Source of the DNA: Coriobacteriia bacterium
GTDB lineage: Bacteria; Actinomycetota; Coriobacteriia; Anaerosomatales; Anaerosomataceae
Assembly: GCA_030655755.1 (NCBI GenBank)
Contig: JAUSOQ010000049.1
Location: 1-64,000 of the forward strand
Direction: 5' to 3'
DNA length: 64,000 bases
Both the position numbers and the translations under genes were made by a program. Of the stretch, positions 1 to 64,000 are shown piece after piece. Within the stretch, counting starts at the first letter, position 1. Each line of letters begins with the position of its first letter. The notes beneath the pieces were generated by a model that worked only from the letters and a program-made list of their open reading frames with translations, ran no database searches and was not told where the DNA came from.

Positions 1-2
1 GC

Positions 3-140
3 GTCGCCGATCTCATCGCTGCGATTCGACGGTTCATCAACGCCTGGAACGAGCGCTGTGAGCCTTTCAACTGGACGAAGGATGCGGATACGATCCTACG
101 TAAGGCCAACCGTCAAGACGCGTCGGTTACGCGACACTAG
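3..140 (+). mobile_element. IS630-family transposase, C-terminal end (5' part outside window)
   Basis: The open frame from the window edge to TAG at 138-140 encodes 45 residues. They include the motif FINAWNERCEPFNWTK and a basic tail ending in TRH, which resembles the C-terminal end of IS630/Tc1-mariner DDE transposases. Only the last part is visible, so I cannot tell whether the DDE triad is intact. The stop codon overlaps the stop codon of the convergent fusA2 gene, leaving no room for a separate terminal inverted repeat beyond the gene. Family assignment rests on pattern recognition of a short segment. Confidence 0.72.
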
Positions 141-2203
141 CGGCCTTCGGCTCGCGCCTTCTCGTATTCCTCGATGATCTTCTTGGCGTGATCACCGGGC
201 ACCTGTTCGTAGCTGTCTATCGTGATCGTGTAGCTGCCGGTGCCACTGGTGATAGAACGCAGGTGCGGTGAGTAATGAGTCACCTCGGCGTAGGGCGCCT
301 GGGCCTTGATCGTCTGAACGCCGGGACGAGGTGCGTCCATGCCCAAGACGCGACCACGGATCGAGGAGATATCGCCCATGACGGCGCCCGCGTAGTCGTC
401 GGGTATGGTGATCTCGAGGGTGGCGATCGGTTCTAGGAGGACTATGTCGGCCTTCTCGGCAGCCGCCTTGAAGCCAATGCGCGCTGCGTTCTTGAACGCC
501 ATCTCGCTGGAGTCGACCGCATGGTAGGAGCCGTCGTAGACGGCCACTTTCACATCGACGACAGGGTAGCCTGCGAGCACGCCGTGGGTCATGGTCTCTT
601 GGATGCCCTTGTCGACCGCCGGGATGAACTGTCGCGGGATGCGACCACCCACGATCTCATCCAGGAACTCATAGCCCTTTCCGGGGTTGGGTTCGAGGCG
701 AAGCCAGCAGTCACCGAATTGTCCGCTGCCACCGGTCTGTTTCTTGTGGCGGCCTTGCGCGGTTGCGGTCTTGCGGACGGTCTCACGGTAGGGGATTCGA
801 AGGTCTTCAAGTTCAGCCTCGACATGGAACCGCTCGTGGAGTCGCGAGAGGACGACATCGATGGAGGTGTCTCCCACTGCGGATAGCACTGTCTGGTGCG
901 TTTCCTCGTCTCGGCGAAGCACGAGTAGCGGGTCTTCATCCACGATGGATTTGAGTGCGGTGCCGAGTTTGTCCTCATCGGCCTTCGTCTTGGCGATGAT
1001 CGCGACGGGGTACTGTGGCTTGGGAACCGGTATGGGAGCGAAGACCGTGTTCCCGTCAGCGGAAAGCGTGTCGTTCGTGAGCGTGTCGTTCAGCTTGGCG
1101 AGGACGGCGATGTCGCCTGCCGGCGCCGCTTCGATGTCGGTGGTCTCCTTGCCGAGTGCTTTGAAGACGTGTGCAATGCGTTCTTTTTTGCCGGTCCTCG
1201 AGTTGATGAGGTCGGTGTTGGGCTTGAGCGTGCCGGCGACGACCTTGACGAACGAAAGGCGTCCGACGTAGGGGTCGGACATACTCTTGAAGGTGAACAC
1301 GGTAGTGGCGCCGTCTACGCTGATGTGCACGTCGCTGCCGTCGGTGGTGGAGAGCGGGCCGTGCGCTGTCGGTTCGGGGAAGAACGAGACGATCTCTTCC
1401 ATGAGATCGCGGACCCCGATGAGTTTGGTAGCCGAGCCGATGAAGACGGGAATGAAGATGCCCTGCGCTATGGCCAGACCCAGAAGACGTTCGAGGTCTT
1501 CCTGGGTCAGTTTCTCTCCCTCGAGATACTTCTCCATGAGTTCATCGTCTGCTTCTGCCACGAGTTCAAGCAGCTTCTCTCGCCACTCCTCGGCTGCATC
1601 GGCATACTCTGCCGGGATATCGATGACGTCGACGTCATCACCCTCACCATGTACATACGCTTTCATGCGGATGATATCGATGACGCCCTTGAAGCTCGCT
1701 TCTTTCCCGATCGGGATCTGGACGGCGCCCACGCGATGCCCGAATGCCGTGTCAAGCGCATGCATGGCTGCCTCGAAATCCGCGTTGTCTTTATCGAGGC
1801 GATTGATGAAAACGGTGCGGGCGATCCCCATGTCCGCGGCTACGTCCCAGAGCCGTGCAGTCTGTACCTGAGGACCGGAGACGGCATCGACCACGAAAAG
1901 AGCCATCTCAGCGGCTTCCATTCCGGCGATGGCATCGCCGATGAAGTCCGCGTAGCCCGGGGTGTCGATGATATTGACCTTGATGTCTTTGAACACAAAG
2001 GGGGCGAGTGAGAGGTTGACGGTCATCTTGCGCTTGATCTCTTCGCTGTCGTAGTCCAGCGAAGAATGGCCGTCATCGATGCTGCCGAGGCGCTTCGTCT
2101 CTCCGGCCATGTAGAGCATCGCCTCGGCAAGGGAAGTCTTCCCCGCGCCCCCATGGCCCACCAATACGACGTTTCGGACCTTGTCTGTGCTCGGCGCTCC
2201 CAT
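137..2203 (-). CDS. fusA2: Elongation factor G-like GTPase (EF-G2/FusA2 type)
   Basis: About 688 residues with the EF-G domain order: GTPase domain, domain II, then domains III-V. The P-loop reads GHGGAGKTS, characteristic of the EF-G2 subfamily, where canonical EF-G has AHIDAGKTT. The G3 motif is DTPG; the G4 motif is NRLD instead of NKxD. EF-G2 proteins bind ribosomes, but their role as translocases is uncertain. Two in-frame ATGs lie at the start. I chose the one at 2203 because an AGGAGG (complement of 2212-2217) sits 8 nt upstream of it; the ATG at 2209 would have only 2 nt of spacing. The gene is convergent with, and overlaps by 3 nt, an IS630-type transposase end. Confidence 0.93.
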   Translation of the reverse strand: MGAPSTDKVRNVVLVGHGGAGKTSLAEAMLYMAGETKRLGSIDDGHSSLDYDSEEIKRKMTVNLSLAPFVFKDIKVNIIDTPGYADFIGDAIAGMEAAEMALFVVDAVSGPQVQTARLWDVAADMGIARTVFINRLDKDNADFEAAMHALDTAFGHRVGAVQIPIGKEASFKGVIDIIRMKAYVHGEGDDVDVIDIPAEYADAAEEWREKLLELVAEADDELMEKYLEGEKLTQEDLERLLGLAIAQGIFIPVFIGSATKLIGVRDLMEEIVSFFPEPTAHGPLSTTDGSDVHISVDGATTVFTFKSMSDPYVGRLSFVKVVAGTLKPNTDLINSRTGKKERIAHVFKALGKETTDIEAAPAGDIAVLAKLNDTLTNDTLSADGNTVFAPIPVPKPQYPVAIIAKTKADEDKLGTALKSIVDEDPLLVLRRDEETHQTVLSAVGDTSIDVVLSRLHERFHVEAELEDLRIPYRETVRKTATAQGRHKKQTGGSGQFGDCWLRLEPNPGKGYEFLDEIVGGRIPRQFIPAVDKGIQETMTHGVLAGYPVVDVKVAVYDGSYHAVDSSEMAFKNAARIGFKAAAEKADIVLLEPIATLEITIPDDYAGAVMGDISSIRGRVLGMDAPRPGVQTIKAQAPYAEVTHYSPHLRSITSGTGSYTITIDSYEQVPGDHAKKIIEEYEKARAEGR

Positions 2204-2243
2204 GCGCATCGCCTCCTGTGGCTCACAAGCTGACGAAAGTGAA

Positions 2244-2291
2244 TGACCACGGTCGTCGTATCCGGCGTCCGCGGCGGACTCCGTGTGGTCA
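2244..2291 (-). promoter_or_regulatory. Imperfect hairpin in the fusA2 5' leader
   Basis: TGACCACGG (2244-2252) faces CCGTGTGGTCA (2281-2291) with one bulged base, and an inner GTCCG/CGGAC stem lies between them. It falls 40-90 nt upstream of the fusA2 start on the transcribed strand. A role in translation control is speculative. Confidence 0.3.
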
Positions 2292-2400
2292 CACGACAGT
2301 CCAGTTGATGCTACGAACGGTCATGACGTGAAAACAGGCAAAGCAAACATAGCATATACGCGCTTAAGCAAAGGATCATCGGACGGGCGGTGCAGTCGGG

Positions 2401-2429
2401 TTACCCGGAGGTTGTCGCATTGGTAGAAT
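2401..2429 (+). promoter_or_regulatory. Candidate extended -10 promoter for the cyclophilin gene
   Basis: TAGAAT at 2424-2429 is preceded by TGG, an extended -10, with a weak TTACCC -35 at 2401-2406 and a 17-bp spacer. It lies 44 bp before the chosen ATG. The rest of the 2204-2472 gap holds the divergent fusA2 leader and nothing else I can identify. Confidence 0.38.
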
Positions 2430-2472
2430 GGGACGGACCATGACGGGCATGACACTCCCCAAGGAGGGGCCG

Positions 2473-3012
2473 ATGCACACATCAAAGGTCGAAGTCACCG
2501 GGATGGAGATAGCTTTCGTCACGACATCGAAGGGTGTGGTCAAGCTCGCCTTCTTCGCTGAGGACGCTCCCAACACCGTGGCCACCTTTGTTGAACTTGC
2601 GACGGACGGCTTCTATGACGGGATCAAGTTCCATCGGGTGGAACCGAACTTCGTCGTACAGGGCGGTGACCCCCTGACCAAGCCTCTAAGTGAGGATGAG
2701 GTAGCCGAGATCGTACGCCGTCAGAAGGCGAGCATCCATTCGCCATCAGATCCCGCACTTGGGACCGGTGGTCCCGGTTTCAGTATCGCCGCGGAGTTCA
2801 ACGATAGGCCGCACGTCGAGGGCACACTCGCGATGGCGCGCTCGCAGCATGTCGACTCGGCCGGATCGCAGTTCTATATCTGTCTTGGACCCCAGCCGTT
2901 CCTCGATGGTCAGTACACTGTGTTCGGTCAGGTCGTAGAGGGTATGGATGTTGTCCGCTCCATTGGAGCGGGAGACGCCATCGAGTCCGTCGTCATCGAA
3001 CAACGGCAGTAG
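2473..3012 (+). CDS. Cyclophilin-type peptidyl-prolyl cis-trans isomerase
   Basis: This 179-residue protein accelerates proline isomerisation during folding. It carries cyclophilin signatures: FHRVEPNFVVQGGDP in the N-terminal half, then a stretch with HVEGTLAMAR and SAGSQFYICL, and a C-terminal FGQVVEGMDVV. I see no signal peptide or lipobox, so it is probably cytoplasmic. The open frame extends to 2428, but the ATG at 2473 has a strong AAGGAGG (2461-2467) at good spacing and fits the family start better. It precedes the TPR gene by 17 bp and is probably cotranscribed with it. Confidence 0.93.
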   Translation: MHTSKVEVTGMEIAFVTTSKGVVKLAFFAEDAPNTVATFVELATDGFYDGIKFHRVEPNFVVQGGDPLTKPLSEDEVAEIVRRQKASIHSPSDPALGTGGPGFSIAAEFNDRPHVEGTLAMARSQHVDSAGSQFYICLGPQPFLDGQYTVFGQVVEGMDVVRSIGAGDAIESVVIEQRQ

Positions 3013-3029
3013 CCGAGACAGGGGATGTT

Positions 3030-4298
3030 GTGGACGACGCGAGGTTCCAGCAAGGCTTAGAGGCGTACGGATCCGGCGATTTCCGTGTCGCCGCCAGGGA
3101 GTTCCTTGGTGCGACGAACGGCAAGGAAGATGGACCCGCGTATCATCAGGCGGGCAACGCACTCATGCGGCTCAAGCGTTTCGATGATGCCATAGCGGTC
3201 TACACCAAAGCTCTTAACGATGCGTCCTACGAACGCCGTTCGACGGTGCACGCCAACCTTGGCGCCGCTTTGGTTGTAGCCAAGCGCTACAAGGAGGCCG
3301 TGGATGCGTACCGGGCGGCGCTTGATGATCCGGGATACAAGACACGTTACAAAGCGCTGCAGGGCATGGCAGGCGTGTTGTTCGAGATGGGTCGCACGGA
3401 GGATGCTGCTGAGTCGTATCGGATGGCGGCGTTTGATGATGCTAACCCCGACCCCGGCAAGGCGCTCAACAACCTTGGGCTCGCCTTCATGAAGCTCGGC
3501 CGTCCGCAGGACGCCGTGGAGGCCTATCGTGCCGCAGTGGACGTAGAGCGATACGCAGGGCGCGGGAAGGCGTTGGCGAACCTCGGCATGGCGTATATTG
3601 CGCTGGGTATGCACGAGAACGCCGTGCGCGCGTTCGAGCGTGCACAAGGCGAGTTCGCTTATGTCCTGCCGGCTGCCGCGGTCGCGGCCTATGAGGCAGG
3701 CAAGGACGCGCTTGATGCGCCGGAGCTCGTGGAGGGTTGGCGTACAGGTGAACTTCCGCCGCTGGGTATGACACCCAAGCGCGATCGGAGTGAGGAACTC
3801 GACGAGTCCGAGAGCGAGTTCTTCACGAGGACGGACGGCGACATGAAGGTTGCCGACAGGGAGACCCGGAAGCGCGAGCGCGTCGAACGGCAGAGCGCCC
3901 GTAACGTCTGGGTCACCGCCGCAGTCTGGGTCGCGGTAGCCGTTATCGTGCTCGGAGGACTGGCGTTCGCATGGCTGAGCGGTATCGGCTACCCGACTCA
4001 ATCGATGACGGTGAGCAGTGTGCTCGACGGGTACAGTGCGGGCTCGAGCGTTTCCGAGTTCTGGGTCGCGGTTCCCACCGCGGACGTGGAGAAGGAGATG
4101 GGCAACCTACCGGTCGATTTCGCGTCGTACGAGATCGGCGCGATCGAGCGTTCCGCGAAATCGTCGAAGGTCGAAGTCACCATCATGCTTGAGACGGGAG
4201 CGCCGCTCACATACCAGATAATGATGGTTCGCGAGGGTGTCGGCTGGAAGATCAACGGGATCACGAATGATTGGCGTTCCACAGGTGGGGGTTCGTAG
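3030..4298 (+). CDS. TPR-repeat protein with a single membrane segment
   Basis: The protein has 422 residues and a GTG start. Residues 1 to about 225 form consecutive tetratricopeptide repeats of the pattern A-x2-NLG-x-A with GR-x2-DA-x-EAYR. A charged linker follows (about 230-290), then one strongly hydrophobic helix at about 292-317, and a C-terminal domain of about 105 residues predicted outside the membrane. The arrangement implies a cytoplasmic TPR scaffold anchored in the membrane by its C-terminal half. I do not recognise the C-terminal domain, so partner and function are unknown. It lies between the cyclophilin gene and ndk. Confidence 0.88.
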   Translation: MDDARFQQGLEAYGSGDFRVAAREFLGATNGKEDGPAYHQAGNALMRLKRFDDAIAVYTKALNDASYERRSTVHANLGAALVVAKRYKEAVDAYRAALDDPGYKTRYKALQGMAGVLFEMGRTEDAAESYRMAAFDDANPDPGKALNNLGLAFMKLGRPQDAVEAYRAAVDVERYAGRGKALANLGMAYIALGMHENAVRAFERAQGEFAYVLPAAAVAAYEAGKDALDAPELVEGWRTGELPPLGMTPKRDRSEELDESESEFFTRTDGDMKVADRETRKRERVERQSARNVWVTAAVWVAVAVIVLGGLAFAWLSGIGYPTQSMTVSSVLDGYSAGSSVSEFWVAVPTADVEKEMGNLPVDFASYEIGAIERSAKSSKVEVTIMLETGAPLTYQIMMVREGVGWKINGITNDWRSTGGGS

Positions 4299-4360
4299 CA
4301 CAGATTCGTGTCCAGGTATCCGCGCGCGGCCGTTCGTAGCAACTCCAAGCAGGTATGGGG

Positions 4361-4390
4361 TTGCGCGCGACGTAACTTTGTTGCTATATG
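4361..4390 (+). promoter_or_regulatory. Weak candidate promoter upstream of ndk
   Basis: TTGCGC (4361-4366) and TATATG (4385-4390) are separated by 18 bp, 35 bp before the ndk start. Both boxes match the consensus only partly. This 127-bp gap is the largest in the neighbourhood and may be where ndk and perhaps the following hyd genes are transcribed from. Confidence 0.28.
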
Positions 4391-4425
4391 ACACAAGGTT
4401 GTTTTGCCCCATTGAAGGAGAGCGC

Positions 4426-4827
4426 GTGATCCAGCAGACATATGTGATGATCAAGCCAGATGCCGTCGCGCGTGGCCTTGCGGGCCGCATCATCGCCCGT
4501 TTTGAGGCCGTGGGCCTCACCATCGAGCGCATGGAGTACGGCATGGTCACCCCTGAACAGGCCGCTGCCAACTATGCGGAGCATGAAGGCAGGCCCTTCT
4601 ATACAGGGCTCGTCGAGTACATCACCTCCGGGCCGGTCGTGAAGATCGTTCTGTCCGGCCCCTCGGCGGTCCCGGTCGTCCGTAAGCTTATGGGCGCAAC
4701 TGATCCCGCCGAGTCTGCGCCCGGCACGATCCGCGGTGACTTCGGTCTGACACTGGATGCGAACATCGTTCACGGTTCGGACTCTCCTGAAAGCGCCGAG
4801 CGGGAGATAGCGATCTTCTTCGGCTAG
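4426..4827 (+). CDS. ndk: Nucleoside diphosphate kinase
   Basis: This 133-residue enzyme transfers the terminal phosphate of NTPs to NDPs through a phosphohistidine. The N-terminus has TYVMIKPDAV, and the active-site loop reads NIVHGSDS with the catalytic histidine near residue 116, followed by ESAEREIAIFF. Length is normal for the family. The start is GTG at 4426, with GAAGGAG at 4414-4420. The open frame continues upstream to 4237 but that part has no Ndk similarity. It is followed 46 bp later by hydB with no visible terminator. Confidence 0.95.
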   Translation: MIQQTYVMIKPDAVARGLAGRIIARFEAVGLTIERMEYGMVTPEQAAANYAEHEGRPFYTGLVEYITSGPVVKIVLSGPSAVPVVRKLMGATDPAESAPGTIRGDFGLTLDANIVHGSDSPESAEREIAIFFG

Positions 4828-4873
4828 AGTCCGATGGTCTTTCAGTTGTCACCATTCGTGTGAGGGGGCCTCG

Positions 4874-5896
4874 ATGTTCTTTCGTGTGATCGACAAGGAG
4901 CGCCTGCCGGACCTCATCGCCGGACTGTCGTCTGAGTATGAGGTCGTCGGCCCGGTCGAGAAGGATGGGCGGTTCGTTTTTGCGCCGATCTCGGATCCCG
5001 CACAGGTCCGACTCGACTACGATACGACACTTCTCCCGCCCAAGAAGTGGTTCCTGCCGCCCAAGGAGACGATCATGCGTTTCTGCCGAGCGGATGAAGA
5101 GGTCGTCGACGACGAGGTGTTCGCGCCACCGCGCGTGCTCTTCGGTCTGCATCCGTGCGACATCAACGCGTTGCTATTGATGGACAACGTGTTCTTGGAA
5201 GGCTACGTCGATCCGTACTACAAGGCGCGTCGCGAGAACACTCTCATCGTGGGGATGTCGTGCATGCCCACTGAGACATGTTTCTGCAACGTTTGGAATA
5301 CGGATGAGGTCCACTGGGGCTTCGATATCTTCCTGACCGATCTCGGTGATCGCTACTATGCCTCGTTACGAACGGTCAAAGGCGCTGAGATCCTCGATCG
5401 CCATGTGGCGAATCGTGCGGTGAGCGACGAGGACACCAGGGAGTTCCAGCGGGTCGTTCACAGGTTCAAGCAGGGTTTCAACAACAATGTCGACACGACG
5501 CAGCTCCCCGTGCTGTTGGACGCCAAGTTCGATAGTCCGATCTGGGATGAGATCGGCGACGCATGTCTGTCCTGTGGCGCGTGTTCGATGGTCTGTCCTA
5601 CCTGCTACTGCTTCGATGTCGCCGATCGACTTGAGCCTGACCAGAAGACAGGCCTGAGAATCCGCACGTGGGACTCCTGCCAGTTCAAGGAATTCGCAGC
5701 AGTAGCGCACGGGCAGAACTTTCGAGAAGACCGTGCAAGTCGCGTGAAGTATCGCTATTACCACAAACAGTGGGGCTATCTCTCGAAGTTCGAACGCGTT
5801 CTGTGTGTAGGATGCGGACGCTGTGCGCGCGCATGCCCCGCTGGTATCAGCCCCGTCAAGGTCATAGAGGCTTTGCAGACCGGGGAGGTCCAATGA
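4874..5896 (+). CDS. hydB: [NiFe] hydrogenase (group 3b/sulfhydrogenase type) beta subunit, iron-sulfur protein
   Basis: At 340 residues it matches HydB/AsrA-like 4Fe-4S dicluster proteins, which carry electrons between the hydrogenase core and the flavin subunit. Two C-terminal cluster motifs are visible: CLSCGACSMVC followed by PTCYCFD, and CVGCGRCARACPAG. An ATG start is preceded by a GAGGGGG ribosome site. It is the first gene of a hydB-hydG-hydD-hydA set in the order known for Pyrococcus-type cytoplasmic NADP(H) hydrogenases. Its stop overlaps the hydG start (ATGA). Confidence 0.9.
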   Translation: MFFRVIDKERLPDLIAGLSSEYEVVGPVEKDGRFVFAPISDPAQVRLDYDTTLLPPKKWFLPPKETIMRFCRADEEVVDDEVFAPPRVLFGLHPCDINALLLMDNVFLEGYVDPYYKARRENTLIVGMSCMPTETCFCNVWNTDEVHWGFDIFLTDLGDRYYASLRTVKGAEILDRHVANRAVSDEDTREFQRVVHRFKQGFNNNVDTTQLPVLLDAKFDSPIWDEIGDACLSCGACSMVCPTCYCFDVADRLEPDQKTGLRIRTWDSCQFKEFAAVAHGQNFREDRASRVKYRYYHKQWGYLSKFERVLCVGCGRCARACPAGISPVKVIEALQTGEVQ

Positions 5897-6759
5897 GCGC
5901 GGCGCATACGCAGGAACGCCAGATGAGCAGTGATGGGAACCCGTATCGTCCGTGGCCGGCGCGGATCACATCGATCTTGGATCTTACCGAGAAAGAGAAG
6001 CTCTTCGAACTCCGGATCATCGATCCGGAGATTCGCGAGGCCTTCCAATTCCACGCCGGCCAGTTTGTGGAGGTATCCATATTCGGCGTGGGAGAGGCGC
6101 CGATCTCTATCTCATCTGCACCGAGCAAGCAAGGGTTCATCGAGTTGTGTGTTCGCAACGCCGGTGACGTGACGGGCGCCCTTCACAAAAAGCGGTGTGG
6201 TGACGTTGTCGGTCTTCGTGGGCCGTTGGGTCGCGGGTTCCCATTCGAGGCGATGAAGGGGAACGATGTCCTTCTTGTGGCCGGAGGCCTGGGAATCGCC
6301 CCTCTGAAGTCTCTGATCAACCACATCCACGATGAGCGACACGAGTTCGGCAAGGTCACGATCATGTATGGCGCTAGGAACCCGAGTGAGGTGCTCTTCC
6401 GATACCAGTTCGACATGTGGAGGCATCGTGACGATTTCAATCTGATGCTGACCGTCGATGAGTCCGATGACGCATGGGATGGCGAGGTCGGATTGGTGAC
6501 GAAGCTGTTCGAGAAAATCGATGTTGATCCTGACAACACGTACGGCGCTGTCTGTGGACCGCCGGTGATGTACGAGTTCGTGATCGCTGAGATGCGCAAG
6601 AAGAACATGGACGTCGACAAGATATACATGTCGTTCGAGCGCCGTATGAAGTGCGGTATCGGCAAGTGCGGTCACTGTGGTGTCGGTCATCAGTACGCAT
6701 GCATCGATGGCCCTGTGTTCAGCTACTGGGAAGCGATGAACCTGCAGGGGGCGATATAG
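5893..6759 (+). CDS. hydG: [NiFe] hydrogenase gamma subunit, FAD/NAD(P)-binding reductase
   Basis: The 288-residue protein belongs to the ferredoxin-NADP reductase-like family (HydG/AsrB). In order it has an FAD-binding barrel with PISISSAP, the NAD(P) fold motif VAGGLGIAPL, a GPP-VM segment (CGPPVMYEF), and a C-terminal [2Fe-2S] motif, CGIGKCGHC plus a later Cys. It would pass electrons from the hydrogenase clusters to NAD(P)+. The frame runs farther upstream inside hydB, but the ATG at 5893 overlaps the hydB stop and gives the usual length. A second possible ATG lies 12 codons in. Confidence 0.9.
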   Translation: MSAAHTQERQMSSDGNPYRPWPARITSILDLTEKEKLFELRIIDPEIREAFQFHAGQFVEVSIFGVGEAPISISSAPSKQGFIELCVRNAGDVTGALHKKRCGDVVGLRGPLGRGFPFEAMKGNDVLLVAGGLGIAPLKSLINHIHDERHEFGKVTIMYGARNPSEVLFRYQFDMWRHRDDFNLMLTVDESDDAWDGEVGLVTKLFEKIDVDPDNTYGAVCGPPVMYEFVIAEMRKKNMDVDKIYMSFERRMKCGIGKCGHCGVGHQYACIDGPVFSYWEAMNLQGAI

Positions 6760-7503
6760 ATGGCGCCGCGTGTAGTGATCGTCGGTCTGGCGAGCGATTT
6801 TGGCTGTCAGGTCCAGATGACGAACATCGAAGATGATCTGCTCGATGTGCTTGGGTTGATCGATCTGCAGTACTGGCAGCTTGCGTCATCGGGCCATATG
6901 CCCGAGGAATACGATATCGCTATCGTGGAGGGCGCCGTCACGACCCAGGAGCACGTTGAACTGCTGAAGCGTCTGAGGAAGACGGCTGCTGTGGTCATGA
7001 CGATCGGGTCATGTGCGGACACGGGTGGTATTCTTGCGCTTGCGAACTGCGTCGATCCCGATGTTGCGTATGCGGCAGTCTACGGCAAAGGTCCGGAGGT
7101 GGCGCGAGGACGTCGTGCACCGGGACCGGTCGACGCTGTGATCCATGTCGACTATCGTGTCCCAGGCTGTCCGATCGACACGGATGAGTTCATCAATGTC
7201 TTGTCCCGGGCTCTGCAGGGTCTTGCAGATCGGACTCCGGTCGATCCGCTGTGTGCTATCTGCAAGACCAAGGAGAACGTGTGTTTCCTCGACCGGGGAG
7301 AGGTTTGTCTCGGGCTTGTGACCCGGACGGGATGTGGGGCTAAGTGCCCGACTCTGAATCGTCCCTGCACCGGATGTCGGGGTTTGGCGCCTGATGCGAA
7401 TCTTGAAGCGGCCCGGGCTGCTTTTGTGAGTAAGGGTCTCGACCCAACTGAGCTTGAACGCCGCTTCGACCTGTACAATGCAGCCCGGGAGGTCACCCGA
7501 TGA
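6760..7503 (+). CDS. hydD: [NiFe] hydrogenase delta (small) subunit
   Basis: This 247-residue small subunit holds the iron-sulfur relay next to the nickel site. Cysteines expected for the proximal cluster occur in ASDFGCQ, GSCADTGG and VPGCPID. A cysteine-rich C-terminal region (CAICKTKENVC, then TGCGAKCP and PCTGCRG) provides further cluster ligands. It starts immediately after hydG and overlaps hydA by 4 bp, so the two core subunits are translationally coupled. Confidence 0.9.
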   Translation: MAPRVVIVGLASDFGCQVQMTNIEDDLLDVLGLIDLQYWQLASSGHMPEEYDIAIVEGAVTTQEHVELLKRLRKTAAVVMTIGSCADTGGILALANCVDPDVAYAAVYGKGPEVARGRRAPGPVDAVIHVDYRVPGCPIDTDEFINVLSRALQGLADRTPVDPLCAICKTKENVCFLDRGEVCLGLVTRTGCGAKCPTLNRPCTGCRGLAPDANLEAARAAFVSKGLDPTELERRFDLYNAAREVTR

Positions 7504-8762
7504 GCCTCATCACCGTTGAACACGTCGCTCGCATCGAGGGCCATGGGACGATAAGCGTCGAACTCGACGGCTCGATCGTCAAAGACGTTCGTATGGATAT
7601 CGTCGAGCCTGCACGCTTCTTCGAACCGATGATCGTAGGCCGTCGTTTCGATGAGATCTCGCTTATCACCAGTCGCATCTGTGGCATATGCTCACCGACC
7701 CACACTGTCACCTCGCTAAAGGCTATCGAGGATGCCATGAACATCCCGGTCAGCGAGCGTACGGAGTTGTTCCGCAAACTACTCGTGTACGGTTCCTTCC
7801 TTCAAAACCATGCGACACACCTCTACATCTTCTCCGCGCCGGACTATGTGGGTCTGCCAAGTGTGTTTCCACTTGCCGAGACACACCCCGACGTTTTCCA
7901 GCGTGCGCTGAAGATCAAGAAGGCCGGAAACGAACTCTGCACTCTCGTGGGAGGCCGTCCGGTGCATCCGGTGACAGCGGTCATGGGAGGTTTTTCGCAA
8001 GAACCGGATCCGAGAGAACTCGAGGTCTTCCGCGATAGGCTGGCGGATCTTGTGGACGATGCGGTCGCGACGGCACAGATGTTCGACTCGTTCGAGGTGC
8101 CGGAGTTCTCGTCGTCTGGCGATATGCTCGCCTTGGTCGAGGACGATGGATACGCTGTCTACGACGGTGATACCGCCGCTCTTGAGGCGGGTTGGCGGCG
8201 TCCCGTCGCAGAGTATCGCGCTTTCATTACCGAGGAGGTTTTTGCGCACAGTAATGCCAAGCACAGTACATCAGGCGGGCGCTCGTTCATGACCGGTGCG
8301 ATCGCACGCGTGAATCTATCGCGCGATATGCTGATGCCGCGCGCTGCCGAGGTACTTGCGTCTCTGAACGTCAGAGTGGTCGAGAAGAACACGTTCCTCA
8401 ACAACGTGTGTCAGGCGGTCGAGTTGATCGACGCGTGCGAGCGATGCACGATGTACTGTGACCGTCTGCTGGACGAAGGTGGGACCAGCGTTCCTGTGGA
8501 GTTTGAGATCAAAGCCGGGTCTGGTGTCGGTGCGACCGAGGCGCCACGAGGGACCGTCTATCACAGCTACTCTATCGGCGACGATGGTTTTGTGACGGGT
8601 GGCGATATCATCACGCCCACCGCACAGAACCTCGGAAACCTTGAAGCAGACATGCGGGCTTTCGCACCTACGATCGCTGATCTGCCGTACGAAGAGTTCA
8701 TTCTTGGCATGGAGAAGCTCGTTCGTGCGTACGATCTGTGTCTGTCTTGTTCTGTACATTAG
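7500..8762 (+). CDS. hydA: [NiFe] hydrogenase alpha (large, catalytic) subunit
   Basis: A 420-residue catalytic subunit that splits or forms H2 at a NiFe(CN)2CO centre. The L1 motif is RICGICSPTH (Cys61, Cys64) and the L2 motif is DLCLSCSVH (Cys414, Cys417, His420). The reading frame stops directly after that last histidine, so there is no C-terminal extension for a maturation endopeptidase to remove. Family-level placement in group 3 follows from the hydBGDA context. No hyp maturation genes are in the window. The gene is followed after 34 bp by rnfC. Confidence 0.92.
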   Translation: MSLITVEHVARIEGHGTISVELDGSIVKDVRMDIVEPARFFEPMIVGRRFDEISLITSRICGICSPTHTVTSLKAIEDAMNIPVSERTELFRKLLVYGSFLQNHATHLYIFSAPDYVGLPSVFPLAETHPDVFQRALKIKKAGNELCTLVGGRPVHPVTAVMGGFSQEPDPRELEVFRDRLADLVDDAVATAQMFDSFEVPEFSSSGDMLALVEDDGYAVYDGDTAALEAGWRRPVAEYRAFITEEVFAHSNAKHSTSGGRSFMTGAIARVNLSRDMLMPRAAEVLASLNVRVVEKNTFLNNVCQAVELIDACERCTMYCDRLLDEGGTSVPVEFEIKAGSGVGATEAPRGTVYHSYSIGDDGFVTGGDIITPTAQNLGNLEADMRAFAPTIADLPYEEFILGMEKLVRAYDLCLSCSVH

Positions 8763-8796
8763 CCGTTCTATCGGATCAACCTGGCTGCAGGGGGTA

Positions 8797-10101
8797 GTGG
8801 ACTTGGGGAAGGGTGCGTTCAAGGGCGGCATTCATCCGCCGGACCGCAAGGCGGCGACTGCGGGCTGTCCGGTGCAATGGGCGCCGGTGCCCGCGCGCTT
8901 GGTGCTGCCGATGAGTCAGCATCTGGGCGCTCCGTGTGTGCCGACGGTCGAGAAGGGCCAGCACGTCGGTCGCGGTGAAGTCATAGGATCGGTGGATGCG
9001 CTTGTCAGCGCACCCGTGCACAGCCCCGTGGATGGCGAGGTCACTGCTATCGGCCCATGGCTGACGACAGGCGGCACGCGTGTTACGGCGGTGACGATCA
9101 CTCCCGATGCCGAGCAAGACCTCGAGTCCTACGTGCGCGTACAGGCGGATGACGCGCGAGCCATTGTGCGCGCTGCCGGTATCGTGGGCATGGGCGGCGC
9201 GACATTCCCGACTATGGTCAAGCTCATGCCGTCGGCCGACACGCCGGTGGACACGGTGATCCTCAACGGTTGCGAATGCGAACCGTTCCTGACATGTGAC
9301 CATCGGTTGATGCTCGAGATGCCCGAGAAGGTCGTGGAAGGGGCGCGCAAGATCACCGAGATCGTTGGTGCATCGCGTGCCGTGATCTGCCTTGAAGACA
9401 ACAAACCCGATGCGGTCGAAGCACTTCGCCGCGTCGCCGGGGATGGTGTGGAAGTGCGCGCACTTCCGACACACTACCCACAAGGCGCCGAGAAACAGCT
9501 TATCTGGGCGATCCTGCGCAAGGAGGTCTCGCACGGAAAGCTGCCGGCGACGACCGGAGCGCTCGTGCACAATGTTGCGACCGCAGCAGCGATCGCAGAT
9601 GCCATCGACACCGGTCGGCCGCTCATGGAGCGTGTCGTGACGGTGACGGGCAATGTGGCTCGGCCGGGCAACTATCGCGTCTTGCTCGGCACGCTCGTCT
9701 CCGACTTGCTTGAGTATGCCGGAGGAACCGTCGGCGAGGTCGGCAGGGTGATAGCGGGCGGTCCGATGACCGGTCCGGCGCTCGCGTCGCTCGATGTCCC
9801 GGTAGCCAAGGGTACGTCCGGGATCGTGGTCCTGCCTCTCAAGGATGCAGCTCCGAGGGTGGAGGACGATCAGCCGTGCATCAGGTGTGGTCGTTGTTCG
9901 GAAAGCTGCCCGATGTTCCTGCTCCCGTATGCGATCGGCAACTACGCTGCCAGAGGAGACTGGAACGGCGCCGGTCGCTTCAATCCGCTGGACTGCATCG
10001 AATGCGGATGCTGTTCTTTCGTGTGTCCCACCAACCGCCCGCTTGTCCAGCTGATCCGTCTGGCCAAAGCCGCTGCGATGCTGAAAGGGGTGAAGCCGTG
10101 A
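8797..10101 (+). CDS. rnfC: Electron transport complex Rnf, subunit C
   Basis: About 434 residues. RnfC is the peripheral NADH-side subunit of the ion-pumping ferredoxin:NAD+ oxidoreductase. Early features are GGIHPP and a biotinyl-like segment with SAPVHSPVDGEV. The Rossmann-like core contains GMGGATFPT and NGCECEPFLTCDH. Two [4Fe-4S] motifs follow, CIRCGRCSESCP and CIECGCCSFVCP. The start is GTG at 8797 or TTG at 8803; the AGGGGG at 8789-8794 has better spacing to the TTG. Its stop overlaps the rnfD start. Confidence 0.92.
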   Translation: MDLGKGAFKGGIHPPDRKAATAGCPVQWAPVPARLVLPMSQHLGAPCVPTVEKGQHVGRGEVIGSVDALVSAPVHSPVDGEVTAIGPWLTTGGTRVTAVTITPDAEQDLESYVRVQADDARAIVRAAGIVGMGGATFPTMVKLMPSADTPVDTVILNGCECEPFLTCDHRLMLEMPEKVVEGARKITEIVGASRAVICLEDNKPDAVEALRRVAGDGVEVRALPTHYPQGAEKQLIWAILRKEVSHGKLPATTGALVHNVATAAAIADAIDTGRPLMERVVTVTGNVARPGNYRVLLGTLVSDLLEYAGGTVGEVGRVIAGGPMTGPALASLDVPVAKGTSGIVVLPLKDAAPRVEDDQPCIRCGRCSESCPMFLLPYAIGNYAARGDWNGAGRFNPLDCIECGCCSFVCPTNRPLVQLIRLAKAAAMLKGVKP

Positions 10102-11105
10102 GCGCCGAGACGACAGTCGAGCGCCGGGCGGTCGTCGCCCCACCGCCGCACATCACGTCACCCGCTACGTGCAGCGGCATAATGCTGTGGGTCGTGATCG
10201 CTCTTGCGCCGGCCGCGCTGTGGGCGTGCGTCAGTATGGGAGTGCCGGCCATCCGCATGTTTGCACTCTCGGTCGGCTCGACACTCGCGACCGAGGCCGT
10301 ATGGAACGTGATCGCGAGAAAGCCCCAGACGCTGAAGGATGGCAGTGCGCTGGTGACCGGTGTGGTGCTCGCCATGAGCATGCCTCCTATGACTCCGTGG
10401 TGGATCGCGGTCGCTGCAGGATTCATCGCTATCGCTCTGGGCAAGATGCTTTTCGGTGGTCTGGGCTTCAACCTGTTCAACCCTGCGCTCGTGGGCCGAG
10501 CGTTCGTCCTCGTGTCGTGGGCCGGTGTCATGGCGTCGGCTCCTGGCCGAGGTTGGTTCAAGACGCTCGATGTCGCGGCTACCAGCGGATATGACGCGAT
10601 CACCGGCGCGACGAGACTGGCCGTTGCGGCAGCCGATCGTGCCGCGGGTGGGGTCTACGGGTTCGATCTCGCCGCCCAGTATCAGCCGCTGCTCTGGCGC
10701 AACCTCGAAGGTTCGCTCGGGGAGATCTCGGCGGCGTTGCTCATCCTCGGCGGTGTCGTTCTGCTTGCGAAGGGCATCATCGACTGGCGTATCCCGGTGG
10801 GCTACATCGGTACGATGGGTCTACTATCGTGGGCGTTCGGGTCCGACCCGATCTTCAACATACTCGCTGGCGGTGTTCTTCTCGGCGCGTTCTTCATGGC
10901 GACCGACTACGTCTCATCGCCCATGACGAGGAACGGACGTCTCGCGTTCGGTGTCGGGTGTGGCATGCTCAATGCCGTCGGCCGGTTCTACGGCTCGATG
11001 CCCGAGGCGACGACGTTCGCGATCCTGTTCATGAACGGGCTCGCACCCCTGCTTGATCGGGTGTTCAAACCGCGCGTCTTCGGGTGGGTGAAGCGAAATG
11101 GGTAA
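10098..11105 (+). CDS. rnfD: Electron transport complex Rnf, subunit D
   Basis: A polytopic membrane subunit of 335 residues. The family's covalent FMN site is visible as DAITGATRL, the flavin normally attached by a phosphoester to the threonine of the TGAT motif. Other landmarks are FNLFNPALVGRAF and the C-terminal FMNGLAPLLDR. The GTG start at 10098 overlaps the rnfC stop by 4 bp, and the gene's end overlaps rnfG by 8 bp. Covalent flavinylation would need an ApbE transferase, which is not encoded here. Confidence 0.93.
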   Translation: MSAETTVERRAVVAPPPHITSPATCSGIMLWVVIALAPAALWACVSMGVPAIRMFALSVGSTLATEAVWNVIARKPQTLKDGSALVTGVVLAMSMPPMTPWWIAVAAGFIAIALGKMLFGGLGFNLFNPALVGRAFVLVSWAGVMASAPGRGWFKTLDVAATSGYDAITGATRLAVAAADRAAGGVYGFDLAAQYQPLLWRNLEGSLGEISAALLILGGVVLLAKGIIDWRIPVGYIGTMGLLSWAFGSDPIFNILAGGVLLGAFFMATDYVSSPMTRNGRLAFGVGCGMLNAVGRFYGSMPEATTFAILFMNGLAPLLDRVFKPRVFGWVKRNG

Positions 11106-11682
11106 GTCGCTGAGGCTCGTGGTCGCCGTGGTCGTCACGTGCGTCGTCGCGGCGAGTGGTCTCGCGATCACGTACGGCGCGACCAAGGACCGCATCGCAG
11201 AGCAAGTACGGCTGGCCGAGGAGAATTCGCTCAAGGAGGTGCTTCCGGACGCTACCGAGTTCGTGGATGCAGGTCCGGACGTGCTGGCGGCTGCAAAGAC
11301 CGCTGCAGGTGATGTGGACTGTTCTGCGGTCTATCGTGCTGAGTCCGCTGATGGAGTTCTTGTCGGCTGGGGGCTGCTGGTCGCAGGACGCGGCTATGGC
11401 GGTCCGATACAGCTTGTTTTGGGATTGGACAGCTCCGGTAAAGTCACCGGTGTCACTATCCTCACTATGGCCGAGACCCCCGGTCTTGGGACCAAAGTGA
11501 AGAGCGAGGAGTGGTTCTTAGAGCAGTTCAAGGAGCTGCCCGAGGGGTTTGGCGTTGAGGACGTAAGGAAGCTGGATATGGTAAGCGGCTCTACGAAGTC
11601 GTCGCGAGGTGTCCGGAGCGGTATCGAGGCCGGCGGTCGCATCTATGCGGATGTGCTGTCTGGGCTTTCGGGGGGTGAGTGA
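11098..11682 (+). CDS. rnfG: Electron transport complex Rnf, subunit G
   Basis: The 194-residue protein has one N-terminal membrane helix (about residues 5-25) and an extracytoplasmic FMN-binding domain. It contains GYGGPIQLVLG, a MAETPGLGTK motif, and the flavinylation site as SGSTKSS, a variant of the usual SGATxT. It accepts electrons within the Rnf membrane chain. It is translationally coupled to rnfD and rnfE by short overlaps. Confidence 0.92.
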   Translation: MGKSLRLVVAVVVTCVVAASGLAITYGATKDRIAEQVRLAEENSLKEVLPDATEFVDAGPDVLAAAKTAAGDVDCSAVYRAESADGVLVGWGLLVAGRGYGGPIQLVLGLDSSGKVTGVTILTMAETPGLGTKVKSEEWFLEQFKELPEGFGVEDVRKLDMVSGSTKSSRGVRSGIEAGGRIYADVLSGLSGGE

Positions 11683-12317
11683 CAGTGGGTGAGTGGATCA
11701 AGACATTCAAACAGGGTCTTTCCATCGAGAACCCGCTCACGGTGCTCATGATCGGTCTGTGCGCCACACTCGCGGTTTCCACACAGGTGCAGGGCGCCCT
11801 GTTCATGGGACTGGCGGTCATCTTCGTACTCACGATGAGTAACGCCATCATCAGTACGTTTCGGAAGGTGATCCCCACCGAGGTGCGTATCCCGATCTTC
11901 ATCGTGATCATCGCGTCGTTCGTCACTATCGTCGACCTGACGATGAAGGCGTTCCTGCCGGGCGTCTACCAGTTCCTCGGTATCTGGATTCCCCTTATCG
12001 TCGTGAACTGTATCATCTTGGGTCGGGCGGAGGCGTTCGCCTATCACAACAAAGTGGGGCTGGCGGTTGCCGACGGGTTGGGTATGGGTGTCGGTTACTG
12101 GTTCGTCATTCTCGTCTTGGCCTTCATTCGTGAGCTGTTCGGCACCGGCAGGATCGCCGTCTTCGGTTCCACACTTTTGACACTGCCATCGGGCTACGCG
12201 CCCCCGGGACTCGTGCTGATGTTCCCCGGAGCGTTCTTCATCTTCGGCTTCATGATCGCGATCACGCGTGCGGTCAGTGAGCGCGCCGCCAAGCGCAGGA
12301 AGGCGGTGGCGTCATGA
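11679..12317 (+). CDS. rnfE: Electron transport complex Rnf, subunit E
   Basis: A hydrophobic 212-residue subunit with about six membrane helices. Conserved RnfE segments include the N-terminal NPLTVLMIGLCATLAVST and NCIILGRAEAFA in the middle. Together with RnfA it forms the symmetrical membrane core that holds an iron-sulfur centre and couples electron flow to ion movement. The start is GTG at 11679, overlapping the rnfG stop; a GTG two codons later is an alternative. It overlaps rnfA by 4 bp. Confidence 0.93.
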   Translation: MTVGEWIKTFKQGLSIENPLTVLMIGLCATLAVSTQVQGALFMGLAVIFVLTMSNAIISTFRKVIPTEVRIPIFIVIIASFVTIVDLTMKAFLPGVYQFLGIWIPLIVVNCIILGRAEAFAYHNKVGLAVADGLGMGVGYWFVILVLAFIRELFGTGRIAVFGSTLLTLPSGYAPPGLVLMFPGAFFIFGFMIAITRAVSERAAKRRKAVAS

Positions 12318-12940
12318 ATACTATTGGCCAGCTTGCGTTGCTCTTCATCGGTGCCGCTCTCATCAACAATATCCTGCTGACGAGGTTCATCGGTCTCTGC
12401 CCGTTCTTCGGCGTCTCCGGCAACTTCGAGACATCGCTCGGGATGAGTCTCGCCGTCGTCTTCGTCATGACTCTGGCCTCGACAGCGACGTGGGTCGTAT
12501 GGACGTTCGCGCTGGAGCCGCTCGGGGTGGGGGAGTTCCTCTACATCCCTGCATTCATCCTCATCATCGCATCGCTCGTGCAGTTCGTTGAGATGTACAT
12601 GCGCAAGGTGAGCCCCGTGCTATACCGCGCCATGGGGATATACCTGCCGCTCATCACGACCAACTGTGCCGTGCTCGCCACCGCGACCGAGGCGGCGAAG
12701 CCCGGCTTCTTCAAGATGAACATCGATCTGGGTGCATCGCTCGGTCTGGGGGAGGCGCTCATCTACACGCTCGGCGTGTCCATTGGATTCGGGTTCGCGC
12801 TGCTGACGTTCTCCGCTCTTCGGGAGCGGCTCGAGATCGCACCGGTGCCGCGCGTCATGAAGGGTACCCCGATGGCGTTCATCACTGCTGGACTACTCTC
12901 GCTCGCCTATGTCGGTATCGCCGGCTGGTTCGGGCTGTAA
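12314..12940 (+). CDS. rnfA: Electron transport complex Rnf, subunit A
   Basis: This 208-residue six-helix membrane subunit is paralogous to RnfE. The signatures NNILLTRFIGLCPFFGVS near the N-terminus and LPLITTNCAVL in the middle are typical, including the cysteines that hold the intramembrane cluster in the RnfA/RnfE pair. It overlaps rnfE by 4 bp and precedes rnfB by 9 bp. Confidence 0.94.
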   Translation: MNTIGQLALLFIGAALINNILLTRFIGLCPFFGVSGNFETSLGMSLAVVFVMTLASTATWVVWTFALEPLGVGEFLYIPAFILIIASLVQFVEMYMRKVSPVLYRAMGIYLPLITTNCAVLATATEAAKPGFFKMNIDLGASLGLGEALIYTLGVSIGFGFALLTFSALRERLEIAPVPRVMKGTPMAFITAGLLSLAYVGIAGWFGL

Positions 12941-12949
12941 GGGGGAACT

Positions 12950-13846
12950 GTGGATCTGATGCTTGTACTCAAGGCCGTCGTGGCGCTCAGTGCGCTTGGC
13001 CTCGTCACGTCCGCGGTCCTTTCAACGGCGGCCCGTAGATTCCACATCGAGGTCGATCCGCGCGTGGAGGCTGTTGCCGCGATCCTGCCCGGGTCGAACT
13101 GCGGCGCTTGCGGCAATCCGTCATGTTTCGCGGTTGCCGAGGGGATCGTCTCGGGAGCGCTGCCGGTAAACTCGTGCGTAGCCGGTGGACAGAGTGTCGC
13201 CGATGGCATAGCGGTGTTGATGGGTGCCGAGGCGTGTGCCGTGGCGTCCGTTGTGTCGATTCGCAGCTGCGGAGGCGGCGTGAACGCCGAGCGCGCGTAC
13301 GATTACGGCGGTGTTCGTTCCTGCGCTGCTGTTGCTCGCCTGGCAGGTGGAGCCATCGTGTGCAGTGCGGGTTGTCTCGGATATGGAGACTGCGTGAAGG
13401 CGTGTCCTTTTGGCGCCATCGTGATGGACGAGCGCGGTCTTCCGGTGATCGATCTCGATGCGTGTACCGGATGTGGCATCTGCGTCCGTGAGTGTCCCCG
13501 TGGAGGGGCAGGGCTGCTCGCACTCGTGCAAGAGAATGCTCCGGTCGTCGTGCGATGCAACGCTCATGACAAGGTGAAGGGTCGCAAAGATGCATGTTCG
13601 GTCTGTTGTATCGCATGCAAGAAGTGCGAGCGTGCGTGTCCGTCGGATGCCATTCATGTCGTGGACATGCTCGCGGTGATCGACTATGAGAAATGCACCG
13701 GGTGTGGGACATGTGTCGCCGTATGTCCGCAGAACTGTATCGATGTGCATGGCCGTGCTTCCGGCATCTCCTCGGTCGCCGCGGATGGCAAAGGAAAGGA
13801 CGCCCCGGGTTTTGAGATCGAGGCTGTCGATGGGGCGGTGGAGTAG
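12950..13846 (+). CDS. rnfB: Electron transport complex Rnf, subunit B (ferredoxin-side iron-sulfur protein)
   Basis: This 298-residue protein begins with a membrane anchor (about residues 5-25) and then a four-Cys Fe-S domain with LPGSNCGACGNPSC. Several [4Fe-4S] ferredoxin motifs follow: a CVKACPFGA type, CTGCGICVRECP, CIACKKCERACP and CTGCGTCVAVCP. RnfB is the entry point for electrons from reduced ferredoxin. GTG start at 12950 with GGGGGA just upstream. It ends the classic rnfCDGEAB order and is followed after 6 bp by a NusG-domain-II gene. Confidence 0.94.
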   Translation: MDLMLVLKAVVALSALGLVTSAVLSTAARRFHIEVDPRVEAVAAILPGSNCGACGNPSCFAVAEGIVSGALPVNSCVAGGQSVADGIAVLMGAEACAVASVVSIRSCGGGVNAERAYDYGGVRSCAAVARLAGGAIVCSAGCLGYGDCVKACPFGAIVMDERGLPVIDLDACTGCGICVRECPRGGAGLLALVQENAPVVVRCNAHDKVKGRKDACSVCCIACKKCERACPSDAIHVVDMLAVIDYEKCTGCGTCVAVCPQNCIDVHGRASGISSVAADGKGKDAPGFEIEAVDGAVE

Positions 13847-13852
13847 TCGATC

Positions 13853-14221
13853 ATGACGACTCGAGGTGACCGCATACTCGTGCTTGTGATCGCCATCGTG
13901 GCGGTCCTTGCCATTCCGGTGCTGGCGGCAGCGTCGTCGGGTCAGGATAGCAGTCAGGCTGTGGTGACCGGTCCTGCTGGGCGCACGGTCCTCGACTTAG
14001 GTGTTGACCGGACTATCGTGGTCCAAGGACTTTGCGGCGATGTCGTGGTCGAGGTGTCCAACGGCACGGTCCGCGTGGTGGAGTCCACCTGTCCCGACAA
14101 GGTCTGCGTGCGCAGCGGTGCACTTGACTCGCATGGCGGAGTGGTTGCATGCGTGCCCAATGGCGTCACCGTGGTCGTCGGCGCCGAAGGAGAGCGAGGG
14201 CTCGATGCGATCGTCCGCTGA
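13853..14221 (+). CDS. NusG domain II-containing extracytoplasmic protein
   Basis: A 122-residue protein with an N-terminal hydrophobic helix (about residues 7-27), which is a signal or anchor, and a small beta domain. The signature VVESTCPDKVCVRSGAL and the later VACVPNGV match the NusG domain II-like family that often sits beside Rnf, flavin-transfer and Gx-transporter genes. It is not a transcription factor: the NGN domain is absent and it is predicted outside the membrane. Exact function is unknown. It overlaps the next gene by 17 bp. Confidence 0.85.
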   Translation: MTTRGDRILVLVIAIVAVLAIPVLAAASSGQDSSQAVVTGPAGRTVLDLGVDRTIVVQGLCGDVVVEVSNGTVRVVESTCPDKVCVRSGALDSHGGVVACVPNGVTVVVGAEGERGLDAIVR

Positions 14222-14753
14222 GGCGTCGCTGCATCTTGGAGCGAACACAAGTGACGGAGCACGGAGTGTTGCGCTCGGGGCTATGCTCCTGGTGTGTGCC
14301 GTCGCACTCGGATTGGTCGAGTCCTGGTTGTTGGTCTGGTCTCCCGTGCCATGGCTGCGCATCGGTCTCGCGAACGTCGCCGTCCTGGTCGCTTTAGCGT
14401 GTATCGGTCCGCGTTCCGCGCTCGCGGTGAGTCTGCTTCGGGTGATGCTTGTCGGCGTTGCGACAGGTACGCTCTTCGGCCCCGGAACCGTACTCGCCGT
14501 GTCAGGTGCTGTGTGTGCACTCGTTGCCATGCTGTTGGTACGTGCTGCGGGTGCGCGCTTCTCGATCATCGGGTGGTCGGTCGCTGGCGCCTCCGCGCAT
14601 GTGTTGGGGCAGTTTCTTGCGGCTGCACTGGTCACAGGTTCGGCCGCTATCGTTTCTCTTGTGCCCGTGTCCGTCCTTGCGAGCCTCTTCCTCGGCATCG
14701 CGACTGGGCTTATCGCCCGGCCTGTTATCTCCCGCGTGATGCCAGCGGTGTGA
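14205..14753 (+). CDS. Gx transporter / heptaprenyl diphosphate synthase component I-like membrane protein
   Basis: The 182-residue hydrophobic protein has about five membrane helices. WLRIGLANVAVLVAL matches the HepS-N/Gx transporter family motif with LGLANI-type spacing. Annotation as a prenyl synthase subunit is historical; the family looks like small ECF-type membrane proteins. The frame is open upstream, but the ATG at 14205 is used because earlier codons lie in the NusG-II gene. In many anaerobes this protein is found with NusG-II proteins and Rnf-like complexes, as here. Confidence 0.8.
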   Translation: MRSSAEASLHLGANTSDGARSVALGAMLLVCAVALGLVESWLLVWSPVPWLRIGLANVAVLVALACIGPRSALAVSLLRVMLVGVATGTLFGPGTVLAVSGAVCALVAMLLVRAAGARFSIIGWSVAGASAHVLGQFLAAALVTGSAAIVSLVPVSVLASLFLGIATGLIARPVISRVMPAV

Positions 14754-14772
14754 TGACAGAAAGGGGCGCGAG

Positions 14773-15435
14773 ATGGCGCCGCGACTGGTAGGAAGATCGA
14801 TTGACGCTCGGACGCTCGTGCTCGAGGGTCGCGCCGATTCTGTCGCGGACGCGGCTTTAGTGTCGGTCATGCTCGGTTGTCCCGAAGACGATATCGTGCG
14901 AGGGCTGCTGGTAGAACATCCGATGCCGGACGCGTTCTGGCGGGTCTCGGCGGAGGACTTGACCTCACGCCCGGGTGTTGGGCCTGCCGCTGCAGCTCGT
15001 CTGCTTGCCTCGTTGGAGATGAGTCGGCGGTGGGCGTCGTGGCCGAGCAATAAGCGCCCTGTCATATCCACGCCGGAGGATGTCGTCCGGATATGCGGTC
15101 CGCAGTTCAGAGGTCTGGATCGTGAGCATTTCTGGGCGCTGGCGCTCAACACCAAGAATCAGTTGCTGCGCACCGTGGAGATATCCATCGGTAGCCTGAA
15201 CGCGTCGATCGTTCATCCGCGCGAACTCTACAAAGAGGCGATCCGACTCTCTGCGGCGTCGATCGTCGTCGTTCATAATCACCCGAGTGGAGACCCGACT
15301 CCGTCGAGCGCAGACCTGCAACTCACGCGGCGACTCATCAAAGCAGGAGATGTCATCGGTATCGAGCTCCTCGATCACGTGATCATCGGTGACGGGGGCG
15401 AACACGCAAGCATCCGCGATCTCGGGTTCATGTAG
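14773..15435 (+). CDS. radC: RadC family JAB/MPN-domain protein
   Basis: At 220 residues it has a helix-hairpin-helix region (SRPGVGPAAAARLLASLE) and a C-terminal JAB1/MPN metalloprotease-like domain. The JAMM motif is HNHPSGDPTPSSAD, with a conserved YKEAIRLSAASIVVVHNH upstream. RadC was long called a DNA repair protein, but its biochemical role is unsettled. ATG at 14773 follows AAGGGGCG. The gene is 19 bp from the preceding membrane protein gene and is followed by a terminator-like hairpin. Confidence 0.93.
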   Translation: MAPRLVGRSIDARTLVLEGRADSVADAALVSVMLGCPEDDIVRGLLVEHPMPDAFWRVSAEDLTSRPGVGPAAAARLLASLEMSRRWASWPSNKRPVISTPEDVVRICGPQFRGLDREHFWALALNTKNQLLRTVEISIGSLNASIVHPRELYKEAIRLSAASIVVVHNHPSGDPTPSSADLQLTRRLIKAGDVIGIELLDHVIIGDGGEHASIRDLGFM

Positions 15436-15463
15436 GTCGAACACATACAACGACCTGCGGTGT

Positions 15464-15472
15464 TGATATACT
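15464..15472 (+). promoter_or_regulatory. Candidate extended -10 element upstream of mreB
   Basis: TGATATACT at 15464-15472 fits an extended -10 (TGN followed by TATACT) without a convincing -35. A second possible -10, TAGACT with TG upstream, lies at 15511-15516. Either would place the hairpin at 15539-15565 inside the mreB leader. Confidence 0.4.
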
Positions 15473-15538
15473 GATGCCGGGCTTCGACCGGGCCTCGCGG
15501 TGTGCTGTGCTAGACTTGCCAGGATGTGCGGATGCGAC

Positions 15539-15575
15539 CGCGCGGCATCGGACGGTTGCCGCGCGTTCTTTTGCT
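15539..15575 (+). terminator. Rho-independent terminator-like hairpin between radC and mreB
   Basis: A perfect 9-bp stem, CGCGCGGCA (15539-15547) with TGCCGCGCG (15557-15565), has a 9-nt loop and is followed by TTCTTTTGCTT. It can end the rnf/radC transcript. Because promoter-like elements lie upstream of it, it could also act as an attenuator in the mreB leader. Confidence 0.65.
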
Positions 15576-15637
15576 TGCCCAGCGAGATGGGCTGAGCGCT
15601 CGCGACGAAGGTGTCGCAGCGTTGAAAGGAGAGCGAC

Positions 15638-16678
15638 TTGTCGCTTGTAGATATGTTCTTCAATTCCTGGGGCGGCGATATGGCCGTTGACCTCGGCACA
15701 GCGAACACGCTCGTGTCGGTTCGAGGTCGCGGTATCGTGCTGATCGAGCCGTCGGTCGTCGCTATCGAGAAAGAGACGAAGCGCGTTCTTGCGGTGGGGA
15801 TCGAGGCCAAGCGCATGCTCGGGCGTACCCCGGGTTCGATCGTTGCTATCCGACCACTGAAAGACGGTGTCATCGCGGACTTCGAAGTGACGGAAGCGAT
15901 GCTGCGTTACTTCATCAACAAGACGCGTGTGAAGCGCTTCCCCTGGCAGCCCAAGCCTCGTGTGGTCGTCTGCGTTCCATCAGGTGTGACCGAGGTCGAG
16001 AAGCGAGCCGTGTTCGAGGCGACGATGCAGGCAGGAGCCAGGAGTGCCTATCTGATCGAGGAGCCGATGGCTGCGGCGATCGGAGCGGGTCTTCCCATCC
16101 AGGAACCGACCGGCAACATGGTCGTCGATATCGGTGGTGGTACGACCGAGGTGGCCGTCATATCGCTTGGCGGGATCGTCGTGGCGCAATCCATTCGCAT
16201 CGGCGGGGATGAGTTCGACGAAGCGATCATTGCTCATATCAAGAAGGAGTACAACGTCTTGATCGGTGAGCGCACGTCCGAGGAGATAAAGTTCGAGATC
16301 GGATCGGCGTACCCCTTAGCCGAGGAACTCGATGTCGAAGTGCGCGGGCGCGACCTTCTGACGGGGCTACCTCGGACGATACAAGTCTCATCTGAGGAGA
16401 TCCGCACGGCGGTGGAGGAGCCTATGAGTGCCATCGTCGGGGCGATCAAGAGCACTCTTGAGAAGACGCCACCTGAACTCTCCGGTGACGTCATGGAATA
16501 CGGTATCGTCCTCACGGGCGGTGGCGCGCTGCTCAAGGCGATCGACGATCGCTTGCGCTATGAGACGGGCATGCCCGTCCATGTCTCGGAGAATGCGCTC
16601 ATCAACGTGGTACTCGGCTCAGCGATGGCCCTGGAGGAGATCGACGTCCTCAAGAAGGTCCTCACGGTCTCGCGGTAG
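15638..16678 (+). CDS. mreB: Rod shape-determining protein MreB
   Basis: A 346-residue actin-like ATPase that forms membrane-associated filaments guiding lateral wall synthesis. Visible motifs are the phosphate-1 loop [22 protein letters not shown], the phosphate-2 loop [12 protein letters not shown], and the adenosine motif LTGGGALL. The start is TTG at 15638, supported by AAAGGAGAG immediately upstream and by the family N-terminus ([18 protein letters not shown]). It heads mreB-mreC-mreD-mrdA-rodA. Confidence 0.96.
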
Positions 16679-16696
16679 GCCGGGAGGCAGGATGCG

Positions 16697-17560
16697 ATGA
16701 AGGTCACTCTTCAAGATCCGAAGCGCGGCAACCCTGTGCTGCTTATCGCGCTGATCGTGGCATCCCTTGTCCTGGTGACCGTGTACTTCCGCGAAGGCGA
16801 CAACGGTATCGTGCACAAGACGCGAAGTGGGATGCTCGGTATCGTTGCGCCGCTCGAGAGGATCGGTAATGCGATCGCATCACCGATCGAGGCTGTCGGC
16901 GGATGGTTCTCGGGTCTCGCCGTCTCAAGTCAAGACATGGATACCTTGCGCACCCAGAACGATGAGTTACGACAGCGTCTCGCCGAGCTTGAAGAGGCGC
17001 GTCAGGAGAATGACCGCCTTCGGGAACTCGTCGAGTTCGCCGAGGAACGCAAGCTTGTCAAGGTCGGCGCTCGAGTGATCGGTCGTCCGACCAGCTCTTG
17101 GGATGGCGTTATCACCATCGATCGCGGTTCTGTCGACAGGATAGAGGCGGGGATGCCCGTGCTGGCGGCTCAGGGGCTGCTGGGACAGGTGTTCGAGGTC
17201 TCCGGTCATGCTGCGAAGGTGAGGCTGATCACCGACCAGCGTAGTGGCGTCGCCGCGATGGTGCAATCCACACGGGTGGTGGGTGTCGTCAGAGGTTCGA
17301 TCGAAGGTGAGCTGACGCTCGATTTCGTGTCTGCTGAAACTACCCCAGTCGTCGGGGATGTGATAATCACGTCCGGTCTCGGAGGCGTATATCCGAAGGG
17401 ACTCGTGATCGGTGACGTCACCTCGGTGGACATGCGTCGGGGCGAGCTTTTCCTGCGCATCGGGCTGGTCTCGAGGGTTCCGGTCAGCCAACTCGAAGAA
17501 GTGTTGATCTTGGTTGGTCCGGTCGTCGAGACTGATACAGAAGGCGGTGGCGTGGAGTGA
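16697..17560 (+). CDS. mreC: Rod shape-determining protein MreC
   Basis: This 287-residue protein has an N-terminal membrane helix (about residues 14-32), a coiled coil (about 75-115) rich in LRQRLAELEEARQEN-type heptads, then the beta-barrel MreC core. Core motifs include VIGRPTSSWDG, AAQGLLGQVFEV, LITDQRSGVAA and TSGLGGVYPKGLVIG. MreC bridges MreB, MreD and PBP2 outside the membrane. ATG at 16697 with GGGAGG upstream. It overlaps mreD by 4 bp. Confidence 0.94.
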   Translation: MKVTLQDPKRGNPVLLIALIVASLVLVTVYFREGDNGIVHKTRSGMLGIVAPLERIGNAIASPIEAVGGWFSGLAVSSQDMDTLRTQNDELRQRLAELEEARQENDRLRELVEFAEERKLVKVGARVIGRPTSSWDGVITIDRGSVDRIEAGMPVLAAQGLLGQVFEVSGHAAKVRLITDQRSGVAAMVQSTRVVGVVRGSIEGELTLDFVSAETTPVVGDVIITSGLGGVYPKGLVIGDVTSVDMRRGELFLRIGLVSRVPVSQLEEVLILVGPVVETDTEGGGVE

Positions 17561-18069
17561 ATCGATTCTGGACAACCGTCGGCGCCATTCTTGCAGCGAT
17601 CGTCGTGCAGGTCGTTCTTGCGCCTCATCTCGCCCTGTTCGGCAGCATACCGAGTTTCCCCGTGTTGGTCGTGATCACTCTGGCGATCGTGGAGGGACCT
17701 GAGGCGGGCGCTGTCTCCGGGTTCGCTGCGGGGTTGATGCTCGATCTTCTGGGCACGTCGCCGGTTGGCGTGTGGGCGCTCGTTCTCGTCATCGTCGGGT
17801 ATGTCGCGGGTCTACTGCAGGAGAATCTGTTCGCCGAAGGCTGGCTCATGCCTTTCACGGTCGCCATCGTCGCTGGTTTGCTTGCCGAGTTCTCGTATCT
17901 GCTTGTCCTGCAGGTGCTTGGTTCCGGCCTCGCATTCTGGAACTCGGTCTGGACGGTGGTGCTGCCGCGCGGCGTGTATAATACCGTGCTGGCCTTGCTG
18001 TTCTACCCCTGGTTGGCGCGCTTGTTGCGGTCCGACCGGTCAATGAAGTCGTTCCGCCGGTTCGCATGA
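17557..18069 (+). CDS. mreD: Rod shape-determining protein MreD
   Basis: A hydrophobic 170-residue protein with about five membrane helices and the conserved acidic/glycine segment VEGPEAGAVSGFAAGLMLDLL. It belongs to the elongasome with MreC. The GTG start overlaps the mreC stop. Sequence conservation in MreD is low, so the call leans on topology and gene order as well as that motif. Confidence 0.9.
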   Translation: MNRFWTTVGAILAAIVVQVVLAPHLALFGSIPSFPVLVVITLAIVEGPEAGAVSGFAAGLMLDLLGTSPVGVWALVLVIVGYVAGLLQENLFAEGWLMPFTVAIVAGLLAEFSYLLVLQVLGSGLAFWNSVWTVVLPRGVYNTVLALLFYPWLARLLRSDRSMKSFRRFA

Positions 18070-18124
18070 TTCGCGAGTCTGTGGGCGATGTGCAGGGCGG
18101 TCGCACCCCTGGGAGTCTCTTGCT

Positions 18125-20047
18125 ATGAGTACGTACCGTGAAGATCTCAAGTCGCGTTTTGCGGCACTCGGCCTAGTCGTTATCGTGATGCTGGCAGTCC
18201 TGCTTGTCCGGCTATGGACCATGCAGGTCCTCTCGGGTGAGTCCTATGCAGCACAGGCCGAGAACAACCGCGTGCGCGAGATCTCACTGGATGCTCCGCG
18301 TGGCAGCATCTATGACCGCAATGGTGTGCCGTTGGTGGTGAACCGTGCGGCGCTCGCCGTGAGCGTCGATCCTTCGGAGGACACCGTCCGGCTACTGCTC
18401 ATTCGTTCGCAGAACGAGGATACGGACGATGATCCCACCAAACGTGAGATTGAAGAACGCTTCGGAGCACTCAGCGAGCTTCTCGGCATGACGTCCTCGG
18501 AAGTCTGGGCGAAGGTGTCAGACGTACGCGTTGAGGCGCTGAGACCAAGGGTCGTCGCTGTCGATGTTCCGATCGGCATTGTCTCTCAGCTTGCGGAGCG
18601 GCAGACGGAGTTCCCTGGTATCGAGGTCGATGAGATCGCCGTAAGAGAGTACCCGCAGGGTCAGCTTGCAGCTCACCTGCTCGGCTATACCGGTGAGATA
18701 TCGGAAGAGCAGCTTGCCGGCAGTGATAAGAACGCCGGTTACGAGTTTGGTGAAATCGTTGGCAAGACGGGTGTCGAGGCGCAATACGAGAACGTCTTGC
18801 AGGGCGACAAGGGATGGCGCCGGATCGAGGTCAACGCTTCCGGCAAGGCGCAAAGAGTGGTGAACGAGCAGCCCCCTGTCCCCGGCAGGAGCGTGAAGCT
18901 CTCCATCGATATCGAGGTGCAACGTGTGGCGGAGAAGGCTCTCGCCGATGCCATCACTGAAGCCCACAGGCAAGACTTCCCTAATGCGAAAGCCGGGGCC
19001 GCCGTCGTTTTAGACGTGAAGACCGGCGAGGTCATAGCAATGGCGAGTGCCCCGACCTATGACCCCTCGATCTTCCTGGGTCCGATCTCGACCGTCACGT
19101 GGGAGAAGCTGACCGACAAGGCGAGTGAGTATCCACTCAACAACCGCGTGATCATGGCGGCATACCCTCCGGCATCTACATTCAAAGCGGTCACGGGACT
19201 GGCGGGCCTTGAGTATGGGGTGACATACGAGAACAAGACCTACACGTGCAAAGGCAAGTGGACCGAGATGGGGGAGCAGTGGCCCAAGTGGTGCTGGAAG
19301 CACACGGGCCATGGCACGATCTCATTTAGGACAGGTGTCGCGCAATCCTGCGACGTCGTCTTCTACGAGATCGGCTACGAGTTCTACAAGCGAAAGAAAG
19401 AAGAGCTGCAGACGATGGCGCGCAGCTTCGGATTCGGCGCAAAACTCGGCATCGATCTTTCCGGAGAGGTCAAGGGACGGGTACCGGACGCGGCATGGAA
19501 GTCTGAGTTCAACGCTGACTACCCCGAGTATCAGATGTGGCTGCCGGGAGACACGGTGAACATGGCGATCGGACAGGGCGACCTGTTGGCCTCTCCGCTG
19601 CAGATGGCGGCGGCATACGGCGCGATCGGCAACGGGGGCACGGTCATGACGCCGCATGTCATGCTCGAGATACTTCCCGGTATCGGTGAAGACGGTAAAA
19701 CCTACGAGCCGACGGTAGCGGCGAAGGCGGACGTCTCAGAGACGAGTCTGGCGGTCATGAAGCGTGCTTTGGTCGATGTCACGACCAAGGGGACTGCCCT
19801 TGCGGTGTTCCGCGGGTTCGATGTGACGGTTGCCGGAAAGACCGGTACCGCTCAGGTCGCCGGCAAGGATGACTATGCATGGTTCACTGCGTTCGCACCG
19901 GCGAGCGACCCCCAGTATGCGGTCGCGGTCGTCGTGGAAGAGGGTGGTCACGGCGGTTCGGTCGCCGGGCCGGCAGCGCGACAGATACTGGCCCAGCTCT
20001 TCGGCCTCAAGGTGGAGCAGGTCCATGCGACGGATGAGTCGAGGTAG
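18125..20047 (+). CDS. mrdA: Penicillin-binding protein 2 (elongasome transpeptidase)
   Basis: The 640-residue class B PBP has one N-terminal membrane helix (about residues 13-33), a PBP dimerisation domain starting at DAPRGSIYDRNGVPL, and a transpeptidase domain. Active-site motifs are S351-T-F-K (with YPPA before it), the SCD triad near 408-410, and KTG near 572-574. It cross-links new peptidoglycan with RodA. It is 2 bp upstream of rodA. Confidence 0.95.
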   Translation: MSTYREDLKSRFAALGLVVIVMLAVLLVRLWTMQVLSGESYAAQAENNRVREISLDAPRGSIYDRNGVPLVVNRAALAVSVDPSEDTVRLLLIRSQNEDTDDDPTKREIEERFGALSELLGMTSSEVWAKVSDVRVEALRPRVVAVDVPIGIVSQLAERQTEFPGIEVDEIAVREYPQGQLAAHLLGYTGEISEEQLAGSDKNAGYEFGEIVGKTGVEAQYENVLQGDKGWRRIEVNASGKAQRVVNEQPPVPGRSVKLSIDIEVQRVAEKALADAITEAHRQDFPNAKAGAAVVLDVKTGEVIAMASAPTYDPSIFLGPISTVTWEKLTDKASEYPLNNRVIMAAYPPASTFKAVTGLAGLEYGVTYENKTYTCKGKWTEMGEQWPKWCWKHTGHGTISFRTGVAQSCDVVFYEIGYEFYKRKKEELQTMARSFGFGAKLGIDLSGEVKGRVPDAAWKSEFNADYPEYQMWLPGDTVNMAIGQGDLLASPLQMAAAYGAIGNGGTVMTPHVMLEILPGIGEDGKTYEPTVAAKADVSETSLAVMKRALVDVTTKGTALAVFRGFDVTVAGKTGTAQVAGKDDYAWFTAFAPASDPQYAVAVVVEEGGHGGSVAGPAARQILAQLFGLKVEQVHATDESR

Positions 20048-20049
20048 CC

Positions 20050-21192
20050 GTGGACAAGACTCCCTATAGGCGCTTTCGCAATGTGGTCAACCTTCCCTTG
20101 GTGGTATGGACGATCGCGCTGCTCATCTACGGGACCATCATGGTATCTTCGGCCACGACCGGCATGAGCAGCGGTATGCTTCGCCGTCAACTCATCGGGA
20201 TAGCGCTAGGGTTGGTGCCGCTGGGTGCGGCATGGTTGCTTGACTATAAACTCCTGAAACACTGGACCGGTCCTTTGCTTGTGGCGCTCAGCATCCTGTT
20301 GATCAGTCCGCGCATACCGGGTCTGGGTTATGAGGTCGGCGGCGCTACGTCATGGCTGCAGGTCTTCGGTGTCCGTTTGTTCCAGCCCTCGGAGCCGGCG
20401 AAGCTGATCTTCATCGCAGTGATGGCGGCAGCCGTGGCCGATTTCAAGGGGCGCATCGACAAACCACGCGATGTGATACGTGTCCTGTCATATGTCGCGC
20501 TTGCGCTCGTGCTGATACTCCTGCAGCCGGATCTAGGGACCGGATTGGTGTTCGTCGCGATCGCGGGGGGGATGTTGCTCGTTGGCGGTCTCAAGGCGCG
20601 CTGGTTCCTCGTGTTGGGACTCGCGGCGGCACTGGCGCTCGGAGGGGTCGTGCTCGTCGACTCCGCTCTGGACAACATGGCGGGCAGTGACGTTGCGCTC
20701 AAGGACTACCAGAAAGATCGTCTGCTCGTGTTCATCGACAATACCCGAGCCCCTCAAGGAGCCGGTTACAACCTCGCGCAGTCGAAGATCGCGATCGGCT
20801 CGGGCGGCATCTCGGGCAAGGGTTTGGCCGCCGGGACGCAGTCCAACCTGCACTTTCTGCCCGAGCGACACACAGATTTCATCTTCGCTGTCCTAGGCGA
20901 AGAACTTGGTTTCACGGGTGCACTGATGCTGCTTGGTCTCTATCTTGCGTTGCTTATGAGCGCGCTCGCGATAGCAACATCTTCGCGCGACCTGTACGGT
21001 GCTCTCATCTGTGCGGGTATCATCAGTATGTGGGCGTTCCAGATACTGGAGAACATCGGCATGACTATCGGCATGATGCCGATCACCGGTATCCCGTTGC
21101 CGTTCATGAGCTTCGGCAGCTCGGCCATGGTCACGAATCTTGGTGCTGTGGGGATGCTCCTGTCAGTATGGTCGCGTCGGTACGGGACCTGA
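20050..21192 (+). CDS. rodA: Peptidoglycan glycosyltransferase RodA (SEDS family)
   Basis: A 380-residue polytopic protein of the FtsW/RodA/SpoVE family with about ten helices. Family motifs are QPSEPAKL, LQPDLGTG, PERHTDFIFAVLGEELGF and the C-terminal TGIPLPFMSFGSSAM. As a SEDS enzyme it polymerises glycan strands and pairs with PBP2 from the preceding gene. GTG start. It closes the mre operon; no terminator is visible before the DUF697 gene 29 bp on. Confidence 0.95.
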   Translation: MDKTPYRRFRNVVNLPLVVWTIALLIYGTIMVSSATTGMSSGMLRRQLIGIALGLVPLGAAWLLDYKLLKHWTGPLLVALSILLISPRIPGLGYEVGGATSWLQVFGVRLFQPSEPAKLIFIAVMAAAVADFKGRIDKPRDVIRVLSYVALALVLILLQPDLGTGLVFVAIAGGMLLVGGLKARWFLVLGLAAALALGGVVLVDSALDNMAGSDVALKDYQKDRLLVFIDNTRAPQGAGYNLAQSKIAIGSGGISGKGLAAGTQSNLHFLPERHTDFIFAVLGEELGFTGALMLLGLYLALLMSALAIATSSRDLYGALICAGIISMWAFQILENIGMTIGMMPITGIPLPFMSFGSSAMVTNLGAVGMLLSVWSRRYGT

Positions 21193-21221
21193 TCCGTCTG
21201 CCGAAGAGGAGATGAGACGAT

Positions 21222-22187
21222 ATGGTGACACTGCCAGTTGACGTACGGGACCTGCTGAAAGCGGGCAAGAGACTACGCCAGGATCGCGACATGCCGGTGG
21301 GCATCACGATCTTCATAGAGTTGGACGCGTCCGATGAGCTGATCGATGAGCTTCGTGTCCAACTGCGCCCCCGCACGAGTGGGGCCAAGCTCCAGATCGA
21401 AGTCATAGAGCCCGGCAAGGCGGTCGAACTGTCTGCCACGACTGACGTCGTCGTACTGGCCGCCGGGAGTGGCTCCAACGGAATGGTTGAAGCGACCAAC
21501 GTTCCCCGCCAAGCCAATGTCGAGTCCGTGGTCATAAGCCTTGGAGACGAGGCCCACGGCGACCGACTCGCGGACGTGTTGCTGCAGCCACTCGGCGACC
21601 TGGTCGTGAGGGAAGCTGCCGATAAGGCTGTTGCAGAGCTGGGTTCCTGGCTTGCCGAGAAGCTTCCGTCCAAACGGTTGGCGCTCGCTCACAACTTTCC
21701 GTTCATGCGTCATGCGGTCGCTGAAGAGGCCGTCAAGACGACTGCCTGGCAAAATGGTCTCATCGGCGCGGTCGCCGTCATTCCCGGCGCCGACATGCCG
21801 CTCATGACGGCGAATCAGGCGAAGATGTTGCTGCAGATCGCGGCCGCCTACGGCGAGACCCTCGGTACGGATCGCATCAAGGAACTCGCGGTGATCGTCG
21901 GTGGAGGATTCACGTTCCGTGCGATCGCCCGCCAGTTGCTCACGTTCGTGCCGGTCATGGGTTGGGCGATCAAAGGAAGCATCGGGTTCGGGGGCACGAT
22001 GGCCATTGGCAAGGCTGCTGTCGCGTACTTCGATGAAGGCGCTGACATGATGCAGGTCGCCGCCAAACTCAGAGACGAAGCCGCAGCGCGGCTCCCCAAG
22101 GAGCGCGGTAATGCCCACGCTGTCGAAGCCGTGGTACAGCCTGAGCTTCCGCTTGTCTCGGGTGACCCGGAGACCGCCATTGAGTGA
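21222..22187 (+). CDS. DUF697-family protein
   Basis: The protein has 321 residues. The N-terminal part (1 to about 140) is soluble, with a segment reading DVVVLAAGSGSNG. The C-terminal half carries the DUF697 pattern: GLIGAVAVIPGADMPLMTANQAKMLLQIA, then GGGFTFRAIARQLL and GWAIKGSIGFGGTMAIGKAA. The latter are amphipathic or membrane-inserting helices. DUF697 is found C-terminal to some small GTPases and in YcjF-like proteins; here the GTPase motifs are absent. ATG with GAGGAG upstream. Function unknown. It overlaps the next gene's start by 8 bp. Confidence 0.8.
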   Translation: MVTLPVDVRDLLKAGKRLRQDRDMPVGITIFIELDASDELIDELRVQLRPRTSGAKLQIEVIEPGKAVELSATTDVVVLAAGSGSNGMVEATNVPRQANVESVVISLGDEAHGDRLADVLLQPLGDLVVREAADKAVAELGSWLAEKLPSKRLALAHNFPFMRHAVAEEAVKTTAWQNGLIGAVAVIPGADMPLMTANQAKMLLQIAAAYGETLGTDRIKELAVIVGGGFTFRAIARQLLTFVPVMGWAIKGSIGFGGTMAIGKAAVAYFDEGADMMQVAAKLRDEAAARLPKERGNAHAVEAVVQPELPLVSGDPETAIE

Positions 22188-24021
22188 TCTGTGGCCTCGG
22201 ATCGAGCCACTACTCGCTTCAGTCGAGCGCCCTGCGCGCTACATCGACCGTGAGTGGGGCGCCCTGCATCCGATCGACCCTGACTACCGGGTGGCGCTTG
22301 TGTATCCGGACGCGTATGAACTCGGCATGGCGAACCAGGCACTGAGCATTCTGTACGAGCGTCTCGCTGCGATCCCCGGCGTCGCCCCTGAACGGGCTTT
22401 TGTGCCCTGGAGGGACATGGCCGAGCAGCTCCGTGGCAACGATGTCCCGCTGTTCACTCTGGAGTCGTGTACTCCCGTTGGAGAGGTCGACTTGCTCGGC
22501 ATCACGCTGCCCTACGAGATGACCTACTCCAACATCCTTGAGATACTGGACCTGGCAGGCATTCCTTTGCGTTCTGATGACCGCAGCGACTCCGATCCAT
22601 TGGTGTTCGGGGGTGGTCCGTGTGCTTTCAATCCTGAGCCAGTCGCTCCGTTCTTCGATGCGATCCTTATCGGCGATGGCGAGGAGGCGATCGCCGAGAT
22701 CGTGGCGACGCATCGTGCAGGGAGGGCTGCAGGCGCCTCGCGCAGCGCGATCCTGGCTGCGCTGGCGGGCGTGAGCGGTGTGTACGTGCCCTCGATGTAT
22801 GACATGACTTCCGGTGTCGCAGTAGGCCGAGACGGCGCGCCGGACCGTGTCACCAAGCGCGTGCTCGCTGACTTGGACTCCGTGAGGCCGCCTGTCTCTC
22901 CCATCGTTCCTTTTATGGATGTCGTGCATGATCGAATGACCATCGAGGTACTTCGTGGGTGCTCTCGCGGGTGTCGTTTCTGTCAGGCCGGGATGGTCTA
23001 TCGCCCGGTTCGTGAACGAAGCTCGGACAATATCGTGCGCGATGTGCTGGCCGGCTTGTGGTGCAGCGGTCACGAGGAGGTCTCGCTGACCTCACTGTCT
23101 ACGGCCGATCATTCTCAGTTGGAAGACATACTTCGAAGACTGTCGCGGCGTCTCGAAGGCTCGGGTATCTCGGTATCGCTTCCGTCGCTACGTGTCGACG
23201 CTTTCAGTGTGGACATGGCGCGGATGCTGGGGGGAGGGCGCAAGACGGGGCTCACCTTCGCTCCCGAGGCCGGTACCCAGCGGTTGCGGGACGTCATCAA
23301 CAAGAACGTGACCGAGGAACAGCTGCTCGCTACGGTGCACAAGGCGTTCTCGGCAGGATGGCATCGCATCAAGCTCTACTTCATGATCGGACTGCCCACC
23401 GAGACCGACGAGGATGTCAGGGGTATCGGCGCGCTCGTACAAAAGGTGTTGGACACCGCTCGTGAGTCGGTCGAACCTGCGAAACGCGGTGGCATCCGCA
23501 TCAGTGTATCGGTCTCGACGTTCGTGCCGAAGTCCCATACCCCTTTCCAGTGGGACGCGCAGGTAACACCCGAGGAGGTGCGCAGACGCCAGGAGGTCTT
23601 GCGCGGATCGATGCCGAAGCGCGGTGTCGATCTTTCGTGGCACGCTTCAGGGGTCTCCTTTCTTGAGGGCGTGTTCGCTCGAGGCGGTCGCGAGCTTGCC
23701 GATGTCATCGAGCACGCCTGGCGTGCCGGCGCGCGATACGACGCCTGGACCGAGGAGTTCGACCTCGGCAGGTGGATCAGTGCACTCGAGGCATGTGGTG
23801 TCGATCCATCAAGGATCGCTTCGCGTGAACGTGATACAGGAGAGCCGCTGCCCTGGGGTCACATAGACGTGGGACTTTCTGTGGCGTATCTGCGTATCGA
23901 GCGGGAGCGCGCTCGCGAGGCGATCACGACTCCCGACTGCACCTTTGATGAGTGCACGGGTTGTGGCGTGTGCCCGACGCTTGGCGTGGATGTCATCTTG
24001 GGCGGTGGGGGACGTGAGTAA
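22180..24021 (+). CDS. TIGR03960-family radical SAM protein with B12-binding-like N-terminus
   Basis: About 613 residues. The N-terminal domain resembles cobalamin-binding radical-SAM architectures (VALVYPDAYELGMANQAL, then FGGGPCAFNPEP and LIGDGEEAIAE). The radical SAM core has the C-x3-C-x2-C motif in RGCSRGCRFCQAG. A C-terminal region ends in a four-cysteine segment, CTFDECTGCGVCP. TTG at 22180 is my start, with GGAG 7 nt upstream; GTG at 22162 is possible. Substrate unknown. It is always seen beside the DUF2344 partner that follows. Confidence 0.85.
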   Translation: MSDLWPRIEPLLASVERPARYIDREWGALHPIDPDYRVALVYPDAYELGMANQALSILYERLAAIPGVAPERAFVPWRDMAEQLRGNDVPLFTLESCTPVGEVDLLGITLPYEMTYSNILEILDLAGIPLRSDDRSDSDPLVFGGGPCAFNPEPVAPFFDAILIGDGEEAIAEIVATHRAGRAAGASRSAILAALAGVSGVYVPSMYDMTSGVAVGRDGAPDRVTKRVLADLDSVRPPVSPIVPFMDVVHDRMTIEVLRGCSRGCRFCQAGMVYRPVRERSSDNIVRDVLAGLWCSGHEEVSLTSLSTADHSQLEDILRRLSRRLEGSGISVSLPSLRVDAFSVDMARMLGGGRKTGLTFAPEAGTQRLRDVINKNVTEEQLLATVHKAFSAGWHRIKLYFMIGLPTETDEDVRGIGALVQKVLDTARESVEPAKRGGIRISVSVSTFVPKSHTPFQWDAQVTPEEVRRRQEVLRGSMPKRGVDLSWHASGVSFLEGVFARGGRELADVIEHAWRAGARYDAWTEEFDLGRWISALEACGVDPSRIASRERDTGEPLPWGHIDVGLSVAYLRIERERAREAITTPDCTFDECTGCGVCPTLGVDVILGGGGRE

Positions 24022-24697
24022 TGGTATGTTCCGCGCGCGGATCACCTACCCGAAGGCCGGCAGGCTGCGTTTCCTGTCTCATCTTGAGGTGACGAACGCA
24101 TGTGAACGCGCTGCACGACGTGCAGGTTTGCCGTATGCTGTGACCCAAGGGTTCAACCCGAAAATGAAGGTGGGCTTCGGACCGGCGTTGCCGGTGGGTA
24201 CCGGCAGTACGTGCGAGCGGTTCGACCTGTGGTTGCGGGAGTACGTTCCTGCCGATGAGGTCCTCGTGCGTCTGCAGTCGGCGTCACCGAGTGATCTGGC
24301 ACCTTCCGAGGCGTGTTATGTGGCTCTTCGCGCGCCGGCGTTGACGGTGTCGCTGACGATAGCCGGATACGATGTTGAGACTGGGGAGAGTGGCTCCGCA
24401 GAGGATCTACAGGGTTTTTTGGACGCAGTGGTCAAGACCGGGGAACTCGTTGTCGAACACAAGGGCAAGCAGAAGGTTTTCGAGCTTACCAGTACGCTCC
24501 CGAAGGAGCCAACGGTGAGGTCGATGAACGGGCGGGTCGTCGTGGATATCACGACGCGGATGAGTGAGCGAGGCTCGCTCCGCCCGGAGGCCCTTGTCAT
24601 GGCAGCGTTCGAACGGTCCGGGACCGGTGGGTCGGTTCTATCCGTGACGCGCACGCATCTGGCCGAGGAGGAAGAGGCTGTGCGCCGGCTGTTGTGA
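24014..24697 (+). CDS. TIGR03936/DUF2344 radical SAM-associated protein
   Basis: A 227-residue protein with the family N-terminus RARITYPKAGRLRFLSHLE and the motif YAVTQGFNPKMKVGFGPALP. In many genomes this domain is fused to or adjacent to the TIGR03960 radical SAM protein, implying they act together, possibly on RNA given the recurring neighbours rng and rplU. The start is GTG at 24014, overlapping the upstream stop by 8 bp, with GGGGGA 2 nt before it. Enzymatic role unknown. Confidence 0.83.
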   Translation: MSNGMFRARITYPKAGRLRFLSHLEVTNACERAARRAGLPYAVTQGFNPKMKVGFGPALPVGTGSTCERFDLWLREYVPADEVLVRLQSASPSDLAPSEACYVALRAPALTVSLTIAGYDVETGESGSAEDLQGFLDAVVKTGELVVEHKGKQKVFELTSTLPKEPTVRSMNGRVVVDITTRMSERGSLRPEALVMAAFERSGTGGSVLSVTRTHLAEEEEAVRRLL

Positions 24698-24713
24698 TGG
24701 TGGTCGGTACAAG

Positions 24714-26201
24714 ATGGGCGACATAACACGCGAGATACTGATCTCGCATGACTCGCACGAGACTCGTGTCGCGTTCATTGAGGAGCGTCAGCTCGTCGAG
24801 CTGTACGTCGAGCGTCCCAAAAAAAGCGTCGTGGGTAACGTATACCTTGGCAAGGTGCGTGACGTATTGCCGGGTATGCAGGCCGCATTCGTCGATATCG
24901 GGCTCGAGAAGAACGCGTTCCTGTACGTGGACGAAGTCGTGGATCCAGAAGACGTAAAGGACGTACCGCGGCGAGACATCCAGCAACTGCTCCGACCGGG
25001 GCAGCAGATCATGGTGCAGGTCCTCAAAGACCCGATGGGCACAAAAGGCGCGCGGGTCACCACAGAAGTGACGCTACCCGGGCGCTTCGTCGTACTCATG
25101 CCGTTCTCGCCCTTCGTCGGCGTATCACGCAGGTTGTCGGACGAGGAACGGGACAGGCTGCACGACATCGTCGCCCCGCTGGTTCCCGATGGACTCGGTG
25201 TGATAGTGCGAACGGCGGCCTCGGGTTCGACGGACAGAGAGCTAGCGAGCGACATCGAGTTCCTTCTGCGGTTATGGAAACGTGTCCAGCACCAATCCAG
25301 AGAGGGGCTTGCGCCCGAGATCGTCTACACGGAGATGGACCTCGCGTTGCGCATGGTGCGCGACGCGTTCTCCGAGGACTACCGCAAGCTTGTGATCGAC
25401 GATAAGCGTGTCTTTGAGAAGGTCGTGTCGTTCCTGAAGAAGACGTCACCTAAGCTCGTTCGGCGCGTGTCCTTGCGCAAAGACAGCGTACCGCTCTTCG
25501 AAGAGTATGGGCTCCATCCCCAGATCGACCGTGCCATGAAGCGCGAGGTATCCCTTCCGAGTGGCGGGCACATCGTCATCGACAAGACCGAGGCGCTCAC
25601 GGCGATAGATGTGAACACAGGTCGGTTCGTTGGGAAGAAGAATCTGGAGGACACCATTGTGCGCACCAACCTGGAGGCCGCGGACGAGGCGGTACGCCAG
25701 ATCCGTCTACGGGACATCGGTGGCATCATCGTGATCGACTTCATCGATATGGAAGAGGTGAAGCATCGCGCCGAGGTGTTCTTGCGTCTGAACAAGGCTT
25801 TGGAGCGAGACCGGACAAAGACACGTGCCACGGAGATATCGCGGCTCGGTCTTGTGGAGATGACGCGCAAGAACGTGACCGACGGGCTCTACGGTGTGCT
25901 CACCGAGCCGTGCCCCTGCTGCAACGGGGAGGGGAGGGTCTTCTCGGGCACTACTCGGCGCATCTCCGTGGAGCGGCGGATGCGCGAGATCTTGGTGAGC
26001 GGGAAGTCCTCGGCGTACCTGTTCGGTGTGGATTCGGATACGTACGGACTCATCACTGGTGCAGGGAACAACTCTCTGGCCACATTGCGTGCCGAAACAG
26101 GCAAGCACGTGTCGGTGATAGCTGTGCCAGAATGTGACCCGACCGAGGTCATGGTGTTGATCGAAGGGCGCGTCGGTTCCACGGACATATTCGAGGTCTA
26201 A
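24714..26201 (+). CDS. rng: Ribonuclease G/E family endoribonuclease
   Basis: The 495-residue protein contains an N-terminal S1-like domain (VYLGKVRDVLPGMQAAFVDIG), the 5'-sensor and DNase I-like catalytic region with TEALTAIDVNTGRF and GGIIVIDFIDME, and a zinc-link CPCC motif (EPCPCCNGEGRV). These are the features of RNase G/E. It lacks the long disordered C-terminal scaffold of E. coli RNase E, so RNase G is the closer label. ATG at 24714 has only a weak ribosome site. Cytoplasmic RNA processing and decay. Confidence 0.93.
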   Translation: MGDITREILISHDSHETRVAFIEERQLVELYVERPKKSVVGNVYLGKVRDVLPGMQAAFVDIGLEKNAFLYVDEVVDPEDVKDVPRRDIQQLLRPGQQIMVQVLKDPMGTKGARVTTEVTLPGRFVVLMPFSPFVGVSRRLSDEERDRLHDIVAPLVPDGLGVIVRTAASGSTDRELASDIEFLLRLWKRVQHQSREGLAPEIVYTEMDLALRMVRDAFSEDYRKLVIDDKRVFEKVVSFLKKTSPKLVRRVSLRKDSVPLFEEYGLHPQIDRAMKREVSLPSGGHIVIDKTEALTAIDVNTGRFVGKKNLEDTIVRTNLEAADEAVRQIRLRDIGGIIVIDFIDMEEVKHRAEVFLRLNKALERDRTKTRATEISRLGLVEMTRKNVTDGLYGVLTEPCPCCNGEGRVFSGTTRRISVERRMREILVSGKSSAYLFGVDSDTYGLITGAGNNSLATLRAETGKHVSVIAVPECDPTEVMVLIEGRVGSTDIFEV

Positions 26202-26239
26202 CGGTTGACCCAGAGGGAATGGCGACGCCCGGTGGCGTG

Positions 26240-26268
26240 TTGACGCTGGTAGATGCCTGTGCTAGCAT
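26240..26268 (+). promoter_or_regulatory. Promoter of rplU-rpmA
   Basis: TTGACG (26240-26245) and TAGCAT (26263-26268) are separated by exactly 17 bp, with TG upstream of the -10. Transcription would begin about 30 nt before the rplU ATG. Confidence 0.72.
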
Positions 26269-26306
26269 TTTCCCTCGCGTGAATTCCCGAGACTGGAGCG
26301 ATATAG

Positions 26307-26837
26307 ATGTATGCAGTCGTAGCAACTGGCGGCAAGCAGCTGAAGGTCGTCAAGGATGACCTGGCCGTTATCGAGAAGCTCGATGCCGCTGTGGGCGATA
26401 CTGTTGAGCTGCCCGTTCTCATGTTCGCTGATGGCGGCAAGATCGTCGCCGATCCCACCACTTTGGCGGGCGCCACTGTGACGGTTACAGTCGTCGAGCA
26501 TAAGCAGGGCGACAAGCAGATGGTCTTCAAGTTCAAGAAGCGCAAGGGCTACAAGCGCCTCAAGGGTCACCGTCAGTGGCTGACCGTGGTGAGGATCGGC
26601 GACATCGCGATGGGCGGAGAGAAGAAAGCCGCTCCTGCGAAGGCTGAGAAGAAGGTTGCTTCAGCCAAGCCCACTCCCAAGGCTGATGCTGCGGTGGAGA
26701 AATCCCCTGTGGCCGTTGCGGCTGCTGTAGAGCCGGGTCAGTGTGCTGCGCTCAAGGCCGACGGCACTCAGTGTGCCAACAAGACCAAAGAAGGTTCGGA
26801 GTACTGTGGCGTGCACGCGAAGAAGTACGAGGGCTAG
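26307..26837 (+). CDS. rplU: Ribosomal protein bL21 with a C-terminal Cys/His-rich extension
   Basis: Residues 1 to about 103 are a normal bL21 (MYAVVATGGKQLKV, KRKGYKRLKGHRQ). The protein continues to 176 residues: a Lys/Ala-rich linker (about 104-141) and a compact motif with C146, C156, C167 and H170 (CAALKADGTQC, then EYCGVH). That spacing resembles short zinc-binding modules of the DUF5763 kind seen in unrelated bacterial proteins. bL21 sits on the 50S subunit and binds 23S rRNA. The extension could bind metal or rRNA; this is inference. Its codons look like its neighbours'. It precedes rpmA by 58 bp. Confidence 0.93.
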   Translation: MYAVVATGGKQLKVVKDDLAVIEKLDAAVGDTVELPVLMFADGGKIVADPTTLAGATVTVTVVEHKQGDKQMVFKFKKRKGYKRLKGHRQWLTVVRIGDIAMGGEKKAAPAKAEKKVASAKPTPKADAAVEKSPVAVAAAVEPGQCAALKADGTQCANKTKEGSEYCGVHAKKYEG

Positions 26838-26895
26838 ACAGAACCTCTCCTAAGGGGAGCGACGGTACTGTCTGCAGGACAAGGGTGAACTAGAG

Positions 26896-27150
26896 ATGGC
26901 ACACAAAAAGGGCCTCGGCTCTACTAAGAACGGTCGCGACTCCAAGGCGAAGCGCCTCGGCGTCAAGCGGTTCGATGGTCAGATCGTGACTGCCGGCTCC
27001 ATCCTCGTGCGCCAGCGTGGCACGAAGCTCAAGCCTGGCGTCAATGTGGGTATCGGCAAGGACGACACGCTTTTCGCCAAGGCTGACGGGGTCGTTGACT
27101 TCACACGCGGCAAAGATCGCCGCGTGCACATCCGACCGCTCGAAGGCTAG
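26896..27150 (+). CDS. rpmA: Ribosomal protein bL27
   Basis: An 84-residue protein with the invariant N-terminus [15 protein letters not shown] and the later [11 protein letters not shown]. bL27 lies near the peptidyl transferase centre. It has no Firmicutes-type N-terminal pre-sequence; the mature alanine-histidine end follows the initiator directly. It is the usual partner of rplU and is followed by a terminator. Confidence 0.96.
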
Positions 27151-27180
27151 CAGGTCACTCGCGCCGCACGCATCCGTTCG

Positions 27181-27217
27181 AAGGCCCTCCGCCGACCGGT
27201 GGGGGGCTTTCTTCGTT
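27181..27217 (+). terminator. Terminator after rpmA
   Basis: AAGGCCCTCC (27181-27190) pairs over 10 positions, two of them G-T, with GGGGGGCTTT (27201-27210) around a 10-nt loop, followed by CTTCGTT. Confidence 0.68.
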
Positions 27218-27235
27218 GAGTCGGACCGGTTGGCC

Positions 27236-27241
27236 TATGAT
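27236..27241 (+). promoter_or_regulatory. Possible -10 box for the obg-proBA operon
   Basis: TATGAT lies downstream of the rpmA terminator and 39 bp before the Obg start. No good -35 is present at 16-18 bp (TCGTTG at 17 bp is poor). The terminator placement argues that some promoter exists here. Confidence 0.28.
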
Positions 27242-27255
27242 GTTCCGTATGCTGA

Positions 27256-29683
<2,428 letters not shown>

Positions 29684-29709
29684 GCCGAGACTGAACGAAG
29701 GGACGGCAC

Positions 29710-30963
29710 ATGTCCGAGGTGATGATGCTTGCGACTCGCGCGCGGGAAGCCGCGAATTCGCTTGCTGCGACTTCGACCGATCAGCGCAATCGAGCGCTGT
29801 TGTCGATGTCGCATGCGCTCGTTGCGAAACAGGACGAGGTCCTCTCGGCGAATGCGCTCGACATGGAGGCTGCACGTGCGAAGGGCACGCCTACGCCCCT
29901 TCTGGATCGTCTGGAGCTTGATCCCGGCCGCATCAAGGCCATATCAGAGGCGCTCAAGAGTCTCGCGCTGCTTCCCGATCCGATCGGTGAAGTGGTATCC
30001 GGTTCACGTCTGGCCAATGGCATCTGGTTGCAACAGGTGCGCGTGCCGATGGGCGTCGTCGCGATAATCTACGAGGCTCGTCCGAACGTCACCGCCGATG
30101 CGGCGGGACTATGCGTCAAGACGGGGAACGCTGTGATCTTGCGCGGTGGCTCGATGGCCACGAACTCCAACCTGGCCATCACGAAGGTGCTGGCGAATGC
30201 CGCTGCAGGCGCAGGTCTGCACCCGGCGTGCATCCAGTCGGTTGAATCGTCCGACCGTGAGGCGGCCGAGGAACTCATGGGGTTGCATGGCATGATCGAC
30301 GTACTCATACCACGCGGCGGCGCCGGACTCATCAAGAGCGTTGTCGCCAACGCCAAGGTGCCGGTCATCGAGACCGGCGTGGGGAACTGCCATGTCTACG
30401 TTCACGAGAAGGCCGACCCGGCAATGGCGAAGCGCATCATCGTGAACGCGAAGTGTCAGCGCCCGGGTGTCTGCAACGCGATCGAGTCTCTGCTCGTGGA
30501 CGAGAGCATCTACCAGACCGTACTGCCGCCCATCCTCAAGGACCTTGAGGACGAGGGTGTGACCATCATGGCCGATGAGAAGACCCGTTCCCTGGGGGCG
30601 GTCATGCGCATTCAGCCTGCGAGTGAAGAGGATTGGGGTACCGAGTACCTCGACCTCAAGATCTCCTGCAAGATAGTAAGTGGATTGGATGAGGCGATCG
30701 ACCACATCAACACCTACGGCACGAAGCATAGCGAGGCCATCGTGACCGAGGACTACTCGGCCGCGAAGCGCTTCTTGAACGAGGTCGATGCCGCGGCAGT
30801 CTACGTGAATGCCTCGACGCGCTTCACGGACGGTGGCGAGTTCGGCCTCGGCGCTGAGATAGGCATCTCCACTCAGAAGCTGCACGCGCGTGGTCCCATG
30901 GGGCTTACCGCGCTTACGACCACGAAACACATTGCGATGGGGAGCGGTCAGATACGCGAGTGA
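29710..30963 (+). CDS. proA: Gamma-glutamyl phosphate reductase
   Basis: A 417-residue NADPH-dependent reductase converting glutamyl phosphate to glutamate semialdehyde. Aldehyde-dehydrogenase fold motifs include PMGVVAIIYEARPNVTADAA, LRGGSMATNSN, PRGGAGLI, and the catalytic cysteine in NAKCQRPGVCNA. The C-terminus has FGLGAEIGISTQKLHARGPMG. With ProB it makes the proline precursor. Its stop overlaps the nadD start. Confidence 0.96.
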   Translation: MSEVMMLATRAREAANSLAATSTDQRNRALLSMSHALVAKQDEVLSANALDMEAARAKGTPTPLLDRLELDPGRIKAISEALKSLALLPDPIGEVVSGSRLANGIWLQQVRVPMGVVAIIYEARPNVTADAAGLCVKTGNAVILRGGSMATNSNLAITKVLANAAAGAGLHPACIQSVESSDREAAEELMGLHGMIDVLIPRGGAGLIKSVVANAKVPVIETGVGNCHVYVHEKADPAMAKRIIVNAKCQRPGVCNAIESLLVDESIYQTVLPPILKDLEDEGVTIMADEKTRSLGAVMRIQPASEEDWGTEYLDLKISCKIVSGLDEAIDHINTYGTKHSEAIVTEDYSAAKRFLNEVDAAAVYVNASTRFTDGGEFGLGAEIGISTQKLHARGPMGLTALTTTKHIAMGSGQIRE

Positions 30964-31574
30964 GGAAGAAACTGCGTCTCGGCATAATGGGCGGGACGTT
31001 CGACCCGATCCACTACGGTCACCTCGTCGCCGCCGAGGAAGCGCTGGTCCAGTTCAACCTGGACCGGGTCGTCTTCATGCCCACCGGCGTCCCGGTTCGT
31101 AAGACGCACCGGGCGGTCACCTCTGCCGAGCATCGCTACCTCATGACGGTCGTCGCGACTGCGAGCAACCCGGATTTCGCGGTCTCGCGCATGGAGATCG
31201 AGCGTCCGGGGCTTACGTACACGGTGGACACGATGCTTGCACTGCGTGCCGAGCACGGTCGCTCGGCGGAACTGTACTTCATCACCGGGGCGGATGCTGT
31301 GTGGGAGATCTTGACGTGGAAAGATTCGGAGCGTCTCGCCGACGTGTGCACCTTCATCGCCGCGACGCGGCCGGGATACGATCTCTCGCGTTTCGAGCAG
31401 GACGAAGTGGCCAAGCGCATCAATGTGGAGTTCATGGAGGTGCCTGCGCTTGCCATCTCCTCCACGGGGATCCGTGAGCGTATCGCAGACCGTCGTCCTG
31501 TTCGCTATCTGCTGCCGGAGGCGGTCGCGGCCTACATCGCGAAGAACGATCTGTATAGGGACGTGCGCACGTGA
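30960..31574 (+). CDS. nadD: Nicotinate-nucleotide adenylyltransferase
   Basis: The 204-residue enzyme adenylates nicotinate mononucleotide in NAD synthesis. The nucleotidyltransferase motif is GGTFDPIHYGH, and the C-terminal ISSTGIRER is the SxTxxR signature. GTG start overlapping proA. The linked order nadD-yqeK-(LytR_C)-rsfS is widespread in Gram-positive bacteria. Confidence 0.95.
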   Translation: MRKKLRLGIMGGTFDPIHYGHLVAAEEALVQFNLDRVVFMPTGVPVRKTHRAVTSAEHRYLMTVVATASNPDFAVSRMEIERPGLTYTVDTMLALRAEHGRSAELYFITGADAVWEILTWKDSERLADVCTFIAATRPGYDLSRFEQDEVAKRINVEFMEVPALAISSTGIRERIADRRPVRYLLPEAVAAYIAKNDLYRDVRT

Positions 31575-32152
31575 CGGCGAGTCGCTACCAGAGTGCCGCA
31601 GAAGCGGTCTTTATGCGGCTCAGTCGCGGAGGTGCGGAGCACTCCGTGCGAGTGGCCGATACCGCTGCGCGGCTGGCAGGTCTCTACGGGGCCGACGTCG
31701 ATGACGCGCGCATCGCGGGTGTTCTGCATGATTGGTGTAGAGACATCCCCGGGCCTGAGTTGGTGCGCCTGGCCGAAGATGCCGGAATCCCGGTCACCGA
31801 GGTGGACCGGAGGGTCCCGTACCTGTTGCATGCTCCGGTGGCGGCGGTCGTTCTGCCTTCCCGCCTCCCGTGGCTCTCGCAGCGTGTACTCGACGCCATC
31901 GTCGCTCACACGTATGGTCGGGCAGATATCGAAGCTCTGGGGATGATCGTCTATATCGCCGATGCCATCGAACCGGGACGCACGCACGAGGGCGTGGATG
32001 AGTTGCGCGATGCAGTGGGCGTAGTGACTCTGAGCGAGTTGTTCGAGCGGGCGTATGTAGTATCTGTGCGACATCTCATCGACGGTCGGCGGCAGATACA
32101 TCCCGCCACCGTGCAGGTATGGAACGCGCTCGTGGCAGGTGAGCGCCAGTGA
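31571..32152 (+). CDS. yqeK: YqeK-type HD-domain hydrolase
   Basis: This 193-residue HD-domain protein shows EHSVRVADTAARLA, VLHDWCRD (the HD pair) and AHTYGR. YqeK enzymes hydrolyse diadenosine tetraphosphate symmetrically and use a bound metal; this is known for the family and not tested here. The GTG start overlaps nadD by 4 bp and the end overlaps the LytR_C gene by 4 bp. Confidence 0.9.
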   Translation: MTASRYQSAAEAVFMRLSRGGAEHSVRVADTAARLAGLYGADVDDARIAGVLHDWCRDIPGPELVRLAEDAGIPVTEVDRRVPYLLHAPVAAVVLPSRLPWLSQRVLDAIVAHTYGRADIEALGMIVYIADAIEPGRTHEGVDELRDAVGVVTLSELFERAYVVSVRHLIDGRRQIHPATVQVWNALVAGERQ

Positions 32153-33342
32153 GCAGACGCAGAAGTGGCCATGGCGCCGACGATGGATCCGCCGTCAGAT
32201 CCGGAAGCGAGGCTGACTACCCGCGACGGCGTACCCATGTAGAGACTGCCGGGACCACGGGTGGATACCGGACGTCGAAGCGCTCCTCTCGTGCAGGCAA
32301 GAAGGCGCGTCGCGTCGCTCGGACGGAGCAGCATAGGGCGGACACCAAGAAGAAGGCTGATCGGACCAGGCAGGGTGTCGCTGTCGTCGTCAAGCGTGCA
32401 GGCATCGCGCTTGCTGCTCTGATCGCGGTGGCTCTCGCACTTGTTCTCATCGCTACCGGCGTGAACATGCTCGCCCGCTCTATCGCGAAGCGGCAAGCGA
32501 TGGCTGAGAGCTCACCCGAGGCGTTCCGGGAGAAGGCGAAGGAGAACTTGCTGGTCATCGGTGTGAACGGCAAGCAAGGGGCTGACTTTCTGGCCGTGCG
32601 CCTTGATGAAGACGGTGGTCAGATACTGGGCATCGCCATCCCGGACGGTGCGTTCATGGAGGTTCCAGGTCAGGGGTTCGAGCGTATCGGCGATAGCTAC
32701 GGCGCCGGTCCCGAAGTGTCGCTCGCGGCGATCTCGAACTATCTGTCGGTGCCGTTTAACAAGTACATCGTGGTCGACAAGGACACCTATCAAGAGGCGC
32801 TCACGAACCAGTCGTTCGTCGGCTTGATGTCGCGTGTCGTCGCATCCGATCTTGGCGATGCCGAGCGGGAGAGCATAGCATCGTTCATGGACAGCGTGGC
32901 GAGTGAGAACGTGGCGCTTGTGCCGCTGCCTGTCAAACCGATCAGTCTCGGCGATCAGACCTTCTTCGAACCGCAGCGAAGCGAGGTGGCCGAGTTGTTG
33001 CTGTCGTGGTGGGGCGTCAAGCTCGGCGCCGAGGAGAACATCATCCGCGTCATCGTCTATAATGGCGCGGGCATTCCGGGGATCGCGGGCGAGGCTGCTC
33101 AGGAGTTGATCAGGAACGGCATGCGCGTGGTCGATACCAAGAACGCGGACCGTTTCGACTACAAGGAATCGCTCATCGTCGTGCAGGACGGCGTGTTGGA
33201 GAACGGGCAGCGCGTCAGAGACGTCCTGGGAGTTGGAACGATCGTCGACCAGCCATCCGAGCAAGACGTGGCTGATATCATCGTCATCATCGGAGCCGAT
33301 TACGTGCCGCGATCGCAAGATGGCACACAGACTGGAGGGTGA
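32149..33342 (+). CDS. Membrane protein with LCP-like region and LytR C-terminal domain
   Basis: The protein has 397 residues: a basic, disordered cytoplasmic N-terminus (1 to about 85), one membrane helix (about 87-108), an LCP-like extracytoplasmic region (about 120-280) and a LytR_C domain (IIRVIVYNGAGIPGIAGEAA) at about 300-385. In active LCP ligases the first strand segment is followed by an R-D pair near SIPRD; here the equivalent reads AIPDGAFMEVPG. It may therefore be a non-catalytic relative. It sits in the conserved slot between yqeK and rsfS. Confidence 0.8.
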   Translation: MSRRRSGHGADDGSAVRSGSEADYPRRRTHVETAGTTGGYRTSKRSSRAGKKARRVARTEQHRADTKKKADRTRQGVAVVVKRAGIALAALIAVALALVLIATGVNMLARSIAKRQAMAESSPEAFREKAKENLLVIGVNGKQGADFLAVRLDEDGGQILGIAIPDGAFMEVPGQGFERIGDSYGAGPEVSLAAISNYLSVPFNKYIVVDKDTYQEALTNQSFVGLMSRVVASDLGDAERESIASFMDSVASENVALVPLPVKPISLGDQTFFEPQRSEVAELLLSWWGVKLGAEENIIRVIVYNGAGIPGIAGEAAQELIRNGMRVVDTKNADRFDYKESLIVVQDGVLENGQRVRDVLGVGTIVDQPSEQDVADIIVIIGADYVPRSQDGTQTGG

Positions 33343-33749
33343 GCACTCTGGATCCCAGAGAGTACGCGGTGTTAGCGGCCCAGGCCGCAGCGGAGAAGAA
33401 GGCGACCGATGTCATCGTTTTAGATGTCGCCGCAACGCTCGTCATCACCGAGTACTTCGTGCTCGCGACCGGTAATACCGACCGGCAGGTCCGTACCATC
33501 GCCGAGGAGATCGAGGCGCAACTCAAAGCGGCCGGTCGTCCCGCGATCGGTCGTGAAGGCGAACGCGAGGGTAAGTGGGTACTGGTCGACTTCGCAGACG
33601 TCGTCGTACACGTCTTCCAGCCCGATGAGCGAGAGTTCTACCGCCTGGAGAAGCTGTGGTCGGACGCTCCGCGGGTGGAGCTGCCCGCCGAGGTCGCGAA
33701 CGTGACCGAGCGCCCCGTAGATGTCGCGGAGGCGGCAGACGAGTCGTGA
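33339..33749 (+). CDS. rsfS: Ribosomal silencing factor RsfS
   Basis: A 136-residue protein that binds uL14 on the 50S subunit and blocks subunit joining in starvation. Signatures are KKATDVIVLDV, YFVLATGNTDRQV, and WVLVDFADVVVHVF with the FYRLEKLW ending. GTG start overlaps the upstream stop. A 25-residue acidic tail extends past the conserved core. Confidence 0.94.
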   Translation: MSTLDPREYAVLAAQAAAEKKATDVIVLDVAATLVITEYFVLATGNTDRQVRTIAEEIEAQLKAAGRPAIGREGEREGKWVLVDFADVVVHVFQPDEREFYRLEKLWSDAPRVELPAEVANVTERPVDVAEAADES

Positions 33750-34681
33750 AGCTCGCTTCTAAGCGCATGTGGGTGACAGTTGCTCTGGTCGGTGTTGCCG
33801 CTGTCTGGGGTGGGACCTTCGTCATGGTCAAAGACGCGGTTTCCCGCTACCCCCTCTACGGGTTTCTCGGTCTACGCTTCATGATCGCGGTCCTTGCTTT
33901 CGTGGTGATGTTCCCGACGTCGTTCAAGCTGTTCAAACCGGGGACTGTTCGCGTCGGCGTCGTTGCCGGGTTGATGCTCTGCGCCGGCTATATATTCCAG
34001 ACCTGGGGGTTGCAGGCAACATCTGCGTCCAAGGCGGCGTTCATCACGGGGATGTTCGTCGTGATCACACCGGCGCTACAGGCGCTTTTGCTGCGCAAGC
34101 CGCCGCGTACTGCGACTATCGCCGGCGTAGTGCTGGCGGTCGGAGGGTTGTGGTTGCTTTCCGGCGGAACCGCTGGCGGATGGAACGTGGGCGATACTCG
34201 CACGTTGCTCTGTGCAGCAGCATATTCGGCGCACATGATCGTGCTGGGCGGTGCGGGACGCGAACATGATGCAAGACCCCTCACGCTGGTGCAGTTGGTG
34301 ACGGTCGCCGTTGTCTGTGGCGGGATCGCGCTCACTATCGAGCGACCGCCTCTTCCGCCGGATGGTGGCGTGTGGGTAGCGCTCGTGGTGACCGGCGTCT
34401 TCGCTTCGGCAGTGGCCTTCGCGGTTCAGACCTATGCGCAACGGATCATCTCGCCGACGAAGACCGCTCTCATCCTGATCATGGAGCCCGCGTTCGGTGG
34501 CATGTTCGGCTGGCTTGCTGGCGAAACACTGGGACTGAGCGGTGTTACGGGCGCCGCACTCATCTTGTGTGGCATGGTAGTGGCCGAGTTCATCGGAGTG
34601 TCAGCTGCGGTTACGGAGCACGTGGTCATAGAGACCACTCTTGAGGGTCCGTCGGTATCGATGATCGAGCAGGATTCGTAG
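33746..34681 (+). CDS. EamA/DMT-superfamily permease
   Basis: The 311-residue protein has about ten membrane helices in two EamA repeats. Motifs include AAVWGGTFVMVKDA near the N-terminus and PTKTALILIMEPAFGGMFGWLAGE in the second repeat. It is predicted to export a small metabolite; the substrate cannot be read from sequence. Start is GTG at 33746, overlapping the rsfS stop. The open frame extends upstream into rsfS but has no similarity there. Confidence 0.85.
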   Translation: MKLASKRMWVTVALVGVAAVWGGTFVMVKDAVSRYPLYGFLGLRFMIAVLAFVVMFPTSFKLFKPGTVRVGVVAGLMLCAGYIFQTWGLQATSASKAAFITGMFVVITPALQALLLRKPPRTATIAGVVLAVGGLWLLSGGTAGGWNVGDTRTLLCAAAYSAHMIVLGGAGREHDARPLTLVQLVTVAVVCGGIALTIERPPLPPDGGVWVALVVTGVFASAVAFAVQTYAQRIISPTKTALILIMEPAFGGMFGWLAGETLGLSGVTGAALILCGMVVAEFIGVSAAVTEHVVIETTLEGPSVSMIEQDS

Positions 34682-34693
34682 CGCGCGGTACGC

Positions 34694-34721
34694 TTGACCG
34701 CCGCAGGGCGGCTGGTATACT
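34694..34721 (+). promoter_or_regulatory. Promoter of tRNA-Ala
   Basis: TTGACC (34694-34699) and TATACT (34716-34721) with a 16-bp spacer end 32 bp before the tRNA. Confidence 0.62.
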
Positions 34722-34753
34722 GACGCTTGCGCCTTTTGGGGCGCCCAGCATGT

Positions 34754-34829
34754 GGGGCCATAGCTCAGCTGGGAGAGCGCATGGCTGGCAGCCATGAGGT
34801 CAGGGGTTCGATCCCCCTTGGCTCCACCA
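34754..34829 (+). tRNA. tRNA-Ala (anticodon GGC)
   Basis: A complete 76-nt cloverleaf. The acceptor is GGGGCCA/TGGCTCC with one G-T pair. The D stem is GCTC/GAGC, the anticodon stem is CATGG/CCATG around loop CTGGCAG, and the T arm is AGGGG-TTCGATC-CCCCT. A discriminator A and an encoded CCA follow. Anticodon GGC reads GCC and GCU. It is expressed from its own promoter and ended by the hairpin at 34841. Confidence 0.97.
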
Positions 34830-34840
34830 AAAGAACATCA

Positions 34841-34874
34841 CGTCCGTCGCGGAAACCGCGGCGGACGTTTCTGC
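34841..34874 (+). terminator. Terminator after tRNA-Ala
   Basis: CGTCCGTCGCGG pairs with CCGCGGCGGACG over 12 positions (one G-T) around an AAA loop, followed by TTTCTGCGTCT. Confidence 0.72.
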
Positions 34875-34924
34875 GTCTAAAGGGTATCGTGAGGGTCGTA
34901 CGTCGTGTGAGGAGGGGAGTCATC

Positions 34925-35314
34925 ATGTGGAGGACGGTGTGGTCAGGTGCAGTCGCACTGACGCTTCTCGTGCTGGTGACGGGGTGCGCCGGCGCCGCAT
35001 CGGAAGTGAAGGTGGGGGAATCCGATGACGGTGGTCAGGTGACGATCGGTGTCGGTCAGGTCCTCCTCGTCGAGCTGCCGGGCAACCCTACTACGGGTTT
35101 TATGTGGAGCGCGGCGAAGACCCCCGATTTCCTGACCGTGCTCGGGGAGCCCGACTACAAGGCGGATAGTGATCTTATAGGTGCATCGGGCATGATCGGT
35201 CTGCGCTTCTCGGCCGAGAGGACCGGAACGGGAACGCTGGAACTCCGGTATGCACGTCCGTGGGAAAGTGTGCAGCCACAGCAGGTGTTCACGATCGACG
35301 TGACGTGCAGGTAG
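34925..35314 (+). CDS. Chagasin-like (protease inhibitor I42) lipoprotein
   Basis: This 129-residue protein has a lipoprotein signal with lipobox LVTGC (Cys about 21). The I42 chagasin fold motifs are GNPTTGFMW, the GxxG-type loop in the middle and a conserved RPWE near the end. Family members inhibit papain-like cysteine proteases. It is anchored outside the membrane and is a single gene between tRNA-Ala and leuS. ATG at 34925 is favoured by GGAGGGGAG just upstream. Confidence 0.85.
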   Translation: MWRTVWSGAVALTLLVLVTGCAGAASEVKVGESDDGGQVTIGVGQVLLVELPGNPTTGFMWSAAKTPDFLTVLGEPDYKADSDLIGASGMIGLRFSAERTGTGTLELRYARPWESVQPQQVFTIDVTCR

Positions 35315-35337
35315 GCGTCTTTCTCGGCGGCATCAGC

Positions 35338-35343
35338 TACAAT
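35338..35343 (+). promoter_or_regulatory. Possible -10 box for leuS
   Basis: TACAAT lies 36 bp before the chosen leuS start, with no good -35 at standard spacing. It would place the transcript start close to an in-frame ATG at 35358. Confidence 0.3.
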
Positions 35344-35378
35344 AGTCGGCACGTCTGATGAGCGCCGGGAGGACACCT

Positions 35379-37913
35379 GTGACCCGATCGTACGAACCGC
35401 ATGAGATCGAGGAAAAATGGCAGGCCGTCTGGGACGCCGAGGGACTGTACTCGGTGACAGAGGACCCCGACAAGCCCAAGAAGTACGTGCTTGAGATGTT
35501 CCCGTATCCGTCGGGCGACATCCATATGGGCCACGTGCGCAACTACTCTATCGGTGACGTCATCGCGCGCTACTGGACGATGCGGGGCATGAACGTGCTG
35601 CATCCCATCGGTTGGGACTCGTTCGGTCTGCCTGCCGAGAACGCCGCCATCAAGAGCGACTCGCATCCTGCTACGTGGACGTACGCCAACATAGAGAAGC
35701 AAGCGGCATCTTTCCGTCGCATGGGCTTCAGCTACGACTGGGGACGCCGTCTGGCCAGCAGCGATGAGGAGTACTACCGCTGGGGCCAGTGGATCTTCAT
35801 CAAGTTCTGGGAGCGCGGACTGGTGGAGCGCAAGAGCTCTCCGGTCAACTGGTGTCCCGGCTGCAAGACGGTGCTCGCCAACGAACAGGTCATCGGTGAC
35901 GGTGTGTGCTGGCGCTGTAAGAGCACCGTGGAGAAGCGCGAGCTCGAGCAGTGGTATCTCAAGATCACCGAGTACGCACAGGAGCTGCTCGACGACCTCG
36001 ACGCGCTGCCCGGCTGGCCCGAGCGCGTGAAGGCGATGCAGGCGAACTGGATCGGTCGCAGCGAGGGCGCCGAGGTGGAGTTCACGCTCTGCGATGCCAC
36101 TGGAGAGCCCACCGACGAGCGGATCACCGTGTTCACGACACGGCCTGACACCTTGTTCGGCTGCACGTTCTTTCTGCTCGCGCCCGAACACCCACTCGTG
36201 CGCAAGCTCGTGCATGGTACCGAGTACGCTGAATCCGTGCTCAAGGTCGTGGAAGAGGCGGCTAAGGAGACGGCGATCGACCGTTCTTCCACCGGCAAGG
36301 ACCGGAACGGAGCCTTCACCGGTCGGTACGTGGTCAACCCGGTGAATGGCGAGAAGGTGCCGGTCTGGGTAGCTGACTACGTGCTCATGGAATACGGTAC
36401 CGGCGCTGTGATGGCGGTCCCCTGCGGCGATCAGCGCGACTTCGAGTTCGCGTGCACGTACGGGCTGCCGATACCGCCGGTGGTCGTGGCCGAGGACGAC
36501 CCGCTCTACGAGCGGCTCAAGGACCAGTCCGAGCGAATCGTCACTGACGTGGATTGGGAAGCAGCGCACGCCGACGAGGGCGTCATGGTGCAGTCAGGGC
36601 CGTTCACCGGTACGTCCACGGGCAAGGGTGGCGAAGGCGTGCGTGCGGTCATCGCATGGCTTGAGGAGCGTGGCCAGGGCCGAGCGTCCATCAACTTCCG
36701 TCTGCGGGACTGGTTGATCAGCCGACAGCGCTACTGGGGCAACCCGATCCCGGCGATCCACTGTCCCGTGTGCGGGCTGGTGCCGGTACCCGAGAGCCAG
36801 CTTCCAGTCGTGCTGTCCAAGGATGTGGATGTCACCAAGGGCGAGACGCTCGCCGACCATCCCGAGTTCTACACGACGACATGTCCCACGTGTGGCGGGC
36901 CTGCCCGACGTGAGACGGACACGATGGACACTTTCACCTGTTCGAGCTGGTACTACCTGCGCTACTGCGATGCGCGCAATGACGCGGCGATCTGGGAGAA
37001 GGACAAGGCCGACTACTGGATGCCGGTCGATCAGTACATCGGCGGCATCGAGCACGCGATCTTGCACCTGCTGTACTCCCGCTTCTTCACGAAAGTCTTC
37101 CGCGACATGGGCCTGGTGGAGTTCTCGGAACCCTTCACCAACCTGCTGACGCAGGGCATGGTCAAGCTCGACGGTTTCACCATGAGCAAGTCGCGCGGCA
37201 ACGTTGTCGCGCCCGAGGCGATAATCGGACGCTACGGCGCGGACGCTTTGCGCGCCTACATCCTGTTCATGGCGCCACCGGACAAGGATCTTGAGTGGAG
37301 CCAGGAAGGTCTGGAAGGCATGTCACGCTTCCTTGGCCGCGCGTGGCGCTACGTCGCGGAGGTCGCCGAGGAACCCGCTATTGGCGTAACGGATGATGTG
37401 GACGATGACGCGGCCGAGGTGTTGCGTCGTGAACGTCACCGCGTTGTCGGCAAGGTCGAGGAGGACATCGAGCGCTTCCAGTTCAACACGGCCCTCTCGG
37501 CCATGATGGAGCTGCTCAACACGGCTACCGACTATCGCCGTTCAGTGAAGCCGGGACTTCGGGATGTCGCGCTCGAGCGCGAGGTGGCAGAGACGCTGGT
37601 ACTCCTGCTCGCTCCGTACGTGCCGCATATGGCCGAGGAGTTGTGGCGTGAGGTGCTCGGCGGCAAGGGATCGGTACACCGAGTGTCGTGGCCGACATGG
37701 GATCCCGCCACCGCTGCGGCAGACGAGGTAGAGGTCGCGGTCCAGGTCAACGGCAAGGTGCGAGCGCGTCTTATGGTGGATGCGAACGCGTCTGAAGACA
37801 TGGTACGCGAGGCAGTACTCGCGTTGCCGAAAGTCATCGAGCACACCGAGGGCATGACTATACGCAGAGTCGTGATCGTGCCCGGGAAACTCGTGAGCAT
37901 TGTCGCTTCCTGA
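35379..37913 (+). CDS. leuS: Leucyl-tRNA synthetase
   Basis: A class I synthetase of 844 residues. The HIGH motif is HMGH (about residues 49-52, in PYPSGDIHMGHVRNY), a CP1 editing domain follows, and the KMSKS motif is TMSKS near residue 601. A zinc-type cysteine cluster occurs in NWCPGCKTVLANEQV plus WRCKS. The in-frame ATG at 35358 would add seven residues. GTG at 35379 has GGGAGG at 6-nt spacing and is preferred. Confidence 0.96.
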   Translation: MTRSYEPHEIEEKWQAVWDAEGLYSVTEDPDKPKKYVLEMFPYPSGDIHMGHVRNYSIGDVIARYWTMRGMNVLHPIGWDSFGLPAENAAIKSDSHPATWTYANIEKQAASFRRMGFSYDWGRRLASSDEEYYRWGQWIFIKFWERGLVERKSSPVNWCPGCKTVLANEQVIGDGVCWRCKSTVEKRELEQWYLKITEYAQELLDDLDALPGWPERVKAMQANWIGRSEGAEVEFTLCDATGEPTDERITVFTTRPDTLFGCTFFLLAPEHPLVRKLVHGTEYAESVLKVVEEAAKETAIDRSSTGKDRNGAFTGRYVVNPVNGEKVPVWVADYVLMEYGTGAVMAVPCGDQRDFEFACTYGLPIPPVVVAEDDPLYERLKDQSERIVTDVDWEAAHADEGVMVQSGPFTGTSTGKGGEGVRAVIAWLEERGQGRASINFRLRDWLISRQRYWGNPIPAIHCPVCGLVPVPESQLPVVLSKDVDVTKGETLADHPEFYTTTCPTCGGPARRETDTMDTFTCSSWYYLRYCDARNDAAIWEKDKADYWMPVDQYIGGIEHAILHLLYSRFFTKVFRDMGLVEFSEPFTNLLTQGMVKLDGFTMSKSRGNVVAPEAIIGRYGADALRAYILFMAPPDKDLEWSQEGLEGMSRFLGRAWRYVAEVAEEPAIGVTDDVDDDAAEVLRRERHRVVGKVEEDIERFQFNTALSAMMELLNTATDYRRSVKPGLRDVALEREVAETLVLLLAPYVPHMAEELWREVLGGKGSVHRVSWPTWDPATAAADEVEVAVQVNGKVRARLMVDANASEDMVREAVLALPKVIEHTEGMTIRRVVIVPGKLVSIVAS

Positions 37914-37977
37914 CCGCATCCGGTATGAGCGTGCTAAGCGAACGGTAAGGACCCTGCGTTAGAGTCGTCACAAGTCC

Positions 37978-38011
37978 CGACGCCCCCTCCGTCACGACGA
38001 AGGGGGCGTCG
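37978..38011 (+). promoter_or_regulatory. Hairpin covering the ribosome site and start of comEA
   Basis: A perfect 11-bp stem, CGACGCCCCCT (37978-37988) with AGGGGGCGTCG (38001-38011), surrounds a 12-nt loop. The 3' arm contains the only Shine-Dalgarno-like run (AGGGGG), and the GTG start begins at its last base. No T-run follows, so it is not a canonical terminator; sequestration of translation initiation is the simplest reading. Confidence 0.55.
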
Positions 38012-38679
38012 TGCGTACTCAGGCGCAAGACAGGCTGGACGATCTGCTTGATCGCGCCGGTCTTACAGGGGTCAAAGCCAAGGCCGTCAAGGTCGCTGCC
38101 GCGATCGCCGTCGCTGCGACGGGGTTCGCTCTCCTGCGCGGTGGAAGCGCCCCTGCTGTCGAGTTCACATCGAGTGGTGTCGATGACGTCGCGATCACGG
38201 AGTCATCGGACAGCACTACCACCCAAAGCGCCGTGGTGGTCGTCCACGTTGCCGGTGCCGTGAGAGCACCGGGCGTCTATGAGCTTGAGGCTGGCGCACG
38301 GGTCGACGATGCTATCCGGGCTGCCGGGGGAGCGCTCGGTAGCGGGAAGGTGGACGCACTCAATCTGGCGCGCATCCTGATCGACGGCGAACAGGTCTAC
38401 GTGCCCACCGAAGACGAGGTGGCACAAGGAGTCGCTGGTCCTGGCAGTGCGGTGGGCGTCGTGGGGTCTGCGGCGGGCCGAGGAGGGCTGGTCGACATCA
38501 ACACCGCCACGGTCGCAGATCTTGATGCTCTGCCCGGGATCGGTCCATCAACGGCGCAGAAGATCGTGGATGATCGTACGGTGAACGGACCGTTCATGAC
38601 GATCGACGATCTGATGCGTGTGAGCGGGATCGGTGTTGCGAAAGTGGAGTCGCTTCGCGACCTTGTGACCGTGCAGTGA
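38011..38679 (+). CDS. comEA: Competence protein ComEA (DNA receptor)
   Basis: The 222-residue protein has a membrane helix near residues 28-45, a SLBB domain (VVVHVAGAVRAPGVYELEAG) and a C-terminal helix-hairpin-helix DNA-binding domain (DINTATVADLDALPGIGPSTAQKI). It binds incoming DNA at the outer face of the membrane. The GTG start is embedded in a hairpin. Its stop overlaps the comEC start by 4 bp. Confidence 0.93.
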   Translation: MRTQAQDRLDDLLDRAGLTGVKAKAVKVAAAIAVAATGFALLRGGSAPAVEFTSSGVDDVAITESSDSTTTQSAVVVVHVAGAVRAPGVYELEAGARVDDAIRAAGGALGSGKVDALNLARILIDGEQVYVPTEDEVAQGVAGPGSAVGVVGSAAGRGGLVDINTATVADLDALPGIGPSTAQKIVDDRTVNGPFMTIDDLMRVSGIGVAKVESLRDLVTVQ

Positions 38680-41228
38680 CGGGCCCAGCGACTCAGTGCA
38701 GCCGTCCGACCGTGCCCCCGGTGGCGTGGCTCGCTCTGGCGACCTGGTGCGGATCGGTCGCGGGTGAGGCGCTGTGGTGGACCTCGCGATGCGATGTGTC
38801 CAAGGCCTGCATGATGGGTGGAGTCGCTGCAGCTGTCCTCCTGTCGTGCGTGGTGCTCCTTTGGCGCACGAGGTGGCGGCAGCTTCTTGCGCTTGCCTGC
38901 TGTGGTCTGCTCATGGGGGCTGTCCTCTCCGGTATCCAGGGTGTCCACACAGATGTTGTATCGAAGATGATCCGGGATGCCGGTGCGCGAGAGTGGCAAG
39001 GGCGGGTGGTAGCGGACCCGTCAGAGGGTGCGTATGGCGCGCGAGTGAACGTACGGCTGCTTGGAGGGCCGTGTTCGGGCATAGTCGCATCGATCGGTTG
39101 GCCGGAGGGCGGCGATGAGCCTGAAGTCGGGCGGCTCGTGCGGTGCCGGGCCATTTTAGAACCGGCCATTTTAGATGAGGTATACGGCCGGGGCAACATT
39201 CGCGCGGGTGTTCTTGCATCGGGCACCGCCTGGTCAGCAGAGGTCGAGGGCTGGCCGACCGGCGTCGCCGGCAGACTGTGGCAGTGGCGCGAGCAGGCGA
39301 ACGTGTACCTCTCGCGCCGGACTGGCGCCGGCGTCGCCCTACTGCGCGGTATCGCCTTGGGAGACCGTAGGGCTCTGAGAGGCACCAGCGTGGAGGAGGA
39401 CTTCAGGATCTTGGGGTTGTCTCACGTGTTGGCGGTCTCAGGTATGCACCTTGGGCTGGTGTGCGTGCTCGTGTTGGCGGTATGTCGTCTTCTGCATGTC
39501 CATCGTCGTCTCAGTCTGTTGGCGTCGGCAGCTACCGGCGCATGCTTCGTTATCGTGACCGGCGTACCGACGTCTGCGGTGCGCGCGCTACTGATGGTGT
39601 GCACGGGCGCATCGGCCGAGGCATTCGGTGTGCGTCGTGACGGTCTTGCCAGCCTGTCTGTTGCCGTGTTGGCGCTGGTTCTGGTCTCGCCGTGGGGCGT
39701 GTTCTCTCTCGGACTGCAACTGTCGGTACTCGCCGTAGCGGGATTGCTACTGTTTGGACGTCTTGCTGCGGCGTGGGCTTCGTCATGCGTCGAGGGGATA
39801 TTTCGCCGCAGTGCGGAGTTGATGTCGCTCACGTGCGTTGCCCAGGCCGTGACCGTTCCCGTCACCACGCCTGTTTTCGGCATGTTCTCTATCCTGGCGC
39901 CGGTCGCCAACGCCGCCGTACTTCCGTGCCTGCCGGTGGCGTTGTGCTGTGGCATGTCCGGGCTTGTTCTGACGGGGACTGTCGGAGTGTGGGCTGGAGA
40001 GCCGTTCATTTTGGTGGCCGAGGGCCTTCTTGGTGTTCTTGCGCGGGTCGTCGCCACTCTGGCGTCTCTTCCGGGTGCTGCCGTGATGCTTGGCGGGAAT
40101 ACCGCTGCTGCGGGTGCTTTTGTGGCCGCGTGTGCAGTCATCGCATGGGTGTGGTGGCCTTTGCCGCGCGATACGAGAAGTGCGCGGCGTGTCGCGTTCA
40201 CGCTGGTAGTGCTTCTCGGAGCGGTGGCGGTCGGGGGTCCGGTCGGTGCAGGAGCCAGGATCGTCGTATGCGATATCGGTCAGGGTGACGCGATCCTTCT
40301 GCAGGACGGAGGCCGCACGATGCTGGTCGATACTGCCGGGGACGGGACGTGCTTGCGCGCAGCGCTGGCACGAGCCGGAGTGAGGCGACTGGATGCGATA
40401 GTGCTCACTCACGCGCATGACGACCATACCGGAGGGCTCGAGGGACTATGCGGAGTCGTGCAGGTGGGGTGGGTGGGTGTCCCGTGCGTGATGGATGCAG
40501 ATGCCAAGCATGCGATCGAAGAGACAGTGGCGAGACTGACACCGCGTGGGCGTGTGATGACCCGGGAACTGCACGCGGGAGAGCGATTCGTACTCGGCGA
40601 GTCGACAGTAGATGTGCTGTGGCCGGATGTGTCGGGCCCAGTTCCCGAGAACACCAACGATACGAGTGTGATCCTGGCGATACACAGGGGCACATTCGAC
40701 GCGGTCTTGACCGGAGACGCCGAAGGTCCGGTGCAAAACGCCCTGGAAAAGGCCGGTCTGCTCGATGATATCGAGGTGCTCAAGGTGCCCCACCACGGAA
40801 GTACGAACGGCTTGACCGAGCAGGGTCTTGCAGCCTGGCGTCCCGAGGTCGCCGTCATCAGCGTTGGAGAGGGCAACCGGTTCGGACACCCTCACGCGGC
40901 AGCGCTGGAGATGCTGGCCCGTGCTGGCGTAAGGGTCTACCGGACCGACTACGCGGGAGACGTGACGATCGAGATAGGGGTGCACGGATTCCGGGTGAGA
41001 ACGCAGCGCGTATGCGAGAATAGGACGTGTGTAAGCGCCCGGGTAAGGGCGCCGCCTCCACCGACGATCTGGAGCATGTGTGGCCACCAAGAATCTGGCG
41101 GAACTCAAGTCCGTCTACCTCATATGGGGCAAGGAAGAGCTTCTTCTGGCGCAGGGCGTCCAGCGCTTGCGGGAGCGTGTCGCTGCGGTCGCAGACCTCG
41201 ACTTCAATTTCGACGTCTTCGATGGTGA
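38676..41228 (+). CDS. comEC: Competence protein ComEC (DNA uptake channel)
   Basis: An 850-residue polytopic membrane protein with an N-terminal soluble region, a Competence domain (LSHVLAVSGMHLGLV), and a metallo-beta-lactamase domain with THAHDDHTGGL near residue 577 and VPHHGS further on. It conducts single-stranded DNA into the cell. After the recognisable domain ends near 41000, the frame continues about 75 codons of low-conservation sequence. The last 149 bp overlap holA out of frame, so the true end may be earlier. Confidence 0.9.
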   Translation: MTGPATQCSRPTVPPVAWLALATWCGSVAGEALWWTSRCDVSKACMMGGVAAAVLLSCVVLLWRTRWRQLLALACCGLLMGAVLSGIQGVHTDVVSKMIRDAGAREWQGRVVADPSEGAYGARVNVRLLGGPCSGIVASIGWPEGGDEPEVGRLVRCRAILEPAILDEVYGRGNIRAGVLASGTAWSAEVEGWPTGVAGRLWQWREQANVYLSRRTGAGVALLRGIALGDRRALRGTSVEEDFRILGLSHVLAVSGMHLGLVCVLVLAVCRLLHVHRRLSLLASAATGACFVIVTGVPTSAVRALLMVCTGASAEAFGVRRDGLASLSVAVLALVLVSPWGVFSLGLQLSVLAVAGLLLFGRLAAAWASSCVEGIFRRSAELMSLTCVAQAVTVPVTTPVFGMFSILAPVANAAVLPCLPVALCCGMSGLVLTGTVGVWAGEPFILVAEGLLGVLARVVATLASLPGAAVMLGGNTAAAGAFVAACAVIAWVWWPLPRDTRSARRVAFTLVVLLGAVAVGGPVGAGARIVVCDIGQGDAILLQDGGRTMLVDTAGDGTCLRAALARAGVRRLDAIVLTHAHDDHTGGLEGLCGVVQVGWVGVPCVMDADAKHAIEETVARLTPRGRVMTRELHAGERFVLGESTVDVLWPDVSGPVPENTNDTSVILAIHRGTFDAVLTGDAEGPVQNALEKAGLLDDIEVLKVPHHGSTNGLTEQGLAAWRPEVAVISVGEGNRFGHPHAAALEMLARAGVRVYRTDYAGDVTIEIGVHGFRVRTQRVCENRTCVSARVRAPPPPTIWSMCGHQESGGTQVRLPHMGQGRASSGAGRPALAGACRCGRRPRLQFRRLRW

Positions 41229-42054
41229 GAGCGCCGAGGCGAGCGCTATCGTGTCGGCCGCCAACACGCTGCCCTTTGCCTCCGAGCGGCGGCTGATCGT
41301 CGTGAAGAACGTCGACAAGATGAAAGCCGCAGCGCATGCGGAACTGGCTGCATACGCGAGTGATCCAGCGCCGACAGCGTGTCTCGTTCTGGTTGCGGGG
41401 AGCGTTTCACGCTCCGGCAGACTCTTCAAAGCGGTGGACGCGCTCGGTGGCGCCGTCGAGTATCGTGCGCCTCGAAAGAACGACTACCCGTCGTGGGCGA
41501 TGTCGCACTTCTCGTCGAAGGGCCGACAGTTGACTCCCGATGGCGCCGAGGCACTCGTTCGTGCGGTGGGGCGCGATCTTCGGCGTCTCGATATCGAGGC
41601 CGAGAAGATCATCGCGTTCGCGGGCGATAAGGAGCGCATCGAGAAGGAGGATGTCGAGGCTGTCGTATCGGAGACCGCACCGACCAGTGTATTCGAGTTC
41701 TTAGACGCCCTCGGTGCGCGTGAGTGTGGAACCGCGCTCGGTCTGCTCGCCGACCTCATCGATGGCGGTGAGTCGGTCACAGGAGCGCACGCCATGGCGG
41801 TGCGGCACATTCGGACGCTGCTGAGCGTGCGGGCGCTTCTCGACCGGGATGCGACCGAGCGGGAGATCGCAGCGCAGATCCACGCGGCCGACTGGCAGGT
41901 CCGCAACTTCGCCCGGCAGTCACGGCGATTCGAGGAGCCGGAGCTCATCGGTGCACTGCGTGCCGCGGCGGAGGCGGAAGCGAACATGAAGAGCGGCGGC
42001 GCGGATGCGCGCATCACCTTCGAGCGCTGGGTGATAGGGGTCTGCAACGACTGA
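41080..42054 (+). CDS. holA: DNA polymerase III subunit delta
   Basis: At 324 residues it belongs to the clamp-loader delta subunit family. Segments typical of HolA include YLIWGKEELLL, DLDFNFDVFDGE and RLIVVKNVDKMK in the first half, and a helical C-terminal region. It opens the sliding clamp for loading. GTG at 41080 is chosen for the family-like N-terminus. It is followed by a strong terminator. Confidence 0.92.
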   Translation: MATKNLAELKSVYLIWGKEELLLAQGVQRLRERVAAVADLDFNFDVFDGESAEASAIVSAANTLPFASERRLIVVKNVDKMKAAAHAELAAYASDPAPTACLVLVAGSVSRSGRLFKAVDALGGAVEYRAPRKNDYPSWAMSHFSSKGRQLTPDGAEALVRAVGRDLRRLDIEAEKIIAFAGDKERIEKEDVEAVVSETAPTSVFEFLDALGARECGTALGLLADLIDGGESVTGAHAMAVRHIRTLLSVRALLDRDATEREIAAQIHAADWQVRNFARQSRRFEEPELIGALRAAAEAEANMKSGGADARITFERWVIGVCND

Positions 42055-42099
42055 GTCCATCGATCGAGCGTTGAGCAGGGTACGGAGTAGGAACACAAG

Positions 42100-42127
42100 A
42101 AGGCCGCGGGGTTTCCGCGGCCTTTTA
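42100..42127. terminator. Bidirectional terminator between holA and rpsT
   Basis: AAGGCCGCGG (42100-42109) and CCGCGGCCTT (42115-42124) form a perfect 10-bp stem with a GGTTT loop. A short T run follows on the + side and a T-rich stretch on the - side, serving both convergent genes. Confidence 0.85.
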
Positions 42128-42150
42128 GATAGCGATCGTGGAGCCGGTCG

Positions 42151-42414
42151 TTACTCCATGCTCTCGACTCGGCCCATGACTCCCGACTTGCGGTTGGAGG
42201 CCTGGTTCTTGTGGATCACGCCCTTGCTGGCGGCCTTGTCCATGGCGCGGCTCGCGGCTTGGGCAGCCTTAAGAGCGGCGTCCTTGTCGCCAGCGGCGAC
42301 GGCGACGTCGACGTGCTTGACGGCGGTCTTCAGCCCGGACCGGACTGCTTTGTTGCGCTCCGTCGCCTTTGCGTTGGTGAGGACGCGCTTTTTCTGGCTC
42401 TTGATATTGGCCAC
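42151..42414 (-). CDS. rpsT: Ribosomal protein bS20
   Basis: An 87-residue protein with the family N-terminus [20 protein letters not shown] and the C-terminal [14 protein letters not shown]. It binds 16S rRNA in the 30S body. The start is GTG (reading the - strand) with AAGGAA about 10 nt upstream. It is one of only two - strand genes here, in the common rpsT/lepA divergent arrangement. Confidence 0.96.
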
Positions 42415-42477
42415 AGTGTTTCGTTCCTTCCGAAATCAGGTGGTGCCCGTCGCAGTGGGGTGCGGACGAACCCGAGT

Positions 42478-42506
42478 AGGATAGCACGGGGTATTGATGG
42501 CTGCAA
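42478..42506 (-). promoter_or_regulatory. Promoter of rpsT
   Basis: On the - strand, TTGCAG (complement of 42501-42506) and TATCCT (complement of 42478-42483) are separated by 17 bp and point at rpsT. This leaves a leader of about 55 nt. Confidence 0.62.
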
Positions 42507-42563
42507 CGCGGGAATTTCAATCGAGCGCGTGATCGAGTGCGTGATCGTGGTGCTCGTCTTTCA

Positions 42564-42592
42564 TTCACTCGGACACCGATGCCTGCTACACT
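42564..42592 (+). promoter_or_regulatory. Promoter of lepA
   Basis: TTCACT (42564-42569), 17 bp, then TACACT (42587-42592) with TGC just before it, an extended -10. The transcript would begin only about 3 nt before the lepA ATG. Confidence 0.5.
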
Positions 42593-42601
42593 ACGCGTCT
42601 G

Positions 42602-44396
<1,795 letters not shown>

Positions 44397-44404
<8 letters not shown>

Positions 44405-45599
44405 CTCCAGCGGAACCGCGCTCTACGTGCACGTCCCGTTCTGCGTGGCCAAGTGTGCGTACTGCGATTTCGCGTCGCGTACGCCGCGCGGTGAAGGCGA
44501 AATGGCAACCTACGTCGACGCGGCGTTGGCCGAGATCGGTGCATGGCGCGAGCGAGGTCTCCTCTCCGACGTGAGCACCCTCTACTTCGGCGGCGGTACA
44601 CCGACGCTGCTCGGCGGGGAACTCCTGCGACTGCTTGCAGGCATACGCGAGCGCGTGACGTTGCGCGCAGATGCCGAGACGACCGTCGAGACCAACCCCG
44701 AAACGACCCCACCCGACCTCATCGCGCGACTTGTCGAAGTGGGTGTCACCCGCGTCAGTCTCGGCATGCAGTCCTTCGACGACGGTGTGCTTGCCACACT
44801 CGGCAGGCGGCACGACGCGGCGACCGCAGAGCGGGTCGCCCTGGCGCTTGCCGCAAGCGGTATGCGATTCGCGCTCGATCTCATCTGCGGTGTGCCCGGG
44901 CAGTCGATCGCTTCGTGGCGCGAGTCTTTAGAGCGCGCGATCGCGACGGGCGCGGGTCACGTGAGCGTCTACCCGCTGTCGGTCGAGGAAGGCACGCCGC
45001 TGTGGCGCTCCGTGGCAGTCGGGCGGGTATCGGAGCCCGATCCCGACGTCGCTGCTGACATGATGCTGCTGGCCGAGGAGCTCCTCTCGGCGGCAGGCAT
45101 CTTCCGCTACGAGACCGCGAACTACGCACGGCCCGGCGAGGAGAGCCGTCACAACACCGCGTACTGGACGGGAGTGCCCTACATCGGCGTCGGTCCGGGG
45201 GCGCACAGCATGCTTCCCGCGGCAGCGTTCGATCGTGTTGCGCTGGCCGAGGGCTGGTACGGCGAGCCGTGGGACCTGGCGCCGGGCGCTGCCGACGCCG
45301 TGCGCGTGCGCTTCTCGGTCGGCAGCGATATCGCGTCGTATCTGCATCGGCCCACATGTCCTCCGGCGGCGGCAAGCTTCCTGACCGCCGAGGAGGTCAC
45401 TACCGAGGATATCATGCTCGGGTTGCGGATGGTGGCCGGAGTCGCACTGGCGGGTGTCGAGGATGCGGGTCTGACAGGGGTGCTTGAGAGCCTCACCCGT
45501 GACGGTCTTTTGGAGCAGGCGGGGGAGCGTTGGCGAACGACGCAGCGCGGTTGGCTGCTCGGCAATGAGGTGTTCGGACGCGTTTTAGATGGGGCGTAG
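44397..45599 (+). CDS. hemW: Radical SAM heme chaperone HemW
   Basis: The 400-residue protein resembles coproporphyrinogen oxidases of the HemN type but has the short N-terminus of Hem[17 protein letters not shown], with the C-x3-C-x2-C cluster motif. Other landmarks are [10 protein letters not shown] and the C-terminal EDIMLGLRM. HemW transfers heme to client proteins; it is commonly found between lepA and hrcA. ATG overlaps the lepA stop. Confidence 0.93.
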
Positions 45600-45603
45600 C
45601 GGT

Positions 45604-45633
45604 TTGACACCCCTTGAACTGGCGTTCTACCAT
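45604..45633 (+). promoter_or_regulatory. Promoter of hrcA-dnaJ
   Basis: A perfect TTGACA (45604-45609) is followed after 18 bp by TACCAT (45628-45633), immediately upstream of the CIRCE element. Confidence 0.65.
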
Positions 45634-45636
45634 CGG

Positions 45637-45663
45637 TTGGCACTCGGCATCATGGAGTGCCAA
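45637..45663 (+). promoter_or_regulatory. CIRCE operator (HrcA binding site)
   Basis: TTGGCACTC, 9 nt, GAGTGCCAA: a perfect 9-9-9 inverted repeat matching CIRCE (TTAGCACTC-N9-GAGTGCTAA) except for a symmetrical change at the third position of each arm. It lies just downstream of the -10, where bound HrcA blocks transcription. Confidence 0.92.
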
Positions 45664-45677
45664 GCGAGGAGCAGATG

Positions 45678-46700
45678 ATGACAGCCGAACTCAATCCAAG
45701 GCGACGGACCGTCTTGACGGCGCTCGTCGAGGAGTACATCAGAAGCGTGCAGCCGGTCGGCAGCAAGGTTCTGGTGGATCGCTACAGCCTCGGATGTTCG
45801 CCCGCGACCGTGCGCAGCGAACTCGTGGCGCTCGAGGAGACGGGCTATGTCTACCAGCCGCACGTGTCGGCGGGGCGGATCCCCACCGACAGCGGTTACC
45901 GTGCGTTCGTGGACGACGTAGCCGAGGGCAGCGCTCTGAGCGCCGAGGAGGTCGGCGCCGTCCATAGCCGGTACGACCGGCTGGAACGGGAACTGTCAGA
46001 GGTCATGCGCGAGACTTCGGCGGTGTTGTCTGCGCTCACCAGCTACGTAGCGATCGTGGCGGCGCCCACACTGCGACGTGCGCGGATCTGTCGCATCTCG
46101 GTGGTGCCGCTTGCAGCGCAACGGGCGCTGGTCGTGGTCGTCACGGACTCGGGACAGGTCGCCAACCGCTCGGTCGATTTCGACTACGACACGGACGCGA
46201 GAGCGCTCGCCGATGTGGAGGCATACCTGAACGGTATCCTCGACAGCCTGGTGGGCGATGATGCGCTGCGGCTGCGCGATGGTGTGGCCGAGCAGAGCGA
46301 TGTGCACGCGCGCGCGATAGTGCGCATTCTTGACGAAGTCATCGACTGCATGGTCGAGGCCGATCAGGCCCGGGTACTGACCGGAGGCGTGTCGGCGCTG
46401 CTCGCGCAGCCCGAGTTCTCCGATCCCGGTGTGGTTCGCCCGTTGCTAGGACTGCTCGAGGACGGGCTGCTGATGCTGCGGGTCCTCGCGGACGTGATGT
46501 CGACTCAAGAGGTGCTCGTGCGCATCGGTCATGAGAACGGCGTCGGAGCGCTCGAGCGCGTCAGTTTCGTTGCAGGTCGATACGGCGACGGGGACACCGG
46601 CGGCATCGTCGGTGTCATCGGCCCGACGCGCATGGATTACCCGCGCGCTGTTGCGAGTGTTCGCACGGTGGCGGACACGCTGTCTGAGATCCTCGGCTGA
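45678..46700 (+). CDS. hrcA: Heat-inducible transcription repressor HrcA
   Basis: About 340 residues. The N-terminal winged helix (LNPRRRTVLTALVEEYI, VGSKVLVDRYSLGCSPATVRSEL, HVSAGRIPTDSGYR) and the C-terminal inserted-dimerisation domain define HrcA. It represses its own operon through the CIRCE just upstream. In-frame starts at 45657 (inside CIRCE) and 45675 exist; ATG at 45678 has AGGAG at 6-nt spacing. dnaJ follows after 24 bp; grpE and dnaK are not here. Confidence 0.95.
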   Translation: MTAELNPRRRTVLTALVEEYIRSVQPVGSKVLVDRYSLGCSPATVRSELVALEETGYVYQPHVSAGRIPTDSGYRAFVDDVAEGSALSAEEVGAVHSRYDRLERELSEVMRETSAVLSALTSYVAIVAAPTLRRARICRISVVPLAAQRALVVVVTDSGQVANRSVDFDYDTDARALADVEAYLNGILDSLVGDDALRLRDGVAEQSDVHARAIVRILDEVIDCMVEADQARVLTGGVSALLAQPEFSDPGVVRPLLGLLEDGLLMLRVLADVMSTQEVLVRIGHENGVGALERVSFVAGRYGDGDTGGIVGVIGPTRMDYPRAVASVRTVADTLSEILG

Positions 46701-46724
46701 CCGAGGGAATAGGAGAGTTCTTCA

Positions 46725-47840
46725 GTGGCTGCAGCTTCCAAAGACTATTACGCCGCGCTCGGAGTAAAACGCGACGCTTCCAACGATGAGATCAAGAAGG
46801 CGTTCCGGCACAAGGCGCGTGAGACGCACCCCGACGTTGCTGAAGGCGATGGCGCCGAGGAGGCCTTCAAGGAGATCAACGAGGCCTACGAGGTCTTATC
46901 GGACCCCGAGAAGCGGGGCAACTACGATCGCTTCGGGACCGCAGACCCGCACATGGGTGGGTATGGTGCGGCAGACGCCGGTGACTTCTTCGGCGGTTTC
47001 GAGGACATCTTCTCGGTGTTCATGGGTGGCGGCATGGGTGGTGGCGCGCGTCAGGTGCGCACCGCGGGCCGTGACATGCGCGCGCAGATCACCGTCACGC
47101 TGCAAGAAGCGGCGACCGGCGTCACCCGCGATATCGAGCTTACGCGGGACGCACCGTGCGAGACCTGTGGTTCGAGCGGCGCTGCACCGGGTGGTAGCGC
47201 GAAGCCGTGCGTCGCGTGTGCGGGTACCGGGCAGCGACGCGCACAGCGTCGTACGATCCTGGGTGTGATGGAGACGGTCGTGCCGTGTGAACGCTGCGGC
47301 GCGACCGGGTCTATCGTGGACCCTCCGTGTCCCGCATGCAGCGGTACCGGCCGCGCGCGCAGGACCGAGCGTGTGAGTGTCGAGGTTCCCGCAGGCATCG
47401 CCGATGGGATGGGTGTGCGTGTCCCCGGCAAGGGCGAGGCGGGTCTGCGCGGGGCGGCCCCGGGCGACCTCATCGTGACCGCACGCGTCGAGACCCACGA
47501 GTTCTTGCATCGTGAAGGTGACGATCTGCATCTGATGCTCACCATCGACATCGCACAGGCGTCTTTAGGCGCGACGATCAAAGCTCCCGGACTGTTCGAC
47601 CCCGTGGATGTCGCTTTCGGCGGCGGCGTGCAGACCGGCGACACGGTGAAGGTGAAGGGCGGCGGTATGCCCCGTCTGCGCGGCGGCAGTGGCGACCTGA
47701 TCGTGCACCTCAAGGTCGTGGTGCCCCGCAAGCTCACCAAGCGGCAGCGTGAGATCTTAAGCGAACTCGCCGAGACGTTCGGCACCAAAGTCGCCGATCC
47801 CACACCCCTGCGCAAGATCAAAGACTGGCTGACCGGCTGA
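46725..47840 (+). CDS. dnaJ: Chaperone DnaJ
   Basis: A 371-residue type I J-protein. The J domain (DYYAALGV, HPD in ETHPDVAEG) comes first. A Gly/Phe-rich segment (about 75-110) follows, then the zinc-binding domain with four CxxCxGxG-type repeats (CETCGSSG, CVACAGTG, CERCGATG, CPACSGTG) and the substrate-binding C-terminus. It stimulates DnaK. The GTG start follows GGAG; its stop overlaps the rsmE start. Confidence 0.96.
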   Translation: MAAASKDYYAALGVKRDASNDEIKKAFRHKARETHPDVAEGDGAEEAFKEINEAYEVLSDPEKRGNYDRFGTADPHMGGYGAADAGDFFGGFEDIFSVFMGGGMGGGARQVRTAGRDMRAQITVTLQEAATGVTRDIELTRDAPCETCGSSGAAPGGSAKPCVACAGTGQRRAQRRTILGVMETVVPCERCGATGSIVDPPCPACSGTGRARRTERVSVEVPAGIADGMGVRVPGKGEAGLRGAAPGDLIVTARVETHEFLHREGDDLHLMLTIDIAQASLGATIKAPGLFDPVDVAFGGGVQTGDTVKVKGGGMPRLRGGSGDLIVHLKVVVPRKLTKRQREILSELAETFGTKVADPTPLRKIKDWLTG

Positions 47841-48598
47841 TGTCGGCGCACCGGTTCTTCCTGACCGCACCGCTTCCGGAGACGGGAGTTCTCCCGCTTT
47901 CAGCCGAGGACGAGCATCACCTGCGCGTCGTCTTGCGTCTGACGCGCGGTGATGAGATCGTCGTCGTCGGCACTGATGCACGCGCGGCGCTCGTACGTCT
48001 GACGTCAGTGGGCGACCACATCGAGGCGGAGCTCGTTGCCGAAGTCCCTGCTCCCGTTTTGCCGCGTCTCACGCTGGTTCAGGGCATCTGCAAGGGCGAG
48101 AAGATGGACCTCGTCGTGCGACAGGCGACCGAACTCGGCGTGGAACGCGTGGTGCCGTTGCAAAGTTCACGCGGTGTCGTGCGTCTTGACGATCGCAAGC
48201 GAGTAGCGCGTCAAGAGCGGTGGCAACGCATCGCTGAGCAGGCCGCCAAGCAGTCACAGCAGGTCCGCATCCCGCAGATCGCGCCCGTGACCGACCTTGT
48301 CGATCTTGAGCCGCTGCTCGCCACGGTGAAACACACACTGGTGTGTTGGGAGGAAGCCTCCGGCGTTGGCATCGGCGACACGCTGGCATCGCGGGGTGCG
48401 AACGCTGCCGACGCTGTCGCCATCGTCGTCGGCCCCGAAGGCGGCTTTTGTGCCGAGGAGGTGGACGCGCTCGTCGCTTACGGCGGTGTGGCTGTCTCGC
48501 TTGGCGAGACGGTACTGCGCACCGAGACCGCAGGCACCGTCGCTTCGGCCATCGCGCTCTATGAACTCGGCGGCCTTGGAGGCGCGTATCGTGGCTGA
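47840..48598 (+). CDS. rsmE: 16S rRNA (uracil1498-N3)-methyltransferase
   Basis: The 252-residue protein has an N-terminal PUA-like domain and a C-terminal SPOUT trefoil knot. The knot motifs are IVVGPEGGF and LGETVLRTETA, and ERVVPLQSSRGVV precedes them. It methylates U1498 using S-adenosylmethionine. It starts at the dnaJ stop (TGATG) and overlaps mtaB by 8 bp. Confidence 0.94.
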   Translation: MSAHRFFLTAPLPETGVLPLSAEDEHHLRVVLRLTRGDEIVVVGTDARAALVRLTSVGDHIEAELVAEVPAPVLPRLTLVQGICKGEKMDLVVRQATELGVERVVPLQSSRGVVRLDDRKRVARQERWQRIAEQAAKQSQQVRIPQIAPVTDLVDLEPLLATVKHTLVCWEEASGVGIGDTLASRGANAADAVAIVVGPEGGFCAEEVDALVAYGGVAVSLGETVLRTETAGTVASAIALYELGGLGGAYRG

Positions 48599-49838
48599 GT
48601 TCGCCGTAGCGATGCGGACGCTCGGCTGCAAGGTGAACCGCGTAGAGGCGGAGAAGGTCACCGCGCAGCTCCTTGGCAGCGGCGTACGTGTGGTCGGAGA
48701 GCGGGACGCTTCCGTCGTTATCGTGACGACGTGCACGGTCACTGCCGAGGCGGATCACAAGGCGCGCAAGGCTGTCAGGCACGCGCTCAACCTTCCGCAG
48801 GCGCCCATAGTGGTAGTGAGCGGGTGTCTCGCGGCCATCGATCCCGATGGTCTTGCCGCGCTCGGCGAGCGAGTCGTCGTGGAGGCCGATACAGACGCGG
48901 TGGCAGCGCGCGTGGCTGCCCTCTTGGGGACGAGTGTCGGTGACAGGCTTACCGGACCTCGCGTGGGTGATGCGTTCCGCACGCGGGCGGTCGTCAAGGT
49001 CGAAGACGGATGCGATGCGTTCTGTGCGTACTGCATCGTGCCGTACGCGCGCGGCGTGCCACGGTCGGTCCCGCTTGCGGAGGTGGTCGCGGAGGTATCG
49101 TCGCTTGTCGATGCCGGCGTGGCCGAGATCGTGTTGACGGGCATCAACATCGGCCGCTACACGGATAGTGGTGCGGATCTTCCGGGCCTGATCGAAGCGG
49201 TCGCTGCCACAGGTGTTCGCCGCTTGCGTGTCTCGAGTATCGAGCCCGGTGACGTGAGCGAGCGCTTTCTCGCCGTGGCGGCCCGTGTGCCGTCGTTCTG
49301 CGCACACATCCATGTGCCGTTGCAGGCCGGATGCGACCGTACGCTGTCAGCGATGGGGCGCACGTACGACACCGCCGCCTACGCGTCGGTGCTCACGCGC
49401 ATCCGGGATGCGTTTCCCGGGGCGGCGATCACCACCGATGTGCTGACGGGCTTCCCGGGTGAGTCCGACGTCGACTTCGACCGTACGCTGACGTTCGTGC
49501 GAGCGTGCGGGTTCTCCCGGTTGCACGTCTTCCGCTATTCTCCGCGCACCGGTACGCCGGCAGCCGTCATGGCCGAGAAGGTCCCGGTCGCTGTGAAGTC
49601 GGAGCGTGCGCGTCGGCTGCGAGCTCTTGATGCAGATCTGCGTGCACGGTTTGCGGAGGCGCACGTCGGGTCGGACGCAGAGGTGTTGGTGGAGCGACTC
49701 GGCGATGACGGTATGGCCGAGGGGACCACGCGTGAGTACTTACGGGTCATCATGCAAGGGCGAGGTCTGGCCGAGGGTGATGTCGTTACGGCGCATCTTG
49801 CGGGTGTCGAACGCGGTCGGATGACCGCTGCGTGGTAG
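48591..49838 (+). CDS. mtaB: tRNA N6-threonylcarbamoyladenosine methylthiotransferase
   Basis: A 415-residue methylthiotransferase that makes ms2t6A37 in tRNA. The order is an N-terminal UPF0004 domain (MRTLGCKVNRVEAE, TCTVT, SGCLA), a radical SAM domain with C-x3-C-x2-C in GCDAFCAYCIVPYARG, and a short C-terminal TRAM-like segment. The open frame begins far upstream inside rsmE, but GTG at 48591 has a good GGAGGCG site. Nothing but a 99-bp gap separates it from phoH. Confidence 0.93.
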   Translation: MAEFAVAMRTLGCKVNRVEAEKVTAQLLGSGVRVVGERDASVVIVTTCTVTAEADHKARKAVRHALNLPQAPIVVVSGCLAAIDPDGLAALGERVVVEADTDAVAARVAALLGTSVGDRLTGPRVGDAFRTRAVVKVEDGCDAFCAYCIVPYARGVPRSVPLAEVVAEVSSLVDAGVAEIVLTGINIGRYTDSGADLPGLIEAVAATGVRRLRVSSIEPGDVSERFLAVAARVPSFCAHIHVPLQAGCDRTLSAMGRTYDTAAYASVLTRIRDAFPGAAITTDVLTGFPGESDVDFDRTLTFVRACGFSRLHVFRYSPRTGTPAAVMAEKVPVAVKSERARRLRALDADLRARFAEAHVGSDAEVLVERLGDDGMAEGTTREYLRVIMQGRGLAEGDVVTAHLAGVERGRMTAAW

Positions 49839-49937
49839 AATATCCAATGATCGGACCGGCCGTGAAGATGGGTCTATCCGTTCGGCGTCTCCCCTGGTAG
49901 CGGTTGTCATATATAAGAAGCGAAAGGTGCGCATATC

Positions 49938-50912
49938 GTGCTGAACACCACCCAGGTGCGCCTGGTCGTTCCCCCTGACCTCAACATGGTCGACCTTCTT
50001 GGCGAAGGGGACCATCTCCTGAAACTCATAGAGGACCAGTTCGAATCCGATATCGCCGTGCGCGGCAACGAGGTCTCCATCTCCGGAGAGTCGAGTGAGG
50101 CGCAGGCCGTCTCGGAGCTCTTCGGCGAGCTGATGACACTCGTGCAAAGAGGCGAGCGGTTGACCCCTGATAGCGTCGATCGCGCGATCGAGATGCTCAA
50201 ACGCGGTGAGTGCAGTCCGTCCAGTGTCTTCAGCGACGTGATCATCTCGTACCGCGGGAAGACCATCCGCGCCAAGACCGCAGGTCAGAAGCACTATGTA
50301 GACGCGATCCGCAAGAACACCGTGACCTTCGGTATCGGTCCGGCGGGCACCGGTAAGACCTACCTTGCGATGGCCATGGCCGTCGAGTCGCTCAAGAAGA
50401 AAGAGGTCAGTCGGCTTATCCTTACCCGGCCGGCTGTCGAGGCAGGGGAGAAGCTGGGATTTCTACCCGGAAACCTGTACGAGAAGGTCGACCCGTATCT
50501 GCGCCCGCTCTATGACGCTCTGTTCGACATGATGGATATCGAGAAGTCGCAGGCGCTCACCGATCGCGGCATCATCGAGGTCGCACCGCTCGCCTTCATG
50601 CGCGGGCGAACGCTCAACGACAGCTTCGTCATCTTAGATGAGGCGCAGAACACGTCGCCCGAGCAGATGAAGATGTTCCTGACGCGCCTCGGCTTTGGCA
50701 GCAAGGTCGTCATCACCGGCGACATCACTCAAGTCGATCTCGTCGGTGGCAAGTCGGGTCTCAAAGAGGTCCGTGCGATCCTTAAGGGTGTCAAAGACGT
50801 GGAGTTCGTCGAGTTGAATTCGAGGGATGTCGTGCGTCACCGTCTCGTACAGCGTATCGTGACCGCTTATGGCGAGTACGAGGAGAAGAAGGCGCGGGAG
50901 TCCGATGGCTAA
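49938..50912 (+). CDS. phoH: PhoH-like ATPase
   Basis: A 324-residue P-loop protein of the PhoH/YbeZ family. The Walker A motif is GPAGTGKTYLA (about residues 134-141), Walker B is SFVILDEAQNTSPEQMK, and an N-terminal KH-like region precedes them. Its neighbours pgpH and ybeY match the conserved ybeZ-ybeY arrangement, and a role in 16S rRNA maturation or RNA helicase activity is likely. GTG start with GAAAGG upstream. The AT-rich TATATAAG just before it hints at a promoter but has no -35. Confidence 0.93.
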   Translation: MLNTTQVRLVVPPDLNMVDLLGEGDHLLKLIEDQFESDIAVRGNEVSISGESSEAQAVSELFGELMTLVQRGERLTPDSVDRAIEMLKRGECSPSSVFSDVIISYRGKTIRAKTAGQKHYVDAIRKNTVTFGIGPAGTGKTYLAMAMAVESLKKKEVSRLILTRPAVEAGEKLGFLPGNLYEKVDPYLRPLYDALFDMMDIEKSQALTDRGIIEVAPLAFMRGRTLNDSFVILDEAQNTSPEQMKMFLTRLGFGSKVVITGDITQVDLVGGKSGLKEVRAILKGVKDVEFVELNSRDVVRHRLVQRIVTAYGEYEEKKARESDG

Positions 50913-53022
50913 CGCGTTCGAACGCGTCAAGCGGCTATGGCCCAAGAGTGGGCTCCTGTCCACCGTGAATGGGCAGCGCATGCTGCTCGGCGTCCTGGTC
51001 ATGGTCCTGGCTGCTGTGCCGTTGGCCATACGGACCGTGCCTATCGGCCTGGAAGAGGGCGCACCGGCGCCGCGTACCTACCGTGCGACTCGAGCGATCC
51101 AGTTCGTGGATCAAGATGCGACCACTGCCCTTCGTCAGGTCGCCGCTGACGCGGTAAGCCCGGTGTATGTTTTCGACGCGCAGGCCCAGTCCGACGCACG
51201 CCGAAGCGTTGTCGAGTTCTTCTCATCGGCTCTGTCGATGAAGACCTCGTTCTCTGAGGACACGACGAGGCAGGTCGCCTTCATGAACGAGCGGTATGCG
51301 AGCACAGTGGACCCGGAGACGATCTCCGCGGTCCTTGCGCTCGATGATGCATCGATCGAGACGGTCGCGCGCACTACCGAGGCATTGGTCGGCGGCATCC
51401 TGTCGGCCCGCATCCTGGAAGGCGATCTTGCCGACGCGAAGAACCAGCTTGCACAAAGCGCCGACCTCATCCCGATGTCTCTTGCCGAGCGCTACGTCGT
51501 CATCGCGGCAGGCAGCGCGTTTCTGGAGCCCACATTTACCGTGGACGAGGCTGCCACGACACGAGCCCGCTCAGAAGCTTACGATCGGGTCGCGCCTATC
51601 GTCATCCTCAAGCAAGAAGGCGAGAACATCGTAGAGAAAGGCGAGATCGTCACCGCGCGCGATATCGAGCTGGTCCGCAGTCTTGGCGGTCTGGAGCAGG
51701 GTGTCGATGCGCAGTCCGTGCTTGCGTCGATCGCGCTCATGTGGTTGTTGATCGCCGCCGTAGGCGGCTACTTCCAGCGGTTCGAGCAGAAAGTGTGGTT
51801 GCGCTTCCGGGACCTGCTGATCTTGTGTGTCCTGCTGCTCGGCATGATGTACCTGACCCGCGGTACTGCGTTGCTGGCTCCGGAAGTGTCGCCCTACGTG
51901 ATGCCGGTGCCACTGGCTGCGATCCTGGCCACGCTGCTCGTAGGGCCGGCCGCCGGCATCCTTATGACGTTGCTGACAACGGTCGCGGGACTTTTGCTCG
52001 GCTTCTCCGGCGGAGTCCAGGTCGTGGCGACTCTGCTTGCGAGCGCAGCCGCTGTCGTCGTGATGGCGAACATCAGCCACCGCAGTCATCTGTTCTACGC
52101 GGGTGCCGTCGTCGCGGGTGTCGTCGGAATCGTCGCATTCGGCGCCTCGCTCGCTTCGGGTAATGCGATGCGCGTAGCGCTTTCTTCCGGCGCGTACGGT
52201 TCTTTGGGTGGTCTGATAACCGCCATCCTCACTCTCGGCCTGCTGCCGTTTTTTGAGTACATCTTCGGTGTGACGACCGACATCCGTCTGCTCGAACTCG
52301 GCAGTCCCAGTCATCCGCTGCTGCGCCGGCTGATGACCGAAGCGCCGGGCACCTACAGTCACTCGGTCATGACCGGCAATCTGGCCGAGACCGCTGCCGA
52401 GGCGATCGGCGCCAATCCGGTGCTTGCTCGCGTGGGCGCGTACTTCCATGATGTCGGCAAGCTCCAGCGCCCCGGCTTCTTCGTTGAGAACCAGGCGGGC
52501 GGCGAGAATCCCCACGATACGACGTCGCCGACCCTCTCGGCGCTCATCATCACCGCACATGTGCGGGAGGGTATCGACCTTGCCAGGGAGTACCACCTAC
52601 CCAGAGAGATCATCGACATCATCCGACAGCATCACGGTACGTCGATGGTGGCATATTTCTATAACAAAGCGACGAGCAGCGGCGAGGCGGTGCTTGACTC
52701 GGACTTCCGCTACGACGGCGAGCGGCCTTCTTCGCCCGAGGCCGCACTCGTCATGCTCGCTGACAGCGTGGAGGCGGCTGTGCGCACGGTGAAGAAGGCG
52801 ACTCCGCCCAAGATCGAGGAGGCGGTGCGCAGGGTCGTCGCTGCCAAGATGTCCGACCACCAGCTCGACGATGCTGATCTCACGCTCGCTGACATTGAAC
52901 GCGTCGTACAGGTCTACACGCGCATGCTCGCCAGCGTTTACCATCCCCGTATCGAGTACCCGGAAGACGAACTTCGGAAGGAGCAGGATGCAGGTCAGCG
53001 CAAGCAGCCATCGCGAGCCTGA
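50905..53022 (+). CDS. pgpH: 7TM-HD family cyclic-di-AMP phosphodiesterase (PgpH-like)
   Basis: About 705 residues. One N-terminal membrane helix precedes an extracellular 7TMR-HDED domain (about 60-270). Seven membrane helices (about 275-465) follow, then a cytoplasmic HD domain with HSVMTGNLAE, YFHDVGKL and RQHHGTSM. In Firmicutes PgpH hydrolyses c-di-AMP; the family assignment is clear, the substrate inferred. ATG at 50905 overlaps phoH by 8 bp and is preceded by GCGGGAG. Confidence 0.92.
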   Translation: MANAFERVKRLWPKSGLLSTVNGQRMLLGVLVMVLAAVPLAIRTVPIGLEEGAPAPRTYRATRAIQFVDQDATTALRQVAADAVSPVYVFDAQAQSDARRSVVEFFSSALSMKTSFSEDTTRQVAFMNERYASTVDPETISAVLALDDASIETVARTTEALVGGILSARILEGDLADAKNQLAQSADLIPMSLAERYVVIAAGSAFLEPTFTVDEAATTRARSEAYDRVAPIVILKQEGENIVEKGEIVTARDIELVRSLGGLEQGVDAQSVLASIALMWLLIAAVGGYFQRFEQKVWLRFRDLLILCVLLLGMMYLTRGTALLAPEVSPYVMPVPLAAILATLLVGPAAGILMTLLTTVAGLLLGFSGGVQVVATLLASAAAVVVMANISHRSHLFYAGAVVAGVVGIVAFGASLASGNAMRVALSSGAYGSLGGLITAILTLGLLPFFEYIFGVTTDIRLLELGSPSHPLLRRLMTEAPGTYSHSVMTGNLAETAAEAIGANPVLARVGAYFHDVGKLQRPGFFVENQAGGENPHDTTSPTLSALIITAHVREGIDLAREYHLPREIIDIIRQHHGTSMVAYFYNKATSSGEAVLDSDFRYDGERPSSPEAALVMLADSVEAAVRTVKKATPPKIEEAVRRVVAAKMSDHQLDDADLTLADIERVVQVYTRMLASVYHPRIEYPEDELRKEQDAGQRKQPSRA

Positions 53023-53431
53023 GCCGCTCAGCCTTGACGCGTTCGTGCGTCTGGGCGAGTTCGCCTTGCGTTTGGAAGACGTACCCGATGAGGCGGAACT
53101 CTCCGTTGCGCTTGTGGAGGTAGAGGAGATGACGCATCTCAACGAGCAGTACCGCGGCATCGCCGGCCCCACCGACGTCCTGTCGTTCGGATGCGATGAC
53201 CCATGTGCGAGCGTGGGCGGTGAGCCTATCATGCTCGGCGATGTGATCATCGCTCCCGCAGTGGCGATCGCGCAGGCCATGGAGCTGGGAACGACCGTGG
53301 AGGCCGAGTTGAACCTCCTGCTCGTGCATGGCATCTTGCATCTTCTTGGATACGACCATGAGAGCGACGAGGACGCTGCAGTGATGCAGGCCCGTGAACA
53401 GGTCGTACTCGAAGCATACGCGGCGGAGTAG
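52988..53431 (+). CDS. ybeY: rRNA maturation endoribonuclease YbeY
   Basis: A 147-residue metalloenzyme with the zinc motif HGILHLLGYDHE and the upstream GPTDVLSFG and GDVIIAP segments. YbeY finishes the 16S rRNA 3' end and supports quality control. ATG at 52988 overlaps the pgpH end by 35 bp and has AAGGAG in front. The earlier frame to 52871 is shadow sequence. Confidence 0.94.
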   Translation: MQVSASSHREPEPLSLDAFVRLGEFALRLEDVPDEAELSVALVEVEEMTHLNEQYRGIAGPTDVLSFGCDDPCASVGGEPIMLGDVIIAPAVAIAQAMELGTTVEAELNLLLVHGILHLLGYDHESDEDAAVMQAREQVVLEAYAAE

Positions 53432-53437
53432 ACACTC

Positions 53438-54142
53438 ATGCGCAGTAAGTCGCTGCTCTGGAGCTTCAACTACGCGATCGACGGTATCGCGTATGCCCTG
53501 CGCACGCAGCGCAACATGCGTATCCATGTGGGAGCGGCGATGGTCGTCCTCGTCGCGTCGCTGTTCCTCCGTATCGAGCGTGCCGAGTTTCTCGCTGTGG
53601 TGTTCGCGGTGGCGTTCGTCTTGGTGACCGAACTCATCAACACCGCTGTCGAGGCTACCGTGGACATCATCACCGATACCTTCGAACCGCTTGCCAAGGT
53701 CGCCAAAGACGTGGCTGCGGGAGCCGTGTTCGTCTCGGCTATCATGGCTATGGTCGTCGGCTACATCGTGTTCTTCACGCGCTTGACGCACGTGACCGAT
53801 ACACTGCTGATTCGCGTTCGAGAGACACCGCTGCATATCACTCTGGTGGCGCTTGTCGTGACCGCGTTGGCAGTACTCGTGATGAAGGCGTTCCGTTTCG
53901 AGGGCGGTACCTGGGTGCGAGGAGGCTGGCCGTCCGGGCATACCGCACTCGCTGCTGCGGCTGCGGCGTCGATCGGCTATATCACCGGAAGTGCTCCCGC
54001 GACCGTGATCAGTCTCTCGGTGGCTGCGCTCGTCGCACAAAGCAGGGTGGAATCTGACGCACACACGGTGCCGCAGGTGGTCTGGGGCGGTGCGGTCGGC
54101 CTACTCATCACCACCATCATCTTTCAGTTATTCTGGATATAG
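53438..54142 (+). CDS. dgkA: Fusion of DgkA-type lipid kinase and PAP2-like phosphatase domain
   Basis: The 234-residue membrane protein begins with a prokaryotic diacylglycerol/undecaprenol kinase domain (ELINTAVEATVDIITD, about residues 1-125). A PAP2-type domain with PSGHTALAAAAAASIG and SRVESDAHTVPQV follows. The last PAP2 motif lacks the usual Asp after His, and the first KxxxxxxRP motif is not evident. The two halves would oppose each other on the same lipid phosphate, suggesting undecaprenol phosphate homeostasis. Confidence 0.85.
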   Translation: MRSKSLLWSFNYAIDGIAYALRTQRNMRIHVGAAMVVLVASLFLRIERAEFLAVVFAVAFVLVTELINTAVEATVDIITDTFEPLAKVAKDVAAGAVFVSAIMAMVVGYIVFFTRLTHVTDTLLIRVRETPLHITLVALVVTALAVLVMKAFRFEGGTWVRGGWPSGHTALAAAAAASIGYITGSAPATVISLSVAALVAQSRVESDAHTVPQVVWGGAVGLLITTIIFQLFWI

Positions 54143-54172
54143 ACCCGTTGGGAAGGGGATCAAGACGCCCGC

Positions 54173-55451
<1,279 letters not shown>

Positions 55452-55459
<8 letters not shown>

Positions 55460-55880
55460 GATCACATCGGCTGACCTCGCGCTGCTCGCGTTCGCGCGTG
55501 AGGTGAAGAACAAGGCATATGCGCCGTACTCGGAGTTCCGCGTGGGTGCGGCGGTCTTTGCGGGTGGCGAGATATTCCAGGGCGTGAACGTGGAGAACGC
55601 CGCGTACGGATCGGGCATCTGTGCCGAGCGTGCGGCGGCCATGGCCGCGGTGACTGCGGGCTTCACTGACTTCGAGGCGATAGCCGTGGTCGGCGACTCG
55701 GAGGCGCCGACCGTGCCGTGCGGCGCATGCAGGCAGTTTCTGGCCGAGTTCAATCCTGAGCTCCGCGTCATCATGGGCGGACGCACCGATGCTGTCATGG
55801 TCATGGGCCTGGACGAACTGTTGCCCGAGGCGTTCGTGCGCGGCTATCTCGACCAGGATGACGGGAGCGACGAAGAGTGA
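55452..55880 (+). CDS. cdd: Cytidine deaminase
   Basis: A 142-residue homotetrameric-type enzyme converting cytidine or deoxycytidine to uridine forms. The zinc site is formed by CAERAA and PCGACRQ, and AYAPYSEFRVGAA marks the N-terminal part. The neighbours deoC and era are consistent with nucleoside salvage genes embedded in a ribosome-maturation cluster. It overlaps the corC-like and era genes by short stretches. Confidence 0.96.
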
Positions 55881-56788
55881 GCATGGACCCGACTCTGGTA
55901 CGCAGCGGGTTCGTCGCGCTGGTCGGCAGGCCGAATGCGGGCAAGTCCACGCTCACCAACGCGCTGGTAGGCGTGAAGGTGGCGATCACCTCCGACACAC
56001 CGCAGACGACCCGGCATCGGTTGCGTGCCGTGCTCGATCTTGAGGACGCGCAGATCGTCATCGTCGACACCCCCGGCATGCACAAACCTCAGGATGCGCT
56101 CGGTGAGGAACTCAATCGCTCGAGCATGCTCGCTCTTTCCGATGTGGACGTGGCGTGTCTTGTGATCGATGCGTCCGTGAAGGTGGGGAAGGGCGATAAG
56201 TGGGTCGCCCACCGTGTGCTTGAGAGCAGTGCGAAGAAGGTCCTCGTGCTCACGAAGGCGGACCTTGTCTCCCAGGCGGAGATGAACGAGCGTCTTCAGT
56301 TCGCCCGGGGGCTTGGCAGCTTCGACGACGAGGTGGTCCTCTCGGCGGTCGATGATTTCAACCTCGACGGCTTCGTGGAGACGGTCAAGCGCTTCTTGCC
56401 GGAAGGTCCGCGCTACTTCCCCCGTGACATGCCGACGGACCAGCCGCTTGGTGTGATGCTGGCCGAGTTCATCCGCGAGAAGATCCTTCGGAACACGCAT
56501 GATGAGGTTCCCCATGCGATCGGCGTGGAGATCGAAGACCTCGAGGTGAGCGGTACCGGTGATCTCACGACCGTGCAAGCGGTCATCTATGTGGAACGTG
56601 ACTCCCAGAAGGGCATCATCATCGGTAAGGGCGGCGAGATGATCCGTCGCATCGGTACCGAGGCGAGAGGAGACCTCGAACGACTGCTCGGCACGAAGGT
56701 CTTCCTCGATCTGCGCGTCAAGGTGAAGAAGGACTGGCGCCGTGACGCATCGCAGATCCGTCGCTTCGGGTACGGAGAGGGGCTTTAG
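55877..56788 (+). CDS. era: GTPase Era
   Basis: The 303-residue GTPase has G1 GRPNAGKSTL, G3 DTPGMHKP, G4 TKAD, and a C-terminal KH domain with GIIIGKGGEMIRRIG. It binds the 3' end of 16S rRNA during 30S assembly. Start is GTG at 55877 overlapping cdd; an ATG two codons later is an alternative. Confidence 0.96.
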   Translation: MSMDPTLVRSGFVALVGRPNAGKSTLTNALVGVKVAITSDTPQTTRHRLRAVLDLEDAQIVIVDTPGMHKPQDALGEELNRSSMLALSDVDVACLVIDASVKVGKGDKWVAHRVLESSAKKVLVLTKADLVSQAEMNERLQFARGLGSFDDEVVLSAVDDFNLDGFVETVKRFLPEGPRYFPRDMPTDQPLGVMLAEFIREKILRNTHDEVPHAIGVEIEDLEVSGTGDLTTVQAVIYVERDSQKGIIIGKGGEMIRRIGTEARGDLERLLGTKVFLDLRVKVKKDWRRDASQIRRFGYGEGL

Positions 56789-56789
56789 G

Positions 56790-57476
56790 ATGATGATCGA
56801 TCGCGTGTCTTTGGCGGGTGCCATCGACCAGACGTTGCTCAAGCCGACGGTGGGCTACAACGATGCGGCCGAGTGGATGGAGCGCAACGCCGAGCAGGGC
56901 TTTGCGGCGCTGTGTGTCTCGCCGTTTTTGACGGCGCTCGCTTCACAGCGGCTCGCGGGCACGGGTACGCGTGTGTGCTCGGTGTGCGGCTTCCCGCTCG
57001 GCTACAACAACACGGAGTCGAAGGCGGAAGAGGCAGCGCACCTCGTGCAACTCGGCTGCCACGAGGTCGATATGGTGATGAACATCGCCGCGCTGCTCGA
57101 AGGAGAACACGAGTTCGTCGTCGACGATATCGCCGCCGTGTGCACGGTGGTCCGTGAGGAGTCAGGCGGTATGTCGATCGTGAAGGTCATCCTCGAGACC
57201 GGCTATCTCACCGTCGAGCAGATCGCGATCGCTAGCCGGCTTGCCGTGGAAGCAGGCGCACTGTACGTGAAGACCTCCACCGGTTTCGGGCCGAGGGGCG
57301 CGTCTGTCGAGGACGTACGCATCATGCGCGAGGCCGCCGGGCCGGGTGTCGGCGTGAAGGCTGCCGGTGGTATCCGTGACCTGGACACGGCTCTGGCGAT
57401 GCTCGATGCCGGCGCGACCAGACTGGGAAGCTCGTCTGGGACCGAGATCCTCGACGCGCTGGACGCGCGCTCCTAG
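56790..57476 (+). CDS. deoC: Deoxyribose-phosphate aldolase
   Basis: The 228-residue aldolase cleaves deoxyribose 5-phosphate. Motifs include IDQTLLKP, EVDMVMNI, the Schiff-base lysine in YVKTSTGF and GVKAAGGIRD near the end. The GAGAGGGG site sits upstream of the first of two adjacent ATGs. It completes the nucleoside-salvage step with cdd. 1 bp after era. Confidence 0.94.
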   Translation: MMIDRVSLAGAIDQTLLKPTVGYNDAAEWMERNAEQGFAALCVSPFLTALASQRLAGTGTRVCSVCGFPLGYNNTESKAEEAAHLVQLGCHEVDMVMNIAALLEGEHEFVVDDIAAVCTVVREESGGMSIVKVILETGYLTVEQIAIASRLAVEAGALYVKTSTGFGPRGASVEDVRIMREAAGPGVGVKAAGGIRDLDTALAMLDAGATRLGSSSGTEILDALDARS

Positions 57477-57491
57477 CGGGCGTCGTCGTCC

Positions 57492-58250
57492 ATGTCGGCC
57501 ACCTACCGCGCTCGCGCGCTCTCCCTCAAGAAGACGAAGCTGGGCGAAGCGGATTTGATCGTGACGTTTCTGGCCGAGGATGGCTGTCAGTTGCGTGCGG
57601 TCGCAAAAGGCGTGCGCAAGATGAAGTCGCGTTTTGGAGCGCGCGTGGAACCGTTCTCCGTGGTGGACCTGCTGCTCGCGCACGGTCGGTCTCTCGATAT
57701 CGTCACCGAGGTCGAGTGCGTCACGAGCCACGAACCTATCCGCAGTGACCTCGATCGCCTGTCTGCTGCATCGGTGCTCGTGGATTTCCTCGATAAGGTG
57801 TCGGTCGAGTGTCAGGCCGAGGAGCGTCTGTTCGCGCTTTCCACCGCGACGCTCGACGTGATGGATGAGGCCTCCCCACAGGAGCTGCGCGCGCTCGTGG
57901 TCGCGTTCCTGGTGAAGGGGATGGCCATGCATGGCTACCGGCCGCAGCTGAGCTCCTGTGCATCGTGTGCGACGTCCATGGGCGACAAAGCGTCGGTGCG
58001 TTTCTCGCTTTCGACCGGCGGGGTGGTCTGCCCTGGCTGCAGTAGGGGCGATCCATCGGCGTTGCGGGTCTCGGCCGACGTACCTGCGGCGCTCTCGGCC
58101 CTTCTCGGCGCGAAGATGACCGAGGTAAGCCCATTGGGGATTCCCGATGCCGTGTTGCAAGACGCTTTGGGACTCATGCGGGCTTTCATCGGCTATTATG
58201 TACCGTCGCGCATGAAGGCGCTCGACATGTACGGCGGGGGCGCACTGTAG
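57492..58250 (+). CDS. recO: DNA repair protein RecO
   Basis: A 252-residue protein with an N-terminal OB fold (YRARALSLKKTKLGEADLIV, KGVRKMKSRFG) and a C-terminal zinc motif of two CxxC pairs (SCASC and VCPGC). RecO loads RecA onto SSB-coated DNA. Its position after era is conserved. It ends the long cluster that began at lepA and is followed by a repeat-rich gap. Confidence 0.94.
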   Translation: MSATYRARALSLKKTKLGEADLIVTFLAEDGCQLRAVAKGVRKMKSRFGARVEPFSVVDLLLAHGRSLDIVTEVECVTSHEPIRSDLDRLSAASVLVDFLDKVSVECQAEERLFALSTATLDVMDEASPQELRALVVAFLVKGMAMHGYRPQLSSCASCATSMGDKASVRFSLSTGGVVCPGCSRGDPSALRVSADVPAALSALLGAKMTEVSPLGIPDAVLQDALGLMRAFIGYYVPSRMKALDMYGGGAL

Positions 58251-58261
58251 GCTTCCCTCCC

Positions 58262-58309
58262 GCTCGTCAGCTCGTCAGCCCGTCAGCCCGTCAGCCCGTC
58301 AGCCCGCCA
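58262..58309. repeat. 8-bp tandem repeat, six copies
   Basis: GCTCGTCA twice, GCCCGTCA three times and GCCCGCCA once, head to tail directly after recO. The period is not a multiple of three and no gene covers it. Confidence 0.9.
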
Positions 58310-58325
58310 GGCCCCTCCTCCGCCT

Positions 58326-58405
58326 CCATCGAAATCCGTCGAACGCAGGTCCCGAACATCGAAAGCCATCGATATTCGGGACCTCCCATCGAAAGCCATC
58401 GATAC
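58326..58405. repeat. 10-bp-phased ATCGA(T/A) array A
   Basis: Reading in blocks of ten from 58326: CCATCGAAAT, CCGTCGAACG, a non-matching block, ACATCGAAAG, CCATCGATAT, a non-matching block, CCATCGAAAG, CCATCGATAC. All matches share the same phase modulo 10. The last two 30-bp units repeat each other, except that their first ten bases are near-reverse complements. It lies upstream of glyQ. Confidence 0.85.
58347..58384. repeat. 10-bp perfect inverted repeat within array A
   Basis: AGGTCCCGAA (58347-58356) and TTCGGGACCT (58375-58384) flank an 18-nt loop that holds one ATCGAA and one ATCGAT. No T-run follows, so it is not a classic terminator, though it may act as a transcript end or protein site. 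Confidence 0.8.
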
Positions 58406-58540
58406 AGGTCGCAATAGCCCCCCTGTGTCTCCCGAGGTATCGCCGCCCCGGACGCGCGCCGTGGTGTAAGATATCGACACGTTCCGCGGACGCCATCGGC
58501 GGATATGATGACCACAGCGTCATGCAGGGAGATTGAACGT

Positions 58541-59407
58541 ATGAGACCGTTCGCATTCCAAGACATCATCCTCACACTCCAACGCTACTGGGCTGACCAG
58601 GGCTGCGTCATCTTGCAGCCATACGACAGCGAGGTAGGCGCCGGCACGTTCCACCCGGCCACCACGTTGCGGACGCTGGATCCCAACCCGTGGCGTACCG
58701 CCTATGTGCAGCCGAGCCGTCGTCCCACCGACGGTCGCTATGGCGAGAACCCGAACCGCCTGCAGCATTACTACCAGTTCCAGGTGATCTTGCAGCCGAG
58801 TCCGGACGACGTCTTGGATCTGTACTTCGGCTCCCTGCGCGCCATCGGTATTGATCCTGCGGAGCATGACGTACGTCTCGTCGAGGATGACTGGGAGAGT
58901 CCGACGCTCGGTGCGTGGGGTCTGGGATGGGAAGTCTGGCTCAACGGCATGGAGGTCACGCAGTTCACCTACTTCCAGCAGGTGGGCGGGATCGAGTGTC
59001 GGCCGGTCCCCGCCGAGATAACCTACGGTCTTGAGCGTCTCGCCATGTACATCCAGGGCGTCAACAGCGTTTACGACCTCACCTGGGTCGAGGGCTTCAC
59101 GTATGGCGACGTCTTCTTGGAGAACGAGCGTCAGTACTCCAAGTACAACTTCGAGCTTGCCGACATCGACATGCTCTACCACCTGTTCGACACCTACGAG
59201 GCGGAGTGCAAGCACCTGCTGGACGGGGGAGTCGTCCTGCCGGCCTACGATTACGTCCTCAAGTGCAGCCACGCGTTCAACCTGCTCGACGCGCGCGGCG
59301 CGATCGCCGTGACCGAGCGTGTGAGCTTCATCGGCCGTGTCCGCGAGCTTGCCAAGCGGTGTGCCGAGGCATACGCCGCGATGACGAGAGGCGGTGATGC
59401 GCAGTGA
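58541..59407 (+). CDS. glyQ: Glycyl-tRNA synthetase alpha subunit
   Basis: The 288-residue catalytic subunit of the heterotetrameric glycine enzyme. It begins [19 protein letters not shown] and includes [14 protein letters not shown] and [18 protein letters not shown]. The in-frame ATG at 58505 would add 12 residues without family similarity; 58541 has GGGAGA at 8-nt spacing. It overlaps glyS by 4 bp. No T-box leader is visible in the 68 nt below the only -10-like TAAGAT (58467-58472). Confidence 0.95.
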
Positions 59408-61476
59408 GCCGTGACCTGCTCTTCGAGATCGGCGTCGAGGAGATCCCATCCGGACCCCTCTACAAGGCGATAGCCCAACTCAAAGTCGTCGCCACCAAGG
59501 CGCTCGATGATGCGCGTCTCGGATACGCGCGTGTCGATGTGTATGGGGCTCCTCGTCGCCTTGCGGTGTTCGTGACCGACCTGGCTGAGCGCCAGGAGGA
59601 TGTCACGCTCCGTGCAAAAGGACCCTCCGTCAAGGCCGCGTTCGACGATCATGGCCAGCCTACGAAGGCGGCTGAGGGTTTTGCCAGGGGTAAGGGTATC
59701 ACCGTGAGCGACCTGGTGGTCGAAGACGTCGAGGGCAGCGACTACGTGTTCGCCGTCATCGACATGCCCGGCAAGTCAGCAGCAGAGGTGCTCCCGGGCC
59801 TGCTTGCCGACCTGATCACCGCTATCGATTGGTCCAAGTCGATGCGGTGGGGCTCGGACACGATCCGTTTCATCCGCCCGGTCCGCTGGCTTGTCGCGCT
59901 CTTCGGCGATGAGGTCGTGCCGGTCGCGTACGCCGGGCTGACCGCCGGCCGCATGAGCGTCGGTCACCGCTTCCTTGCGGGGTCCGTTGAGATCCCGTCG
60001 GCAGACGTCTATCTGGACACGATGCGGGGCGCTCTGTGTGTCGTCGACCACGACGAGCGTGCCGGCATGATCCGCCGTGCGATCGATGCTGCAGCTGCTG
60101 CTCACGGTGGTCGTGCTGTTGTACCTGAAAAGACGTTCGCCGAGGTAGTGAACCTCGTCGAGTGGCCTACGGTAGGTGTCGGGCACTTCGACGAGGAGTT
60201 CTTGGCAGTCCCTCGCGAAGTCGTCGAGGAGGCCATGGAGTCCCACCAGCGCTACTTCCCGGTCGAAAGTCCGGATGGCGTGCTGACGGCGGATTTCATC
60301 GTCGTGCACAACGGCGATCCCGAGCGGACCGACGCCATCATCTCCGGCCACGAGCGCGTCATCCGTGCGCGTCTGGCAGACGCTGCGTTCTTCTACCGAG
60401 AAGATCTGGCGCATCCTCTTGAAGCCTACGTCTCCCGACTGGACTCGATCGTGTTCCAGGAGAGACTCGGATCGCTCGGGGCCAAGGTCGGGCGCATCGA
60501 GACACTCGTACGCGCATTGGCCGAGCAAGTCGACGCCGGTCCCGACGAAGAGGCGTACGCATTGCGCGCCGCGCATCTTTCCAAGGCCGATCTGGTGACC
60601 CATGCGGTCGTCGAGTTCACGTCGCTGCAGGGCGTCATGGGACAGCACTACGCGATCGCTGCGGGTGAGGCGGAGCAGGTCGCCGAGGCGATCGTCGACC
60701 ACTACCGCCCGCGTTTTTCCGGTGACGGACTTCCGCGCACCCTGGCGGGCAAGCTGGTCTCGGTGGCAGACAAGCTCGATACCATCGCGGGGATCTTTGC
60801 CATCGGCCAGGCGCCGACCGGCTCTGCAGACCCCTATGCCTTACGCCGTGGCGCTATCGGTGTTCTTGCGATGGTGCTGGATGGCGACGTGCGTCTCAGA
60901 CTCGATGAGGCGATCGCATTCGCGTTGAGCGGATACGCCGGCACGCTGGCGGACCTTGATGTCGAGGCTACGGGTAGCGCCATCAAGGAGTTCTTCACCG
61001 GACGTCTGGACGGTGTTCTGCGCGACCGTGGTCATGCATATGACACGGTGCAAGCCATCGCTGCCGTCTCGGCAGACGATCCGGCCGACGCCCTGGCGCG
61101 CTGCAACGCGCTGACATCGTTCCGTGCGGCAAGCGATGACATGGAAGACCTCTCGGTAGCGTTCACGCGTGCGAAGAACCTGGCCAAGCCGGAACTCGGG
61201 ACTGGCGCTGACGTCGCGCTCATGGGCGTTGAAGAGGCTCGCCTGGCCGACGCGCTCACCGAGGCCGAGCAGGCGTCGAGCGGGGCGTTTTTGGTGCGCG
61301 ACTACATGACGGTACTCGGCGTGCTGGCGCGCCTGAGGGCTCCTATCGACGCGTTCTTCGAGTCGGTGCTGGTGATGGACCCGGATGAGGGAGTGCGCGA
61401 CAACCGTCTTCGCCTGCTGAACCGTTTTGTCGCCCTGTTCAGCGGTTTCGCCGACTTCAGCGCGCTGGCAGGGTAG
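59404..61476 (+). CDS. glyS: Glycyl-tRNA synthetase beta subunit
   Basis: A 690-residue partner of GlyQ, with N-terminal [30 protein letters not shown] in the middle and FYREDL-type motifs. The C-terminal region carries the anticodon-binding helices. Both subunits are needed to charge tRNA-Gly. GTG overlaps glyQ. The PDRP gene follows after 6 bp. Confidence 0.95.
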
Positions 61477-61482
61477 GGGACC

Positions 61483-62283
61483 GTGCCTGCCGAGCGAACG
61501 ATCCTCATCGTCTCGGACGGTATCGGAGAGACCGCGCATCAGGTCACCAAAGCCGCACTCGGCCAGTTCGAGCCGGGTACGTTCCGCGTTGTGCGGCTGC
61601 CGAAGATGATGACCAAGCAGCAGCTGGCAGACGCGGTCGATGAGGGTTGCGCAGAGGGCTGCATCTTCCTCTACACGCTTGCTGACCCCACCATGCGCGC
61701 GGAGATGGAGCGATTGGTCGCCGACTGCGGTGCAGCGGCTGTCGATATCCTCGGCCCCGTGATCGATACCCTCGCAGCATCCGCCGGAACGTTACCGCTC
61801 GGCGTCGCAGGGACCATGCGCAAGATCGACAGAAGCTATTTCGAGCGCATTGGTGCGATGGAGTTCGCGGTCAATCACGACGACGGCAGGGGCGCCGAGT
61901 CGTTGGACGAGGCCGATATCGTACTTATCGGTGTGTCGCGCACGTCCAAGACGCCGTTGTCGATGTATCTGGCATCGCGCGGCCACAAAGTCGCGAACAT
62001 CCCGCTCGTGCCCGGTACCGACCCGCCCGAGGAGCTGTTCAAGGTCGAGTCGCGCCGGGTCTTCGGCCTGATCATCGAGAGCGATCTGCTGACCGAGATC
62101 CGGGCGAAGCGCATGGGGGAGCTGGGAACCTACACTCGTCGATACGCCGAGCCCGACGCCGTGGGACGCGAACTCGAGTGGGCGCGAACGGTGATGCGGC
62201 GGATAGGATGTGTCGCCATCAAGACCGGTGGTCGCGCGATCGAGGAGATCGCTCAGGAGATCTTGCGCTACTACAACGCGTAG
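61483..62283 (+). CDS. Pyruvate, phosphate dikinase regulatory protein (PDRP, DUF299)
   Basis: At 266 residues, this bifunctional kinase/phosphotransferase family member uses ADP to inactivate PPDK by phosphorylating an active-site threonine and reverses it with phosphate. The N-terminus is ILIVSDGIGETAHQV, and the P-loop reads GVSRTSKTPLS. The downstream ppdK supports PPDK over PEP synthase as its target. GTG start six bases after glyS. Confidence 0.92.
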   Translation: MPAERTILIVSDGIGETAHQVTKAALGQFEPGTFRVVRLPKMMTKQQLADAVDEGCAEGCIFLYTLADPTMRAEMERLVADCGAAAVDILGPVIDTLAASAGTLPLGVAGTMRKIDRSYFERIGAMEFAVNHDDGRGAESLDEADIVLIGVSRTSKTPLSMYLASRGHKVANIPLVPGTDPPEELFKVESRRVFGLIIESDLLTEIRAKRMGELGTYTRRYAEPDAVGRELEWARTVMRRIGCVAIKTGGRAIEEIAQEILRYYNA

Positions 62284-62298
62284 GGGCGCCCGTTGTTG

Positions 62299-62338
62299 GC
62301 GGCCCGTCCACCGTGTGTGCGGCCCGTCCACCGTGCGT
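62299..62338. repeat. Two tandem copies of a 20-bp sequence
   Basis: GCGGCCCGTCCACCGTGTGT followed by the same sequence with one T-to-C change (62299-62318 and 62319-62338). Located just after the PDRP stop. Confidence 0.9.
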
Positions 62339-62349
62339 GCGGGGGGCTA

Positions 62350-62429
62350 CCATCGATGGCTTTCAATCGATGACACCGTCCATCGATGACCATCGATATC
62401 CTAGCCAATTCATCGATGGTTATCGATGA
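62350..62429. repeat. 10-bp-phased ATCGAT array B
   Basis: ATCGAT occurs six times in 76 bp (62352, 62366, 62382, 62392, 62412, 62422). Five of the six are at the same phase modulo 10, within blocks such as CCATCGATGG, CCATCGATGA, CCATCGATAT and TCATCGATGG. It shares the 13-mer ATCGATGGCTTTC (62352-62364) with the reverse complement of array A. Confidence 0.88.
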
Positions 62430-62430
62430 G

Positions 62431-62508
62431 GCTTACGCAACAACTTAGGTAGGCTCGCTTACGCAGCAACCTCGGCAGACTCGCCTGCGCAGCAACGCCT
62501 GCGTCAAC
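62431..62508. repeat. Degenerate 26-bp tandem repeat, three units
   Basis: Units begin GCTTACGCAACAAC, GCTTACGCAGCAAC and GCCTGCGCAGCAAC at 62431, 62457 and 62483. The second unit is very close to the first; the third is more diverged. Confidence 0.75.
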
Positions 62509-62529
62509 GCGTGTCTACCTCCACACGCG
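62508..62529. promoter_or_regulatory. Inverted repeat near the possible ppdK promoter
   Basis: CGCGTGT (62508-62514) and ACACGCG (62523-62529) are separated by 8 bp, just upstream of the only -10-like sequence. It could be an operator or a chance palindrome. Confidence 0.35.
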
Positions 62530-62653
62530 ATCATGCGATACGATAACCCCTGACCCAGGCAACCCGTCGCGGGGTCCGTCGCTCACACGCACACCTGTCG
62601 TGAGCCGGTGGGTCTGCCTAGCCCGTCAGCGAGACAAGTGAGGGAGTAAGCGA

Positions 62654-64000
62654 GTGTCCGACGTCAAACGTGTCTACGCGTTCAGTGAGGGCGACACTTC
62701 TATGAAGTACGTCCTCGGGGGAAAAGGCGCCAACCTTGCCGAGATGACCAGGCTCGGACTTCCAGTCCCCCCAGGCTTCACGATCACCTGTCAGGCGTGT
62801 GTCGAGTACTCTCAGGGTGGCAGCCGATTCCCGGAGGGGCTCGACGCGGAGATCGATCGCCACGTGGCTCAGCTCGAGGGCTCAATGGGCAAACGTCTGG
62901 GTGATGTCGCCGACCCGCTGCTCGTCTCGGTCCGCTCAGGCGCGCCGTTCTCGATGCCGGGCATGATGGATACCATCCTCAACCTTGGCCTGAACGATGA
63001 GTCCGTTCTAGGCGTGATCACCCAGACCGGCAACGCGCGTTTCGCGTGGGATAGCTACCGTCGTTTCGTGCAGATGTTCAGCAAAGTCGTGCTGGATGTC
63101 GAGGGCGATTTTTTCGAGAACGCCATCACAGCCATGAAGCAGTTGCGTGGTGTCCGCAATGACACCGATCTCACGGCGGAAGACCTGGAGAAGCTGGTCG
63201 GCCAGTTCAAGGAGATCGTGGCCGAGCACGTCTCGCCGGAGGAGTTCCCCGCGCTCGTGGTGGGCGGCAAGGTCGCTTTCCCGCAGGACGTCGCCATCCA
63301 GCTTCGACTCTCGATCGAGGCCGTGTTCAAGTCGTGGATGAACAAGAGAGCCATCGACTACCGGCGCCTCTACAGGATCGACGATTCGCTCGGCACCGCA
63401 GTCAACGTGCAGACGATGGTTTTTGGCAACAAAGGCGAGACTTCCGGTACCGGCGTCGCGTTCACGCGGAATCCTGCCGATGGCACCAACGAGTACTATG
63501 GCGACTTCCTTACCGACGCACAGGGCGAGGATGTCGTAGCAGGTATCCGCAACACTCAGCCGATCATCGAGTTGCTGGATGTCCAGCCCGAGGCGGGCGC
63601 TGAACTGTGGACGGTGTTCCAGACCCTTGAGACCCACTATCGCGATATGTGCGACATCGAGTTCACCATCGAGCAAGGCAAGCTGTGGATGCTGCAGACC
63701 CGCGTGGGCAAGCGTACCGCGCGCGCTGCCCTCAAGATCGCGGTCGACATGGTGGAAGACGGTCTCATCTCGCGCGAAGAGGCGGTCTTGCGCATCGACC
63801 CCGAGCAGCTCGACCAGCTCCTGCACCCGCAGTTCGACGCATCGGTCACCTACGATGTCCTCACCAAGGGTCTGAACGCGAGCCCCGGTGCGGCGGTCGG
63901 CGAGGTCGTCTTCACGGCCGAGGATGCCGAGCGCCTCAACAGCGAAGGCCGCAAGGTGATACTCGTCCGCTGGGAGACCACGCCCGACGACCTGCACGGT
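62654..64000 (+). CDS. ppdK: Pyruvate, phosphate dikinase, N-terminal part (runs off the window)
   Basis: An open frame of 449 codons from GTG at 62654 to the last base. It interconverts pyruvate, ATP and Pi with PEP, AMP and PPi. The ATP-grasp nucleotide domain is visible: YVLGGKGANLAEM, VSVRSGAPFSMPGMMDTILNLG, GTGVAFTRNPADG and MLQTRVGKRTA. It ends inside the start of the phosphohistidine domain (LVRWETTPDDLHG), just before the region with the catalytic histidine and the regulatory threonine. AGGGAG lies upstream of the start. Confidence 0.96.
   Translation, partial: MSDVKRVYAFSEGDTSMKYVLGGKGANLAEMTRLGLPVPPGFTITCQACVEYSQGGSRFPEGLDAEIDRHVAQLEGSMGKRLGDVADPLLVSVRSGAPFSMPGMMDTILNLGLNDESVLGVITQTGNARFAWDSYRRFVQMFSKVVLDVEGDFFENAITAMKQLRGVRNDTDLTAEDLEKLVGQFKEIVAEHVSPEEFPALVVGGKVAFPQDVAIQLRLSIEAVFKSWMNKRAIDYRRLYRIDDSLGTAVNVQTMVFGNKGETSGTGVAFTRNPADGTNEYYGDFLTDAQGEDVVAGIRNTQPIIELLDVQPEAGAELWTVFQTLETHYRDMCDIEFTIEQGKLWMLQTRVGKRTARAALKIAVDMVEDGLISREEAVLRIDPEQLDQLLHPQFDASVTYDVLTKGLNASPGAAVGEVVFTAEDAERLNSEGRKVILVRWETTPDDLHG

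Follow-up and report, generated by a model that had tools for sequence, protein, structure and literature searches.

Phased ATCGA-N6-TCGAT palindrome arrays upstream of ppdK and glyQS in a Coriobacteriia bacterium: candidate multi-site operators of an ArsR/SmtB-family regulator

Results

Anatomy of the Arrays Upstream of ppdK and glyQS

The window analysed here is a stretch of 64,000 nucleotides (contig C41:1-64000) from the assembly of a Coriobacteriia bacterium (G000; 2.13 Mb, 81 contigs). Near its end, the gene of the pyruvate phosphate dikinase regulatory protein (PDRP) is followed by ppdK, and the gap between them holds a repeat region, array B (Table 1). A sequence scan located ATCGAT at 62352, 62366, 62382, 62392, 62412 and 62422, and the position scan confirmed the 10-bp phase that the first-pass annotation had ascribed to five of these six copies. 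The true unit of the array is not the single ATCGAT word but a 16-bp palindrome, ATCGA-N6-TCGAT, with a period of 30 bp. The off-phase copy at 62366 shares bases with the in-phase half-site TCAAT at 62363-62367, and this half-site variant is also used in the congener G001. In total, the window contains 47 ATCGAT words versus 25.3 ± 4.4 in shuffled sequence. Exact 30-bp recurrence of TCGA-N6-TCGA units was observed three times, versus none in 300 Markov-simulated windows, and among the spacings of 14-60 bp between such units in the window, solely 30 bp and its double, 60 bp, were represented.

A second array of the same anatomy and opposite polarity, array A, precedes glyQS. The reversed orientation proposed for array B was supported by its non-core bases, which match those of A and of a further array, C, better when reversed (p ~0.001). 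The 13-mer on which the proposal had been based, ATCGATGGCTTTC, was found at 62352-62364 on the plus strand and twice on the minus strand of array A (58361-58373 and 58391-58403); a pattern search of the genome gave no further copies beyond these two arrays. CCATCGATCG is present at 42057-42066, as had been claimed, and is a lone site. Other single ATCGAT sites in the window, including that at 42059, were rejected as array members, since they have no phased partners. Both arrays lie upstream of, and not over, conserved segments that are putative promoters of the following genes. The segment before glyQS has no consensus promoter match, and the one before ppdK has no consensus sigma-70 match. 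The conserved start of glyQ may be the ATG at 58541 rather than 58505.

Table 1. Features of the array region of contig C41.
Feature	Position	Strand	Description	Basis
Tandem repeat	58265-58310		8-bp unit CGTCAGCC, 5.8 copies, directly before array A	TRF
Array A	58328-58403	+	three 16-bp palindromes starting at 58328, 58358 and 58388; period 30 bp	
Putative glyQS promoter segment	58464-58475	+	GTGTAAGATATC, conserved	alignment and position
glyQ	58505-59407	+	PF02091; first gene after array A	
PDRP gene	61483-62283	+	PF03618; before array B	
Tandem repeat	62299-62342		20-bp unit, 2.2 copies, directly before array B	TRF
Array B	62352-62427	-	three 16-bp palindromes; exact 30-bp period	direct reading, scan, spacing test
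Array B, unit 1	62352-62367		ATCGATGGCTTTCAAT	
Array B, unit 2	62382-62397		ATCGATGACCATCGAT	
Array B, unit 3	62412-62427		ATCGATGGTTATCGAT	
Tandem repeat	62431-62496		26-bp unit, 2.5 copies, directly after array B	TRF
Putative ppdK promoter segment	62533-62545	+	ATGCGATACGATA, conserved	alignment and position
ppdK	62654-64000	+	PPDK_N, PF01326; after array B, runs past the window end	
Array C	67591-67666	+	three exact units	polarity by statistical comparison of non-core bases
arsR ORF	67752-68024		~90 codons; 85 bp downstream of array C, 185 bp before hppA	
Array D	75678-75723	-	two units, between tRNA-Asn and tRNA-Met genes	polarity by inspection

A Dispersed Set of Arrays in the Genome

The rest of the genome was covered by pattern searches plus about 550 kb of sequence. 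Allowing at most one mismatch, CATCGANNNNCATCGA gave 46 matches across the genome versus 7 for the reversed control. Arrays C and D are found shortly past the end of the window, and all four clear arrays (A-D) lie within 17.4 kb of contig C41. The first-pass annotation had suggested mapping the orientation of all copies, and this gave a mixed-orientation set (A and C on the plus strand, B and D on the minus strand). The half-sites and their spacing are kept between arrays while the 14-bp spacers diverge. Arrays A, B and C have some non-core bases in common (a weak signal, p 0.0004-0.0014), and it is possible that one array was copied to another to some extent. The similarity is confined to the 78-83 bp of the array itself and the flanks are unrelated.

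These results bear on three proposals made earlier. The view of A and B as inverted partners that flank glyQ-glyS-PDRP is true as geometry; the partnership is incidental, as the set continues past them with arrays C and D. A mobile cassette boundary gained no support, as the similarity ends at the array edges, the flanks are unrelated and no transposase was seen in the ORFs adjoining the arrays; nor were target duplications noted on unsystematic inspection. The idea of a dispersed element family held up: no fewer than four arrays fall within 17.4 kb, a congener has two of these at matching loci, and a distant relative carries a variant family.

Two further candidates, arrays E and F (contigs C20 and C19), were left out of the clear arrays: each nearly duplicates the other, and they sit in a rearranged toxin-antitoxin region through which an open frame can be read. 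Contig C20 (L037, G000:C20:1-9459) has an identical 141 bp at its two ends and carries MqsA-like and AbiEi/AbiEii-like genes. The start of C19 (L038, G000:C19:1-329) is a mosaic of three C20 pieces, including the near-copied ATCGA array (C20:1785, C19:237). On contig C41, an apparent decayed gene of membrane/acyltransferase type was observed between dgt and array C (L036:2830-3340, G000:C41:66830-67340), and this remnant is followed by a tandem repeat of CGCCCCATGCCAC.

Distribution of the Arrays in Relatives

A search of 69 genomes from the order gave mismatch-free array matches in four: G000, G001 of the same genus, and the distant G029 and G047. The remaining matches, each with a mismatch and mostly in coding sequence, were taken for chance. 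A comparison with relatives had also been suggested earlier, and it showed that G001 has arrays C and D and lacks A and B. In G001, array C stands at the edge of one contig and the arsR and hppA genes at the edge of another, and array D adjoins the same amidase gene as in G000. Both occupy orthologous positions and carry paired half-site changes to ATTGA...TCAAT. The gap between the PDRP gene and ppdK is 370 bp in G000 versus 67-148 bp in 24 genomes of the family, and the two putative promoter segments are present in both congeners, of which G001 has neither array A nor array B. We concluded that the DNA holding A and B, upstream of these segments, is lineage-specific. This extra DNA also contains short tandem repeats.

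G029 has four arrays built of TTCGA-N6-TCGAA units: one array has two units, and each of the other three has three units at 30 bp. They are spread over four contigs and have no common gene neighbourhood. Two arsR genes of G029 have a TTCGA-N6-TCGAA palindrome upstream, matching these array units. The apparent operator of an arsenic-type arsR near G029:C137 positions 12240-12290 (L275:1230-1290) has a textbook look, with two such palindromes, 36 bp apart, bracketing a TATAAT box. The ArsR gene beside the array on contig C150 of G029 was rejected as its regulator: this ArsR is widespread in array-less genomes, its orthologs have no upstream palindrome, and we regard it as a coincidental neighbour.

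The Candidate Regulator Beside Array C

Array C is followed by a small arsR ORF and then by hppA, the gene of a membrane pyrophosphatase. The protein contains an ArsR-type winged-helix HTH domain (PF01022), with an E-value of 1.4e-12 in G000 and 1.6e-9 in its G001 ortholog, both over the cut-off. The NF033788 model scored above its cut-off for the G000 protein and slightly under it for the G001 protein. The PDB relatives of the protein are ArsR proteins. HTH_5 matches number four across G000. The G001 ortholog is 52% identical and also adjoins hppA. Cysteines C40 and C71 (P0002 numbering) are conserved in the pair, which has no CxC motif. At E <= 1e-12, this ArsR family was found in two of 400 Coriobacteriia genomes, both with ATCGA arrays. 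The co-occurrence is supportive and not decisive, because the two genomes belong to one genus and count as a single evolutionary event.

Similar Arrays in Other Bacteria

GTDB contigs were scanned by the three-unit TCGA-N6-TCGA pattern alone. Triple ATCGA-N6-TCGAT palindromes, for the most part at spacings of 26 and 29 bp, were present at 33 actinomycete loci (L110, L115, L121, L131, L145, L152 and about 27 others). An ArsR ORF abuts 32 of the 33, the single exception being a 767-bp stretch, and where the flanks were read a flavoprotein gene lies on the opposite, divergent side. The outer bases are A...T in 99 of 99 units; at each locus the pattern itself had restricted four of these six positions to A or T. 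Triple-TCGA matches in viruses and in other phyla (Dehalococcoidia, Lentisphaeria, Bacteroides and others) were mostly simple tandem repeats and were set aside. In viruses the control patterns GATC and ACGT gave 30 and 15 matches and TCGA gave 18, so the viral and other-phylum matches are generic. One Dehalococcoidia genome, CATQGW, carries dispersed 10-bp TCGATCACAA-like tandem arrays (L111, L116, L124, L155, L157, L166, L173 and L175), some of which have a 30-bp super-period and flanking ends in common. Similar decamer arrays were seen in a Lentisphaeria genome (L122, L142, L143 and L178).

Discussion

Judging from sequence, we lean somewhat towards the arrays being multi-site operators of an ArsR/SmtB-family winged-helix regulator. 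Their TCGA-N6-TCGA units fit the 4-N6-4 half-site core expected of such operators. The published 12-2-12 imperfect inverted repeats of this family, at the SmtB, ZiaR and AzuR sites, have a TGAA-N6-TTCA core (PMC8790569); in both cases 4-base half-site cores stand 6 bp apart, read as TCGA-N6-TCGA here. As with known operators of the family, a regulator gene adjoins an array, namely array C. Known operators, however, have a single palindrome or a pair and not a phased triplet (PMC8790569), and this counts against the assignment. They also lie near one promoter, whereas the present arrays have three units in a 30-bp register at no fewer than four loci, and two of them stand upstream of conserved putative promoters. 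The lack of consensus promoters at A and B, the presence of the regulator in G001 without A and B, and the failure of the G029 arrays to adjoin their likely regulators count against it as well.

A further close match is with the divergent arsR-flavoprotein operators of actinomycetes (L110, L131, L145 and others), in which three ATCGA-N6-TCGAT palindromes occupy one intergenic region beside arsR. These differ in spacing (26 and 29 bp versus 30 and 30 bp here), in their arsenic-type context, in a longer ArsR protein and in that one array was found per locus and no dispersed set. ArsO-type genes are discussed in PMC6514093. Another ArsR-family protein, Rv2034 of Mycobacterium tuberculosis, represses its own gene and positively regulates other promoters (PMC3338718). 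It resembles the array-C ArsR, as proposed here, in recognizing a palindromic site; its site is a single 8-N4-8 palindrome of unrelated sequence, with no phased arrays.

Three other explanations are weaker than the ArsR/SmtB one. The sites could belong to a nucleoid, partition or boundary protein with a chromosome-domain role on the 17-kb segment. The clustering of four clear arrays in 17.4 kb, in mixed orientation, next to genes of unrelated function and in one case between two tRNA genes, is what such a protein might leave. We nevertheless hold it improbable, since the segment has no clear GC-skew switch, the G029 arrays lie on four contigs with no common gene neighbourhood, parS-like sites are found elsewhere (on contig C9) and the presence of the arrays follows that of one particular ArsR gene. 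A specific ArsR/SmtB-type regulator fits the arrays better than a nucleoid-protein site. A replication terminus or strand switch at the arrays was discarded for the same lack of a clear skew change. The parS-like sites are two copies of TGTTTCACGTGAAACC in a 25-bp tandem repeat (L234:2141-2190, G000:C9:22141-22190).

The arrays could also be long-hairpin elements, that is, RNA or single-stranded DNA structures or small palindromic mobile elements, with the units merely reflecting the stem. Array A does fold into a near-perfect hairpin (z -7.0), because its two spacers, AGGTCCCGAA and TTCGGGACCT, are mutually complementary, and the G029 array on C150 folds as well (z -8.0); the non-core bases that A, B and C have in common, and the end of similarity at the array edges, would also suit an element of this kind. 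With the half-sites fixed, however, spacer complementarity was significant solely in A and not in B, C, D or the G029 and G001 arrays, which led us to reject a long-hairpin RNA as a common feature. The arrays matched no Rfam family, no intrinsic terminators were found and no transposase was noted, and we consider this explanation unlikely.

Equally doubtful is a neutral origin of the arrays by tandem duplication in intergenic DNA that is prone to repeats. In its favour, most intergenic-type tandem repeats in the 553 kb sampled adjoin arrays A, B and C, and the DNA around A and B is extra sequence specific to the lineage. Drift, however, would not preserve both the TCGA half-sites and a period of exactly 30 bp in arrays whose 14-bp spacers diverge, nor does it suit the retention of C and D in G001, at orthologous positions and with paired half-site changes.

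If the arrays are ArsR/SmtB-type operators, one regulator dimer would bind each 16-bp palindrome, and three dimers, about three helical turns (30 bp) apart, would all load on one side of the helix, in a probably cooperative manner. The ~90-aa protein encoded beside array C would be this regulator, with array C as its own operator, serving autoregulation of arsR and possibly also control of hppA. Further arrays that arose in this lineage, A before glyQS-PDRP and B before ppdK, would bring these genes under the control of the same regulator and of whatever signal the protein may sense, acting from upstream by repression or activation.

PDRP, PPDK and membrane pyrophosphatase have pyrophosphate chemistry in common. 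This chemistry would be a plausible theme of the PDRP, ppdK and hppA set, but G001 lacks A and B. We regard as tentative, and on balance rather unlikely, the further proposal that a lineage-restricted ArsR spread its three-site array to several promoters and wired the pyrophosphate-linked genes ppdK, PDRP, hppA and glyQS into a new regulon. If true, it would represent the recent birth of a regulon by operator dispersal in one chromosomal neighbourhood. The operator reading itself, if right, would mean that an ArsR-type operator can consist of three dimers in helical register and be used at several promoters, two of which gained the array, or the sister lost it, after the split of two congeners. 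The candidate regulator would then connect pyruvate phosphate dikinase with the proton-pumping pyrophosphatase in a Coriobacteriia lineage that has received little study.
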